A stretch of DNA of 64,000 bases from a bacterium (GTDB lineage: Bacteria; UBP14; UBA6098; 4484-93). The DNA lies in the NCBI GenBank assembly GCA_021158465.1, contig JAGGUN010000028.1, forward strand, positions 62,001-126,000, in the 5' to 3' direction. Under the pieces are notes generated by a model. The model was not told where the DNA came from and ran no database searches. It was given only the letters and a program-made list of their open reading frames with translations. The position numbers and the translations under genes were made by a program. Numbering within the stretch: position 1 is the stretch's first letter; each line of letters begins with the position of its first letter. Of this stretch, positions 1 to 64,000 are shown piece by piece.

Positions 1-1981
1 CTTGTGTTATAGCCCGAAGTGAGATAGAGTACCTATACATCTCCGCGGCAGGGACATAAGCTCTTATCCTCTGGAAAGCCCCGTGCGACTCCATACCAAC
101 TATCTTTCCTCTACGGCTGGAGAGGTCTCCCATAACATCCCCCATAAACTCCTCCGGAACAATAACAGTAACCTCATTTATCGGTTCAAGTATAACAGGA
201 TCTGCCTCCATAAACGCCTTTTTGAACCCCATCGATGCTGCGACCTTGAACGCCAATTCAGATGAATCAACAGGATGATATGAGCCATAGAACAGCGTCA
301 CCCTGACATCAACGACCTTGTATCCAGCAAGTACTCCCGCCTCCATCGTCTCCCGGACTCCCTTCTCAACAGCAGGAATAAACCTGGATGGAACAACACC
401 GCCGACTATCTCATCGAGGAATTCGAACCCTTCTCCCCTCGGCAACGGCTCAAGCCTCAGAAACACATCTCCATACTGCCCATGCCCACCTGTCTGCTTC
501 TTATATTTGCCCTGTGCCTCCGCTTTCTTCCTGATTGTCTCACGATAGTGGATCTTTGGGCGAGTCAGTTCCACATTGACACCGAACCGCTCCTTGAGCT
601 TTTGCACCACGGTCTCAAGATGGATCTCTCCTTGTCCCTCGATTATCGTCTGCTTGAGCTCAGGGTCAACATGGAAGAGGAATGTAGGGTCCTCCTCATG
701 CAACTTGGAAAGCCCCATAGCGACCTTATCTTCTTCACCCTTCTTGGCGGGCTTAATCGCCTCCGTTATGAGCGGTGGCGGAAACTCAATCGCGGGATAC
801 AGGATCGGAGCCGCCCCATCACAGAGGGTGTCACCTGTCACTGTGTTCTTCAGCTTAACAAGCATTCCGATATCCCCTGCACACAGAGAGGAAACATCCT
901 CTCTCTTCTTCCCGTTTGCAACGAGCAGTTGACCAACCCTCTCGGTAAAGTTCTTGCCTGGGTTAAAAAGGTCACCCCCAGGTGTGAGCTTACCAGAGAT
1001 AAGCCTGAATACAGCAATCTCCCCAACATGAGCCTCGGAGAGCGTCTTGAACACAAAAAGCGATACCGGCTCATCCACGGAAAAATGTCTCTCCGTGTTC
1101 GGTTCCTCCTCATCAGGGGATGAGTACCCCCTGACAGCAGGCAGGTCAGAAGGAGCAGGAGCTGCTTTAGAAATGAGCTCCAACATCTCCCTCACCCCGA
1201 TATTCCTCACAGCAGAACCAGCAAAAACAGGATATATCTCCCTGGCAAGTATCGCCTTCTTCAACCCAGAAAGGACCTCCTTCTCAGAAAGCTCCATTGT
1301 CTCGAGATACTTTTCCAACAGGAGGTCGTCGCTCTCGGCAATCCGCTCCACTATCGTCTCATGAAGCGAGTCAACATCGATAGAATCAGGTATATCAATC
1401 TCTCTTACCCTACCCTCCCCATCGACCCTGTAAGCCTTCTTCCTCAGGAGATCGACGATGCCTGATAGCTCTTCTCCCTCACCTATCGGCACAGAAAAGG
1501 CAACCGCCTTATCACCAAAGGAGTCCTGTATCGACTTCAGGGCAGATGCAAAATCCGAATGCTCTTTATCACACTTATTGATGAAGAAGAAGGCAGGAAC
1601 ACACCTCTGGGCAAGATACTCCCAAGCAATCTCCGTTCCAACCTCAACGCCCGCCTGTGCAGAGACAGGCAACACCACCAGGTCAACCGCTCTAAGTCCT
1701 GCAATAACCTCACCAATAAAATCGGCAAAACCTGGCGCGTCAACGATGTTTATCTTCTTACCGTTCCAGTCGATATGCATAAAGGAAAGGTAGATCGAGT
1801 TCCCCCGTTCGATCTCATTCGGATGATAGTCAGAGACGGTGTTTCCTTGCTCAACCGAACCGATACGGGAGATGACTCCAGACGCTTTGAGCATTGCTTC
1901 AACAAGGGTCGTCTTACCCGTTCCGCTGTGGGAAGCAAGCATAATATTCCGAATATCCTCTGTGGCGTACTCTTTCAACAT
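1..1981 (-). CDS. Elongation factor G-like GTPase (EF-G-2-type paralogue), 3' end beyond window
   Basis: Minus-strand frame open from ATG at 1981 to the window edge; hand translation begins MLKEYATEDIRNIMLASHSGTGKTTLVEAML and contains DAPGFADF and NKCD, with EF-G domain III-V-like sequence (FLFHVDPELKQTIIEGQGEIHLE). Confidence 0.9.
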   Translation of the reverse strand, partial: MLKEYATEDIRNIMLASHSGTGKTTLVEAMLKASGVISRIGSVEQGNTVSDYHPNEIERGNSIYLSFMHIDWNGKKINIVDAPGFADFIGEVIAGLRAVDLVVLPVSAQAGVEVGTEIAWEYLAQRCVPAFFFINKCDKEHSDFASALKSIQDSFGDKAVAFSVPIGEGEELSGIVDLLRKKAYRVDGEGRVREIDIPDSIDVDSLHETIVERIAESDDLLLEKYLETMELSEKEVLSGLKKAILAREIYPVFAGSAVRNIGVREMLELISKAAPAPSDLPAVRGYSSPDEEEPNTERHFSVDEPVSLFVFKTLSEAHVGEIAVFRLISGKLTPGGDLFNPGKNFTERVGQLLVANGKKREDVSSLCAGDIGMLVKLKNTVTGDTLCDGAAPILYPAIEFPPPLITEAIKPAKKGEEDKVAMGLSKLHEEDPTFLFHVDPELKQTIIEGQGEIHLETVVQKLKERFGVNVELTRPKIHYRETIRKKAEAQGKYKKQTGGHGQYGDVFLRLEPLPRGEGFEFLDEIVGGVVPSRFIPAVEKGVRETMEAGVLAGYKVVDVRVTLFYGSYHPVDSSELAFKVAASMGFKKAFMEADPVILEPINEVTVIVPEEFMGDVMGDLSSRRGKIVGMESHGAFQRIRAYVPAAEMYRYSISLRAITQ

Positions 1982-2106
1982 CACCCCCTTTTATTGTAGT
2001 ACCCAATATCGGGAACAGGAGTTCATTTTATCAGTAAAACGGCGTTTGTCAAGGCAAAAATCTTGACTTATCTTTTCTTTTTGATAAATTGGAGGTTTGA
2101 TAACCG

Positions 2107-2559
2107 ATGAAGATAGACATAAGCAAAATACCACTCGGCGAAAGCGAGCTGAACTTCGAGGTCACCTCGGAGGAACTGGGGCTCGGCAAAGAGGATGTAG
2201 GGGTACCCGAGCCGCTCGCTGTTTCTATTCACTTCTCCCGCTTGGAGAGGAAGATAATCGCACAGGGCAGGTTAACAGGAAAGGTAATTCTCACCTGTTC
2301 TCGGTGTCTGAAGCCGTTCGAGGATCGGATAGATGAAAGGTTCTCCTTTGTAATTGAGCTTGTCAACACTGCTCCGTCCCTGGTATGCTTGGATGACGAA
2401 GATGTCGTGCAGGCGTCACCCTACGGCGCCGTTGTTGAGATAAAAAGCGAGCTACACGATACTGTCGTACTCTCTATCCCGATGATGCCTATATGTAGCG
2501 AAGACTGCCAAGGAACAGCTCCCGGAAAGTGGAAGATATACACGGACGAAAGGAGATAG
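2107..2559 (+). CDS. YceD/DUF177 family protein
   Basis: Length, CSRCLKPF motif and position immediately before rpmF. Confidence 0.85.
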   Translation: MKIDISKIPLGESELNFEVTSEELGLGKEDVGVPEPLAVSIHFSRLERKIIAQGRLTGKVILTCSRCLKPFEDRIDERFSFVIELVNTAPSLVCLDDEDVVQASPYGAVVEIKSELHDTVVLSIPMMPICSEDCQGTAPGKWKIYTDERR

Positions 2560-2560
2560 C

Positions 2561-2746
2561 ATGGCTCTTCCGAAAAGGAGACACTCGAAGTCGAGGAGTC
2601 GAAAAAGAAGAACCCACTGGAAGATAACCGTTCCGACAGTTCAGGTGTGCCCTCATTGCCGTCAGCTGAAACTTGCTCATCACATCTGTCCCCACTGTGG
2701 GTACTACAACGGTAGGCAGGTGATAAGCGTCAAAGAAATCGAGTGA
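2561..2746 (+). CDS. rpmF: 50S ribosomal protein L32
   Basis: MALPKRRHSKSRSRKRRTHWK with a four-Cys zinc-ribbon CPHC...CPHC. Confidence 0.97.
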   Translation: MALPKRRHSKSRSRKRRTHWKITVPTVQVCPHCRQLKLAHHICPHCGYYNGRQVISVKEIE

Positions 2747-3723
2747 TGGCTGACAAGATCTGCATTATAGTGGATGCATCCAGCGGAGATTCCCCTTGTG
2801 AGGTAGTGACGAAAGGCGCGATCGATGCCCTATACAGTGTAGGGGGTTTTGACATCCTCCTCACAGGGGAGAAGGAGAGAATAGGAGAGACCCTCTCTAA
2901 GCTGGACTACCCGAAGGAGAGGGTAAACCTCCTTCCTGCCGATGCTGGTTTTCCCATGGCAGAGAAGACAACGAGTATCAAGAAGCTACTTTACTCCTCC
3001 ATCGGGCGGGGGCTCGAGGTTTTAAGGGAAGGAAAGGGTGATGGCTTCTGCTCCATGGGGAACACTGCTGCTGTTGTCTCTGGCGCTGTAGCAACTCTTG
3101 GAAGGCTACCTGGTGTGGTAAGACCTGCTCTTCTCACACACTTGCCAAGCAAGGAAGGGGACATTGTCTTCCTTGATGCTGGCGCAACGGTGGATGCTCA
3201 GCCAGAGGTGCTGGCACAGTTTGCACTTATGGGCTCCGGATACGCTAAGGAGATACTAAACATAGAGAATCCAAAGGTCGCCCTCCTGTCTATCGGTGAG
3301 GAGGAAACAAAGGGAAATACCGCCTCGAAGGCTGCGTACCAGATTATAAGCAGAATCCAAGGTATAAACTTCATCGGGAACATAGAAGGAACACATATCC
3401 TCACAGGTAAAGCTGATGTTATCGTCTGTGATGGGTTCGTTGGAAACATCCTACTTAAGTTCACAGAGAGCATCTTCGAGGTTATCAGCTCCTTTTACAA
3501 GAAAGAGGATACCGACAGATGCAACCTTGAGGAGATAAAAAGCCGCTTTGACTATTCCGAGCAGGGAGGAGCACTACTTCTCGGTGTCAACGGTGTCGTT
3601 GTCGTTGGGCATGGACGCTCAAACGCAAAAGCAGTAAAGAACGCAGTGCTCCTGACTCTAAAGATGGTAAGACACAGGATACTCAGAAGGATAGGTGAGA
3701 TTAGATGGTACGCTCGTACATAA
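2743..3723 (+). CDS. plsX: Phosphate acyltransferase PlsX (ATG start possibly at 2746)
   Basis: MGNTAAVVSGAVATLGRLPGVVRPAL and VCDGFVGNILLKFTE motifs; follows rpmF. Confidence 0.95.
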   Translation: MMADKICIIVDASSGDSPCEVVTKGAIDALYSVGGFDILLTGEKERIGETLSKLDYPKERVNLLPADAGFPMAEKTTSIKKLLYSSIGRGLEVLREGKGDGFCSMGNTAAVVSGAVATLGRLPGVVRPALLTHLPSKEGDIVFLDAGATVDAQPEVLAQFALMGSGYAKEILNIENPKVALLSIGEEETKGNTASKAAYQIISRIQGINFIGNIEGTHILTGKADVIVCDGFVGNILLKFTESIFEVISSFYKKEDTDRCNLEEIKSRFDYSEQGGALLLGVNGVVVVGHGRSNAKAVKNAVLLTLKMVRHRILRRIGEIRWYART

Positions 3724-4682
3724 GGGGGATTGGAGCCTATGTCCCCGACGGGGTTTTAAGCAATGCCGACCTTGAGAAGATCGTTGAGACCTCCGACGGG
3801 TGGATAACAACTCGGTCTGGGATTAAGACACGCCATGTATCGGATGAAAACACGCCATCATCCGAGCTTGCCACAAGGGCAGCAAAGGTTGCACTTGATA
3901 ATGCGGGTATGAAAGCGTCGGAGCTTGACCTTATTCTGCTTGGGACAGTCTGTCCTGATATGCTTTTCCCTTCCACTGCCTGCCTGGTAGCCCATAAACT
4001 TGGCACGAAGGATATACCCGCTTTCGATTTCTCAGCAGGGTGTACAGGTTTTATCTACGGGCTCGCAATCGCCGATTCGTTCATCAAGTCGGGCTTCTAC
4101 AAGAACATCCTTGTCATCGGGGTTGAGGAGTTGAGCAAGGTGATGAACTGGAACGACCGTGGAACCTGCGTCCTTTTCGGTGATGGTGCAGGAGCTGCCG
4201 TTGTTTCCCCAACAGAGGATAGCGAGAAAGGGGTTTTAGACTGGACGCTCTCCGCCAACGGTTTCTACGGCGACTTCATCCGCATGCCAGCAGGTGGCTC
4301 TCTGCTTCCCGCAAGCGAAGAAACGGTCAAGGGGAGCCTGCACACGGTATTTATGAGAGGAAATGAGGTGTTCAAGCTCGCCATCAGGTTGATGACCGAA
4401 GCAGGGAAGACTGTTCTTGAAAGGTCGGAGGTTCCCCCACAGAAGGTTGCATGGCTCATTCCCCACCAGGCGAACATCCGCATCATGGAGGCGGTCGCAT
4501 CACGGCTTGGAATACCAAAAGAGAGGGTGGTTGTCACGATAGACAAATACGGCAACACCTCGGCAGCCTCCATCCCGATGGCTATGTATGATGCGAGGAA
4601 AAGCTTCTCTCAAGGTGATTATATCCTTCTCGTCGCCTTTGGCTCGGGCTTTACCTGGGGCTCTGTTCTTCTGAGGTGGTAA
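3705..4682 (+). CDS. fabH: 3-oxoacyl-[ACP] synthase III (KASIII)
   Basis: FDFSAGCTGFIYGL active-site Cys, IPHQANIRI, DKYGNTSAASIP; follows plsX. Confidence 0.97.
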   Translation: MVRSYIRGIGAYVPDGVLSNADLEKIVETSDGWITTRSGIKTRHVSDENTPSSELATRAAKVALDNAGMKASELDLILLGTVCPDMLFPSTACLVAHKLGTKDIPAFDFSAGCTGFIYGLAIADSFIKSGFYKNILVIGVEELSKVMNWNDRGTCVLFGDGAGAAVVSPTEDSEKGVLDWTLSANGFYGDFIRMPAGGSLLPASEETVKGSLHTVFMRGNEVFKLAIRLMTEAGKTVLERSEVPPQKVAWLIPHQANIRIMEAVASRLGIPKERVVVTIDKYGNTSAASIPMAMYDARKSFSQGDYILLVAFGSGFTWGSVLLRW

Positions 4683-5620
4683 TGAAGAGGCTAAATATCC
4701 TTGTTGTCTGTGGTGGCACGAGTCCAGAAGCAGATGTCTCCCGAGAGACAGGCAAAGCACTCTTCAACTCCTGCAAAAGGCTTGGACACAATGCCACGCT
4801 CCTCGACATACCAGAGAGTGAGTTCATGAGGACACCCGACACGCTTGAAAGGTTTGACCTCGTTGTTATCGGATACCATGGGACGCTCGGCGAGGATGGA
4901 CACATTCAAGCCTACCTTGAAACAGTTGGCATCCCGTTCACTGGTTCCGGGATGATGGCAAGTAGTATCTGTATGAACAAGGAGCTAACCAAGCGGATAT
5001 TTCAGGACCTCGGGATACCAACACCTCCCTGGTCTATAATCGGGATAGACGATAACAGAGCAGTAATAAGCGAGAAAGTATCGCATCTTCACTATCCGCT
5101 CTTCGTTAAACCAAACTCCCAAGGCTCCACCATTGGTGGGAGCTTCGTCGTGAATAGCTCTTCCCTTCTGGACGCACTTCATCTTGCTTTCAAGCACGGC
5201 AAGAAAGCTATTGTTGAGGAGTATATACCCGGCAGGGAGCTAACCGTGGGTATTGTCGGGGAGACCGTTCTACCACCGCTGGAGATTGTTCCAAAAGGGG
5301 GGTTATACGACTATAAGCACAAGTACCAGGACGGTTTGACAGAATATATTGCCCCAGCAAAGATCCCAGAAGCAGTGGCAAAGTCGCTTAAGAGGGACAG
5401 TTGGCGAGCCTTCACAGCAATCGGCTGCAGCGGGTACGCCAGAGCAGACATAAGGTACGATGGAGAGAACTATTACTTTCTCGAGATAAACAGTCTCCCA
5501 GGGATGACATCACATTCTCTTGTGCCGAAGGCTGCGGCTGCTATCGGAATGAGTTTCGACAACATCGTAGAAAGAATCATAGATGAAGCAATCAACAGAA
5601 GGAGGAGATATGTTCAATAA
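4676..5620 (+). CDS. ddl: D-alanine--D-alanine ligase (ATG start probably at 4682)
   Basis: ATP-grasp Ddl motifs: VVCGGTSPEADVSRETG, FVKPNSQGSTIGG, EINSLPGMTSHSLVPKAA. Confidence 0.95.
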   Translation: MVMKRLNILVVCGGTSPEADVSRETGKALFNSCKRLGHNATLLDIPESEFMRTPDTLERFDLVVIGYHGTLGEDGHIQAYLETVGIPFTGSGMMASSICMNKELTKRIFQDLGIPTPPWSIIGIDDNRAVISEKVSHLHYPLFVKPNSQGSTIGGSFVVNSSSLLDALHLAFKHGKKAIVEEYIPGRELTVGIVGETVLPPLEIVPKGGLYDYKHKYQDGLTEYIAPAKIPEAVAKSLKRDSWRAFTAIGCSGYARADIRYDGENYYFLEINSLPGMTSHSLVPKAAAAIGMSFDNIVERIIDEAINRRRRYVQ

Positions 5621-6014
5621 GGCGATCTTGATCGGCAGGCTTGGCAACGACCCGGAACAGCGCTTCACCCCATCTGGTCTTCCCATCACCACATTCAGCC
5701 TCGCCACTAACTATGTCTACCGTGACAAGGACGGCAACAGCATCCGGGAAACAGACTGGCATAATGTTGTATTCATTGGGAGACAAGCTGAGGTGGCAAA
5801 GGATTACCTGCACAAGGGGAGCCTCGTTCTCGTGGAGGGAAGAATCAGAACAAACACTTGGGAGGATTCAAACGGTGTGCGCCACTACCGGACCGAGATA
5901 GTTGGCTTCCCCTACGGGCTGAAAATGCTGGACAAGAAACCTCCAGTAGAAACAGGGGAGGGACAGGAGGAACTTCCCCCCTCCGATTCAACAGAAGACG
6001 ATATCCCGTTTTAA
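5610..6014 (+). CDS. ssb: Single-stranded DNA-binding protein
   Basis: MFNKAILIGRLGNDPEQRFTPSG N-terminus and acidic DDIPF C-terminal tail. Confidence 0.96.
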   Translation: MFNKAILIGRLGNDPEQRFTPSGLPITTFSLATNYVYRDKDGNSIRETDWHNVVFIGRQAEVAKDYLHKGSLVLVEGRIRTNTWEDSNGVRHYRTEIVGFPYGLKMLDKKPPVETGEGQEELPPSDSTEDDIPF

Positions 6015-7768
6015 TTATATCCACTGTTCACAACAAGAGAAAATATCTCTTGCGGGAGATGCTTCTCCAGGAACTCTCTGATAAGGTTTTTTACCTCTGC
6101 AGCGGTCTTCATCCCAAGCACCTGTCCTGCTAATCTTGAGCAGTCCCGATAGGAGAGTGCCCGCATAACCGCCTTAACAACCGGCAGCTTTCTCGGTGGC
6201 ATAGAAAGTTCATCAACACCAAGCCCCAGAAGCAGTGGGGTTGCCCAAGGATCGCCCGCCATCTCTCCGCACACACCGACCCATATCTTGTTCCTGTGGG
6301 CACCCGAAATAGTGTCACGAATGAGCCTTAATACAGCAGGATGAAACGGTTGATAAAGCCTTGACACCTTCCCGTTTCCCCTATCGACAGCAAGTGTATA
6401 CTGGGTAAGGTCATTCGTCCCAATACTAAAGAAATCAACCTCTTCCGCAAAATCCCTCGCCCTTATTGCGACAGAAGGGACCTCAACCATTATCCCGAAC
6501 CGGATATCCTCATCATACGGAATACCCTTATCAGTGAGCTCTTGCTTTGCCTTCTCGAGGAGCTCTTTTGCCTCCTTGAGCTCATCAATATCGGATATCA
6601 TAGGAATCATTATCTTGATGTTCCTAGTGGGGTACGAGGCAGCAAGTATCGCCCTCATCTGTGTCAGGAAAAGGGTTGGAACATCAAGTCCTATCCTTAT
6701 TGCCCGCCAGCCCAGAAACGGGTTCGCTTCGAGCGGAAAGCTTATCCCAGGAACAACCTTATCACCACCAAAATCGAAGCTCCTTATAATGACAGAGTTG
6801 GGGTATACCTCCCTTGCAACAAATGAGTAAATCTCCCTCTGCTCCTCCTCTGTCGGCAGCGAATTTCGGCTGATATACAGCACCTCCGTGCGGAAAAGCC
6901 CGACCCCTTCTGCGTTGTATTTCTTGACTATGTCGATCTCCTCCGGTATCTCGATGTTGGCGGAGACGGTTATCTGCTGACCGTCCTTCGTTTGGCCGGC
7001 AAGCGGAATAAACGAGAGTAGCTTCTCCTCGCGGAGCTCTGTCCTCTGTTGAATCTTGCGGAACCGCTCTATTACCTCATCAGGCGGGTTTACATAAACC
7101 ATACCATGCTTGCCGTCGAGTATGAGCATATCCCCTGTGTTAACCTCTGAGACAGCATCCTGAACGCTCACAACGGCGGGGATATCCATCGTTTGAGCCA
7201 TAATGCTGACATGGGAGGTAGGTCCTCCTTTCTCCGTTACTATCCCCTTATACTTCCCGTGGAACAGGCTTGCTGTCTCAGACGGTGCAAGCCGCTCTAT
7301 GACAAGCACAGACTCGGTCTCCGGCTCCTCGATACCCCTTCTCTCGCCAACACCCTCAAGATTGGAGAGCAACCTACAAAGCAGATCCTCCATATCCCCC
7401 CGAAGCCTGCCACCCCAAGGAACAGTCTCAAGAAACGGACTCAAATAATGAACGACCAAATGCCCTGCATTTAACCGTAGTTCAGCAATCTTTTTCTCTA
7501 TATCCTTTATAACAGGCTCATTCAGAAGCAGTATCTGTGCCTCAATGATACGGGCTTTATCTTCACCCATAACCTCAGCAAGCTTATCCCTGGCTTCTTC
7601 AAGCTGAGTGTTGGTAATAGAAACAGCCTTCCGAAAACGCTCCTGCTCCTCCTCCACCTCCGCATCTGCAAGGGTTCGCTTATCAACAGTAATCAGATCC
7701 CGTCTGATAACATAAGCAGGAGCTATAACTATCCCTTCGGATGCTCCTATTCCCTTAAGTGTCTTCAT
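6011..7768 (-). CDS. ptsI: Phosphoenolpyruvate-protein phosphotransferase (PTS enzyme I)
   Basis: GGPTSHVSIMA phospho-His motif, EGVGLFRTEVLY, FGIMVEVPS, SIGTNDLTQYTLAVDR, GVCGEMAGDP; internal start MKTLKGIGASEGIV preferred over 7801. Confidence 0.94.
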   Translation of the reverse strand: MKTLKGIGASEGIVIAPAYVIRRDLITVDKRTLADAEVEEEQERFRKAVSITNTQLEEARDKLAEVMGEDKARIIEAQILLLNEPVIKDIEKKIAELRLNAGHLVVHYLSPFLETVPWGGRLRGDMEDLLCRLLSNLEGVGERRGIEEPETESVLVIERLAPSETASLFHGKYKGIVTEKGGPTSHVSIMAQTMDIPAVVSVQDAVSEVNTGDMLILDGKHGMVYVNPPDEVIERFRKIQQRTELREEKLLSFIPLAGQTKDGQQITVSANIEIPEEIDIVKKYNAEGVGLFRTEVLYISRNSLPTEEEQREIYSFVAREVYPNSVIIRSFDFGGDKVVPGISFPLEANPFLGWRAIRIGLDVPTLFLTQMRAILAASYPTRNIKIMIPMISDIDELKEAKELLEKAKQELTDKGIPYDEDIRFGIMVEVPSVAIRARDFAEEVDFFSIGTNDLTQYTLAVDRGNGKVSRLYQPFHPAVLRLIRDTISGAHRNKIWVGVCGEMAGDPWATPLLLGLGVDELSMPPRKLPVVKAVMRALSYRDCSRLAGQVLGMKTAAEVKNLIREFLEKHLPQEIFSLVVNSGYN

Positions 7769-7869
7769 AATCGTCTTCCAAAAAGCGTTCAAATTTACCA
7801 TTTCTTAAGGAAAAATCAAGCAATTTTTTGATTGATTAACCATCACCAGAGCTTATATTGAAACCCAGT

Positions 7870-9072
7870 ATGAAAAAGAGAGTAAGGCTACTCTATCTTG
7901 CCCTCCTTGACATCTCAAAGGAGATAGGCGGAACAATACATATAAGAGAAGTCGTAACGAACCTCTCCTCCTTTGGAATCGATACCACACTCATCACTCC
8001 CTCGTCGAAGAGAACAGCACACTCCTTTGCCAGACGGTATATACGGCTGTCGGACAACCTCCGGAAAAGGAGTAAATTTTTCACCTCCTTATTTTTCATT
8101 ATCGGCATAGTAAAGCTGTTTTTTATACTCCTCTTCGAGGCACCAAAACACGACATTATTTACACAAGGAACCATTTTGCCCTTATCTCTGCTCTCATCC
8201 CTGCTTGGGTATTTGGAAAGAAAATCATATACGAGGTGAACGGCATCCCCTCGGAGGAGATAAAGAGCACTGACAGGGGGATTATCTCACATCTATTCGT
8301 TCTCGGTTTTCGGCTTGTCGAGAAGTTCGCCGCAAGGAAAGCCTGTCACATCATAGCGGTAACAGAAGGGATCAAGCAGAAGCTTATCTCCCGCGGTATC
8401 GAGGAGAAAAAGATAACCGTCATAAGAAACGGTGTCAACACTTCGCTCTTCAAACCGTACAGTGGAAAGCGCATTCTCGAATTCAGGAAAAAATACGGCT
8501 TCAAGGAAACAGACAGGATAATAACATTTGTCGGTAACCTCGCTCCTTGGACGAACCTCGAGATGGTCTTCGATATACTGCCCGAGCTCCTTCTCCGCTT
8601 CCACAATCTGAGGTTTGTAATAGCAGGAGATGGGGAAAAGTTTAAGGCTTATAAGTCGTATGCCGCTGTTTTCCCAAACAACGCTTTCCTTCTGGGTCAT
8701 CTCCCGCAAAAGAAGGTGGTCGAGATAGTGAATATCTCAAATGTCTGCCTCGCTCTTGTGGAGAATAGACGGATGGAGGCGATCGGTCTCTCACCACTAA
8801 AGCTTCTCGAATACTTAGCCTGCAGGAAACCTACTATCGCGACACGGGTGAAGGGGTATGAGTTTATCGAAAAAGAGGGAGTAGGATACCTCGTTGGCTT
8901 CGGCGATAGAGAAAGGTTAAAGGAGAAGCTCATCTCACTTCTCTCCCAACCTAACCTTTGCAAAGAGATGGGCGAACGCGGCAGGAAACTTGCCGAGAAG
9001 AACTCCTGGAAGCAGGTCTCAGAAAGGGTAAGCAAGGTTATCCAGAGCTGTCTATGCGGATACTCTTCATAA
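7870..9072 (+). CDS. Glycosyltransferase family 4 (GT-B)
   Basis: GT-B fold signatures: VTEGIKQKLISRGIEEKKITVIRNGVNTSLF, C-terminal LSPLKLLEYLACRKPTIAT. Confidence 0.87.
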   Translation: MKKRVRLLYLALLDISKEIGGTIHIREVVTNLSSFGIDTTLITPSSKRTAHSFARRYIRLSDNLRKRSKFFTSLFFIIGIVKLFFILLFEAPKHDIIYTRNHFALISALIPAWVFGKKIIYEVNGIPSEEIKSTDRGIISHLFVLGFRLVEKFAARKACHIIAVTEGIKQKLISRGIEEKKITVIRNGVNTSLFKPYSGKRILEFRKKYGFKETDRIITFVGNLAPWTNLEMVFDILPELLLRFHNLRFVIAGDGEKFKAYKSYAAVFPNNAFLLGHLPQKKVVEIVNISNVCLALVENRRMEAIGLSPLKLLEYLACRKPTIATRVKGYEFIEKEGVGYLVGFGDRERLKEKLISLLSQPNLCKEMGERGRKLAEKNSWKQVSERVSKVIQSCLCGYSS

Positions 9073-10100
9073 AGATATCTGATTCAACCTTCATAAGGAA
9101 GGATGAGGAAATCCTCCGGCGGCATTTCAAGCTCGACAGCATCCGTTTCCGCTATCCGAACCGGTTCCTCCTGCCGATAAAACTTATTCAGCTCTTTCTC
9201 TGGCTCGTTCTTCACGGCAGGAAATACGATGTTATCTTCTATTACTTCATAGACTTTCACTCACTTCCGATAACTGTTTTCGGGAAGCTCTTCGGAGTGA
9301 AGACTGCTGTTGTTATAGGTGGATACGATGCAGTGCATATTCCTGAACTGGGATACGGTGTCTACAACAACCCAATAAGGGGAGCTATTGCTCGCCTTTC
9401 CCTAAAACATACAGACCTTCTCCTGCCTAAGGATGACTCTCTTATCCACAAAAAAGAAACATTCACCAATAAACTGACCCTTATACAGGGGTTCAAGAAC
9501 TTTGTTGGGAGTGTAAAAGGAAAGGTGAAGGTCGTCTACAACGGATACAGCTCCCCACACCTCTCCGAAAATGATATAAGAAAGAAGGAGAATACTATTC
9601 TCTCCGTTGGTTTCGCTCCAACGAAGAGAGATTTCTTAATAAAGGGGCACGACCTTTTCGTAAAGACTGCCGGCATTATGCCGGGATACAGGTTCGTGTT
9701 AGTCGGCGTAAGAAGGAAGCTCGTTGAAAGCCTCATCAAGGATATTCCAGAAAATCTCGAAATCACAGGTCCTGTCAGCCAAGAGAAGGTATCTCGTTAT
9801 ATGAAACGAGCAAAGATTTACTGCCAGCTATCGTTGGCAGAGGGTATGCCGAACGCTCTGTGCGAGGCGATGTTGCACGGATGCATCCCTGTCGGCTCAT
9901 CGGCAGGAGGAATCCCAAATGTCATAGGTGACACGGGAGCGATCGTCAAAAAGAAGGACGCAAGGCTTGTGAGAGATGCGATCCTGCAGGCGATGAAGCT
10001 TGATCCGCACAAACCGATTGAGCGGATAAGGAACAGGTTCCCCTTGGAGAGACGAGAGAGAGAACTGAAAGAAGCGATAGAGGAACTTGCCGGAGGATAA
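9054..10100 (+). CDS. Glycosyltransferase family 4-like
   Basis: SLAEGMPNALCEAMLHGCIPVGSSAGGIPNVIGDTG GT4 C-terminal signature; start set at MRILFIKISD, overlapping the previous gene. Confidence 0.87.
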   Translation: MRILFIKISDSTFIRKDEEILRRHFKLDSIRFRYPNRFLLPIKLIQLFLWLVLHGRKYDVIFYYFIDFHSLPITVFGKLFGVKTAVVIGGYDAVHIPELGYGVYNNPIRGAIARLSLKHTDLLLPKDDSLIHKKETFTNKLTLIQGFKNFVGSVKGKVKVVYNGYSSPHLSENDIRKKENTILSVGFAPTKRDFLIKGHDLFVKTAGIMPGYRFVLVGVRRKLVESLIKDIPENLEITGPVSQEKVSRYMKRAKIYCQLSLAEGMPNALCEAMLHGCIPVGSSAGGIPNVIGDTGAIVKKKDARLVRDAILQAMKLDPHKPIERIRNRFPLERRERELKEAIEELAGG

Positions 10101-11578
10101 TGGTAATAGATGATATAAAGAGTTCCTTCAAGAACTATGCCTTTGTTGTCCTTGGGACAATACTGAAGGCGCTTGTCGGTTTCGGTTGCCTCCTTATCAT
10201 AACACATATCCTTTCGCCTGCCGACTACGGAAGGTTAAACCTGTTTCTTATGGTCACTTCCCTTGGAAGTATTCTACTCGGCTGGACACAATCGGCTGTC
10301 GTCCGATTTGGCAAGGAGGAGATGCTTGAGAGAAGAGGTTTTCAGAAAACATTCTCCTCTATCTTCCTCCTCTTCCTCATCAACCTTTCTGTTGCTCTCG
10401 CTCTCTTTCTTGCCTTTCGCGGGAAGGTGACAAGCTACGTTGGCTTCACCAGTTCGGGGCTTTCCGTCATCCTGCTCTTCCCACTTTACTGCTTTTTCTC
10501 ATCGGCAAATCAGATACTTCTGCGCTTCTTCCAAACGGATAGCAAATTTCTCTTCTATTCTTTTCTCCCTCCCGCTTCTCGGCTCATCCAGCTTATGCTC
10601 CTTGCTCTTCTCTCATCTGGGTTGATAAGGGGAGAGCTAACGAGTATCCTATGGATAATAACCGTTGCAGAGATAGCCATCTTTCCTGTGCCTTTCCTCT
10701 TCTACATCGGACGGTTCTTACCGTTCAAGTTCTCACCCAGCTGGACAAAGGAGATACTTATCTTTGCTGTCCCCCTTTTCATCTCCAGTATCTCAGGGTA
10801 CATCCTCAACTTCATCGACATATTCGTGATAAATAATTTCCTTCCCAAGGATATGGTTGGCTATTATTCACTCTACTACAAGCTGTTCGAATACCTCGCC
10901 CTCATCCCTTCCCTGACCATATCTATCACATATCCGATTTACACAACCCTCCACCTCGAGAAGAAGGACAAGCTTCTTAAACAGTATATTGAAAAGATAA
11001 ACCCTGTATTTGGATTTGCATGGTCAGTCGCTCTGGGAGTTGTTCTTATGTTTCACAGGGAAATTCTCTCCATCTTTGGCAGGGAATTTACTACGGGTGG
11101 CATTACATTCGCAATTCTTGTGTTTGTTGTGGCACCACGGATTATATGGTATCCTGTTTCTCCTATATTTTCGACACATAAGCTTACCAAACAAGCAATG
11201 TATGCAACCGTCTCTATGAGCATAGCAAATATTATCTTAGACCTTCTGCTTGTGCCTTGCTTGGGGATAACAGGTGCCGCTGTCGCAACAGGAATATCGT
11301 TCCTTCTCGCCACAAGCATCTGTGTATGGCTCATAAAAAAACATACAGGGATAAGCGTCTGGAACGGTTATCCGCAGATACTACCGGCTTTGCTTGTCCT
11401 TCTTGTAGTAATATCCGTTGACAGCCTCCCGGTAAGAATTATATTATCAGCATTATTGCTTGCTCTTTCCTACATCGTTGCAAAAAGAGAGGGGATATTC
11501 AGCGAGGACACAAGATACATCCTTGAGAAGATAGATATACCAGCTCCCGTAAAAAACTTATTGCTGAGATTCTTTTAA
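10100..11578 (+). CDS. Polysaccharide flippase (Wzx/RfbX-type, MATE superfamily)
   Basis: About 12-14 hydrophobic segments; ILSPADYGRLNLFLMVTSLGSILLGWTQSAVVRFG N-terminus; within glycosyltransferase cluster. Confidence 0.88.
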   Translation: MVIDDIKSSFKNYAFVVLGTILKALVGFGCLLIITHILSPADYGRLNLFLMVTSLGSILLGWTQSAVVRFGKEEMLERRGFQKTFSSIFLLFLINLSVALALFLAFRGKVTSYVGFTSSGLSVILLFPLYCFFSSANQILLRFFQTDSKFLFYSFLPPASRLIQLMLLALLSSGLIRGELTSILWIITVAEIAIFPVPFLFYIGRFLPFKFSPSWTKEILIFAVPLFISSISGYILNFIDIFVINNFLPKDMVGYYSLYYKLFEYLALIPSLTISITYPIYTTLHLEKKDKLLKQYIEKINPVFGFAWSVALGVVLMFHREILSIFGREFTTGGITFAILVFVVAPRIIWYPVSPIFSTHKLTKQAMYATVSMSIANIILDLLLVPCLGITGAAVATGISFLLATSICVWLIKKHTGISVWNGYPQILPALLVLLVVISVDSLPVRIILSALLLALSYIVAKREGIFSEDTRYILEKIDIPAPVKNLLLRFF

Positions 11579-11774
11579 TCTCAAGAGAGGGGGAAGGACA
11601 CAGGAAGAATATTCAAGGTTGAATACAACCTCCGAAGGGGTATTTGGCAACAACCCAGCCCTGAAAAAGGAAATTCCTGAAGGTAGGAGGGGACAAGTGT
11701 GTGATACCTGAAGCTATAGCGATAACTAACAACAGAAAGGAGACATCGCAACAGCGTCTTCACCGCTCCGTAAA

Positions 11775-12887
11775 ATGAGAATCGCTTTCGTCATATACGG
11801 TTTCCTCCCAGTGCACATCGGAGGAACGGAGGTAGCTACACACCATCTCGCAAAGCATCTAATAAGTGAAGGTCACGAGGTTCACATAATAACCATCCGC
11901 GACAGCAGGCAGCCAAAAGAGGAAACAACGGATGGAATATACATCCACCGAGTGAGCAACCGGCTCAGGCAAAGAAGGCTTACAAACTGGCTCTTCCGAC
12001 TGGGCGCGTTGAAGAAGATAGCCGAAATCAATCCTGACATAATCCATTGTCAGGACATATGGTCAGGGATAATAGGAGTTGTGTCAAAGAAACTGCTGGG
12101 GAAACCGTACATCGTCTGCGCGCAGGGAACAGATGTCTACTCCAGCTGGAAACACAAAAAAACTGTAACGAGGATTGTATCAAAAAACGCGGACGCCGTT
12201 GTCGCACTGACAGAGGATATGAGAAAAAGATTACTTGATATGTACAAAAGGGAGGTCTATATCGTCCCAAACGGAGTAGAACTCTCTCGGTTCGAGGGTA
12301 TATCGAGGCAGAACTCCAGAAAGAAACTGGGTATAAAGAGCAATGAGAAGATCATCCTCTTCATCGGAACACTGCGTCCTGTCAAAGGGGTAAAATACCT
12401 CATAAAGGCGATGAAAACCGTCTTCGAAACACACCCCGAGGCAAGGCTACTCATCGTCGGCAGTGGGGAAGAAAAAGAGAAACTGAGGACCCTTGTAAGG
12501 GAGTTGAATATAGAAAAACAGATAACCTTCGTGGGGAGGGTGGAAAACGAGTTAGTCCCGGAGTATATGGCGGCAGCGGACATATTTGTTCTACCAAGCC
12601 TCAGGGAGGGTATGAGTATAGCGATACTTGAGGCTATGGCATCCGGCTTGCCGATAGTAACGACAGATACCTGTGGGATGTCAGAGGTTATCAGAGACAG
12701 CAAAAACGGGTTCCTCGTCGAGCCCAAAAAGTCGGACCAACTTGCCGAAAAAATCTCACTGCTCCTGCAAGACGAGAACCTAAGAAAAGAAATCTCAACG
12801 AACAACAAGGAGGATGCAAAAAGGTACAACTGGAAAAAGATCACAGCTGAACTGGAAGAAATATACCGTAAACTCCTTGGAAAATGA
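11775..12887 (+). CDS. Glycosyltransferase family 4
   Basis: GGTEVATHHLAKHL, VPNGVELSRFE, PSLREGMSIAILEAMASGLPIVTTDTCGMSEVI. Confidence 0.92.
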   Translation: MRIAFVIYGFLPVHIGGTEVATHHLAKHLISEGHEVHIITIRDSRQPKEETTDGIYIHRVSNRLRQRRLTNWLFRLGALKKIAEINPDIIHCQDIWSGIIGVVSKKLLGKPYIVCAQGTDVYSSWKHKKTVTRIVSKNADAVVALTEDMRKRLLDMYKREVYIVPNGVELSRFEGISRQNSRKKLGIKSNEKIILFIGTLRPVKGVKYLIKAMKTVFETHPEARLLIVGSGEEKEKLRTLVRELNIEKQITFVGRVENELVPEYMAAADIFVLPSLREGMSIAILEAMASGLPIVTTDTCGMSEVIRDSKNGFLVEPKKSDQLAEKISLLLQDENLRKEISTNNKEDAKRYNWKKITAELEEIYRKLLGK

Positions 12888-12897
12888 AGGGGGACAC

Positions 12898-13842
12898 ATG
12901 TCAAGCTACCTTATAACAGGTGGAGGTGGTTTCATCGGCTCAAATATAGCGCGATACCTTGTCGAGAGCGGAGAAGAGGTACGCATATTAGACAACTTCT
13001 CCACCGGCAGGCGCGAGAACCTGGCAGGGCTCGAGGAAGATATCGAGCTTGTCGAGGGAGACATCCGGGATGTGTTCACCGTTATGCGTTCACTGGATGG
13101 TATAGACTACATCCTCCATCAGGCGGCACTCCCTTCTGTTCCGCGCTCGGTGGCAGACCCACTTACAACAAATAATGTTAATCTCATTGGAACCCTGAAT
13201 CTACTCGAGGCAGCAAAAGATTTCCCGATAAAGCGGATCATTATCGCCTCATCATCATCGGTATACGGCGACACGGACATTCTTCCCAAGAAGGAAAGCC
13301 TTATGCCTGCTCCCCTTTCCCCGTACGCTGCGAGCAAGCTTGCCGTCGAATATTACGCAAAAGTATTCTACAATGTCTACGGGGTGGACTCGGTCATCCT
13401 TCGGTATTTCAACATCTTCGGACCAAACCAGGACCCCACAAGCCAGTATTCGGCTGTTGTCCCGAAATTTATAACGAGCATCCTGCATGGCAACCCGGTG
13501 ACCATATTTGGCGATGGTGAACAGTCAAGAGACTTCACCTTTGTTGATAATGTCGTTATGGCAAACATCCTCGCCACAAAAGCCGATGGCATCTCTGGGG
13601 AAGTAATAAATATAGCGTCTGGGGTAGAAACCACGATAAACGAGCTTGTCGAAGCGATCGAATCAATCGTCGGAAAGAAGGCAAAAAAGGTATATCTCCC
13701 TGAGAGACCAGGAGATGTCAGGCGCTCCTTGGCAGACATATCAAAGGCAAAAAAACTGCTGGGATACTCCGTTATCACAGACTTTAAGTCAGGTCTAAAA
13801 AAGAGCATAGATTTCTTCAAGAAAACGGATAGGGGGGAATGA
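12898..13842 (+). CDS. NAD-dependent epimerase/dehydratase (UDP-glucose 4-epimerase-like, extended SDR)
   Basis: TGGGGFIGSNIARYL Rossmann motif, YxxxK as YAASKLAVEYYA, DFTFVDNVV. Confidence 0.92.
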   Translation: MSSYLITGGGGFIGSNIARYLVESGEEVRILDNFSTGRRENLAGLEEDIELVEGDIRDVFTVMRSLDGIDYILHQAALPSVPRSVADPLTTNNVNLIGTLNLLEAAKDFPIKRIIIASSSSVYGDTDILPKKESLMPAPLSPYAASKLAVEYYAKVFYNVYGVDSVILRYFNIFGPNQDPTSQYSAVVPKFITSILHGNPVTIFGDGEQSRDFTFVDNVVMANILATKADGISGEVINIASGVETTINELVEAIESIVGKKAKKVYLPERPGDVRRSLADISKAKKLLGYSVITDFKSGLKKSIDFFKKTDRGE

Positions 13843-14765
13843 TTATGGCAACAATAATACTCCTCATCATTGTTATTGCGCTGCTTCTGGCAGTGATATT
13901 TATGCTAAAAGGAGGACAAGGGGGAGAGAAAGCCGATGTGCTAAAAGCCCAGTTGGAATCGCTTGAGCGCAATCTCTCCGACAGGATGAACCAGACAGCG
14001 CTCATAACGAACCGTGTATCCGAGAGCCTCGGAACCCTGAAGGAAAAACTGGAAAACCTGGACTCACTGAATGAGAGGGTAAACGAACTAAACGCGATAT
14101 TCTCCTCTCCAAAACTCCGCGGAGGTATGGGCGAATTCCTAATGGAGAACCTCATCTCGTCGGTTATACCGAAGGGTTTCTATGAGTTCCAACACAGGTT
14201 TCAATCGGGAGAAACCGTCGACGCGGCAATATTCTTAGGAAACAGAATAATCCCTGTCGATTCCAAATTTCCCCTGGAGAGCTTCAAAAAGATGCTTGCC
14301 TCGACCGAAGAGAAGGAAAGGGAACAAGCCAGGAAAGGCTTCTTCAGGGACAGCTACAACCATATAGATGCAATATCGAGGAAGTACATAAAGCCAAACG
14401 AAGGAACCGTCGATTTCGCTCTTATGTATATCCCAGCAGAGAATGTCTATTATGAGCTTCTCGTCCACGGTCCAGAGAAGGACATCTACGAGTTCTCCCT
14501 CCAGCGAAAAGTGATTCCTGTTTCCCCGGCGACATTCCTAGCCTACCTGCAGACAATATCCGTTGGCATAAAGGGATATCAGTTGGAAAAGAATGTTAAG
14601 GCTGTTCTCGAGGAACTCTCCTCTCTTCAGCATGAGACAGGGTATCTCGAAAAACTGTTTGGAACGCTCGGCGGGCATATCGAGAATACATCGAAAAAAT
14701 ATTACGAGACGATAAAATGCTTCCAGAATTTCACAACGAGGCTGCGCAATATCCTCAAGGTATGA
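13839..14765 (+). CDS. rmuC: DNA recombination protein RmuC-like
   Basis: N-terminal TM, coiled coil, RGGMGEFLMENLISSVIPKGFYEFQHRF, DSKFPLESFKKML, VIPVSPATFLAYLQTI. Confidence 0.9.
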   Translation: MIMATIILLIIVIALLLAVIFMLKGGQGGEKADVLKAQLESLERNLSDRMNQTALITNRVSESLGTLKEKLENLDSLNERVNELNAIFSSPKLRGGMGEFLMENLISSVIPKGFYEFQHRFQSGETVDAAIFLGNRIIPVDSKFPLESFKKMLASTEEKEREQARKGFFRDSYNHIDAISRKYIKPNEGTVDFALMYIPAENVYYELLVHGPEKDIYEFSLQRKVIPVSPATFLAYLQTISVGIKGYQLEKNVKAVLEELSSLQHETGYLEKLFGTLGGHIENTSKKYYETIKCFQNFTTRLRNILKV

Positions 14766-16225
14766 CCCCTCTATCGAAAAGAGAGATACCGTTTGCCGTT
14801 CTGCTCTGCCTCACTCTGATAACAGTTGAGCTTTTCGTCTTCCCATACAGGGGGATAACAAACGATGGCAGGGCATATCTTGCTGTATCCGAATCCCCGT
14901 TCTCTTCTGATGCGCCGGCACCGTACTCAAACAGACTGCTTGCCCCGCTGATAGTCCACTTCCTGCCGTTCCAACACGAGACCGGCTTTCGTGTGGTAAG
15001 CTCCGTCTCCCTTTTCCTCCTCCTTGCCCTTGGATATATCTTCCTGAGAAGATGCAGGGTGTCACCCACTGCATCCGGCATTGTAATTGCTCTCTTCGCC
15101 CTCTCCGATGTTGTGCTTTACAATCTCCAACATCCTATCCTTGTCGATCCGCTCTCGTATCTGCTGATTCTGGCAGCCTTTCTGACAATAAAAGAGGATA
15201 GGCTCTTTGCTGCATCGGTTATCCTAACATTCGCTGTCCTTGCTAAGGAATCAGCTCTCTTCGTCCTGCCGATGTTCTATTTCCTCGACAGGGGAAGGGA
15301 GAAACTTTTCGACCACGAACCGCTGAAAAAAACCGTTCTTTGCTCAATCCTTCCACTTACAGCATATATCGCAATCTACCACACAAGCGCGGAGTCTCTA
15401 CCCTTTAACTGGGTAAATATCTCTCTAACAAGAGGAGCTGCACCGAGACTGCTTTTCGGGACATTCGGACTTCTTTGGCTATCCTTCATCGGAGGAATCT
15501 CAAAAGCAGAAAGAGCTTCTATGAGGATGCTCTTTTTCATAATCTTTGCCTTGGTCCCGATCCCGTTCGTTACAGACACCTGGAGGATGCTTTACCTCCT
15601 CTTCCCAGTGGTGCTTCTTTTCTCCGGGATATACTTCGACCACATACCAGGAAAAGAGAAATACATACTCATCCCCATCTTCACAGCAGGCTTTCTCATC
15701 ACGAACACGGAGATTGCATCCAATCTGCTCCATATTGTTCTACCGGGGAATAGCATCGCCTATGCAGGAACGGTCATTGGGATTCTTCTGGTCCACGCAC
15801 CGTTTCTCAAAGAGAAATGGTATATCCCCGCTCTGCTTTCTGCTGTTGTCATCGTCGGGTTCATTGCTCTCGAGCTCTTTCTCACCTCGGAGTTCAATCG
15901 TGGCGTCGAGGCGCTCAAAGGTGGGAAACCATATATTGCAGGGAAGCGGTTTGAGCGGGTAGTCGCCTTTCACCCCGATTTTATCCCTGCTATCGTAAAC
16001 CTTGCCATCGTGAGGATAAACGAGGGGGAAATCGACGATGCGGAGAGATTATTTCGACAAGCACTCTCCCACTCCCCAAACGAACCCGTATTAAGCTTCT
16101 ATCTCGGTTCACTTCTATACCAGAAGGGAGAACGGCAGGAGGCTATTCGGTATCTCGAGAAGGCTTCCTCTATCCCCGAGGCAAAAAGATTGTGCAACGA
16201 GATTAAAAGCAATCTTACCCCTTGA
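14762..16225 (+). CDS. Polytopic membrane protein with C-terminal TPR repeats (function unknown)
   Basis: Many hydrophobic segments followed by TPR-like units (FHPDFIPAIVNLAIVRINEGEIDDAERLFRQALSHSPNEPVLSFYLGSLLYQKGERQEAIRYLEKA). Confidence 0.75.
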   Translation: MTPLSKREIPFAVLLCLTLITVELFVFPYRGITNDGRAYLAVSESPFSSDAPAPYSNRLLAPLIVHFLPFQHETGFRVVSSVSLFLLLALGYIFLRRCRVSPTASGIVIALFALSDVVLYNLQHPILVDPLSYLLILAAFLTIKEDRLFAASVILTFAVLAKESALFVLPMFYFLDRGREKLFDHEPLKKTVLCSILPLTAYIAIYHTSAESLPFNWVNISLTRGAAPRLLFGTFGLLWLSFIGGISKAERASMRMLFFIIFALVPIPFVTDTWRMLYLLFPVVLLFSGIYFDHIPGKEKYILIPIFTAGFLITNTEIASNLLHIVLPGNSIAYAGTVIGILLVHAPFLKEKWYIPALLSAVVIVGFIALELFLTSEFNRGVEALKGGKPYIAGKRFERVVAFHPDFIPAIVNLAIVRINEGEIDDAERLFRQALSHSPNEPVLSFYLGSLLYQKGERQEAIRYLEKASSIPEAKRLCNEIKSNLTP

Positions 16226-16257
16226 AAAATTCCAAAAGTTTGCTATCTTGAAGGGGT

Positions 16258-17424
16258 ATGAAAAGGTCAATTGCTCTTATCCTCGGTTCTTGCTTTTTCT
16301 TGCTTGCCATGTTCTCGCTCCTGACATACATAAAACCCGCTAAGGAGAAGCTCGAGGCGGGCATAGTATCGTCGGGGAAACTGACGGAGAAGTGGGTGAG
16401 AGACCACGACCTCTCCCTTCGGGAGGCAATGTATTATGACAAGCTCCCCAATGGTGCTGTGAAGTGCCGTCTCTGCCCGTGGGAGTGCACAATCCCTGAG
16501 GGTGAACGAGGGATATGCGGAGCAAGAGCAAACATAGGTGGCACCCTGCGGACGCTTGTCTATGGCAAGCCTGTCGCCGTGCACATCGACCCGGTAGAGA
16601 AGAAACCGGTCTTCCATTTCCTGCCGGGGACAAAGGCTTTCTCGATTGCAACAGCCGGCTGCAACCTCGGATGCATCTTCTGTCAGAACTGGACTATCTC
16701 ACAGATAAAGCCGGAGGACGCTGTTCACTATAACCTCCCACCAGAGGAGGTCGTCAGGCAGGCAAAGACCACCGGATGCTCATCCATCGCATACACCTAC
16801 TCCGAGCCGTCGATATTCTACGAGTATATGCTCGAGACAGCGAAGCTCGCACATAAAGAGGGGCTAAAGAACATCTGGGTGACAGCAGCATTCATAAACG
16901 AGGAGCCCCTGCGAGAGCTTTGCAAATACATCGACGCAGCAAATATTGACCTGAAGGGAATAACGGAGGATTACTACCAGGAGTATGTCAAGGGACAACT
17001 TGCCCCTGTGCAGAGAAGCATCAAGATCGCACTCGAGGAGGGCGTATTTGTCGAGATAACAAACCTTATCATCCCAGGGGGAAATGACTCCGAGGATGAT
17101 ATAAGGAAGCTCTGCCAGTGGATATACGACAACCTTGGCCCCGATGTGCCGCTGCATTTCTCCAGGTTCTTCCCCCATTATAAGCTGACCGACCGTCCAC
17201 CGACACCGCTCAAAACACTCCTGCGTGCGAGGGAAATAGCAAAAGAGGTCGGGATCCGGTATGTCTATATCGGCAATGTCCCCGGCACAGAATACGAGAC
17301 GACATACTGCCCAAAATGTGGCAAGGAGCTTGTTGTCCGGCGAGGCTTCTGGATAGAGAAGAACCTCATAAAGGATGGAAGGTGCCCATACTGTGGAGAG
17401 AAAATCCCGGGGGTATGGGAATAG
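16258..17424 (+). CDS. AmmeMemoRadiSam-type radical SAM protein with N-terminal hydrophobic segment and C-terminal zinc ribbon
   Basis: CNLGCIFCQNW radical SAM motif, CRLCPWEC...GICGAR, YTYSEPSIFYEYMLE, C-terminal CPKCG/CPYCG. Confidence 0.9.
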   Translation: MKRSIALILGSCFFLLAMFSLLTYIKPAKEKLEAGIVSSGKLTEKWVRDHDLSLREAMYYDKLPNGAVKCRLCPWECTIPEGERGICGARANIGGTLRTLVYGKPVAVHIDPVEKKPVFHFLPGTKAFSIATAGCNLGCIFCQNWTISQIKPEDAVHYNLPPEEVVRQAKTTGCSSIAYTYSEPSIFYEYMLETAKLAHKEGLKNIWVTAAFINEEPLRELCKYIDAANIDLKGITEDYYQEYVKGQLAPVQRSIKIALEEGVFVEITNLIIPGGNDSEDDIRKLCQWIYDNLGPDVPLHFSRFFPHYKLTDRPPTPLKTLLRAREIAKEVGIRYVYIGNVPGTEYETTYCPKCGKELVVRRGFWIEKNLIKDGRCPYCGEKIPGVWE

Positions 17425-17425
17425 A

Positions 17426-18747
17426 ATGAACACTCCCGTCCTTATAATAGATGATGAGAAGCTCCAGAGGGAACTTCTCTCCGGTTTCCTGAAAGAGAAC
17501 GAATATCCTATCTTCGAGGCAGGAACACTCGCCGAAGCGAAAAACATCCTCTCCAATCAATATGTCGGCATCGCCCTTGTCGACCGCAGGCTCCCCGATG
17601 GAGACGGTGTGGAGTTTATAAAGGAGATGAAACGGATCTCCCCCCACACTGTGTTTGTCGTTATAACAGCGTATGGGGATATCCCATCCACCGTCGATGG
17701 AATGAAGAGCGGAGCAGTCGATTACATCGAGAAGCCTGTGAACCTGAAACATCTCCTCGAGATACTCAAAAGCTCATCCGAACTGCTATTTTCACGGGAG
17801 GATATAAAGAAGGTAGAGGAGGTAGCAATCTCGCTGCCAGACTACTTCATCTGCCAATCACCTGCTATGAGACATATCCTTTCCCTTGTCTCCCGTGTCG
17901 CACCGACAGAGACAAGTATCCTGCTTGAGGGGGAAACAGGGGTCGGCAAGGAAATGGTCGCAAGGCTCATTCACAAGCTTTCACCAAGGAAGGATGGAGC
18001 ATTCGTCCCTGTGAACTGTGCTGCGATCCCTGAGGGGCTTTTAGAAAGCGAGCTGTTCGGGTACGAGAAGGGCGCATTTACCGGGGCAGAGAGAGAAAAG
18101 CCTGGGATATTCGAGGAGGCAGATGGTGGAACACTTTTCTTAGACGAGGTGACCGAGCTTCCGCTTCCGCTTCAGGCAAAGCTCCTCCGCTTCCTCCAGG
18201 ACGGGAGCTTCAGAAGGCTGGGTGGTAGAAAGCAGATGCACTCATCGGTCAGGGTCATCTCAGCGACGAACAGGGATATAAGAGAACTCGTTGCTCAGGC
18301 TCGCTTCCGTGAGGACCTCTTCTGGCGGCTCGATGTCATTCACATAAAGATCCCCCCTCTCAGAGAAAGAAGAGAGGACATACTCCCACTGGCAAAATTC
18401 TTCCTTGAGAGATTCTCAAAAAGGGACAAGAAAAAGGTCAGCGGTTTTACACCTTCTGCTATAAAGAAGCTTGAAACCTCAAGCTTTCCCGGGAACATCC
18501 GTCAGCTCGCAAACGCAATAGAGTACGCCGTTGCTACATCCCGTGGAGATGTTATCACAGAGGAGGATCTCCCTCCTCTCGAGAAGGGCGCAGAGAACCT
18601 CTCCCTCAAAGAGATAGAAAAACAACATATCGAATATATCCTCCGCTTGTGCAACTACAATATCTCAAAAGCAGCAGAGATTCTGGGAATACATCGGAAT
18701 ACTCTCTATCAGAAGATACAGGAGTATGGAATAAAGAAGGAGCGGGG

Positions 18748-18751
<4 letters not shown>
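17426..18751 (+). CDS. Sigma-54-dependent response regulator (NtrC family)
   Basis: Receiver domain, GETGVGKE Walker A, GAFTGA sigma-54 loop, C-terminal Fis-like HTH (ISKAAEILGIHRNTLYQKI). Confidence 0.96.
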
Positions 18752-20861
<2,110 letters not shown>

Positions 20862-20864
20862 CCC

Positions 20865-22577
20865 TCACCTGAAAACGACAACTTTTCTTATCTGATTAAA
20901 GCTCCCTGCCTTCATCCTGCAGAGATAAACCCCTCTGGGGAGTGATGCTGTCTGAACCTCAAAGCGGTATATCCCTTTTCTCTGTTTGCCGAACACCGGA
21001 ACAAGCAGCTTCTGCCCAAGAATGTTATAGATAGCTATCTCCACCATCTCCTCCCTTGGCACACCATAAAAGAAGAGCGCCACATCAGTTGTCGGATTAG
21101 GAAAGGCAGAGGTAAGGAAATACCCTTTTATATCCTCGACTCCCGAGAGATACGGGTTAGGGAGCAAGGAAACAAAGGTCGTGTCACATCCGAAGCAGCC
21201 TCTTGCATCCTCCACGCAGACCGAGACCTCTGTCCCACCCTCGAGGAATACGGTCTGTTCCGATGTATCTTGGAATGAGAATAGGCTCTCAGGCTCCCAG
21301 TGGTAATCGTAAGGAGGTGTGCCACCATTTACATGGGCGATAAGATGAGCCGGCGTTAGAAGATATATCGATGTATCCGCTCCCAGTGCCACATCGAGGT
21401 GTGGGTCAATACGAACAAAGACGCTATCTCTCACTTCCGTACCGTTTATGTCAGTGACAGTCAGGTAGAACCAGCTATCTTCCTCAACATAGGCAACAGG
21501 AGTCTTTGCCGTCGAGTCAGAGAGACCGTTCCCTGGAGACCACAGGTAGCTATATTCCGGTGGGTCGTGCCCATAGCAGGGCGCACCGCCTGAGACATCA
21601 GGGACAAGCTCAACAGAATCGGGAACACAGATGGTTATCGTATCGGGGAGCGAAACCCTGAGCGTATCGATACCGATTATATATGTCCATCGCCCTATCC
21701 CTGATTCGCCATATCTTATCTTGAAGTATCCAACAATCCCCCAGGACGCGCCCCAAGAGTTTCGGGCATACCAGCAGGAGTCAGCATCGTTCCAACCGAC
21801 AAGGACAACCACATGAAGCGCCTCAAAATCACCCGATATATGCTCATATATTCCATAGTGATAACCGTTGAAATCCGTATAGACCTCCATCTGGGAGATA
21901 ACAGGCTCTATCATAAGAGCCTCCTTTATCGCCTGGATATCCGCAACCGTGTCAGTTACAAGTTGAACCGACCGGATCTTCCTTGCAGAAAATTCCCAGT
22001 CATCACAGATATTGCACGGCTCACTGATAGCACGATACCGATAGCAATCTTCATCTGGAATACCTGTATCCATCACATAGACGAGAGCCCAGTATGGACT
22101 GCCGCCCATACAGTTTCCTCCGCCAAAGCAGTCGGAAACGAGTGTTTGCTCGGACAGATCGAGATCGAGCTCTGGGTTCGAGGTAACGATATTGTAAGTT
22201 CCCTCCACCTGTCCAACAGCTGCAAAAGCCCAGCAAGAACCACATTGCCTCTGGTCTCGAACAGGGGACATCCAGTCAACCCCCATACCTGTCCAGTCAT
22301 GCCAGGAGAGGGAATCCGGTAAGTCCTTGCGGTTTCTCTTCTTGAACCTCGGCACAGAGAACGGCTCCGGCTGGACTATTTCACCGTATGTTCGCATCCG
22401 TTCAGCCCTTGTCATACCTGTTCGCTCGTTATCGGCTGCGCGCCAGCTTGCACCACGCTCCTCAAGCACACCGTTCAGACACCCAACGTCTATCCTCCCA
22501 TCGGAATAGGTTATCTGCGAGGAGACACTGCCTACAAAAAGCAAAAGAAAAACGACAACAAGGAATACACCTTTCAT
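20865..22577 (-). CDS. Secreted papain-like (C1A) cysteine protease with PKD/Ig-like repeats and T9SS-type C-terminal domain
   Basis: Signal peptide; catalytic QCGSCWAFAAVG, LHVVVLVGW, ARNSWGASWG; C-terminal AFPNPTTDVALFFYG...IAIYNILGQKL...LPRGVYLCRM tail. Confidence 0.9.
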   Translation of the reverse strand: MKGVFLVVVFLLLFVGSVSSQITYSDGRIDVGCLNGVLEERGASWRAADNERTGMTRAERMRTYGEIVQPEPFSVPRFKKRNRKDLPDSLSWHDWTGMGVDWMSPVRDQRQCGSCWAFAAVGQVEGTYNIVTSNPELDLDLSEQTLVSDCFGGGNCMGGSPYWALVYVMDTGIPDEDCYRYRAISEPCNICDDWEFSARKIRSVQLVTDTVADIQAIKEALMIEPVISQMEVYTDFNGYHYGIYEHISGDFEALHVVVLVGWNDADSCWYARNSWGASWGIVGYFKIRYGESGIGRWTYIIGIDTLRVSLPDTITICVPDSVELVPDVSGGAPCYGHDPPEYSYLWSPGNGLSDSTAKTPVAYVEEDSWFYLTVTDINGTEVRDSVFVRIDPHLDVALGADTSIYLLTPAHLIAHVNGGTPPYDYHWEPESLFSFQDTSEQTVFLEGGTEVSVCVEDARGCFGCDTTFVSLLPNPYLSGVEDIKGYFLTSAFPNPTTDVALFFYGVPREEMVEIAIYNILGQKLLVPVFGKQRKGIYRFEVQTASLPRGVYLCRMKAGSFNQIRKVVVFR

Positions 22578-23596
22578 ACCCTGTACCTTTCTATCGTTGC
22601 ATCGTCCGCGGCGACGGCAGAGATAATCTTATCTCTCCCCCCAATGGACAGCAAAACCTCTCCTCTCCCGCCAAGCTTCGGCGAAAAGCGAACAACCATG
22701 CTGGAAAGGAGTTCGAGCATCTCTTCTGATACCTCGGACGGTGCAAGAAACACAGCAGAGGGACCAGCACACCTCAAGCACTCGATATGTCCAATATTTT
22801 CCACATTCTCTAAACTGTAGATGCTATCAAGCTCATCGGATTCCGTCTTATCCCTTGCTACAGAAAGGATTACATTATTTATCTTAAACATTCTCCCAAA
22901 CTTTACAATATCTGTAGCCGGGAAGTGCAGGTTCCCCGATTCAATCAGAGCAAAAACCCTTCTGGCAAATCCAGGGTCTGTTAGAAGACATCCGCCCGCA
23001 GGACTGATAAACTCTTTTATACCAAACTTCTTTGCAAGCTCGAACTGTCGAGCTCTTCCTCTTCCTCGTATATCTAGGAGCGTTTCCCTCTTGACAAATC
23101 CTGATTTTTCAAGCTCTGTCTCAGGAAGATTCTTTGCCGTAAGTGGTCGTAATATCCTGCCTTGGATACCAGAACGCTTATCGAGGAAAATAAGCGCATC
23201 TCTCCTCTGCGAGAACGGTCTCTGTCCGACGACTTCGCCTGTAATAATGCCTCTCGCCCCAACAAGTTTTGCCACCTCCCACCCTTTTCTGTAGAGATAC
23301 AGCCTACAATCGAGGCAGGGGTTAGCGTTCTTGCCATACCCGAACGAGGGCGAGCGAACGAGCTCGAGATAATCTTCTCCGACAGGAAGCTCTACTACCT
23401 CGCACCCTGCCGCCTCGTGGAAATACCGCTTCACCTCCCTCGAGAACCTACCTGGATAGAAGGGCAAAAGCATCTTCACGGCAAGGATAGAGTATCCCGC
23501 CTCGCTCATAAGCCGAGTAGCAAGTATTGAATCGAGCCCACCGGAAAACAGGGAAACAAAGCCATACCTTCTCTCAAACCGAACGGAACTTCCCAT
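22574..23596 (-). CDS. PP-loop ATPase, ThiI/MnmA-like tRNA thiolation family without THUMP domain
   Basis: SGGLDSILATRLM PP-loop, NPCLDCRLYLY, GEVVGQRPFSQ. Confidence 0.8.
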   Translation of the reverse strand: MGSSVRFERRYGFVSLFSGGLDSILATRLMSEAGYSILAVKMLLPFYPGRFSREVKRYFHEAAGCEVVELPVGEDYLELVRSPSFGYGKNANPCLDCRLYLYRKGWEVAKLVGARGIITGEVVGQRPFSQRRDALIFLDKRSGIQGRILRPLTAKNLPETELEKSGFVKRETLLDIRGRGRARQFELAKKFGIKEFISPAGGCLLTDPGFARRVFALIESGNLHFPATDIVKFGRMFKINNVILSVARDKTESDELDSIYSLENVENIGHIECLRCAGPSAVFLAPSEVSEEMLELLSSMVVRFSPKLGGRGEVLLSIGGRDKIISAVAADDATIERYRV

Positions 23597-25073
23597 CCCG
23601 TAGAGCCTTTGTCACATTCTCAAGCTCACGATAGAGCACCCTGTCTTCATCCAGGGGCTTAACCATTTGCCTGAGCTTATTGTAAAGAGATATCCCCGCA
23701 GGGGAGAGGGAGTTCTTCTCGACAAACTCCACACCCTGAGCAGCGGCGATAAGTTGAGCTGCCACCACCGTCTCTGTGTTCTCCAGAACCTGCATAAGCT
23801 TTCTTGCCGATGCTCCCCCCATACTCATATGGTCCTCCTGGTCGGCGGAAACAGGAATTGAATCAACGACAGTTGGATGAGACAGCATCTTGTTCTCACT
23901 AACAAGGTCAGCAACGGAGTACTGAAGCAGCATAAGCCCTGAGTTTAATCCACCATCCGGAGTCAAGAACGCAGGAAGTCCGGAGAGAGCAGGGTTAAAT
24001 AGTCTGTTTATATGCCGCTCAGCAAAGCTGGAGAGATCCGCCAAGGCAAGGGTCAGATACTCGAGGGCAAGAGCAACATACTCACCGTGGAAGTTCCCTC
24101 CAGAAAGCACCTCCTTTTTCTCAGGGAAGATAAGCGGATTATCACTAGCGGAGTTCATCTCAACGGCAATTACCTTCCTGACATGCTCCAGCACATCGAA
24201 GAACGCTCCAACAACCTGTGGCAGACAGCGTATAGAGTAAGCATCTTGGACCCTGCTGCTCCTCTTCGCGCCGGTCAAATGGGAACCAGATAGCAATTCT
24301 GTCATCCTTTTGGCAACAAAGAGCTGCCCGGGAAACGGTCTGACCTTGTGTATCCGCTCATCAAACGGTTCCTGCCTCCCTCCCAGAACCTCAATTGTTA
24401 GAGCAGAAATTCTGAGGAAGCTGTCGAGCAGATTTCTTGACCGCATCACGACAAGCGCCCCGATACCTGTCATAATCTGACAGCCGTTTATAAGAGCAAG
24501 CCCCTCTTTATATGATAGGGAGAGCGGTTCCATCTTCTTCCTGCGGAGGACAAGTATTGCAGGCAGACGTCCACCATTTGAGAACACCTCCCCTTCTCCA
24601 ATAAGCGGCAGGGACATCTGGGCAAGTTGGGTAAGGTCTCCACTTGCACCGATTGAACCCCTGTTATACACCACAGGGACGATCCCTTCGTTTAGGAACT
24701 CGAGCAGTCGCTCGACGAGCTCCACCCTAACACCCGAGAACCCTTTCGCAAGAGAATTTGCCCGAAGGAGCATCGCAGCCCTTACAATCTCCGGTGAAAG
24801 AGGTTCACCATTTGAGACCGCATGGCTCCTTAAAATCCGCATCTGCATCTCCTCGGCAGACCCCTTATCCACCCTGACACCAGCAAACTCGCCCACTCCT
24901 GTCGTTACACCATATACAGGCTCACCCTCATCGATGAGGCGAAGAAGTACCCTACGCGATTCATCCATCCTCTCGCGAGCAGCATCCGCCAGCTCAACTC
25001 TCTCCTTCTCAACAGCAACAGCCCATACATCATCCACCGATAGGTTCTCCCCATCTATCTTTACCATAGCCAC
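23574..25073 (-). CDS. hutH: Histidine ammonia-lyase
   Basis: MIO-forming GSIGASGDLTQLAQM, LRSHAVSNG, QEDHMSMG; hutI in same operon. Confidence 0.92.
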   Translation of the reverse strand: MAMVKIDGENLSVDDVWAVAVEKERVELADAARERMDESRRVLLRLIDEGEPVYGVTTGVGEFAGVRVDKGSAEEMQMRILRSHAVSNGEPLSPEIVRAAMLLRANSLAKGFSGVRVELVERLLEFLNEGIVPVVYNRGSIGASGDLTQLAQMSLPLIGEGEVFSNGGRLPAILVLRRKKMEPLSLSYKEGLALINGCQIMTGIGALVVMRSRNLLDSFLRISALTIEVLGGRQEPFDERIHKVRPFPGQLFVAKRMTELLSGSHLTGAKRSSRVQDAYSIRCLPQVVGAFFDVLEHVRKVIAVEMNSASDNPLIFPEKKEVLSGGNFHGEYVALALEYLTLALADLSSFAERHINRLFNPALSGLPAFLTPDGGLNSGLMLLQYSVADLVSENKMLSHPTVVDSIPVSADQEDHMSMGGASARKLMQVLENTETVVAAQLIAAAQGVEFVEKNSLSPAGISLYNKLRQMVKPLDEDRVLYRELENVTKALRDGKFRSV

Positions 25074-25081
25074 CTCCTCGA

Positions 25082-25567
25082 TTATCCTGAGAGCATACTG
25101 TCAAATATCCTGTCTGCCAGCATCTCAACAGCCTCGCGAACCGCCTCGTCCTCGCTGGCGTCCGCCTCAAACACTCCAAAACCGGTTATCTTCTTCGTCC
25201 ATATCTCCTCGCCTTTCGTTAAGTCGAAGAAGGTAACCTCACACTCGATGCGGATGATATACTCTCTTACCTCCTCCTCGCGCGTGTATGTGTACGCCTC
25301 CTTTTTGAACCTTGTTACCCTCAAAGTTAGTGTCCCCTCTGCCGATTCCCTCGATGTAAGCGTGAAGGCGTGGCTACCGACAAGCCTACCCCGGAGAGCC
25401 TCTTCGAGCATCTCGGGAAGCTCAAACCGGTCTGTGCTATTTTCAAAAGGGGATTCGATAAAAACCTTCCTAATGGATAAGCTCTTCGCCTTGTCCTCGA
25501 ACGAGTAAAAACAACCAGAAACAAAAGCAAGGATTAGCAGAACCCAACTATGCCTTCTCAAAGTCAA
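25082..25567 (-). CDS. LptE family LPS-assembly lipoprotein
   Basis: Lipobox VSGC, IRKVFIESPFENST...LEEALRGRLVGS, TFFDLTKGEEIWTKKITGFG. Confidence 0.8.
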   Translation of the reverse strand: MTLRRHSWVLLILAFVSGCFYSFEDKAKSLSIRKVFIESPFENSTDRFELPEMLEEALRGRLVGSHAFTLTSRESAEGTLTLRVTRFKKEAYTYTREEEVREYIIRIECEVTFFDLTKGEEIWTKKITGFGVFEADASEDEAVREAVEMLADRIFDSMLSG

Positions 25568-26822
25568 CCACCACCTTTCCAGATTTTATAACCTTCAACA
25601 CGGGGTTCACCCCATATCGATACGGAAGCATCCTGTGGTTGGAGAGAGCAAGGACGAGTATATCCGCCTTCTTCCCAACGGTTATGCTACCGATCTCATC
25701 CCCCCTCCCTATGGCGAATGCAGCATTTATCGTCGCCGCTGTTATCGCCTCAGCAACCGTCATTTTAAGATTAACACAGGCGAGTGTGAGCATCATCGGC
25801 ATACTCGGACAGAAATTTGAGCCGGGGTTAAAGTCAGTTGCTATTGCAACAGGTGCACCCGCTTCAATAAGCCTCCTCGCTGGAGCATGGTTGCTGAGTC
25901 CAAGGAAGAATGTGGTCCCTGGTAGAAGAACAGGGATCGTGTTCGATGAGGCAAGCGCTTCTATTCCACTGTTAGATATCGCGACGAGATGGTCTGCCGA
26001 GATAGCCCCGACCTCTACAGCCAGCTCGGCACCACCCAAAGAAACCATCTCGTCAGCATGCAACTTCAAGCCGAAGCCAAGACCCTTCGCTGACTTAAGA
26101 TACCTCCTCGAATCATCTATATCGAACACTCCCTCCTCACAGAAAATATCAACAAACCTCGCAAGACTCCTCCTTTTCACCTCGGGGAGCATCTCGCTTA
26201 TCACCAGGTCAAGATACTCTTTCCTTCTGCCTGCAAACTCCGGCGGTACCTCATGTGCTCCAAGGAATGTCGGGACAACATCTACCGGATGCAGCCTATC
26301 TGCCTCCTTTATCACCTCGAGCATCTTCATCTCGGACTCTACCGACAGCCCGTATCCACTTTTTACCTCTACTGTGGTGGTACCATGTTCAAGCATAATA
26401 TCAAGGTGTGACAGTGTCGCATTGAGAAGCTCTTCAAATGTCGCCTGACGGACAAACTCAACCGAACGGTTTATCCCACCACCTCTCCTCGCAATCTCCA
26501 TATACGAGACGCCGGAGTTCCTGAGCTCGAACTCATCCTCCCGTGTCCCAACGAAACAGCTATGGGTATGTGCATCGACAAAACCGGGGAGAACAAGCTT
26601 CCCGGAGGCGTCGATTATGGTCGTCCCCGGATGTATCTCGGCATCTTCCAAGACCTCGTTTGTGCTACCGCAGGCTACAATTCTGTCCCCCTCAATAGCA
26701 ACAGCACCATCGGTTACTATCACCGGCTTGCCCATATCCTTTCCACGAACAGGGGAGAAACCAACCTGTTTGTCAAGGGTCAGAAGCTCATCTGCACCGA
26801 GTATCAGAATGTCCGCTCTCAT
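25548..26822 (-). CDS. hutI: Imidazolonepropionase
   Basis: LVLPGFVDAHTHSCFVGTREDEFELR, ATDFNPGSNFCPSMPMMLTLACV. Confidence 0.96.
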   Translation of the reverse strand: MRADILILGADELLTLDKQVGFSPVRGKDMGKPVIVTDGAVAIEGDRIVACGSTNEVLEDAEIHPGTTIIDASGKLVLPGFVDAHTHSCFVGTREDEFELRNSGVSYMEIARRGGGINRSVEFVRQATFEELLNATLSHLDIMLEHGTTTVEVKSGYGLSVESEMKMLEVIKEADRLHPVDVVPTFLGAHEVPPEFAGRRKEYLDLVISEMLPEVKRRSLARFVDIFCEEGVFDIDDSRRYLKSAKGLGFGLKLHADEMVSLGGAELAVEVGAISADHLVAISNSGIEALASSNTIPVLLPGTTFFLGLSNHAPARRLIEAGAPVAIATDFNPGSNFCPSMPMMLTLACVNLKMTVAEAITAATINAAFAIGRGDEIGSITVGKKADILVLALSNHRMLPYRYGVNPVLKVIKSGKVVVDFEKA

Positions 26823-26883
26823 AGCCCTCCTTTTTTAAGTTTTCATTATAAGAGGTTATGCAAAGAAAATCAACATTTTTCTC

Positions 26884-26912
26884 TTGACAAGAGCATCCTA
26901 AAAAATTAGATA
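26884..26912 (+). promoter_or_regulatory. Candidate sigma70-type promoter (TTGACA-N17-TAGATA)
   Basis: Exact TTGACA at 26884-26889, 17-bp spacer, weak -10 TAGATA; upstream of 26955 ORF. Confidence 0.35.
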
Positions 26913-26954
26913 TTAAAGGGAAGCCGCCGCAAGAGAATAAACATGGGAGACCCA

Positions 26955-27665
26955 ATGGGTAAAAGGTATACTTTCTTAACCGTCTTTTTGCTCCTTACCA
27001 TCCTTTGGGGTGAAGCTTTTGCTTACCCTCCGAGAAGGGGTCAAAAAGAAGGCTCTCACTGGGGCTTTTATGTCGCCCCGATGCTTTCCTCCGAGAGGGT
27101 TGGACTCCGGCTCGATAACATCAAGTCTGCCTACAAGGATTCCGTCGCCATCGCCTTCGGAGTTGATGGAAGGGGTAAACTCGGTCTTGGCGGCAGAGTG
27201 GGGCTCTTCACACGGCTCGCAAATGGTCAACGAATTGACCTTGCTGTATCCGTCGATTACTTCGGTTCAACATTCTCCTTCTTCGAGTACTCAGGGACCA
27301 GTCTCTCCATCTACGAGTATGATCTCACAGGGCTTGAGATTTCCCCGAGAATCGTCTGGTCAGCCCATATACCCGAGGGGTTCGAACCCTATGTCTCCAT
27401 CGGATACGCCTATACCTCTCTTACGCTAAATGATGTCTCAACGGGGGTTCACGGTTTTAGCATCGCCACAGGAACAAGGGTAACATTTGCTGATGTCTAC
27501 GGTTTCTGGGCGGAGTTATCTGCCTCTCCGCTCGGAACCGTTGCATTCCAATACCCAAACGGAAAAGCCCCTTTTGAATACGCCCACAGACTCGAAGGAG
27601 GTACATTCTGCCTCCATGCAGGATTTGATTTCCCCGTCTCTTTCGCCGGCGCAACAAAAAGGTAA
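26955..27665 (+). CDS. Predicted outer-membrane beta-barrel-like exported protein
   Basis: Signal peptide, alternating beta-strand pattern, GGRVGLFTRLANGQRIDLAVSVDYFGS; start chosen after GGGAG-like RBS. Confidence 0.6.
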   Translation: MGKRYTFLTVFLLLTILWGEAFAYPPRRGQKEGSHWGFYVAPMLSSERVGLRLDNIKSAYKDSVAIAFGVDGRGKLGLGGRVGLFTRLANGQRIDLAVSVDYFGSTFSFFEYSGTSLSIYEYDLTGLEISPRIVWSAHIPEGFEPYVSIGYAYTSLTLNDVSTGVHGFSIATGTRVTFADVYGFWAELSASPLGTVAFQYPNGKAPFEYAHRLEGGTFCLHAGFDFPVSFAGATKR

Positions 27666-27685
27666 AATAAGAAAAGGAGTAAACA

Positions 27686-28981
27686 ATGAGGAAGAAGCTA
27701 TCTGTCTTGTTAAGTTTGATGGTATTTCCCTTAATCATAGGTTGTGCAGGGACAAAGCAGCTTCCCTATCCCTGTGACAGGCTCTATGAGCCAGGGGTAA
27801 TGCGTGTTACCACCCGCCCTGATATCGAGCTTTTCCCGTCCGTTTCTCCTGACGGGAAATGGATAGCATTTGCCTCCTGCGACCAGATCTGCGAGACAAG
27901 TTTCGACATCTGGACTGTCTCAAACGCTCCGGGGCATCCTGTTCGCGTGACACACACACCATCCGACGAACTGCACCCAGAATGGATATACGGGAGGAAT
28001 AGGATAATCTTCGACTCGGACAGGCTAATGGGCGAGCGCACGATATGGGTTGTCCACTCCGAGGGAGCAAAGAGCGCGATGAAGCCGTTCTCCACGGGGA
28101 AATATGAGGTAAAACCTGCGGTCTCTCCAGATTCAAAGAAGATCGCATTTGTTGCTTGCTCTGCGATAGAGTATTACTTCAGCTGTATGGACTTCTGCGA
28201 CCCGTGGGAAGATGACCCTCTTGACCCGTGCGAGATGATATATACTGTGAACCTCGATGGCACATTCCTCAAACAGCTCGTTCAAGGGACAGATCCTGCC
28301 TGGAGCCCTGATGGAAGAAGGCTCGCGTTCACAGCAAACTATGCCGGCAACAACGATATCTATACAATGGACGCGAACGGTGGCAATCTGACACAGATAA
28401 CATTCTCTCCATCAGACGACCGAGAACCTTGCTGGAGCCCCGACGGTAACTGGATTGCATTCGCTTCCGACCGTGCAGGGAACCCTGATATCTGGATAAG
28501 CAGAGCAGATGGCGGTGAGGTGATCCAGCTTACCACATTCCCCTCGTTCGATGCAGCCCCCGCATGGAGCAGAGACGGTTACATCTACTTCCACTCAAAC
28601 AGGGAAGAAGGCAACTGGGATATCTGGAGGCTTATGCCACCTATCAAACTGAAAAAGAAACCCCAAAAAGCTAAGGAACTCGCCCCACTTTCTCCAAGTA
28701 CATCAGCAAGGATTGAGGTCCTCAACTCCACGGGCGTTCCGAAGCTCGCTGCAAGTGTGGCTCAGGACCTGTCCGATAAAGGGTACAATATAGTAAGCAT
28801 CGGCAATTCAAAGAAAGAACGAAACCTCGCATCAACAAAGGTATACTACGCGCCAGGGTTCAAAACAGCCGCACTTGAGGTAGCAAGACAGCTTCCCGGA
28901 GTCCAGCGAGTCATCGAAAAAGCAGACATACAGAACGACATCGTTGTCGTGGTAGGAGAGGATCTGGCAAAGAAAAGATAA
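27686..28981 (+). CDS. Lipoprotein: TolB/PD40-like beta-propeller fused to C-terminal LytR_C-like domain
   Basis: Lipobox IIGC; repeated PSVSPDGKWIAFAS / DPAWSPDGRRLAFTA / PCWSPDGNWIAFAS; C-terminal RIEVLNSTGVPKLAASVAQDLSDKGYNIVS...IVVVVGEDL. Confidence 0.85.
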   Translation: MRKKLSVLLSLMVFPLIIGCAGTKQLPYPCDRLYEPGVMRVTTRPDIELFPSVSPDGKWIAFASCDQICETSFDIWTVSNAPGHPVRVTHTPSDELHPEWIYGRNRIIFDSDRLMGERTIWVVHSEGAKSAMKPFSTGKYEVKPAVSPDSKKIAFVACSAIEYYFSCMDFCDPWEDDPLDPCEMIYTVNLDGTFLKQLVQGTDPAWSPDGRRLAFTANYAGNNDIYTMDANGGNLTQITFSPSDDREPCWSPDGNWIAFASDRAGNPDIWISRADGGEVIQLTTFPSFDAAPAWSRDGYIYFHSNREEGNWDIWRLMPPIKLKKKPQKAKELAPLSPSTSARIEVLNSTGVPKLAASVAQDLSDKGYNIVSIGNSKKERNLASTKVYYAPGFKTAALEVARQLPGVQRVIEKADIQNDIVVVVGEDLAKKR

Positions 28982-28986
28982 AAAGG

Positions 28987-30009
28987 TCACTTGAAAAGCC
29001 CCGGTCCTTCGGGACTCCTTCCAAGATGCTTATAAGCAAGAGGAGTGGCAATCCTCCCCTTCGGCGTCCTGGCGATAAACCCCCTCAGGATAAGGTATGG
29101 TTCGTATACCTCCTCAATCGTGCCGGCATCTTCACCAACGGAAACAGCTATCGTCGATAGCCCAACAGGACCACCCGAAAACTTCTCAACTATCGTGACC
29201 AGTATCCGCTTATCCATCTCACCCAGACCGAACTCATCTATCTGGAATAGGGAGAGTGCATCCAAGGCAACGGTTTTCGTAATCCTGCCGTCCGAGCGGA
29301 CAAGAGCAAAATCCCTGATACGCCGGAGGAGCCTGTTCGCAATCCTCGGCGTTCCACGGGAGCGCCCAGCAATCTCTGCGCCAGCCGCCTCCGTCAATTC
29401 CACAGATAGTATCCTGGCAGAACGGATAAGTATCCTGTGTATATCCTCTGGAGAGTAGTAGTCAAGCCTCTCAGCTATCCCAAACCTCGAGCGAAAAGCC
29501 GGGGAGAGAAGCCCTGCCCGGGTCGTCGCAGCAACAAGGGTAAAGTAGGGAAGTGATAACCTAACACTCCTCGCTCCCGGCCCCTTATCAAGCACTATAC
29601 TGAGCGAGAAATCCTCCATCGCCGAATAAAGATACTCCTCAACCGCCCGAGGAAGCCTATGCACCTCATCAATAAACAACACATCCCCATCCGATAGCGA
29701 TGTCAAGATCCCCGCAAGGTCACCCGGCTTCTCGAGAGCAGGACCAGATGTGTCACAGCAGGATACACCAAGCTCATTGGCAATGATGTGAGCAAGCGTT
29801 GTCTTCCCAAGTCCAGACGGACCATAGAATAGACAATGGTCAAGAGCCTCACTACGCACACGAGCAGCCTCTATAAAAATCGAGAGCTTCTCCTTAACCC
29901 GTCTCTGTCCGACAAACTCAGAGAGCCTACTCGGACGAAGCCGCTCCTCAAACCGTGCCTCCTCCGGCTCCCGCTCCGAGGACAACAACCTACTCAAAAC
30001 ACCCCCCAT
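28987..30009 (-). CDS. ruvB: Holliday junction ATP-dependent DNA helicase RuvB
   Basis: FYGPSGLGKTTLAHIIANE, LFIDEVHRLPRAVEEYLYSAMEDF, TLVAATTRAGLLSPAFRSRFG. Confidence 0.97.
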   Translation of the reverse strand: MGGVLSRLLSSEREPEEARFEERLRPSRLSEFVGQRRVKEKLSIFIEAARVRSEALDHCLFYGPSGLGKTTLAHIIANELGVSCCDTSGPALEKPGDLAGILTSLSDGDVLFIDEVHRLPRAVEEYLYSAMEDFSLSIVLDKGPGARSVRLSLPYFTLVAATTRAGLLSPAFRSRFGIAERLDYYSPEDIHRILIRSARILSVELTEAAGAEIAGRSRGTPRIANRLLRRIRDFALVRSDGRITKTVALDALSLFQIDEFGLGEMDKRILVTIVEKFSGGPVGLSTIAVSVGEDAGTIEEVYEPYLILRGFIARTPKGRIATPLAYKHLGRSPEGPGLFK

Positions 30010-30205
30010 CTAAACCTGCAAAAAAATATGCTGTATCTGCAAAAATCCTTTGCACCTCCGCACTGCTTAACCATTATCGCTTTCAAAATCAATAGATTAC
30101 ATCCATCAACCCTCCTGGCACGCCTTTTGCTAACCAACTTATGGAATTTATCCTCCTTCCTCCTCTCTTTCACGGGGCGGCTGGACCCTGTGTGGTTCGG
30201 TCGCC

Positions 30206-33200
30206 TTATCTCAAAAGCAGCATCTTCTTTGCCTCGCTATATTCACCTGCTGTGAGCTTATAAAGATAGAGTCCTGACGGGAGAACCGTTCCCTGCTCGT
30301 CTTTCCCGTCCCAAAGGAGGGAATTTGTGCCTCCAGCTGGAAGCTCAAACTGCTTTATCTTCTCTCCAAGGAGGTTAAATATCTCCAAGGTTGCTCGGTC
30401 CATCCCTTCGGGTATGGAAACCGTTATTCTTGTTTCCGGGTTGAACGGATTGGGATAGTTTTGGGAAAGATAGAATCTATCGGGATGCCGATTGCTCTCA
30501 ACTCGAGCGAAGACATAGACAGAGAGCTCTATTGTTACAGTCGTTGTGTAATCGTCGGGATCAGCGGTTATACAGAGCTCGAGCTGGATAGTTGTATCCT
30601 GAGGGACCACGCCCGTAGAGAGGGAGAACGGTGAAGAATCATTTGCCACAGTAAAGCCTGGACTAATGGTGCCGTAGAAGGCGTTTGCACGGTCAACGGT
30701 CACAAAATCAGCTGTCGATGATAGGGTTGCATTGACCATATATGCCCTGGCCCCACCACCGTTTTTGAGAGAGACGACTAATCCAAAATCCTCGTTTTGG
30801 TCCACGAACCCGTTACCGTTTCCGCCTGGTGGTGGATCACTAACTGCAAGTCCAACAGGGTAAATCCAGGGTGACGGGGAAAGCTCCTCCGGGGGATATG
30901 TCGTGAACTTTATCGCCCTTCCATCTATGAGTGGCTCGGCATTCTCAGCGTATGAATTGTGGTAGAGATACTGGATCCCGATAGTCTCCGTGTGGTCTTC
31001 GATCCCAACAGCGTTGCTTGAGGCGTTATCGATGTCTTGATACTGGAAAACTATCTCTCCATCTCCTGTTGGTGTGGGGTAATACCCGGGGTCATACAGA
31101 ATAACCTCGAATGTTTCACGGTTGTAAGGGTAGCCGTAATGCGCTGCCTCTTTATACTCAATAATAAAGCGGTGGTTTGCCTCGTCGGTATATTGATAGA
31201 CATCACCGTATCCAGAGGAGGTGCGTAAGTCCAGGTCGTCCCAGAACGGTGCAACTATTCTTTTTGCCTCGCCCAGATGCGGAATATTATGCTCATGTAT
31301 CCCACTACCACCAGACCAGGTCTCGGTGCCGAGCGCCAGGAACCCGTTCGTGCAAACAGAGATATTCTCATAATCGATCCCGTAATACTTGAATGTGAAC
31401 GGGAGTGGGATAGTTGTTATATCGTCATCTCTGTCAGTTATGGCAGATATTGCAGAGCCTGTCGAGCTTATCTCAACCCAAGAGTACGAGGGAGCATGCC
31501 CTGTGAGCGTATCGGTATCGTCATAGCAGTAGTATCCGTACGAGTCAGGACCGACCGGCAGATTATACTCCGAGCCACCACAGGGCAGGTATCCTGTTAA
31601 TGTATCGATATACGGGTAGGTGCCGCCGTTACCAAAAACGAATAGGGTATAGGGAAGGGAATCTGGTAGTATCTCCTCTGGGTTAATCGATGTTGCGAAC
31701 GGGTTGTGGTCGTTTGAGACCGTTTCGTTGGTGTCAACAGGAGGGAAGCTTGCCACAGAGTCAACGACAAATGCGTATTCCTCGGGTAGTCTCAATTTGA
31801 GCGTACCTCCATCGAGCGCTCCCTGTCCATCGTTGTGGATAGCAAATGATATTTGGGGTGTTTCGCCTGTCCAGACAAGTCCATCCCCGTTGCCATGCGG
31901 TGGAGCATCATCCACATAAGAGAATACAACAGAAATCCTCGCCGCTGCAACAGTGAGGTTCGGGCTTGCTGCCTCCCAGGTATGGAGCAGGTTATCATGC
32001 GTCGTGACAGTGAAATGCAGCACCTGGAAGCTTGTGCAGGCAGATGATACCTCGAACTCAAACGGCACCTCAGATGTTACCTCCCCACCGTAAGGTATCC
32101 TGTCGAGGTAGACCGAGTCGACATTGATTGTGACAAACTCCGAGTCATCGGTTGTAAGGCGTGCCCAGACACCGTTCGCCTGCTCCGAACCATAGTTCTT
32201 GACAATAATGTAAAGCTCAACCCTCTCGCCAGGGTTCAGCATACCGTCACCGTTTCCACCGGAGGAGTCATCGAGGATACAATCATAGTAGATTGCATAG
32301 GGTCCCTCTGTGCCAGGCGAGGCAAACCCCTCGTATTTCAGGTAATTCGGTTTGGTGACGGTTATATTCAGTGTGTCAAAATTGACAATATCGAGCGACA
32401 GGTTGACAGAGCCATCCGCACCCGTGTATCCTGTCTCATAGACCGTCGAGTCCATATAGCAGCAGACGAGAGCACCGGAGACAGGGGAACCTGCCGATGT
32501 TACGGAGACGGGAAAATCTATATGCCCCATACCGACAATAGGTGGATGGGAAACATCCAGTTCCTGCGGCGTATCCGTCCACATACACAGCTCCGGATCA
32601 CCCAGGATGTTGTAAGAATAGTACTCCTTGCGGGTATAACCGTTCACTCCCATATTGTCGAACATATAGTTCTTACCCTCAACCATGCATACCCCCAGCC
32701 GATGGATGTCGTCATCGCAGAGCGCAACATAGAACCCGCGGTGCAATGCAGAGCGCTCATGGACATTGCTCGATATCTCTGTTGAGCCGTAAAAGGCAAC
32801 AGCTCCGGATAGATTGCCACCGTTGTGAGCCCTCGTCCAAGTCTCACAGACATGATCATCATCGGCGTAATCACCTGTTCCACAGGTGACAGAGAGTATT
32901 ACAGGCATCATAGCACCGTTTGTCGCAGCATCGGGGTTCATACCCCCGAACGGTGGCCACCAGTCGACAACAGACTGCCCCCTGAAGTTCATAAATGTTA
33001 TACCCCAGTTGACATCACGGAAGACATCATCGGCATCGTCACCACCATCCATGTGGTAGTAGCTGACGGTATCATAACCGATAGATAGCAGTTTATCTTT
33101 TATAAACATCAAGGTGTTGTAATAGCTGGTATCATCCTCATCGTGGTCCTCTCTCATAAAGTTCGTTGCCCTCTTGAACCAGTCAGGGTCAGACATCGGA

Positions 33201-34267
33201 GGCTCGGTTTCATAGATTATCTGCTTGGTGGTAACAACCAAGGCGTCGGTAGAATTGTCGCAGGACAGCCTGCCAACAAAGATATCCGCGACATCGTCAT
33301 CACCTTCGAGTGTTGCATAGTAGTTGTCGGTAGCCCAGTAAGAGACATTCCCCGTTGGGACGCCATCGACATCACCAACAAAGACGACATATTCCGGCGG
33401 AATATCCCAGGAGTCATAGGCATCCTGTATGTAGGATTTTATCGATGATGAGCTTGTTCCCGTCTCGCTTGTCGTTACAAGCTTTGGATACAATCCTTTC
33501 TTAAACTTCCACTGGTAGAGCGATTCGGCATAGGTCGAGTATGTCGGCGCAGTTATTATAAGGTATTTGCCACCGGAGTAAGCTCCCGTCTTCGTTTGTC
33601 TTGATACTGGCTTGGGCATATAGTCGTAGTTGATAACGATGTTCCTTACCATCCGCTCATAATCTTCCCCTGGCAAAAGCCGTGAGTTCCAGTCGGGATT
33701 GGGAGATATACTGCGAACCTTCACGCGGAAGACGGTTGCTATCTCCACAGTATGCTTTGCCGGATTGTACCTTACAGGCGTGAGCCTGACACCGAGGACA
33801 CGCAGACCGCGCATAACAGCGATGTCGGAGACTTCTGCTATATTATCTGGGAAGAAGCTATCGGTCGAATAGAGCTCGGTGTCCATTAGAAAATCCTTCG
33901 GCTCGGTGAATCCGGTTTCTCTATTCTGAAACGGGACAACATCAACACCACAGAGAGTTTCTGTCTTTATCGGGGTCGCAGTAACCTCATATCTTGCAGC
34001 CTCTGGAACTCCAACCCTCACAATCCGATGAGGTAAAGCAGGCTTTCCCTCCTCCGTCAAAAAGCCCATATCGGGAACAACGAGCTTTACCCAGTTCCCG
34101 CTGAAGAACTCCGTCTTCTCGAGATTGTATTCGCCTATCCTTACCTGAAATTCCACCCTCTGGATATCAGAGTGCAGAAGACGGACATCTATATTCTCTC
34201 CGATATAGGAAGCAAACCCAATCCCAGCAAATACAAGGGAAAATAGGATAACAAAAAACCACCGCAT
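30206..34267 (-). CDS. Secreted gingipain-like (C25 family) protein with large beta-rich C-terminal region and T9SS/FlgD-like tail
   Basis: Signal peptide; YLIITAPTYSTYAESLYQWKFKKGLYPKLVTT, VGDVDGVP, VGRLSCDN, VTCGTGDY; C-terminal LSQNYPNPFNPETRITVSIP...LPSGLYLYKLTAGEYSEAKKMLLLR. Confidence 0.88.
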   Translation of the reverse strand: MRWFFVILFSLVFAGIGFASYIGENIDVRLLHSDIQRVEFQVRIGEYNLEKTEFFSGNWVKLVVPDMGFLTEEGKPALPHRIVRVGVPEAARYEVTATPIKTETLCGVDVVPFQNRETGFTEPKDFLMDTELYSTDSFFPDNIAEVSDIAVMRGLRVLGVRLTPVRYNPAKHTVEIATVFRVKVRSISPNPDWNSRLLPGEDYERMVRNIVINYDYMPKPVSRQTKTGAYSGGKYLIITAPTYSTYAESLYQWKFKKGLYPKLVTTSETGTSSSSIKSYIQDAYDSWDIPPEYVVFVGDVDGVPTGNVSYWATDNYYATLEGDDDVADIFVGRLSCDNSTDALVVTTKQIIYETEPPMSDPDWFKRATNFMREDHDEDDTSYYNTLMFIKDKLLSIGYDTVSYYHMDGGDDADDVFRDVNWGITFMNFRGQSVVDWWPPFGGMNPDAATNGAMMPVILSVTCGTGDYADDDHVCETWTRAHNGGNLSGAVAFYGSTEISSNVHERSALHRGFYVALCDDDIHRLGVCMVEGKNYMFDNMGVNGYTRKEYYSYNILGDPELCMWTDTPQELDVSHPPIVGMGHIDFPVSVTSAGSPVSGALVCCYMDSTVYETGYTGADGSVNLSLDIVNFDTLNITVTKPNYLKYEGFASPGTEGPYAIYYDCILDDSSGGNGDGMLNPGERVELYIIVKNYGSEQANGVWARLTTDDSEFVTINVDSVYLDRIPYGGEVTSEVPFEFEVSSACTSFQVLHFTVTTHDNLLHTWEAASPNLTVAAARISVVFSYVDDAPPHGNGDGLVWTGETPQISFAIHNDGQGALDGGTLKLRLPEEYAFVVDSVASFPPVDTNETVSNDHNPFATSINPEEILPDSLPYTLFVFGNGGTYPYIDTLTGYLPCGGSEYNLPVGPDSYGYYCYDDTDTLTGHAPSYSWVEISSTGSAISAITDRDDDITTIPLPFTFKYYGIDYENISVCTNGFLALGTETWSGGSGIHEHNIPHLGEAKRIVAPFWDDLDLRTSSGYGDVYQYTDEANHRFIIEYKEAAHYGYPYNRETFEVILYDPGYYPTPTGDGEIVFQYQDIDNASSNAVGIEDHTETIGIQYLYHNSYAENAEPLIDGRAIKFTTYPPEELSPSPWIYPVGLAVSDPPPGGNGNGFVDQNEDFGLVVSLKNGGGARAYMVNATLSSTADFVTVDRANAFYGTISPGFTVANDSSPFSLSTGVVPQDTTIQLELCITADPDDYTTTVTIELSVYVFARVESNRHPDRFYLSQNYPNPFNPETRITVSIPEGMDRATLEIFNLLGEKIKQFELPAGGTNSLLWDGKDEQGTVLPSGLYLYKLTAGEYSEAKKMLLLR

Positions 34268-34282
34268 CTTTCGTCCTCCCTA

Positions 34283-35566
34283 TCAGTCCATTGTGAACAT
34301 CTGATATCTCCCTTTGCCTGATATCTCGATCTCTGTATTCGGGGAAAACCCGTCCTCAAGCAGGTTTGTAATGTCATTGTTTAGGTTCAAATCGAACCCA
34401 GGAACACACAAAGCCCTCAACGCAAAATAGTATGTCCCCGGTGAGAGTATCTCAACCCCGTCAGGCAGAGCAGGAAAGGCAAGAGTGGTTTTCTGGGTTA
34501 TCCCCCTCCAGACAGGAACAAGCCTCCCCCCTTCATCAAGTGTGCCAATCGAAAGCACATAGAGATCTGCGTTGCCATGCCAGGAGAAGTACGGTCTCGA
34601 ATCTACAACAGAATCGAGCTCAACCCTCGGTATCTCCATAAGGTTGCTAACATAAACCGTTCTCCTTGTGTCGAGCGGGATATTCTTCATAATCCGCTCA
34701 AGCCTGTTACCCTCCATATCGGAGGCAAAAACAGTCAGATTAAAGTTGTCAATCAGAAGTGAATTTGACCTTGTAAGATAAAGTATCCCCGGTACCCAGG
34801 TAATATCCTCCGGGAGATCGGGGGTACGATACAGAGACAGCGGATATACCCCGTTCACGACCCCTGGCAGGTTCTCCTCCGTCAGCCACGGATGCACACC
34901 GAAGCTTATCCCGAAGCCAGAAGGTGGTGAGGAATAGACTATATTCATCTCCTCGGGCTTGGATGTGTAAAGCGTCTCCACCAGCTCGAAATCGCCCGTC
35001 ACATCAAAAAGAGGAGACAACCTATTGAATACATCCTCAACAGTGTTGCCGAGGATATTCACTCGAACATTCTCCCCCTCAGGCACATTCTCAACAACAA
35101 CAGTCGTATCCTCCGTATTGGGCGGAAGAACAAGCATAGGAGAGCTTGCTCCGTTGGATGTATGAGCCCAAAGATAGAGCGGTGCTTTCTGCCCAGATAG
35201 ATGGATATGCACCGTGCCTGTGTAGTAGTTTCTCTCCGCCGGAGCCTCGGGAAGAGTCGCATCGAATGAACCCGTTACCCCGTAGTATGTCGTCGGCACA
35301 AACCCTGGAGCATAAAATGTCACATCGAAGGAGCGTCCATCGTATGAAAGCTCATAGTATCCTGTCTCATCTGTCGTATCCACCGTATCCGGCGTCACAA
35401 AAACAAAAGCTCCCTCGACTGGCTCATTATCTTCATCCATAACATACCCAAACAGATTATACTCCGGGGTCTCGGGCGAGTCATCCTCCGGCTCTGTTGT
35501 CTTCTCCTCGCAGCCCCAAAACCCAGCAACAAGAAGAATAAGCAGTAGAGCAAGCATCTTTTTCAT
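34283..35566 (-). CDS. Lipoprotein with N-terminal carboxypeptidase-regulatory-like domain, otherwise unknown
   Basis: Lipobox GFWGC; NLFGYVMDEDNEPVEGAFVFVTPDTVDTTDETGYYELSYDG. Confidence 0.72.
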   Translation of the reverse strand: MKKMLALLLILLVAGFWGCEEKTTEPEDDSPETPEYNLFGYVMDEDNEPVEGAFVFVTPDTVDTTDETGYYELSYDGRSFDVTFYAPGFVPTTYYGVTGSFDATLPEAPAERNYYTGTVHIHLSGQKAPLYLWAHTSNGASSPMLVLPPNTEDTTVVVENVPEGENVRVNILGNTVEDVFNRLSPLFDVTGDFELVETLYTSKPEEMNIVYSSPPSGFGISFGVHPWLTEENLPGVVNGVYPLSLYRTPDLPEDITWVPGILYLTRSNSLLIDNFNLTVFASDMEGNRLERIMKNIPLDTRRTVYVSNLMEIPRVELDSVVDSRPYFSWHGNADLYVLSIGTLDEGGRLVPVWRGITQKTTLAFPALPDGVEILSPGTYYFALRALCVPGFDLNLNNDITNLLEDGFSPNTEIEISGKGRYQMFTMD

Positions 35567-35590
35567 CTTCTCCCCCTTCGATAAACCTGT

Positions 35591-35998
35591 TCACTTACCT
35601 GTTCTCATTGAGGACAACGCCTCTTTTATCCTCCGCTTGAGTTCAAACTCCTCTCTCTCGGCAGATGGTTTTTCTCCAATCTCCAGGCGGTTTCGAACGG
35701 AGCCAAGCTTGGAAGCAAGTTCCTTTACCTTCTCCCTCGTGGACTCCAGGGCAACATCAGAGACCACAACCGTCTCATCCCTCCTGACATTCAAGAAACC
35801 ACCGGAGAGAACAAACCAATGTTCATCGTTGCTTCCACGAACATAGAGGGTCTCCCCTGGGACAAGTTTTGCCACAAGAGGATAATGCCCAGCAAGGATT
35901 CCGAGGCTCCCCTCGGGGGTGAAGCAGGAAAGATACTCTATATCCTCGGAGAACACCTCACCCTCCGGAGTCAGAAGGCGGAATCTAAACTCTGCCAT
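35591..35998 (-). CDS. atpC: F-type ATP synthase epsilon subunit
   Basis: FRLLTPEGEVFSEDIEYLSCFTPEGSLGILAGHYPLVAKL, LSGGFLNVRRDETVVVSD. Confidence 0.93.
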   Translation of the reverse strand: MAEFRFRLLTPEGEVFSEDIEYLSCFTPEGSLGILAGHYPLVAKLVPGETLYVRGSNDEHWFVLSGGFLNVRRDETVVVSDVALESTREKVKELASKLGSVRNRLEIGEKPSAEREEFELKRRIKEALSSMRTGK

Positions 35999-36090
35999 AG
36001 TGTATATCTATATTGACAATTCACCTTATTATTTATATTTTAACACTACAAGCTTTCCAATGCAAGATTTTTTTAAAGTAAGGGAGAAGA

Positions 36091-37512
36091 TTGATAGTAA
36101 AAACATCTGTCGAGCGTGGGATAAGGTATCTTCAAGTTCTACTTGATTTTCTCGTAATAAACCTCTCCGTCGCTCTCGCATATCTTATCCGCTTCCCGCT
36201 GGGGATCATCCCTGTCAGGGTAGCATACCAGACATATCCCGCCTACTTCTATTCTGGCTTTATAATGAGCATTCTCTGGATTCTTATCTTTGGTTTTATG
36301 GGGCATTACGGCTCGCTCGATGTAAGAAGGAGCTCCTCCAGGGAGGCTGTTCATCTTGCCGGAGGGGTGTTTGTTTCTGCCGTTGGGACGATGGCTTTGA
36401 CCTTCATATACCGTAGCTATGCATACTCCCGTCTTGTGCTTGCCTTAACCGTTGTTATAGCATATATCCTCCTCTTCACCGAAAGGAGGGGGCTCTTTTC
36501 CTTGACACGGTTCCTTGTTAGGAAAGGGATCGGAACATCACGGATACTTCTCGTCGGGAAGGGAGAGGTTCTGAGTAAGATATTCAACACCCTTAAGACC
36601 GATCCGCTCACATCGTCCTCTGTCATTGGCGTCGTTCCAACGGGAGACTGTCCCGACATCCCAAAGGATGCCTTCCTCGACTCCATCGAACGGTTAAAAT
36701 GGATTCTGATCAGGGAGGGAATAACCGAGCTTATCCTCTGTGATTTTGACATATCGCAGGAGGAGATCTTAAGGATAATATACGAATGCCACAAGGAGAA
36801 CATTCTGTTCGAGATGGTGCCGAAGATTTATGGTCTACTTTCAGGGAATATACGGATAGACTATATAGACGGCATAGCCACAATCGCCTTTTCCGACCTC
36901 GCCCTAAAGGGGTGGCAGAGGGTAGCCAAGCGCGCGATGGATGCCGTCTTTGCCACGATAGCTCTTATTCTCCTTCTGCCACTCTTTGCTGCAACAGCTG
37001 TAGCAATAAAGCTCACGAGTCCTGGTCCGGTATTCTTCAAGCAGATTCGGGTCGGCAGAAACGGCAGGCTGTTCTGGATGTGGAAGTTCCGCTCGATGTA
37101 CCAGGACGCTGAAAAGAGGCTCGCAGACCTTCTCACACTGAACGAAAAGGAGGGACCGATATTCAAGATAAGGAATGACCCGAGAGTAACCCCAATCGGG
37201 CGCTTTATAAGACGCTACAGTATAGACGAGCTCCCACAACTATTCAATGTTATGCTCGGCGAAATGTCCCTCGTCGGACCCAGACCACCCCTTCCCTCTG
37301 AGGTTGAGAAGTATGAGTCATGGCAGCTAAAAAGGACCGATACAACCCCGGGTATGACAGGTCTGTGGCAGATATCCGGACGCTCCAATACAAGCTTTGC
37401 CGATATGGTCAGGCTTGATATAAGCTACATAGAAAACTGGTCGATCTGGCTCGATATATATATCCTGATAAAGACAATCCCTGCTGTGCTCAAGAGCGAG
37501 GGAGCGTATTAG
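36091..37512 (+). CDS. Polyprenyl-phosphate sugar phosphotransferase (initiating glycosyltransferase, WbaP/WcaJ-like)
   Basis: N-terminal TM segments; KLTSPGPVFFKQIRVGRNGRLFWMWKFRSM, RFIRRYSIDELPQLFNVMLGEMSLVGPRPPLP. Confidence 0.95.
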   Translation: MIVKTSVERGIRYLQVLLDFLVINLSVALAYLIRFPLGIIPVRVAYQTYPAYFYSGFIMSILWILIFGFMGHYGSLDVRRSSSREAVHLAGGVFVSAVGTMALTFIYRSYAYSRLVLALTVVIAYILLFTERRGLFSLTRFLVRKGIGTSRILLVGKGEVLSKIFNTLKTDPLTSSSVIGVVPTGDCPDIPKDAFLDSIERLKWILIREGITELILCDFDISQEEILRIIYECHKENILFEMVPKIYGLLSGNIRIDYIDGIATIAFSDLALKGWQRVAKRAMDAVFATIALILLLPLFAATAVAIKLTSPGPVFFKQIRVGRNGRLFWMWKFRSMYQDAEKRLADLLTLNEKEGPIFKIRNDPRVTPIGRFIRRYSIDELPQLFNVMLGEMSLVGPRPPLPSEVEKYESWQLKRTDTTPGMTGLWQISGRSNTSFADMVRLDISYIENWSIWLDIYILIKTIPAVLKSEGAY

Positions 37513-37521
37513 ACTCCTGCA

Positions 37522-38226
37522 TCACGCAGGCGAAGACCCTTTCTCAAAGATCTGTTCAATCGGCTTGTCCATATTCTCCAGCATCCATTTTGCCGATTCC
37601 TCAAGCTCATCCCCAGGACAGGCTCTCAGGAAATCCTGAAACGCCTCGCGAGCCTTCGGATAATCCTTCAGTTGCTCCGAATAGATAAACCCTATCATAA
37701 ACCTCGCAGCACAAGATTTCTCATAATCAGGATAAATATCAAGCAGCTTCCTATAGCAGGCAATAGCTCCGAGGCTATTCCCTCTTGTCTGTGCATCCTG
37801 AGCAATCCTGAAATACTCCTTCGGCGGAATATCGGTAAAACATTCTTCTGCCCTGGTGCTGTCCGCCACACTCTCAAAATGCCTACCAAGCAAGTAAAGA
37901 GCTTCATAGTAAAGACCTGTCTTCTCCCTACCTGCAAGAAACAACTTAGCCTTATTGAGATAGTAATAGGCTGTCTTCTTCTCCTTTTCTGCCGCATCGA
38001 AAAGGAGCCTAATATATCCATCTTCATATTCCTTTATCCGCGGGCTTTCGGGGAATTCCTTGATGAGCTTTTCATAAAATCTTATTGCTCCGTTCATATC
38101 CCCCTCCTCCTTTGCCCGCTCAATGAGGGAAAGGTAGTCCTGCTCGGTTTTTTGCCCCTTCTGACAGCCAGAGAGGGCAACGATAAACGAAAGTAAAACC
38201 ACCATTACAGAAAGGTAATATTTCAT
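37522..38226 (-). CDS. TPR-repeat lipoprotein (BamD/CpoB-like)
   Basis: Lipobox ALSGC, TPR units MNGAIRFYEKLIKEFPES and LGAIACYRKLLDIYPDY. Confidence 0.78.
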   Translation of the reverse strand: MKYYLSVMVVLLSFIVALSGCQKGQKTEQDYLSLIERAKEEGDMNGAIRFYEKLIKEFPESPRIKEYEDGYIRLLFDAAEKEKKTAYYYLNKAKLFLAGREKTGLYYEALYLLGRHFESVADSTRAEECFTDIPPKEYFRIAQDAQTRGNSLGAIACYRKLLDIYPDYEKSCAARFMIGFIYSEQLKDYPKAREAFQDFLRACPGDELEESAKWMLENMDKPIEQIFEKGSSPA

Positions 38227-38302
38227 TTTCCCTCCTTTTCATCAGCTTCCAGGAGACTACACCACAGAATATAACCGGAAACACCCCAAACACAAGAAGA
38301 TT

Positions 38303-39904
38303 TTACATCCTTTCGGGGGCTTCAATCCCAAGAAGAGCAAGCCCATCCTTTATAACCTCCGCAACAGCGAGAACGAGGGAGAGCATACCCCCCGAGCGTT
38401 CCCTATCCTCGGTTATCACCCGATAAACATGATAGAAATGGTGGAAATCCCGAGAGAGAGCCAGAAGATAATCAGTCAGGACATGGGGCTCAAGCTCGCG
38501 AGCAGTCCGCGCAACTATATCCGGATACTCCGCAACCCTCCTCGCAAGATGCAGGAATTCCGGTATCTCAAGCAGATTCTCTATGCTTCCCGGCGTTATC
38601 CCCCGAAGCTTTGCAAGCCTCTCAATCGAGCGAATCCTGGCGTGGGCATACTTAACATAATATACAGGGTTCTCTTCAGACTCCTTTCTGGCAAGGTCAA
38701 GGTCGAAGTCAAGATGAGACCCAGCCCGCCGGTCGAGAAAGAAAAATCTCGCCACATCAGCATCTATCTCGTCCAAAAGCTCATTAAGGGTTACAAGCTC
38801 CCCTCTCCGCTTGGACATCTTCCTCCTTTTTCCCTCTTCGACGATATTCACCTGTTGGAGGAGTATAACGGAGAAAGCCTTCTCGTATCCGAAGGCACGG
38901 AGAGCGAGCTGCATCCTCTTGATATGCCCATGGTGGTCAGGTCCCCAGATGTCCCACACATGGGCAAAACCTCTCTGGAACTTGTCAAGATGATACGCTA
39001 TGTCGACAGCAAAGTATGAATACTCTCCGTCAGATTTGACCAACACATAATCCTGTTCCGATTTGGGATCAAGAGAGGTTGCTGCAAACCAAACTGCTCC
39101 ATTCTTCTTATAAACAAGGTGCTTCTTGTCAAGCTCAGAAACAAGCTTCTTCACCTTCCCCGATGAGCGAAGTTCCCTCTCCGAGACCCAGTTGTCAAAA
39201 TGTACACCAAACCGCTCGAGCGTCTCTTTTATCTCGGATGTTATGCGGGAGAGTATCCAGTCAGACAGCCTATCGTCCGGAACGCCCTCATCTATCGCCT
39301 CCCTGGCATAGTCAAGCAGATATTCCCCGTGGTATCCCTCCTTGGGCACCTCCGCCTCTTCGCCTTGGAGCTGTTTTATCCTTGCCTCCAGCGACTCGGT
39401 TAAAAGTCTTATCTGATTCCCCGCATCGTTTAGGTAGTATTCTCCCTTTACATCGTAACCCACTCTTTTCAGTATGTTGACAAGGCTGCTCCCGACAGCA
39501 GCTGCTCTTGCCGAAACGACATTCAGCGGTCCTGTCGGGTTGGCGCTGACATATTCAATCTGGACATACTCTCCACCGGATAGCTTGGGGATAAGAGAAG
39601 GAAGTTTGCCGGAGATAACATCCTTGATAAGTTTTGAGAAGAAGGTCTTGCCAAAATGAAAGTTGATGTATCCTCCCTGGGCTGATACATTCTCGAACAT
39701 CTCCGTTCTGGAGGCAAGCTTTCTTGCAATCTTCTCGGAGACAACATCCGGAGGGCTTCCAACCTTTTTTGCAAGCTGGAAGGCAACAGATGTCGATATG
39801 TCCCCGAACTCGGGCTTCTTTGGTCTAAAGAGCGGGATAGCCTCCTTATAATCTATTCCAAAGGAGGAGCGGATAGCCTCCCTCACAGCGTCCTCAATCC
39901 CCAT
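38303..39904 (-). CDS. argS: Arginyl-tRNA synthetase
   Basis: VSANPTGPLNVVSARAAAVG HIGH-region, MSKRRGELVTLNELLDEI, C-terminal anticodon-binding domain. Confidence 0.97.
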   Translation of the reverse strand: MGIEDAVREAIRSSFGIDYKEAIPLFRPKKPEFGDISTSVAFQLAKKVGSPPDVVSEKIARKLASRTEMFENVSAQGGYINFHFGKTFFSKLIKDVISGKLPSLIPKLSGGEYVQIEYVSANPTGPLNVVSARAAAVGSSLVNILKRVGYDVKGEYYLNDAGNQIRLLTESLEARIKQLQGEEAEVPKEGYHGEYLLDYAREAIDEGVPDDRLSDWILSRITSEIKETLERFGVHFDNWVSERELRSSGKVKKLVSELDKKHLVYKKNGAVWFAATSLDPKSEQDYVLVKSDGEYSYFAVDIAYHLDKFQRGFAHVWDIWGPDHHGHIKRMQLALRAFGYEKAFSVILLQQVNIVEEGKRRKMSKRRGELVTLNELLDEIDADVARFFFLDRRAGSHLDFDLDLARKESEENPVYYVKYAHARIRSIERLAKLRGITPGSIENLLEIPEFLHLARRVAEYPDIVARTARELEPHVLTDYLLALSRDFHHFYHVYRVITEDRERSGGMLSLVLAVAEVIKDGLALLGIEAPERM

Positions 39905-40271
39905 ACACCTCCTCCCTTGTCACATCACCCCAGAGCTTCTCAATCTGATATAATGAACGCGTCTCTGGCAGCATTATGTGAACGATCACATCAAGATAGT
40001 CGATAAGCACCCAGGAGAGCGCTTCTTTCCCTTCCATATGGTGCGGGAAAAAACCTTGCTTTTTCAGCTTTTTTACTATCTCATCGGATAGAGCATCTAC
40101 CTGTGTTGTGCTGTCCGCCGAGCAGATAAGGAAGAAGTCGGTGAAATCTGCCACCTCATGCAGATGGAGCAAAAGGACATCCTTTCCTTTCTTCGAGAAG
40201 ATTATTTCCGCTATCTTCATGGCAAGCTCTCTTGATTTATCGACCCGGCTTTTCTTTAAGGTATCTTCCAT
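39894..40271 (-). CDS. rsfS: Ribosome silencing factor (RsfS/YbeB/Iojap)
   Basis: DVLLLHLHEVADFTDFFLICSADSTTQVDALSDEI, WVLIDYLDVIVHIM. Confidence 0.95.
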   Translation of the reverse strand: MEDTLKKSRVDKSRELAMKIAEIIFSKKGKDVLLLHLHEVADFTDFFLICSADSTTQVDALSDEIVKKLKKQGFFPHHMEGKEALSWVLIDYLDVIVHIMLPETRSLYQIEKLWGDVTREEVYGD

Positions 40272-40668
40272 AATCCCTTCCAACAATGATGGTTACATCA
40301 CAATTGAGTTCTCCCCTTTGCAAGAGGACAGCGTTCTCCTTAGGGGCAAGCATCGAAAGGAGCTTGCTATGCTCAGGGGTAGGCTCCGTGCGCAGAAGGA
40401 AAAGCGTTTCCGGATAGTAGGGAATTTCTGCATTATCCACCCGAACAACATCATAGCCGAGCTCCCACAACCTGTCCCGGAACCTACCAGCAAGACCGTT
40501 TACTCTTGTCCCGTTCAGAACCTCTATTTTGAGCTTTCCCGACGGCACATACACAGATTTCCCCTCGGGCTTCGGGGTTCTGTTGTCTATATCAACGAAG
40601 AGATATCCTATGGCGAACACAGCGATAAAGAGAAGAGAGAGCGCGATGAGCAGCTTATCTATCATCAC
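40237..40668 (-). CDS. Membrane-anchored LytR_C-domain protein
   Basis: Single N-terminal TM; KIEVLNGTRVNGLAGRFRDRLWELGYDVVRVDNA...VTIIVGRDYGRYL. Confidence 0.82.
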   Translation of the reverse strand: MMIDKLLIALSLLFIAVFAIGYLFVDIDNRTPKPEGKSVYVPSGKLKIEVLNGTRVNGLAGRFRDRLWELGYDVVRVDNAEIPYYPETLFLLRTEPTPEHSKLLSMLAPKENAVLLQRGELNCDVTIIVGRDYGRYLKEKPGR

Positions 40669-40692
40669 ATCTGCAATATAAAAAGAGATACC

Positions 40693-42075
40693 TTACCAGT
40701 CAAGGGGAAAGCGGCTGGCTCCTTTTGGGGTTCCAAACCACAGATATCTCCCTTCTCGGGTTATTACCTCAACATCGTTCGAGATAAGCCCCTCTTCGGT
40801 TGTTAGCATCTTCGTGTCAAAACCTTTTCTGTCGTAGAGGGCAACCCCACCGGATGTGGCAAAAAAGAAGAACCTGTCGACCGGTTCAAAGTCCCTTATT
40901 TTTCTGCCGCTGAAGACGAGAACCCCAGGGAAGATAGTTGGCTCACCAGCGAACGAAGGGACAGCAACTATTCCCTTCCTCGACAGGAGAAAGAGGGTAT
41001 CAGCCGATACCTTCGCTGAGATAACGGGGGCATCGAGTGTTCCATCGTCCTTGGTATACTGGAGAAAGCCGCTATCGTTCCAGGTAAACACCCCATAATC
41101 TGTGGCAAACCACAATGTGCTGTCGAAGTATGCGACATCGTTGACCCTCGGAAAATCCGCCCGACGCAGCAGATCCAAGCTCACTCCACCTGAGGAATAA
41201 ACAGCGATCCCGTCCGTCGTGCCTGCCCACAGTGTATCCTTCCCAAGTGCAAGCGATGTCAGCGCCACAGTCGGTCTGCAGGCTTTAAACCTACCCCTGC
41301 GAATATCAAGGAGAGCAAGCCCAAACTCGGTGGCAAAAAAGACCGTATCTCCTGCAATAAGAGCATCCTCCACACGGTCCGCCGGGAAAGAAGGGATATC
41401 CTCTGCCCGGAAGATATCCCAAGCATCCCTCTCCTTCTCCCAGACGGTTATCCCCCCGTTACCTGCAAAGAGTACGTAATCATCGGAGACACAGATATTG
41501 TCCACCACCGGGGATGCAAGTCCAAAGGGGAGTATATCGAGAAGGTTGCCACCACTTCTCACGCGCAACAACCCCTTCCCCCAGGTGCCGAGGAACTTAT
41601 TTCCTACGAAGTCTGTGAGACAAGCTGTCACAGGGTATTCATGAAGATGCATATCAGACAGGACACCATCGGGGCGGAAGAAGTAGCCCGTTGGTGGAAT
41701 ATACCCAGGGAAGCTCTCGGGGCAGTCATCCGATGTAGAATCGAAAGGCGACGACACAGGGAAGCTATAAGTCCCAGTGCTCGTCTCGACCTTTAGCCTG
41801 TTGCCCGAGACATAAAGCTCCTTTACAGGAGAGTTTATTATCCCACCAACCGCCACGTCGAGGTAATCATACGGGAAGAGGAACCGCTCATCGACCTTAT
41901 CGTAGCGGACAAGCCCTCCTGTCGTGCCAACATATATAAAACGGCTTCCCTCCGCAAGAGAGGTAACAAAGCGATAATCAGACACGCTTATTATCCCTGT
42001 GGCAGTCCAGTCGGATGTAGCCACGGAAGGTAGAGAGAGAACGCCAAACAAAAGGATAGAAAACAGAGCCTTCAT
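40693..42075 (-). CDS. Exported beta-propeller repeat protein (two-component-regulator-propeller-like)
   Basis: Signal peptide; repeated units such as LALGKDTLWAGTTDGIAVYSSGG, VAYFDSTLWFATDYGVFTWNDSG, EGRYLWFGTPKGASRFPLDW. Confidence 0.75.
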   Translation of the reverse strand: MKALFSILLFGVLSLPSVATSDWTATGIISVSDYRFVTSLAEGSRFIYVGTTGGLVRYDKVDERFLFPYDYLDVAVGGIINSPVKELYVSGNRLKVETSTGTYSFPVSSPFDSTSDDCPESFPGYIPPTGYFFRPDGVLSDMHLHEYPVTACLTDFVGNKFLGTWGKGLLRVRSGGNLLDILPFGLASPVVDNICVSDDYVLFAGNGGITVWEKERDAWDIFRAEDIPSFPADRVEDALIAGDTVFFATEFGLALLDIRRGRFKACRPTVALTSLALGKDTLWAGTTDGIAVYSSGGVSLDLLRRADFPRVNDVAYFDSTLWFATDYGVFTWNDSGFLQYTKDDGTLDAPVISAKVSADTLFLLSRKGIVAVPSFAGEPTIFPGVLVFSGRKIRDFEPVDRFFFFATSGGVALYDRKGFDTKMLTTEEGLISNDVEVITREGRYLWFGTPKGASRFPLDW

Positions 42076-42579
42076 CTATTTTTCCAGGTCCCCGAGCAGT
42101 TTCTCTAACTCCTTTACCCGAGCCTTGAGCCTCTCGTTTTCCTCTTTCAAGAGCCGCACTTCCTCTGAAATATCCTTTCGGTTCCCGGAGAGCCTGAGTC
42201 TCTTTCTTACATTCTCAAGGGATGCGAGACAGTCTCTCCGCTCCTCCAATATTCTTCTCCAGAGCCTCGCATCGAACAACCAATGGGAATCAGGATACAG
42301 CTCCTCGAGTTTGGAGAAGCTTACGATAGCGTCATCATATTCGTTGAGGATAACCTGCGTATACCCAAGTTTGAAGAGTGCCTCATCTGCGACCCGGCTT
42401 TCTGGGAAGTTGTCGACCACTTGACGGTAACCGAACTCCGCCGCTTCAAACTTGTGCTCCTTCAGCCTTGCTTCCGCGCGATTGAACCAATCGAGGGCAT
42501 CAGTCGGAGTCTGCTGCTTAACAGGGGCACAGGAAAAAACAAAAAGCAAAAGAAAGGATGAAAGAACCAGTTTCCTCAT
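42076..42579 (-). CDS. TPR lipoprotein with C-terminal coiled coil (BamD/CpoB-like)
   Basis: Lipobox VFSC; TPR AAEFGYRQVVDNFPESRVADEALFKLGYTQ; C-terminal heptads EEVRLLKEENERLKARVKELEKLLGDLEK. Confidence 0.78.
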   Translation of the reverse strand: MRKLVLSSFLLLFVFSCAPVKQQTPTDALDWFNRAEARLKEHKFEAAEFGYRQVVDNFPESRVADEALFKLGYTQVILNEYDDAIVSFSKLEELYPDSHWLFDARLWRRILEERRDCLASLENVRKRLRLSGNRKDISEEVRLLKEENERLKARVKELEKLLGDLEK

Positions 42580-42592
42580 CTCTCGTGCGCTC

Positions 42593-43933
42593 CTAATACC
42601 TTATCCTGACTGTGTAGGTAAGCGTCTTCTCTCCATCGGCTGGAACGGGCAAGTAAAACTCCCCCGTGTGCTGGTCCTTCTTGTGAAACTTAGCATTCTT
42701 ATCCTTTATCGTCCAGTCACCAAAGAAATGCTCGACAACGGTCACTATTATATCCTCTTCCTTATGATTGCGAACGGTTATCTCGTATGTGTCCTCGTGA
42801 ACGGTCCTCGAGAGCCTCTTATAATCCGTCTTCTTTCGCTCTGCCACGACATCAAACGCATCTCCCAGATACACCCGCACCTTCTCATCCACCGGCGTAT
42901 GTTCTATCCTATCTTCACCGACAAACTGAAGGGCACCTGTTCTATCCTCCTTATAGACGCGAACCTTCCCCTCGGGAAGCGGCATACCCAGTCCTGCTTC
43001 CTCAGAATTGACAAACTCCATCACAACTCGAACCTTGCTATACCTTGCCCCATCGTAGATATACTCCTTGCGGGCGTCTACTGTATGCTCAGGAAAAAGG
43101 GAGAGCTGCTTGGTCTCATTGCTCCCAACCGTTGTCGGACGGGTGAGTGTGTAGAGATGATACTCGAAGAAGCTCTCCTCAACGAACGGCTTTTCCTCGT
43201 CCGATATACCAGCTCCCTTCGCAAGAAACCGTGCCTCTGTATGTTCGGGTCTCACAAGATGCACCCTCCCTGCGACAAGTTTCAGTTTCGCATCAGGGAA
43301 AGCGGTTCCTGAGCGGTTCTCTATCGTCACCCAGCCAGAAAGACCAAGTTCTTCATCATCCTTATCAACAACAGCGACATAGTCAGCAGACCAGTTGACA
43401 CCGCCTGTGATATAGGAGAGTTCAAACCTTCTTTTCCCCGCTTTTTCCCCACGATAGAGCCAGACCAGTGTCGGCTTTGTGATAAGTCCAGAAGGTAGCG
43501 ATGGGAAGTCAAGCGTAAGTATCTTGTCCGTCTTCACAGAGACAATTCCCCCATCCTTCTTCTTGATTATGCAGTCGGAGGGGGAAGATGAGAGCAATTT
43601 CCCCTCAAAATCCTCCTTCGATTCTGTCCTGATATGAATTGTCTGATCAAGATACCTTTCAAGCAGCTTGGTTGTTCCAACAAGGTCGTACTGGTAGTTC
43701 TGCTCAAGTATTGTAAGCGGCGCCCCAGCCAAGACAGAGAAATGCACGGATGTTGGCTCAATCGAAGAAGGGACATCGGTGAGTTTGAACACCCCCTCCT
43801 TATCAAAAACCGCTTCCCTGATATCCTTGACGAGGGCTATATTCTGGTTGTAAATCGTGATGGAAAGCTCCCTGGCAGACAGTGCAAGCGGGATGGTAGC
43901 CAGAAGCAATGCCGCAGAAAAAACCTTCTTCAT
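42593..43933 (-). CDS. DUF4139-type exported protein
   Basis: Signal peptide; NQNIALVKDIREAVF, ELSYITGGVNWSADYVAVVD, C-terminal AERKKTDYKRLSRTVHEDTYEITVRNHKEEDI. Confidence 0.82.
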   Translation of the reverse strand: MKKVFSAALLLATIPLALSARELSITIYNQNIALVKDIREAVFDKEGVFKLTDVPSSIEPTSVHFSVLAGAPLTILEQNYQYDLVGTTKLLERYLDQTIHIRTESKEDFEGKLLSSSPSDCIIKKKDGGIVSVKTDKILTLDFPSLPSGLITKPTLVWLYRGEKAGKRRFELSYITGGVNWSADYVAVVDKDDEELGLSGWVTIENRSGTAFPDAKLKLVAGRVHLVRPEHTEARFLAKGAGISDEEKPFVEESFFEYHLYTLTRPTTVGSNETKQLSLFPEHTVDARKEYIYDGARYSKVRVVMEFVNSEEAGLGMPLPEGKVRVYKEDRTGALQFVGEDRIEHTPVDEKVRVYLGDAFDVVAERKKTDYKRLSRTVHEDTYEITVRNHKEEDIIVTVVEHFFGDWTIKDKNAKFHKKDQHTGEFYLPVPADGEKTLTYTVRIRY

Positions 43934-43947
43934 AGATTATTCCCCCT

Positions 43948-46272
43948 TTACAAAAGGTAGCTCAGCTCGAGCGAAAAAGCTGACCTTTTCGCTCTGTGGT
44001 TTACTACATTTCCGTTTATCTCACCGAAAAAGCCTTCTGTATCGTGGACATATCTAAACCTGACATACGAGCTTGCCGAGAGCCTCTGCGTGAGCGAGAC
44101 CCAGAACCTGAACGATCCGTCGTCGCTGTCAAGAACAACAAACTCACCATCCTCGAAGTTCCATAAGAACCCTTTATACATTCCGAGCGATGTAGCAAGC
44201 TCACTCTCCCCCTGTATCCCTTGTCGCCAGGTAAGAAAGATAGAACTGCTTCTCTCTATCGAGCCACCGTAGAGGGGAGTAGTTCCATCTGGGAGATGCC
44301 AGTAGTACGGCTTCGGGGGGTAATCCATCCGCCCTCGTGTCAAGAGGAGGGAGAGCTCAGTCTGCTTCGTCAGGGAAAGCACGGTGAAAAACCTTGTTTC
44401 TCTATCCTCGAAACCGTTCGAAACGATAAACTCGTCGGGGTTCCTTCCTGACAGCTTCTGCCTGACATTTATCTTCAGTCTCCTCGTCGGCTGATAGGTG
44501 CCGGAAACCACGACTCTCGAATACAAGGCGTTGTCCGCTCGGCGACACCAGTTATCGAATTCGCTCTTCAGATACAACCTTCCCGTGACCCTTGCCCGAG
44601 CAGAGAGATAAATCCCCCTCTCCGGCTGGGGGGTCACGCTATTGTAAGCAAGATACGAATACAGTGGACTTCTCAGATAATACTCCTTCCCAAGTATCGT
44701 CCCATGAAACCGCTCGTAGTTTGCAAACCCCCTGCTGTAGGGATTAAAGTATGAGGGGTCGCAATCCCGATACAGCAGAAGGATATCTGCTTTGTTGAAC
44801 TGGGAGTAAAACGAGACGACAAAAGCATCCGAGACCTCATCCGCATGCAGGGCTCTCGAGTATTCGCCTCCTACGGTATAGTTCCCGAAAATCACCCTCC
44901 CATCGAGTCCGGCAAATCTGTACATCTTATCCTTTGTGGGGGAGGAAATGGTATAATCGTTGTCAACTGTGGAGACCTTATCCCCTCTGTCGGTGATAGA
45001 GCTCAGATCGGGGACAATCTCCTTGGAGTAGTTTGCTTGCCAGAAAGATGCCCCGAGAAGCAAGCTACCCGAGATAAAATGCGAGATATGCCCACCAACA
45101 AGTCTCTCCTTTATCCCGTCCTTCAATATCACCCCATCAGAAGAGGAGAGGAGAGAATCAGGGATATAGTCGGGCAGTTCCAGCACAGCTGCCACCGTAT
45201 CGGGACTGGTAGGAATTACATCCTCCTTCTTGCTGGAGAAGAATATTATACCATCGGTATTATCGCCCACGAGGAACTCTACTCCCGCACCGAAAAGTCC
45301 CCTTTCATCCGTCGAGTAGATGTCAGAGAACACCCCCGTGTACCTCTTATCATATCCAAACCCAGTGAGCCTCGGCTTGAAGTATCCGCCTGACTGAAAG
45401 CATATTCCCTCACCCCATCCTGCGTTGTAATTACCAAGTATCAACCTTTTCAGGCGAACTACTCCGACCGCCTGTCCCTCGAGGGCAGAAAAGAACTTGA
45501 GTTTTTGGTCGTTGGGGTGAAGCCCGTTTCTCCACCCGTTCTGGGAAAGAAGCATTCCGCCGGAAAAGCCGAACCGTGGTCCTCTTATGTACGCCTTCAG
45601 ATATTCGGATTCCACAGCACCGGTGAGGAAATCCTCATCGGGGGAAAGCTCCGGGTGATACATCCCCATCTCGATGGAGCCTGTGGCAAGCCGACCCTTT
45701 TCCTCTTTGAAAGAGACAAAATCCCGCAGACCAAGATAGCTGTAGAAGGTTAGTCCTGGTATGCGGCGTAGTTCCCTGATATCCGATATCTCACCAATCA
45801 GTTGCTTATACAAAACTATCCGCCTCGCATCCTGCGGAGAAACACCCCTAAAACCCAGAAGGTCGAAGAATGAGAGCCTGTTCAGGTTAACAGGATTCTT
45901 CACCATATCGAGCCAGAGCTCGTAACAACCTCCCTCCTCATCCTCATGGGCAAGCTTCCTATAAAAATCCCCAACTCTCAGGGAAACAGCCAATGTGGTG
46001 TCAGGATAGAGAACGATGAGGGGTTTCAGTGTATCGAGCTTCGCTGGAGAAACAACCTCCGTCAGCTCGTAGATACTCTTTATTCCTCCCCTTCCGCGGA
46101 CGAGATTGTAGACAGCCACCGCTTCGTCCTTGGTTATCGGTAGACTGCTTATCTCCTCCAGCGTAGCCCGATTTATGTCAAGCGGGGCAGAAAGTATAGG
46201 TGGCACCCAGAGAAACAGGAAAGTTATAAATACAAATCTTCTCAGTTTCACTCCTTTCTTGTAAACATCCAA
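43948..46272 (-). CDS. Predicted outer-membrane beta-barrel protein with N-terminal helix-hairpin-helix (ComEA/HHH_3-like) motifs
   Basis: Signal peptide; PLDINRATLEEISSLPITKDEAVAVYNLVRGRGGIKSIYEL, NPVNLNRLSFFDLLGFRGVSPQDARRIVLYKQLIGEISDIRELRRIPGL; C-terminal about 500 aa of amphipathic beta pattern ending in ELSYLL. Confidence 0.82.
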   Translation of the reverse strand: MDVYKKGVKLRRFVFITFLFLWVPPILSAPLDINRATLEEISSLPITKDEAVAVYNLVRGRGGIKSIYELTEVVSPAKLDTLKPLIVLYPDTTLAVSLRVGDFYRKLAHEDEEGGCYELWLDMVKNPVNLNRLSFFDLLGFRGVSPQDARRIVLYKQLIGEISDIRELRRIPGLTFYSYLGLRDFVSFKEEKGRLATGSIEMGMYHPELSPDEDFLTGAVESEYLKAYIRGPRFGFSGGMLLSQNGWRNGLHPNDQKLKFFSALEGQAVGVVRLKRLILGNYNAGWGEGICFQSGGYFKPRLTGFGYDKRYTGVFSDIYSTDERGLFGAGVEFLVGDNTDGIIFFSSKKEDVIPTSPDTVAAVLELPDYIPDSLLSSSDGVILKDGIKERLVGGHISHFISGSLLLGASFWQANYSKEIVPDLSSITDRGDKVSTVDNDYTISSPTKDKMYRFAGLDGRVIFGNYTVGGEYSRALHADEVSDAFVVSFYSQFNKADILLLYRDCDPSYFNPYSRGFANYERFHGTILGKEYYLRSPLYSYLAYNSVTPQPERGIYLSARARVTGRLYLKSEFDNWCRRADNALYSRVVVSGTYQPTRRLKINVRQKLSGRNPDEFIVSNGFEDRETRFFTVLSLTKQTELSLLLTRGRMDYPPKPYYWHLPDGTTPLYGGSIERSSSIFLTWRQGIQGESELATSLGMYKGFLWNFEDGEFVVLDSDDGSFRFWVSLTQRLSASSYVRFRYVHDTEGFFGEINGNVVNHRAKRSAFSLELSYLL

Positions 46273-46298
46273 TATACACTTTCTTAAAGGAAAATCAA

Positions 46299-47447
46299 CT
46301 ACTTAAGAAGAGAGCGATAGATATCCTCTATCCTTGGGATAATGGCGTTCCAGCTCCCTTTTTCCTCCACAAGATACCGGTTCTTCTCCATTGCATTCCT
46401 GCGGAGAGCATCGTTATTCAGTGCCAGGATAATCTTTTGGGCAAGCAGATGAGCTTCCCTGGTTGGGAAGAGATATCCGTTTTCACCGTCCACAATCCAT
46501 TGGCTGTTCGCCGGGATATCGCTTACCACAGGAAATATCCCAGACGCAAAGGCTTCCAGAAGAGATACACTCGTTCCATCGGAAAGCGAAGTGGACACGT
46601 AAACCTTTCCTCTGGAGAGGATCCTGGGTATCTCCTCTCTCGGCACCCTTCCCTTGAAATCGATGAAATCTGCCACACCAAGCTTGTCAGCAAGCGACTC
46701 AAGCCTCTCTCTTTCAGTGCCATCACCGACTATAAGGAAACGGGTTCTCGGGAGATGCTCAACCACCTCACCGACAGCACGAATCAGCGTCTCAACATTA
46801 TAGACGGGGTTCAGATTCCTTATCGAGACGACCAAATCTTCCCTTTCCCCGCCAGGGGAGTAGCAGGTCTCGTCTATCCCGATAGGAAGACAAACTACCT
46901 TCCTCCGCGGTATCCCCCAGGAAGAGATAACATCCCTTATCCTCTCGGAAACGGCAATTATCCTGTCCGCTCGCCTGAGGGTGAATATCGCGATCCTTCT
47001 CAGGAAGGCAGACCTTCTCGGGAGAGAAAGGACATCCGAACCGTGAGCGGTAACCACAAGCGGCAAAGAGAGAAGCCTTGAAACAAAGACTGCAATAAAA
47101 CCTGTTGGGATGACAAAATGAGCATGTAACAAACTCACTCGCTTCCTAATGCAAATCCAGAGGGAAAAGAGTAACCCAGAGAGAATATAGAAGAACATCC
47201 TGATATATGGGGTTTCCTCGTACTCGGCAAGGATCCTTCCACCCGATGGGAAGATAAAGCGCCAGACACAGACGCTGTTCATCCTCTCAAATACGGGACT
47301 CTTGGCAAATATCTTCGGAGTGACAACATCTACCTCCCAGCCGGATGTAGCAAGTCGTTGTGACATTTCGAATATCCCTGAACCTCTGTATCCACCAGGG
47401 GAATCCGGGAAACTCGATGTCAGAAAGAGCAGTCTATTCCTTGGCAT
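46299..47447 (-). CDS. Glycosyltransferase family 4
   Basis: LLHAHFVIPTGFIAVFVSRLLSLPLVVTAHGSDV, LPIGIDETCYSPG, SLSDGTSVSLLEAFASGIFPVVSDIPANSQW; MPRNRLLF start preferred over 47474. Confidence 0.92.
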   Translation of the reverse strand: MPRNRLLFLTSSFPDSPGGYRGSGIFEMSQRLATSGWEVDVVTPKIFAKSPVFERMNSVCVWRFIFPSGGRILAEYEETPYIRMFFYILSGLLFSLWICIRKRVSLLHAHFVIPTGFIAVFVSRLLSLPLVVTAHGSDVLSLPRRSAFLRRIAIFTLRRADRIIAVSERIRDVISSWGIPRRKVVCLPIGIDETCYSPGGEREDLVVSIRNLNPVYNVETLIRAVGEVVEHLPRTRFLIVGDGTERERLESLADKLGVADFIDFKGRVPREEIPRILSRGKVYVSTSLSDGTSVSLLEAFASGIFPVVSDIPANSQWIVDGENGYLFPTREAHLLAQKIILALNNDALRRNAMEKNRYLVEEKGSWNAIIPRIEDIYRSLLK

Positions 47448-48420
47448 TCTGGTGTTCCTCAAGCCTCTTCTCAAGTAGTCGGTTCTGCCATTGCACCTTG
47501 AACAGTTCCTTCCGCAGTATCACCATCTGCACACCCAAGAAGCCAAGCGAGAGGATCTGAAACCCTGCCAGGAGCAGGATGATAGTGAGGTTCACAAGCG
47601 GCCTCTCGGGGTTCAAAGTTCCCTGCCTGAAGAGGACATAAAGATATATTCCTATGCCGATCCCAAGAAGAAGTATGAATAAACCAGCAAACCCGAATAT
47701 AAGGGCAGGTCTTTCCATCATCGAGAATATAAGATGCGAGCGAGTCGTTGGACCGACTCTGAACTTCGATCTCCCCCTTTTCCTGCCCCGGAGAACCGCC
47801 GGCACCTCGACTATCCGATAACCACAGGCTGAAGCCTTCGAGAGTATCTCAAGGTGTATATCTTTCCCTTCCGACTCCAGCAGAAGAGAATCGAGAACCT
47901 TCTTCCTATATGCGCGGAAGATCCCTGTGAATGTGTGTATACCCCCTTTGAACGACAACCCCAAAACCATATTGCCAAGCCTGCTGACGAGTAAGCGGAA
48001 AAACGGAACATTTTCTGTGCCTCCGCCCTTCATATAGGGCGAACCTACAACGATATCCACATCATCACGCTCAAGCAAGGGCTGGATAAGACGCCCTATC
48101 TGGTCAGGGGAGTAGCTGAGGTCAGCATCGACGGTAACAATAATATCTCCCGTGGACGCAGAGAAGCCCTGCCTCATCGCATATCCACGCCCTCTGTTCG
48201 GGTAATACGACACGGGAACAACCCTGGAACTCCCTTCAGAAAGGGTTTTTATAACCTTTTCTGTGCAATCCGTCGAACCATCATTGACAAGAACTATCTC
48301 ATAGGGTATATCAAGTGGAGCAAGCTCGCTCTCTAGCTCGTCGACGAGCAGCGGAATGTTTGCCTCCTCATTATAGACGGGCACAACAATAGAGAGTTTA
48401 CGACCTTCTTTCACCTTCAC
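47434..48420 (-). CDS. Glycosyltransferase family 2 with C-terminal TM helices (DPM1-like)
   Basis: LSIVVPVYNEEANIPLLVDEL, IVLVNDGSTDCTEKVI, TVDADLSYSPDQI; two C-terminal hydrophobic helices. Confidence 0.94.
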   Translation of the reverse strand: MKVKEGRKLSIVVPVYNEEANIPLLVDELESELAPLDIPYEIVLVNDGSTDCTEKVIKTLSEGSSRVVPVSYYPNRGRGYAMRQGFSASTGDIIVTVDADLSYSPDQIGRLIQPLLERDDVDIVVGSPYMKGGGTENVPFFRLLVSRLGNMVLGLSFKGGIHTFTGIFRAYRKKVLDSLLLESEGKDIHLEILSKASACGYRIVEVPAVLRGRKRGRSKFRVGPTTRSHLIFSMMERPALIFGFAGLFILLLGIGIGIYLYVLFRQGTLNPERPLVNLTIILLLAGFQILSLGFLGVQMVILRKELFKVQWQNRLLEKRLEEHQNAKE

Positions 48421-48685
48421 TCACCTTGATAAACAGGAGCCTTAACTCCGAGAGAACCCTTTCAACAAACTCCTTCTCCCTCTCGGTCAATCTATCGGAA
48501 AATCTTCTGTACAGCATCTCAACTGCGTTGATGCTCCTTCTAGCCTGCTGCAGGTTGAGTTTTGTCTTCCCCTCTACGGGGTTCTTCAACTTCCCGAGCC
48601 CCTGTAGGGCACCCGCCTCCAGCATAATGATTATCTCAAGAAAGCTCTCCTCATCAGGAGTAAGCCCTTCAAACAGGTTAGCCAT
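48398..48685 (-). CDS. DUF1844-like small protein
   Basis: FLEIIIMLEAGALQGLGKLKNPVEGKTKLNLQQARRSINAVEML pattern. Confidence 0.82.
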   Translation of the reverse strand: MANLFEGLTPDEESFLEIIIMLEAGALQGLGKLKNPVEGKTKLNLQQARRSINAVEMLYRRFSDRLTEREKEFVERVLSELRLLFIKVSEGERRS

Positions 48686-49790
48686 TCTCTCTCCTCACCG
48701 GTCTACCTGGTTCCTTCAGCTCAAATACGAACGCCTCTGGGGATATCTCTCCCAACTCCCCCTCTCCTGTCACCGTCAGAAAGAACTGCCCGTTCTCCCG
48801 GATGAGCGCGGCAAGGTTCTTCCTCCTTATCGCATCCAGATTGGCAAAGGCGTCATCCACAAGGAAAACTGGTCTCTTTCTTCCCTTTTCCAGCGACGAT
48901 GTAGCGAGGGAAAGAAGTATTGCAAAAGAGGCAGACCTCATCTCACCCCACGACCCATACTCCCTTATAGGAACCCCATTCAGCTTGACCGTAAGGTCGT
49001 CCCTGTGCGGACCGACCGTCGTCTCAAGATACCTTTTGTCCCTCTCCCTCGCAGAATACAAACTCTCAAGGATAGACTTGGATATATTCTCTCTATCCTT
49101 TATCGGGAAGGAAGAATGATAAGCTACTTCCACCTTGTCCTTATTATCCGCTATCCTACGATATGTTTCACCAACCCTTTCCTTTATACTGTCGACTATA
49201 CCGAGCCTTGATCTTACAATTTTTCCACCAAGAGCAGCAATACGTTCGTCGAGAGCATCAAGGTAAATCTCTCCCCCAACAGCCTCACCCGATGCGAGCT
49301 TCTTAAGGTAAAAATGTCTCTCCCTGATCAACCTCGAGTAATCGGTTATCGTGGAGGTCATTTCCGGCTCCCGTCGCATTATGGCGAGGTCCATAAGCTC
49401 CCTCCGAAGCGACGGAGCCCCTCTGACATACTCTATCTCCTGTGGACCGATGTAAACTATGTTTAATATATTGAACAGATTTGATACCTTCCTTAGCTTT
49501 TTCCCGTTATACAATATGCTCTTGCCACTGTTCGCAAGGATCTCTACCCTTATCGACGAAGAATCCGAAAGCCTAAGCGATACACTGCCTGCGTCCTCAC
49601 CAAATTTTATGCACTCAGAGATTGCTCTGGTCCTGAATGACCTTCCAAATCCGCATATATATATCCCCTCAAGCAGATTGCTCTTCCCAAACCCGTTCTC
49701 CCCGATTATTATGTTCTCCTTCTCGGAGAATTCGAGTTCCTCCACACAAAAGTTGCGAAACCTGTAAAGGCGTACACTCTTTACACACAT
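48678..49790 (-). CDS. recF: DNA replication and repair protein RecF
   Basis: LYRFRNFCVEELEFSEKENIIIGENGFGKSNLLEGIYICGFGRSFR; adjacent to dnaN. Confidence 0.96.
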   Translation of the reverse strand: MCVKSVRLYRFRNFCVEELEFSEKENIIIGENGFGKSNLLEGIYICGFGRSFRTRAISECIKFGEDAGSVSLRLSDSSSIRVEILANSGKSILYNGKKLRKVSNLFNILNIVYIGPQEIEYVRGAPSLRRELMDLAIMRREPEMTSTITDYSRLIRERHFYLKKLASGEAVGGEIYLDALDERIAALGGKIVRSRLGIVDSIKERVGETYRRIADNKDKVEVAYHSSFPIKDRENISKSILESLYSARERDKRYLETTVGPHRDDLTVKLNGVPIREYGSWGEMRSASFAILLSLATSSLEKGRKRPVFLVDDAFANLDAIRRKNLAALIRENGQFFLTVTGEGELGEISPEAFVFELKEPGRPVRRENG

Positions 49791-49791
49791 T

Positions 49792-50922
49792 CTACTCCCC
49801 GGGAATATTAGAGGGCATTATGAGAGCAAGGTGATCAAACCCCTCCTCCTTCGGGAACGGCTGAAGCATTACGGTAGACTTTGGGGAGTTAAAGAGCAGT
49901 TTTATCCTCTCACAGTCAGCACCTTTGAGTATCTTCAGGAGCGCCTCACTCGAGAACCCGATACAGATACTTTCTCCTGAGTAATCAGCGTCGAGCCTCC
50001 GATATGCTTCACCGTATATCTGGGTATCGGATGCGGAAAACTCTATCCTCCCCTCAGAGATCGACAGCTTGACAAGGTGGGTAAGTGGGTTTTCCAGTAT
50101 CCTGACGCTGTTTAAGGCGTCGATAAAGCTTGTCCGATCGAGAACAATCTCACCCTTTGATTCCCTCGGAATGACCTGCTCATAGGCGGGAAACCTCTCG
50201 GATATCAGATTCGAAACGAGTGTATAATTTCCTACCGTAAATATTATCCTCCCTTCCTTTGTCTTCACTTGCACATCCCCGCCATCAAGCAGTTTCAAGA
50301 GGGTTGTCAGGGTTCTGTTCGGAATAAGTGGAGAGATAGCTTCACCAAAATAAGGAACCCCTTCTCCAGTAATCCTGACAAAGGAAAGTATATGCCCATC
50401 GCTTGCTACTACCCTCATCTGGTCAGGGAAGAACTCAAACAAGACACCAGAAAGGCAGAGCCTGTTTAGGTCGGTGGAAACGGCATACATTGTAAGGCTA
50501 AGTGCACGTCTCATTACATCAGACCCGATAGTTGTGGACACCGCACCTGGTATATCCGTATCGAAAACAGGATAGTCGGAGGGAGACCCACCAGCAAGGG
50601 AATGTTTTGTATCCTCGCTGAAGCAGATTACCTTATCATCAACAGATTCAATCATCATCTCAGGATAACTACTCTGAGCATAGACAGAAACTATATCCGT
50701 CATCTTCTTTGCATCCACACAAACAGTCCCCTCCTCCTCGACCGTTGCCTCGATCGTGCCTCTGAGCATCATATTCCCATCGTTACCACAGAAAGAGAAA
50801 GATGAACCCTCCGCCTCTATGAGAAAATTCTTAAGTACCGGTTGTGTTGTCCTCGGCGAGATAACATAGCCTACTTTGCTCACTAATTCCCTCAACGCTA
50901 TGGGGCTAACCCTAACCTTCAT
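49792..50922 (-). CDS. dnaN: DNA polymerase III subunit beta (sliding clamp)
   Basis: TTQPVLKNFLIEAEGSSFSFCGNDGNMMLRGTIEA, VVASDGHILSFVRI, C-terminal ALIMPSNIPGE. Confidence 0.95.
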   Translation of the reverse strand: MKVRVSPIALRELVSKVGYVISPRTTQPVLKNFLIEAEGSSFSFCGNDGNMMLRGTIEATVEEEGTVCVDAKKMTDIVSVYAQSSYPEMMIESVDDKVICFSEDTKHSLAGGSPSDYPVFDTDIPGAVSTTIGSDVMRRALSLTMYAVSTDLNRLCLSGVLFEFFPDQMRVVASDGHILSFVRITGEGVPYFGEAISPLIPNRTLTTLLKLLDGGDVQVKTKEGRIIFTVGNYTLVSNLISERFPAYEQVIPRESKGEIVLDRTSFIDALNSVRILENPLTHLVKLSISEGRIEFSASDTQIYGEAYRRLDADYSGESICIGFSSEALLKILKGADCERIKLLFNSPKSTVMLQPFPKEEGFDHLALIMPSNIPGE

Positions 50923-51222
50923 CTTTTATTCCTCCTATTCTATTCCTAAAATCCTTCTCTCTACAAATATTTATAGATAAAAACAATAGTATTGTTGAAA
51001 ATGTTTATGTGCGTGTAATTGCTTATATACCAAAGAGTTAGCAAAAAATAAGTATGTTTCAAACCTGTTAGTAAGTGGTGGAAATATAGTAATAGATTTT
51101 ATGTTCTCCGAGTTATGCACCTTCACCAACGGTTTTCCTACATTTGACCAACAGGTTATGCACATATCTATGTTAATTTAGATTAAACCTATTCCAAAGT
51201 CAACACAATTTTTAGGGTAAGT
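50923..51222. other. dnaN-dnaA intergenic region with DnaA-box-like motifs; probable part of oriC
   Basis: AT-rich; TTATGCACC at 51113-51121 and TTATGCACA at 51156-51164 (the latter fits TTATNCACA). Confidence 0.55.
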
Positions 51223-52578
51223 TCACTTCGATGGACCGTGGGTGAGGGAGTCCCTTATCTCCTCTACCATCCTCCTGACCTTTTCATCCCTCTTTATCAG
51301 GTCTTCTATCTTGTTGCAAGCGTGTACCACCGTGGAGTGGTCTCTTCCCCCGAAGCGGAGTCCTATACTCTTGAGTGAGGATGAGGTTAGCGTTCGAGAG
51401 AGATACATAGCGAGCTGTCTGGCGAATGCGATGTCCTTTGTCCTTTTCTTCTCGCAGAGGCTGTTCTCCTGGAGGTCAAAGTATCGAGCTACCTGCCTTT
51501 GGATGTCACTTATTGTGAGTCCCCTATAACTTACTCTTCTCTTCTGAGATAGGACCTTCCTTGCCAGGTCGACGGTTATCTCCCTTCCGTATAGTGATGC
51601 GTGTGCAATGAGCTTGATAAGAGCTCCTTCTAAGGCTCGGATGTTCGATGTGATATTGTGGGCTATATACTCGATTACACTGTCGGACAGATCGAGGTTG
51701 TCGAACTCCGCCTTGTTCTTGAGTATGGCTACCCTGCTCTCGAAATCCGGTGGCTTTATATCTACCACCAGCCCCCATTTGAAGCGGGACAGAAGCCTCT
51801 CCTCGATACCATCTATCTCCTCAGGTGGGCAGTCAGCGGTCAGCACTATCTGGTGGTTTACCTGGTGGAGAGCGTTAAAGGTGTGGAAGAATTGACCCTG
51901 AGTACTTTCCTTTCCGCTAAGAAACTGAATGTCGTCCATCAGGAGAACATCAACGCTTCTATACGCCCTCGTGAACTCCTGAATCCTATTTCTTGATAGG
52001 GCGTTGATGAAATTGTATGTGAATTTTTCGCTGGTAGCATATATGACCTTTTTCCCAGGATCCTCCTCCGCTATGAAGTTTCCGATAGCCTGAATGAGAT
52101 GGGTCTTTCCAAGTCCCACCCCTCCGTAGATGAATAGTGGATTGTATTTTGTCTTTCCAGGAGCCTCTGCTACAGCAAGAGCAGCAGTGTATGCCATCCT
52201 GTTGAAGTCCCCAACAACGAAGGAATCGAACCTGAACCTCGGATTCAGGAACCGTCCTCGCTCTTCCTTGAAATTGTTTGCCTCTTTCCCTTTGGTGGGG
52301 ATAATGTAGGCAAGCGTCCCGTCGTGGAGAGGGTAGGCAAAGGAGATCTTTAGGTTCTCCTGTGCAACCTCGCTGACAAACTTGGATACCAGCGGAAGAT
52401 AATGTTGCTCTATCCACTCCGCCACAAAGAGGTTCTTGACCCTTATAACAAGTGTTCCGTCTGCAGAATTCGGAAGGGCGGTCGCAGAGGAAAACCATGT
52501 CTTGAAACTCTGAGGATTTATCTTATCCTGTAGGCGGGTTAAGCAGTATTCCCATATCCTCTTTGGATCATCGCGCAT
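51223..52578 (-). CDS. dnaA: Chromosomal replication initiator protein DnaA
   Basis: PLFIYGGVGLGKTHLIQAIGNF, VLLMDDIQFLSGKESTQGQFFHTFN, LRFGGRDHSTVVHACNKIEDLI. Confidence 0.98.
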   Translation of the reverse strand: MRDDPKRIWEYCLTRLQDKINPQSFKTWFSSATALPNSADGTLVIRVKNLFVAEWIEQHYLPLVSKFVSEVAQENLKISFAYPLHDGTLAYIIPTKGKEANNFKEERGRFLNPRFRFDSFVVGDFNRMAYTAALAVAEAPGKTKYNPLFIYGGVGLGKTHLIQAIGNFIAEEDPGKKVIYATSEKFTYNFINALSRNRIQEFTRAYRSVDVLLMDDIQFLSGKESTQGQFFHTFNALHQVNHQIVLTADCPPEEIDGIEERLLSRFKWGLVVDIKPPDFESRVAILKNKAEFDNLDLSDSVIEYIAHNITSNIRALEGALIKLIAHASLYGREITVDLARKVLSQKRRVSYRGLTISDIQRQVARYFDLQENSLCEKKRTKDIAFARQLAMYLSRTLTSSSLKSIGLRFGGRDHSTVVHACNKIEDLIKRDEKVRRMVEEIRDSLTHGPSK

Positions 52579-52905
52579 AACAACTCCCTTTATTCAAGAT
52601 GTCAACAGATTTCAGGAGCTGATGAAGACACATAACCACTTAAAACACAAGGAGTTATAGAGTTATCAACATATTTATCAACAAACTATCAACAGTTTAA
52701 TCTCTCTACCTCCACCGTCGATACAAATAAAAATAGATCATTACCTATGTCAAGAGAGGATTTGCAAAAAGGGAAAAAAAGTTTATATTGGTTTTTAACA
52801 CAATGGATTATTGGAAAATGCTAAAAGCTATTATTAGCTGGACTTTTTTTTCTCAAGCGTATTAGGGGGTTATGCGAATAAGGGTGGAAAATATAGGGTG
52901 AAGGT
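52579..52905. other. dnaA upstream region, probable oriC: DnaA-box-like cluster plus AT-rich tract
   Basis: TTATCAACA at 52663-52671 and 52675-52683, CTATCAACA at 52686-52694; flanking AT-rich stretch about 52720-52870; divergent dnaA/lon. Confidence 0.65.
52826..52851 (+). terminator. Weak intrinsic-terminator-like hairpin plus T8 tract inside the dnaA-lon intergenic region
   Basis: AGCTA-TTAT-TAGCT stem-loop then GGAC and eight T residues. Confidence 0.25.
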
Positions 52906-55242
52906 ATGGCAGACACGATAGAAGTCTACACGGTGTTGCCGGTGCTTCCGTTGAGGGAGCGTGTTGTTTTTCCGAACACGATACATCCTCTGATAGTTGG
53001 CAGGGAGCGTTCGGTTGCTGCTCTACAGGAGTCCCTTATGATGGACAAGCAACTGCTCTTGCTGACCCAGAGGGACCCCTCGAAGGATGCTGTCAAGAGC
53101 TCCGACCTCTATCGCATTGGAACGGTCGCCTCCATCGAGCAGGTGATAAGGCTTCCGAAAGGAGGGATAAAGGTTCTGGTTGAGGGGGTGGTCCGTGCGA
53201 AGGTTCTGCGTTTCAGAGACAGAGGGGATTTTCTCGAGGCTCGGGTTTCTATTCTCGAGCGTAGCGGTTCCTCCCGTGATGTGGAGGAAGAGGCTTTATC
53301 GAGGAAGGCGAGGAAGCTGTTTGATGAATACCTCTCGCTCAACCAGGATATACCTGCCGAGGTTCACTACACAATCTCCAGAGAAAAGGATAGACAACGG
53401 GTCGCTGACCTCATCTCAACATACCTTGAGACAAGCCCAAAGAACCAGCAAAAGCTCTTGGAGGCGAAAAGCCTCCGGAAACAGTTGGAGATGCTCCTTA
53501 TCTTCCTCAGGCAGGAGATTGAGATAGTTAAGATGGAGAGGGAGATAGATTCAAGGCTTAAGGATGGGCTTGAGAGTTCGCAGAGGGAATTTATACTTGA
53601 GCAGAAGCTTCGGGAGATACAGAAAGAGCTCGGGAGGAGTGCAAACGAGCCTCCTTACATTGCTGATTACGAGAAGAGGCTATCTGACCCTCGCTATCCG
53701 GAGTTAGTAAGGAAGAGGGTACAGGAGGAGCTGGTTCGGCTGAAGCTTATGCATCCGACTTCTGCTGAGGCTGATGTTTCGAGGACATACATCGAGACGC
53801 TGCTTGAGCTGCCTTGGGGGATATACTCGGAGGATCTGCTCGATCTCGAGAGGGCACGCGACCTGCTCGAAAAGAGCCATTATGGACTTGCCGATGTCAA
53901 GGAGAGGTTGATAGAGAAGATCGCCGTTATGAAGTTATCGGGGAGGGTATCCGGCTCCATTCTGACGCTTGTTGGTCCTCCCGGTGTAGGGAAGACATCG
54001 CTTGGGCGGGCTGTTGCGAATGCACTCGGTAGGAGGTTTGTCCGGATGTCTCTTGGAGGGGTGTCCGACGAGGCGGAGATACGTGGACACAGGAGGACTT
54101 ATGTTGGCGCGCTACCGGGACGGATTATATCTATGGTGAAGCGTGCAGGGACAATGAATCCAGTGATACTGCTGGACGAGGTGGACAAGCTGACCAGGGG
54201 TGTTCAGGGGGATCCTGCGGCTGCTCTGCTCGAGGTGCTTGACCCGGAACAGAACAGTGGGTTCGTCGACAACTACCTCGCCATAGAGTTTGACCTGTCC
54301 TCCGTCCTGTTCATTACCACTGCAAACACTACGGCGGGAATACCTCCTTCCCTTCTTGATAGGATGGAACTCCTCCGTCTACCAGGATACTCAGACTACG
54401 AGAAACTCAATATTGCAAAGCGGTTTCTTGTTCCCAAAAGCAAGGAAAAGGTGGGGCTTTCGGATTACGATATACGGTTCACCGACGGGGCGATAAACTG
54501 CATCATCCGTGGGTACACCAGGGAGGCAGGCGTCAGGGAGCTTGAGCGGAAGATAGGTTCTATTATGAGGAAGATAGCAAAGCAGATAGTATCAGGGAAG
54601 GGTTTTCCTGATAAGTTCTCTGTGACGGCAAGGATGGTAAGGCAGTATCTCGGTCCACCACCGTATCGAGAAGATGACTTCGAGAGACCTCTTATTCCTG
54701 GTGAGGCTTTGGGGCTTGCTTGGACCCCTGTTGGTGGTGAAGTTTTGACTGTTGAGGCTGCCATTGTGAACAGGAAGGACCCTCTCCTCCTGACCGGTTC
54801 CCTCGGTGATGTTATGAAAGAGTCTGCTCAGGCGGCGTTATCCTACATCAAGTCGAGAGGAAGAGATTTTGGGTTACCGCTGGAAAAACTTGATGGGAAG
54901 ACGGTCCATATCCATATTCCTGAGGGGGCGATTCCCAAGGATGGACCGTCTGCCGGTGTGACCATCGTCTCTGCCATATTTTCTCTTCTTCGCGGCGTCC
55001 CCAATCCGTCGAGCCTGGCAATGACGGGGGAGATAACCCTCTCTGGTAGGGTGCTCCCCGTTGGTGGGATACCCGAAAAACTGCTCGCTGCCAGGCGGCA
55101 TGGTATCAGGAACATCATTGTTCCCGAGGGAAACCGCCCAGATGTTAGGAAGATGAAGAAAAGGGTTCTTAGGGGTGTCAATATTCACTATGTAAGAACT
55201 ATGAAAGAGGTAATCGCTCTCTTGAGGGGGAGAGGTAAGTGA
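52906..55242 (+). CDS. lon: ATP-dependent protease Lon
   Basis: LTLVGPPGVGKTSLGRAVANALGRRFVRMSLGG, VILLDEVDKL, catalytic KDGPSAGVTIVSA. Confidence 0.98.
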   Translation: MADTIEVYTVLPVLPLRERVVFPNTIHPLIVGRERSVAALQESLMMDKQLLLLTQRDPSKDAVKSSDLYRIGTVASIEQVIRLPKGGIKVLVEGVVRAKVLRFRDRGDFLEARVSILERSGSSRDVEEEALSRKARKLFDEYLSLNQDIPAEVHYTISREKDRQRVADLISTYLETSPKNQQKLLEAKSLRKQLEMLLIFLRQEIEIVKMEREIDSRLKDGLESSQREFILEQKLREIQKELGRSANEPPYIADYEKRLSDPRYPELVRKRVQEELVRLKLMHPTSAEADVSRTYIETLLELPWGIYSEDLLDLERARDLLEKSHYGLADVKERLIEKIAVMKLSGRVSGSILTLVGPPGVGKTSLGRAVANALGRRFVRMSLGGVSDEAEIRGHRRTYVGALPGRIISMVKRAGTMNPVILLDEVDKLTRGVQGDPAAALLEVLDPEQNSGFVDNYLAIEFDLSSVLFITTANTTAGIPPSLLDRMELLRLPGYSDYEKLNIAKRFLVPKSKEKVGLSDYDIRFTDGAINCIIRGYTREAGVRELERKIGSIMRKIAKQIVSGKGFPDKFSVTARMVRQYLGPPPYREDDFERPLIPGEALGLAWTPVGGEVLTVEAAIVNRKDPLLLTGSLGDVMKESAQAALSYIKSRGRDFGLPLEKLDGKTVHIHIPEGAIPKDGPSAGVTIVSAIFSLLRGVPNPSSLAMTGEITLSGRVLPVGGIPEKLLAARRHGIRNIIVPEGNRPDVRKMKKRVLRGVNIHYVRTMKEVIALLRGRGK

Positions 55243-55967
55243 AAGGGGTAGTTCTCTCTGGTGGAATGGGTGTCAGGCTCCGTCCCCTGACCAATGTTCT
55301 GAATAAACATCTTCTGCCGGTTTATGACCGTCCTATGATATTCTTTCCGCTTCAAACCCTTGCATCGTTTGGCGTAGAGGAGGTGGCGGTTGTTCTTGGT
55401 GGCAGGACTCCAGAGCTTGTCCGTGAGCTTATCGGTGATGGCAGGGCGTTCGGGTTCAAGCGAGTTGCCTTCTTCCATCAAGAGAAGCCAGCAGGCACCG
55501 CTGATGCTGTCAGGTGCTGTCAGGGGTTTCTCGGTAATGAGAAGTTTGTTGTTCTCCTTGGCGATAACATATTTCTTGGCAGTGTAACTTCCCGTCTAAG
55601 GCGCTTTGGGGAGGAAGATTCTGCTTTTACCTTGCTTGCCAGGGCAAAGAACCTTCGGGAGCTTGGGGTTGCTCGCTTCGAAGGGGGTAAACTTGTCGAG
55701 ATAGTCGAGAAGCCGGATGTTCCACCGTCTCAGTTTGCTGTGACCGGCTTTTACATCTTCCCTGGGGACGCGTTTCGCATGATGGAGGATCTTCCAGAAG
55801 ATAAGCGGGGTGAGCTTAATCTAACGGAGTTTCTCCGCCTCTACCTCGCAGAGGGTAGGCTCTCCTGGGGAATTTTCGATGGTCTTTGGCTTGATGCGGG
55901 CAGCTCTATCAAGGACTATAACGAGGCAATCCTCAAGGTTCGCTCTTTTGCGGAGGGTAGGGTTTGA
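55239..55967 (+). CDS. Sugar nucleotidyltransferase (RmlA-like, glucose-1-phosphate thymidylyltransferase family)
   Basis: VVLSGGMGVRLRPLTNVLNKHLLPVYDRPMI, GDNIF, VEKPDVPPSQFAVTGFYIF; GTG start overlapping lon stop. Confidence 0.9.
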   Translation: MKGVVLSGGMGVRLRPLTNVLNKHLLPVYDRPMIFFPLQTLASFGVEEVAVVLGGRTPELVRELIGDGRAFGFKRVAFFHQEKPAGTADAVRCCQGFLGNEKFVVLLGDNIFLGSVTSRLRRFGEEDSAFTLLARAKNLRELGVARFEGGKLVEIVEKPDVPPSQFAVTGFYIFPGDAFRMMEDLPEDKRGELNLTEFLRLYLAEGRLSWGIFDGLWLDAGSSIKDYNEAILKVRSFAEGRV

Positions 55968-57649
55968 GGTTCTCCCTCGGGGTAAAGATATTCCTCGGCT
56001 ATCTTGTTATTCTCGCCTTTGTTGGAGTGCTCTCCTCTGTCTATCTTTGTATCCTCTCATCGTTTGTCAGCTTGACAGAGGAGCTTCGCTCCCTTGCAGA
56101 CCGATACGCTACCCTTCGCGGGGCGGAGGAAGAGTTGGTGTCCATCCAGCAGAGCCTTATGAAAAGGAGCGTCAACGAGTCAGGAAAAGGCTTCAGCATA
56201 AAGGAAGGTTTTGCCTCTGTGGAGAGGAGTTTCGAGCGAGAGAGTAAGAGTTATAGTGCAAGAAGGGACAAGAATCTTCCCTCGATAAAAAAGCGGTTCG
56301 CGGAGTATCGTTCCTCTGTTGAGGGGTTGAGAGAGCTCGCCGATTCGGGTAGGTGGCGCGTTCTCCGTGAAAAGCTTTACGAGGGAGGAAGGACAGCTCA
56401 TCTTCTTCACCTTCTCGAGCGTTCTCCTGCCTTTGTTGAGACAAGACATGCCGTGGAGAGGTTTGAGAGCAAGCTTTCCGCCTATGTTCACTATCAGTTT
56501 TACACTCAAAATATTGCCATCCGGATAGGTAAACTGAAGGATATTGCCGTTCTTTTAAAAGAGGATTCATTATCTACTCTCATTCAGGGGGTTGAGGAGG
56601 ATGTGACTCTGGACGGCGTTGACTCTCTGTTTGCTGTCCTCCGGTGGCTTGAAGGAGAGACGATACAGGGGATAGAGGATGGAGTTTCTGCATCACAAGG
56701 GCGAGCTGCTTTTGCCAGGAGGTTCACTATAATATTCACCATAGGACTTTTCGTTATAAGCTTCCTGGTGGCTATCTTTGTCTCACGCCGTATCTCCGAG
56801 CCGATGAGGAGACTGCAGGCAGCGACTCGGTACGCGAGCAAAGGGCATTATGACAGGAAAATCCCTGTCACAAGCGATGATGAGACAGGTGAACTAACCA
56901 AGGATTTCAACAGGATGCTTGATGAGCTGGGCAAGCTCGACAGAATGAAGTCCGAGTTCGTTGCGAGCATCACCCACGACCTCAAATCCCCTCTCGCCAC
57001 TATCAAGCAGGCGGTGCAACTGTTGGAGGATGAGATACCAGGTCCTATCGGTGAGCAGCAAAGGCAGGTGCTCTCACAGATAAGCAAGAGTGTTACCAGG
57101 CTCTCCCGTTTGATAGCTGACATCCTTGACATCTCCAAGCTTGAGGCGGGCTTATTCAAGATGGAGGTTCTCCCTGTTGATGTTCCGGAGTTCCTGGATG
57201 AGATAATTGAGTCGTTTGCCACACAGGCGGAGGCGCGGGGGGTCACTATCCATAAGCAGTTCGGATTCTCGCACTTCAGGATGAAGCTGGACCCTAAGCA
57301 GATGGAGCGAGCGGTAGGGAATGTCCTCGCCAACGCAATAAAGTATACTCCGAAAGGTGGTAAGGTTACCGTTCGTGCGAGCCTTTCACCTGCTGACCTT
57401 GAGATTGCCATATCGGACACAGGGATCGGCATCCCCAAGGAGTCCGTGGAGCACATATTCGATAAGTTCTATCAGGTTCGCTCCAGTGGGGCGCGAAAAG
57501 GCTCGGGACTTGGTCTTGCGATAACGAAGGAGATAGTTGTTGCTCATGGTGGCTCTGTTCGTGTGGAGTCGGAGGAGGGTAAAGGGACAACGGTCTATCT
57601 TCTCCTGCCGAGAAGGTTCACCCCCCCTGAATCGCACCAAGCATCTTGA
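55964..57649 (+). CDS. Sensor histidine kinase with periplasmic region and HAMP domain
   Basis: Two TM segments, HAMP RRISEPMRRLQAATRYASKGHYD, H-box ASITHDLKSPLATIKQAV, N/G boxes; TTG start. Confidence 0.95.
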   Translation: MRFSLGVKIFLGYLVILAFVGVLSSVYLCILSSFVSLTEELRSLADRYATLRGAEEELVSIQQSLMKRSVNESGKGFSIKEGFASVERSFERESKSYSARRDKNLPSIKKRFAEYRSSVEGLRELADSGRWRVLREKLYEGGRTAHLLHLLERSPAFVETRHAVERFESKLSAYVHYQFYTQNIAIRIGKLKDIAVLLKEDSLSTLIQGVEEDVTLDGVDSLFAVLRWLEGETIQGIEDGVSASQGRAAFARRFTIIFTIGLFVISFLVAIFVSRRISEPMRRLQAATRYASKGHYDRKIPVTSDDETGELTKDFNRMLDELGKLDRMKSEFVASITHDLKSPLATIKQAVQLLEDEIPGPIGEQQRQVLSQISKSVTRLSRLIADILDISKLEAGLFKMEVLPVDVPEFLDEIIESFATQAEARGVTIHKQFGFSHFRMKLDPKQMERAVGNVLANAIKYTPKGGKVTVRASLSPADLEIAISDTGIGIPKESVEHIFDKFYQVRSSGARKGSGLGLAITKEIVVAHGGSVRVESEEGKGTTVYLLLPRRFTPPESHQAS

Positions 57650-58496
57650 GTAGATACCCCCAGCGAACGCCTCTGGTCGAGACTGTGCAGTATGGCTCCG
57701 GGGAACAGCTGACAGCCTCGAGAATTTTCCTGTATATTGCGAGCCCGAACGGAAGAACATCAATTCTTTCCCTGGCGAACGGCAGAAGCTTTTCCAGCCT
57801 ATCCCTTGGAAGAGCCAAGAACCTTTTCTCTATCTGTTCGATGTCGGCGAGATACATCCTCGTCCCATCTATCATCTCCTCGATATACTCGTCAAGCCCG
57901 AGAAAAACTCCTGCTGCCGACGCTATATTCCCTCCAACTGCAAAGAGATGTTCTATTTTCTCTTTGTTCTTGGCGACTGCTGGCAGATACTCATCGAGGA
58001 TGGAACCACCTTCCTGCTTGACCTTCCATGCCCCTACCGGAAAGGAGAAGCATTCCTTGACGGTTTTTCCTACTCCGTATGCTATCTCGGTTGAACCTCC
58101 CCCCACATCGATTGTCATCACCGTTTCTGTGCCCTTTATGTTTTTGTTGTAGGTTGCACCAATGAACGAGAGCTTTGCCTCCTCTTTCCCTGAAATTATG
58201 TTAAGTTGCTTACCAAGGGTTTCCTCCAATAGCTGAATGAACTCTTTGTTATTGGAGAGGTTTCTTATTGCCTCTGTCCCGAAAGGGAAGAGCCTTTCCA
58301 CATTATGTCTCTTGCATGTATCCATGAAGTCTGCGATCGTTTCCTTCGCTATTTCTATTTTTTTCTGTGAGATTTTTCCTGATGCGAGCGCAACTGTGCG
58401 GAACTCCTCGTGTATTTTCCTTACACCTGTTATGTCGGAATCGACTATGAGTAGGATGAACGAGTTCGAGCCTATGTCGACCGTTGCCGCTCTCAT
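57618..58496 (-). CDS. Ppx/GppA family phosphatase (exopolyphosphatase-like)
   Basis: ATVDIGSNSFILLIVD, FGTEAIRNLSN, MTIDVGGGSTEIAYG, AVGGNIASAAGV. Confidence 0.93.
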   Translation of the reverse strand: MRAATVDIGSNSFILLIVDSDITGVRKIHEEFRTVALASGKISQKKIEIAKETIADFMDTCKRHNVERLFPFGTEAIRNLSNNKEFIQLLEETLGKQLNIISGKEEAKLSFIGATYNKNIKGTETVMTIDVGGGSTEIAYGVGKTVKECFSFPVGAWKVKQEGGSILDEYLPAVAKNKEKIEHLFAVGGNIASAAGVFLGLDEYIEEMIDGTRMYLADIEQIEKRFLALPRDRLEKLLPFARERIDVLPFGLAIYRKILEAVSCSPEPYCTVSTRGVRWGYLLKMLGAIQGG

Positions 58497-58849
58497 TTTT
58501 TCCTCGCTTTGACCACCAGGTAGAGGGCAAGACCGATTGCCACCCCTATGGCATCCGCAGCGATATCCTCTATGCGTGAGTGTCGCCCTGGGACAAAGCT
58601 TTGGTATAGCTCATCGAGGGCTCCAGCTCCTGTCCCGAGGAAGAGGGATAATAGAAGCACCGGAAAGCAGTATCTCCTCCTGTTTTCTAAAATCGCTCCG
58701 ATAGTCAAGAACCCGACAGGTGTATACTCTATTGTGTGGGCGAGTTTATCCTTTCCGTGCTCGAGGGGAGGGGTATGAGTTAACGAGGAGAACCCGAAGA
58801 TGAGAGCAAGGTAGAGGAAGAGTGCCACGGTAAACCGGTGTTTAGCCAT
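58493..58849 (-). CDS. VanZ family membrane protein
   Basis: [48 protein letters not shown]. Confidence 0.9.
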
Positions 58850-61667
58850 TTCTCAGCACCTTCTTCAGGAAGATCCCTGTGTACGAGTTAGGGTTTTGCA
58901 TTACCTCCTCTGGTGTTCCTGTGGCGATCACCCTTCCCCCTTTTTCACCTCCTTCGGGACCGAGGTCAATTATCCAGTCGGCGCACTTTATCACATCGAG
59001 GTTATGCTCGATTACGACGACGGTATTCCCCTTCTCAACGAGCCGAGAGAGGACATTAAGAAGCATCTTCACATCGGCGGAGTGCAGTCCAACAGTTGGC
59101 TCATCGAGGAAGTAGATCGTTCTTCCTGTCTCACGCTTGGATAGTTCGAGGGAGAGTTTTACCCTTTGTGCCTCGCCACCTGATAGAGTAGTTGCCGACT
59201 GACCAAGCTGGATGTAACCGAGCCCAACATCCTGGAGAATCTTGAGCTTCGAGCAGATCGCTGGGATGTTCTCGAAGAACTCTTTCGCCTCGTCGACGGT
59301 CATTCTGAGTACATCAGCGATATTCTTTCCTCTGTATCTTATCTCGAGTGTATCCGGGTTGTAGCGCTTCCCCTTGCACCTATCGCACGGAACATAGACA
59401 TCGGGTAGGAAGTGCATCTCCAATTTTATGTACCCTGCTCCACGGCAGGCTTCACATCTACCCCCTTCTACATTGAAAGAGAACCGTCCCTGTTTGTATC
59501 CCCTTGCAACGGATTCCGGCAGAGACGCAAAGAGCTGTCTTATCGGTGTGAATACCCCGGTATATGTTGCGGGGTTAGAGCGGGGCGTCCGTCCGATGGG
59601 TGACTGGTCGATATTTATTACCTTATCTATGTAAGCGAGTCCGGATAATGTCTTGTAGGGGAGCGGCTTCACCGCTGCTCGGTGTAGGTACCTCATAAGG
59701 GCGGGATAGAGTGTCTGGTTTATCAATGTGCTTTTCCCTGATCCTGACACCCCTGTCACGCAGATGAAACAGCCCAATGGTATCTTGACGGTTATATTTT
59801 TCAGGTTGTTTCCCGTTAGTCCGGAGATGACGAGGAACTTCCCGTTCCCGGGGCGTCTTGTTTTTGGAACCTCTATCCTTAGCCTTCCCGAGAGATACTG
59901 TCCTGTAACCGACTCTTTAACACGGGATACCTCCTTGGGAGTGCCGGCTGCAACAAGATACCCGCCCTCTCTTCCCGCCTTTGGTCCAAGGTCAACGACG
60001 AAGTCAGCTGATCGGATGGTCTCCTCGTCATGCTCAATCACGATTATCGTATTGCCGATGTCTCGCAGTGAGAGGAGCGTCTCGAGTAGTCTCTTGTTGT
60101 CTCGCTGGTGTAGCCCGATTGATGGCTCATCGAGGACATAGAGCACCCCGACAAGCTGTGAGCCTATCTGTGTAGCGAGATGGATCCTCTGTGCCTCACC
60201 GCTGGAGAGCGTTGATGTCTCTCTGTCAAGCGTCAGGTAATCAACCCCAACATCTACCAGGAAGCCTAGGCGGGATATTATCTCCTTCAGTATCGGGTCG
60301 GCGATGAGATGCTCCTTCTCCGTCAAGACGAGGTTCTCAAAGAACGATAGCGCACGCTTTATCGTCATTCGTGTGATCTCTTGGATGGGAACGCCGTTTA
60401 TCTTTACATTCCTTGCCTCCTGTCTTAGCCTCGACCCGTTACACTCAGGGCAGGGGTAGCGAGTCATAAACCGTTCTATCCAGCTTCTTACTTCGGGAGA
60501 TGATGTCTGGCGATACCGTCGCCTCAGATTGGGAATGACCCCCTCAAAGTTTGAGATATACTTCCCAGCGAACCTGCCGTTGGAGGAGATATACTCGAAC
60601 TCGAACAACCTGTTAGTCCCGTAAAGGATGACCCTTTTTACCTCCTCGGGTAGCGAGTTAAAGGGAGCGTTTATGTCGAAACCGAGCTCTCTTGCAAGCG
60701 TCTTCACCCTCGAATATATTCCCTTGCCGATTATCTCCCCCCAGGGGCGGACGGCACCTTTGAGGATGGACAAGCTCCCGTCCGGAACGATAAGCTCTGG
60801 GTCAAACTCATTGATAAAACCGAGCCCGGAGCAGTGTGGGCAGGCACCGTAAGGCGAATTGAAGGAGAAGAACCGTGGCTCTATCTCCTCATAGGATATC
60901 CCGCACGCGGGGCAGGCAAGCTTCTGCGAGAAAATCCTTTCCCTTTTATCGTCGGGCAGATAGAGCTTCATAAGCCCATCCGAATATCGAACAGCTGTCT
61001 CTATCGAATCGACAAGACGCCTTCTTATGCCAGGCTTTATGATCAACCTGTCAACAACTATCTCTATGGTGTGTTTCTTATTTTTGTCCAGAGAGATTTT
61101 GTCTCCAAGTTCATATATTTTACCATCCACCCTCACGCGGACGAATCCTTCCTTTGAGATGTTCGCCAGAAGGTTTTGGTATTCCCCTTTTCTCCCCCGG
61201 ACAACGGGGGAAAGGATGAAGGCTCTTGTCCCCTTCGGGAGTGAGAGGATGGCATCTGCCATATCGGATACAGACTGCTTCTCTATCTTTCTGCCGCACC
61301 TGTAGCAGTATGGGATACCGATTCTTGCAAAGAGGAGTCGCATATAGTCGTAGATCTCTGTTGCTGTTGCGACGATGGAACGAGGATTATGCGACAAGGC
61401 TCTCTGCTCGATGCATATGGCTGGGGACAGCCCCTCTATCTTATCGACATCCGGCTTGCCCATAAGCTCGAGGAACTGGCGGGCGTAAGATGAGAGCGAT
61501 TCGACATACCGCCTCTGTCCCTCGGCGTATATTGTATCGATAGCGAGCGAGCTTTTCCCTGAACCTGAGACACCTGTTATAACGACGAACTGGTTCCTTG
61601 GTATCTCGAGGTCTATATTCTTTAGATTATGCTCTCGGGCGCCCCTTATGATTATCTTGTCTTTCAT
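58842..61667 (-). CDS. uvrA: Excinuclease ABC subunit A
   Basis: [38 protein letters not shown], two ABC signatures, Zn-finger CPACG...CPHCSG. Confidence 0.98.
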
Positions 61668-61765
61668 TGTAAATTTTGTATTATAACAAAAATATCTGCG
61701 AAATTCAAGAGGTAATTGCAGTTTCCCCTTTGATAGGGGATGCAGGTTTGCTATTTTAGGGAGCT

Positions 61766-63919
61766 ATGAAATACCTTATCCTGGCGGTTATTCTTCTTTT
61801 GCTTTTTGTTCCTCTCCTTGCGGATTGGCCTCTTCCTGGGAGCCGCTCTCTCTCATCGACCTTTGGTGAATATCGTGCTGGTCTTCGTTTCCATGCAGGA
61901 ATCGATATTAGGACGCCGGTTTTAGCGATGCCCGTTGTTGCTCCTGTAGATGGTTGGGTGGAGAGGATCAGGGTGTCGCCGTGGGGTTACGGGAAGGTGC
62001 TATACCTCCGCGGTGTTGATGGCAGAGATTACATCTTCGCTCACCTTTCTGGCTTTGCCTCTTGTCTGGAGGAGGTTGTTGTTGAGGAGCAGGAGAGGCG
62101 AGAGAGCTTCTTCGTCGAGCTTTGGTTCTCGGATAAGGAGTTCCCGTTTTCTGCGGGGGATACGATAGCGTTTACGGGTGGAACTGGTGTTGGAAGCTCC
62201 CATCTGCATTTTGAGGTGAGGGATGCCAACTCCTGCCCGACGAATCCGCTCGAGCTGGGGTTCTCTTCTATGCCTGATACGACTCCGCCTGTATTCTATT
62301 CCCTTGTTGTGGTTCCTCTTGACATTTCATCCCGTGTCAATGGAAGCCTGCTTCCTGTGGAGATTCCTGTTTCCTTCGACGAGCATGGGAAGGTTTACAG
62401 AGCGAAAAGGCAGATCTTTGCCTCGGGTGCTCTCGGGTTTGAGGTCTGCGTATATGACTATGAGAGGGAAGAAAACCCGAACCGTCTTGGGGTGTATTCC
62501 CTTTCACTTTCCCTCAAAGATAGCACGGTCTTTTCGTTTTCACCGGTGAGTTTCTCCTATGAGGACAATGCCGATGCTGGTTTCCTTTGGGATATAGATT
62601 CTGAGGAGAGGTTTAACAAGAGGTTTATCAGGCTTTTCTCTGCTCATCCAACGGATGTTGGTTTCACGAAGGGAGATGGGAAGATAAATTTGTCGGAGAG
62701 AGATTCGGTTCTGTTCTTCAGGGTTATAGCGTCGGATATCCATAACAACAGTTCTTCTCTTCTTTTTCCTGTTCATTATTCTCCGCCGGTGAATATCGGC
62801 AAGCTCGAAAGAACGGAGGGCGATACATTCCTTTTTTTCTCCTCCCTCTCTGACACCGGTTTCAGCGTTCTTGTGGATGGCGAAAGGGTGCATGGGGCTA
62901 TCCGTTTCGAGCTGGGTGAGAACAGGCTTGGGGTTGTTCTTCCAGATTCCGTTTCTGGGGAGGTGATAGAGCTTTTTTTCCGAAATTCAAACAGGTTATC
63001 TTTAAGCCTGCAGGATACTCGGAATCCGTTTGAGTCGCGAATCTCGTTCGATTACGCCGTGAGGAAGACAGGGCTCTTCTTGTTTTTCAAGTTTGAGCCG
63101 CATAGACCCGTTGATCTACTCGTGGAGGCAGCGGGCGATACGGTGAAACCAGCACTCTTCTTCCAGTCAGCCGACAGCGTTGTAACGGCGGTTCCGATAA
63201 GAGCAGAGGGGAGGTACAATGTTATCCTTAGGCATGGGGAGATCTCGTGGGAATTTGCTGTGGATGTATGTCGGCTCAAGACAGGGAAGAAACTTTCTCT
63301 TCCCGGTTCAACCACCCTTTACATCCCTCCTGGGCAGTCTCTCTTTCTGCCCTTCTGTGCCTTTGAGCTACAGGATGTTCCGACCGTGGCAGAGAATATA
63401 GTTTCTCCTATTATTCGGTTCAAGAGTTCTCTTTTCCCTCTAAAGGTGCCAGCCCGCCTGACCGTTTCTCCTGGGGTATCGCTCAGTAGAGCCTATAGGA
63501 GGAAAGTTGCGGTTGGACGGTTCTGGCATGACGGATGGTATTTTGTTTCCAGTGGGGAAACTGCTTACATCAGGCTCCCTGGGACATTTGCCCTTGTTCT
63601 TGACACCGTCCCACCGGTCGTTATCCCAGGCTCAATCGAGGATGGCGATACACTCTCTTACTCACCTTACATTATCTCGGCTCTCGTTAGGGATAACTTC
63701 TCCGGTTTCGACAATCACTGCATACCGACGATGTACATAGATGAGCGGTTTGTCCCGGCGGAGTTCGACCCAGAGTCGGAGAGGTTATTTTACCTGTTGA
63801 GGAAACCCCTTTCTCCGGGTGAGCATACCGTTTCTATTGTTGCCGTTGACCGTCTCGGCAACAAAACGGAGTGCGAGTTGGTGTTTTTCATTTGTGGGGA
63901 GCAATCTTGTGGCGAATGA
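61766..63919 (+). CDS. M23 family metallopeptidase (LytM domain) with long beta-rich C-terminal extension
   Basis: Signal peptide; FHAGIDIRTPVLAMPVVAPVDGWVERIRVSPWGYGKVLYLRG, SSHLHFEVRD. Confidence 0.87.
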   Translation: MKYLILAVILLLLFVPLLADWPLPGSRSLSSTFGEYRAGLRFHAGIDIRTPVLAMPVVAPVDGWVERIRVSPWGYGKVLYLRGVDGRDYIFAHLSGFASCLEEVVVEEQERRESFFVELWFSDKEFPFSAGDTIAFTGGTGVGSSHLHFEVRDANSCPTNPLELGFSSMPDTTPPVFYSLVVVPLDISSRVNGSLLPVEIPVSFDEHGKVYRAKRQIFASGALGFEVCVYDYEREENPNRLGVYSLSLSLKDSTVFSFSPVSFSYEDNADAGFLWDIDSEERFNKRFIRLFSAHPTDVGFTKGDGKINLSERDSVLFFRVIASDIHNNSSSLLFPVHYSPPVNIGKLERTEGDTFLFFSSLSDTGFSVLVDGERVHGAIRFELGENRLGVVLPDSVSGEVIELFFRNSNRLSLSLQDTRNPFESRISFDYAVRKTGLFLFFKFEPHRPVDLLVEAAGDTVKPALFFQSADSVVTAVPIRAEGRYNVILRHGEISWEFAVDVCRLKTGKKLSLPGSTTLYIPPGQSLFLPFCAFELQDVPTVAENIVSPIIRFKSSLFPLKVPARLTVSPGVSLSRAYRRKVAVGRFWHDGWYFVSSGETAYIRLPGTFALVLDTVPPVVIPGSIEDGDTLSYSPYIISALVRDNFSGFDNHCIPTMYIDERFVPAEFDPESERLFYLLRKPLSPGEHTVSIVAVDRLGNKTECELVFFICGEQSCGE

Positions 63920-64000
63920 GCTCCGCCGCTTCATAGAGGTTTTCTGCGTAGAAATCTGCCTCTATGTCGGTTTCCCCCTCGGGGTTGATGAGGATTGTTT
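63888..64000 (-). CDS. C-terminal end of a probable HAD-superfamily hydrolase (5' part beyond window)
   Basis: Hand translation of minus strand: ...TILINPEGETDIEADFYAENLYEAAELIRHKIAPHK-stop; resembles HAD C-termini. Confidence 0.5.
   Translation of the reverse strand, partial: TILINPEGETDIEADFYAENLYEAAELIRHKIAPHK

Follow-up and report, generated by a model that had tools for sequence, protein, structure and literature searches.

A predicted outer-membrane beta-barrel with tandem ComEA-like helix-hairpin-helix domains and a possible part in extracellular-DNA handling

Does a protein that joins helix-hairpin-helix (HhH) domains to an outer-membrane (OM) beta-barrel act on DNA? The question is raised by a gene at 43948..46272 on the (-) strand of the window, the whole 64,000-nucleotide stretch of bacterial DNA analysed here. 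A preliminary description had read its product as DNA-binding HhH units fused to a barrel. The gene call (774 aa from TTG 46272) was based on the ORF list, 248 relatives and dN/dS. GTG 46251 or CTG 46245 is a likelier start than TTG 46272, because the signal peptide then ends ...PILSA|PLDIN. This signal peptide (46186..46251, (-) strand; start codon uncertain) was judged by eye from basic residues, the core FVFITFLFLWV and the end ILSA|PLDIN. In the congener (G001) the signal peptide region is MDKRRVKKLIFIVVFLFLWILPIFSA, and the G001 sequence compared for the choice of start codon is MDKRRVKKLIFIVVFLFLWILPIFSAPVDIN. Residues are numbered here from CTG 46245 (protein P0001, 765 aa). The dN/dS value relative to the congener was 0.17 (112 codons), so purifying selection on the gene looks likely. 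The ORF, Pfam, the family profile and AlphaFold2 (AF2) together bore out the described order of signal peptide, two HhH units and barrel.

A pattern scan of named genomes with the single protein gave no relatives; an alignment scan then gave 248 of a long form, which has two HHH_3 domains and ~800-880 aa. The best 80 of these 248 represent about nine phyla by record titles, which are not checked classifications; the titles include Zixibacteria, Eisenbacteria, Calditrichota, Neomarinimicrobiota, Latescibacterota, KSB1, Gemmatimonadota, Krumholzibacteriia and Fibrobacter, among others. The class around G077, which we call Bacteroidota-like because SprA is present in 114/119 genomes, has a short form (one HHH_3 domain, ~600-750 aa), matched at E <1e-30 in 98 of the 119 genomes sampled. 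Similar proteins in Bacteroidota, mentioned in the preliminary description, do therefore exist in genomes of this kind. The other 21 of the 119 had no strong barrel match, and 19 of those 21 keep ComEC. The HhH-barrel family is FCB-wide, and both the family and its predicted architecture are solid; no description of the protein was found in the open-licence literature. The window genome also encodes a short paralogue of 531 aa with one HhH (G000:C36, L003 / L122 9368-10960), near which lies a 487-aa propeller-like ORF (L122 14046-15506), as well as a separate ComEA (L123) and ComEC (C48).

The barrel was assigned to 43951..45684 ((-) strand) by AF2, Foldseek and strand-face analysis. AF2 was run with family profile A3, a 64-member alignment also used for structure matching, and the model (mean pLDDT 81.7, pTM 0.80) has helices at residues 22-176 and ~24 beta strands at 188-764. 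Foldseek matched it to large OM barrels (FimD/PapC, MtrB, SlpA, TonB receptors), all at low TM-scores of ~0.2-0.37 by query length, indicating a large predicted OM barrel with no close solved relative. The protein has both a signal peptide (by eye) and the long run of amphipathic strands expected of an OM barrel. In strand number and in resemblance to large OM barrels, structure prediction is consistent with a barrel as described earlier; with TM by query at <=0.37 a closed barrel is putative. Lumen faces were assigned by alternating hydrophobicity, which makes the assignment a guess from sequence. The inferred lumen face carries conserved Arg/Lys in the family, with a median of 27 basic and 18 acidic residues (median net +9), and R493, R568, R577, R595, R601, R721 and K250 are near-invariant. 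In the window protein it is nearly neutral (25 basic, 24 acidic). The basic face suggests an anionic substrate for the family only.

Gene neighbourhoods were compared in 80 relatives with flanks (the best 80 of the 248 long-form relatives), the denominators being loci with enough flank. A PorV/PorQ-like barrel gene lay directly upstream in at least 54 of 70 loci, a lower bound. A FadL/BamG-like barrel gene lay directly downstream in 70/76, and an UshA-like 5'-nucleotidase gene was present within 5 kb in 50/64. The upstream partner scored 76.7 bits against the PorV/PorQ-family model (cutoff 90). Exported proteins encoded upstream in relatives had LTD, DUF5689, OB-fold and ExeM/NucH-like segments and FlgD_ig/Por_Secre_tail tails of the type IX secretion system (T9SS) type. 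EEP nuclease genes occurred in some loci; the operon LTD/OB proteins scanned gave no match to an EEP domain. In one locus (L062:11818-13776) the N-terminal domain of an UshA-like nucleotidase is fused to an EEP nuclease domain, which replaces the C-terminal domain normally found in the nucleotidase.

Shewanella ExeM, an extracellular nuclease, combines LTD, OB-like and EEP parts; most of its activity is lost when the OB-like part is deleted (PMC6085458). ExeM/NucH DNases and DNA-degradation loci resemble the present operon in bringing together LTD and OB domains, EEP nuclease and 5'-nucleotidase genes; they differ in that the available parts of the two papers mention no HhH-barrel (PMC6085458, PMC8289736). 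This synteny, which recurs across many phyla, supports a probable link between the HhH-barrel and extracellular DNA.

The whole operon is present in a family (f4) of the window genome's own class. Three own-class operons (L141, L143, L146) have two extra CAP/SCP-like genes, identified by eye (~208-314 aa), after the FadL-like barrel gene; this pair precedes the 5'-nucleotidase gene where that gene is seen. Operon genes of the ExeM type (LTD/OB, nuclease, nucleotidase) are present in most relatives and absent beside the window gene. Neither the window gene nor the congener copy lies in the operon; each sits between genes for glycosyltransferase and DUF4139. The window gene is flanked on one side by glycosyltransferases, DUF1844, recF and dnaN, and its other flank has DUF4139, a TPR protein and a PorZ-like propeller; the congener has the same upstream gene order, judged by gene lengths. 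The propeller gene (40693-42075, (-) strand, 460 aa), downstream of the HhH-barrel gene, gave a weak match to the PorZ N-terminal beta-propeller (E 0.0012). PorV-like and LTD genes of the window genome are located elsewhere, and the operon is dispersed in this genus. The same genome (G000) gave 27 PorV/PorQ-like profile matches, many in frames of ~930-1000 aa: an enlarged set of such barrels or of barrel fusions.

In a few lineages the barrel gene is linked to comEC. In one Bacteroidota-like family (f65) the barrel gene abuts comEC in 3/4 sampled members (G077, G328 and G402; loci L120, L158 and L177), with overlaps or gaps of a few bases, and in two of these three a PorV-like gene stands ahead of the pair. 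G368, also of f65, has comEC and lacks the barrel. In G223 (L121), genes for LTD, PorV-like, barrel, FadL-like, FAH hydrolase and ComEC follow in a row on one strand. Barrel and comEC are apart elsewhere among the 119 class genomes, so the linkage reflects about two independent events and is phylogenetically narrow. The correlation with ComEC and PilQ proposed in the preliminary description was run and gave no signal either way: at the thresholds used, 267 of 290 genomes had ComEC and 259 had PilQ-profile secretins, and both are too nearly universal for presence or absence to be informative.

A parallel exists in R. anatipestifer, where a transposon screen revealed essential transformation proteins without homology to known machinery; transformation there needs a DUF5689 protein, a CarboxypepD_reg barrel and an HhH protein, all three (PMC8459023). 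These proteins (RA0C_RS02645/RS04915/RS04920) are like the present system in that an HhH protein, a beta-barrel and a DUF5689 protein jointly serve DNA uptake (PMC8459023). The difference, by description only, is that HhH and barrel are separate proteins, RS02645 being predicted periplasmic with its HhH at 236-301. Identity of the HhH-barrel with RA0C_RS02645 is not supported; by that description, not by sequence, RS02645 resembles separate HhH proteins of ~300 aa. DNA export and anchoring of extracellular DNA, suggested in the preliminary description alongside uptake, gained no specific support.

The PorV-like neighbour brings in an alternative, that the HhH-barrel and its partner work as one unit which exports LTD/OB-fold proteins to the surface or anchors them there, and which passes no DNA. 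The partner lies directly upstream in long and short forms alike, the neighbouring proteins bear FlgD_ig/Por_Secre_tail tails, and PorP-like proteins (SprF/PorP, type B cargo) are known to anchor their T9SS cargo (PMC9143113). We consider this alternative unlikely, however, because the barrel is kept in all four non-reduced SprA-less genomes (G077, G321, G361 and G347, the last a draft in which SprA could be missed). The ~24-strand barrel with its tandem HhH is also unlike the 14-strand PorV/PorP. No PorV-like gene adjoins the barrel in G077, G321 or G361; this would count against the alternative as well, yet it is uninformative because several SprA-positive genomes have none either. The likeness to PorV/PorQ and PorP/SprF thus belongs to the upstream partner gene, whereas the HhH-barrel is larger and is unmatched by those models. 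Its retention without the SprA translocon indicates that it is separable from type IX secretion and rules it out as a T9SS component. The window itself encodes a 1353-aa C25 gingipain-like peptidase (30206-34267, (-) strand) with a propeptide and a FlgD_ig/Por_Secre_tail-type C-terminus, which suggests that the genome encodes a type IX-like export route.

A second alternative is that the protein is a nutritional porin only, admitting nucleotides, nucleosides and short oligonucleotides from digested extracellular DNA, with no role in transformation. The operon's 5'-nucleotidase (50/64), EEP nuclease and ExeM-like proteins and the conserved basic lumen face inferred for the family are consistent with it. 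It is nevertheless improbable, since most short-form contexts keep the barrel with no adjoining nuclease or nucleotidase gene, comEC adjoins it in one family, and the tandem HhH module would be left unexplained.

The HhH module consists of HhH domain #1 (residues 22-80 of P0001; 46006..46182), an acidic helical linker recognised by structure prediction and charge count (45895..46005), and HhH domain #2 (45706..45894), all on the (-) strand. Domain #2 was placed by Pfam and residue mapping; it has a GVSPQDA hairpin and Asp at the ComEA K164 position. Pfam found one HHH_3 domain in the window protein (37.1 bits, cutoff 27; residues 126-186 of the 774-aa frame). Against solved structures, the A3 profile matched ComEA (8dss, 8dfk, 2duy) over HhH #1 and human EEPD1 (9yi2; E 3.9e-17) over both domains. 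Modelled alone, the HhH part had pLDDT 85.6 with each domain at high confidence, and its best fold match was ComEA 8dss_B (rmsd 1.8 Å over 63 columns). The first hairpin of HhH #1 is one residue short and has no GhG. In the congener (L144, C1) an 18-aa in-frame gap takes out this hairpin; an assembly effect is possible because a contig end truncates the gene.

ComEA and the HhH-barrel share HHH_3 domains, the same fold and a presumed periplasmic location. The HhH-barrel differs in having two HHH_3 copies, degenerate GhG, Asp for K164 and a fused barrel of ~580 residues, and it scores 26.7 bits against the full-length ComEA model TIGR01259 (comE; cutoff 152.35). EEPD1 is similar in its tandem HhH along its length and its GVT/GLS hairpins, which indicate that such hairpin changes occur in other tandem-HhH proteins. 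EEPD1 has an EEP nuclease, however, where the HhH-barrel has its barrel; the bacteria considered here have EEP, at most, as a gene of its own in the operon.

The DNA-contact lysines tested in B. subtilis ComEA are K164, K193, K197 and K199; the K164 alanine mutant lowers transformation by >2 logs, and K199 is the other strong residue (PMC9747964). In HhH #2 of the family, K164 is replaced by Asp (98%), K193 by an aromatic residue and K197 by Asn (88%), and the K199 position is kept as Arg (86%); three of the four lysines are thus lost. In HhH #1 the K164 position is basic in none, K193 is basic in 5%, K197 is basic in 45%, and K199 is Lys/Arg in 98%. The GhG glycines are mostly replaced across the family, and in 94% of members the first hairpin of HhH #2 has Ser in place of its third Gly. 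Net charge of the N-terminal HhH region is -8 as the family median and -1 in the window protein, whose HhH #2 is +4. A comparison with canonical HhH domains in the loci, whose net charge is about -2 to +5, carries little weight because the regex gave only ~8 genuine domains. Lysine mapping is a better test, yet it is not clean because the window genome's separate ComEA also has no Lys at the K164 position (it has Leu). We read these data to mean that the family has lost most of the DNA-binding mode of ComEA; judged by its residues, the HhH part is a worn-down relative of the ComEA DNA-uptake domain. The label "DNA-binding" is accordingly poorly supported, and the DNA-related role proposed earlier finds its support in the gene neighbourhood of relatives and not in the HhH contact residues. 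That the HhH module still binds DNA through backbone contacts and retained Arg/Lys, so that a barrel-tethered, ComEA-like ratchet pulls dsDNA into the periplasm, would fit the ComEA fold match, the EEPD1 hairpins, the charge of window HhH #2 and the basic K199 position, but is very doubtful given Asp for K164, an acidic region, the hairpin missing in the congener and a separate ComEA in the window genome.

Our main reading, to which we give a probability of roughly 0.45, is that the HhH-barrel is an OM beta-barrel with a periplasmic tandem HhH and belongs to an FCB-wide module that handles extracellular DNA. It is based on the PorV-like/FadL-like/5'-nucleotidase synteny, the comEC abutment, the f4 operon, the basic lumen of the family and the R. 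anatipestifer parallel (PMC8459023). In such a module, DNA would be captured or cut by exported LTD/OB-fold (ExeM/NucH-like) proteins that the PorV-like barrel retains at the surface. The large barrel would let in DNA or oligonucleotides through its basic lumen, and the HhH module at its periplasmic mouth would not itself grip DNA but would dock a partner (ComEA, ComEC or a nuclease/nucleotidase). Uptake would feed transformation in comEC-linked lineages and nucleotide salvage in those with 5'-nucleotidase and EEP nuclease. The window copy would act with partners encoded elsewhere. Several findings count against this reading: the window and congener genes are outside the operon, the HhH contacts are mostly lost, the window lumen is near neutral, the comEC linkage is narrow, 19 ComEC-keeping class genomes have no strong barrel match, and the HhH protein of the R. 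anatipestifer screen looks like the separate ~300-aa type and not like the HhH-barrel.

A bolder version, which we hold only tentatively and judge to be rather unlikely, is that in Bacteroidota, and in the FCB group at large, the HhH-barrel serves natural transformation as a pilus-independent OM DNA channel, its ComEA-derived module being repurposed as a periplasmic dock to the ComEC pathway. As a conserved barrel with a ComEA-derived domain, which most of the sampled genomes of the Bacteroidota-like class possess and which is syntenic with extracellular-DNA genes across many phyla, it is a candidate for the step by which DNA crosses the OM in transformable Bacteroidota, or for DNA scavenging; the HhH-barrel may help some bacteria to bring DNA or its fragments across the outer membrane.
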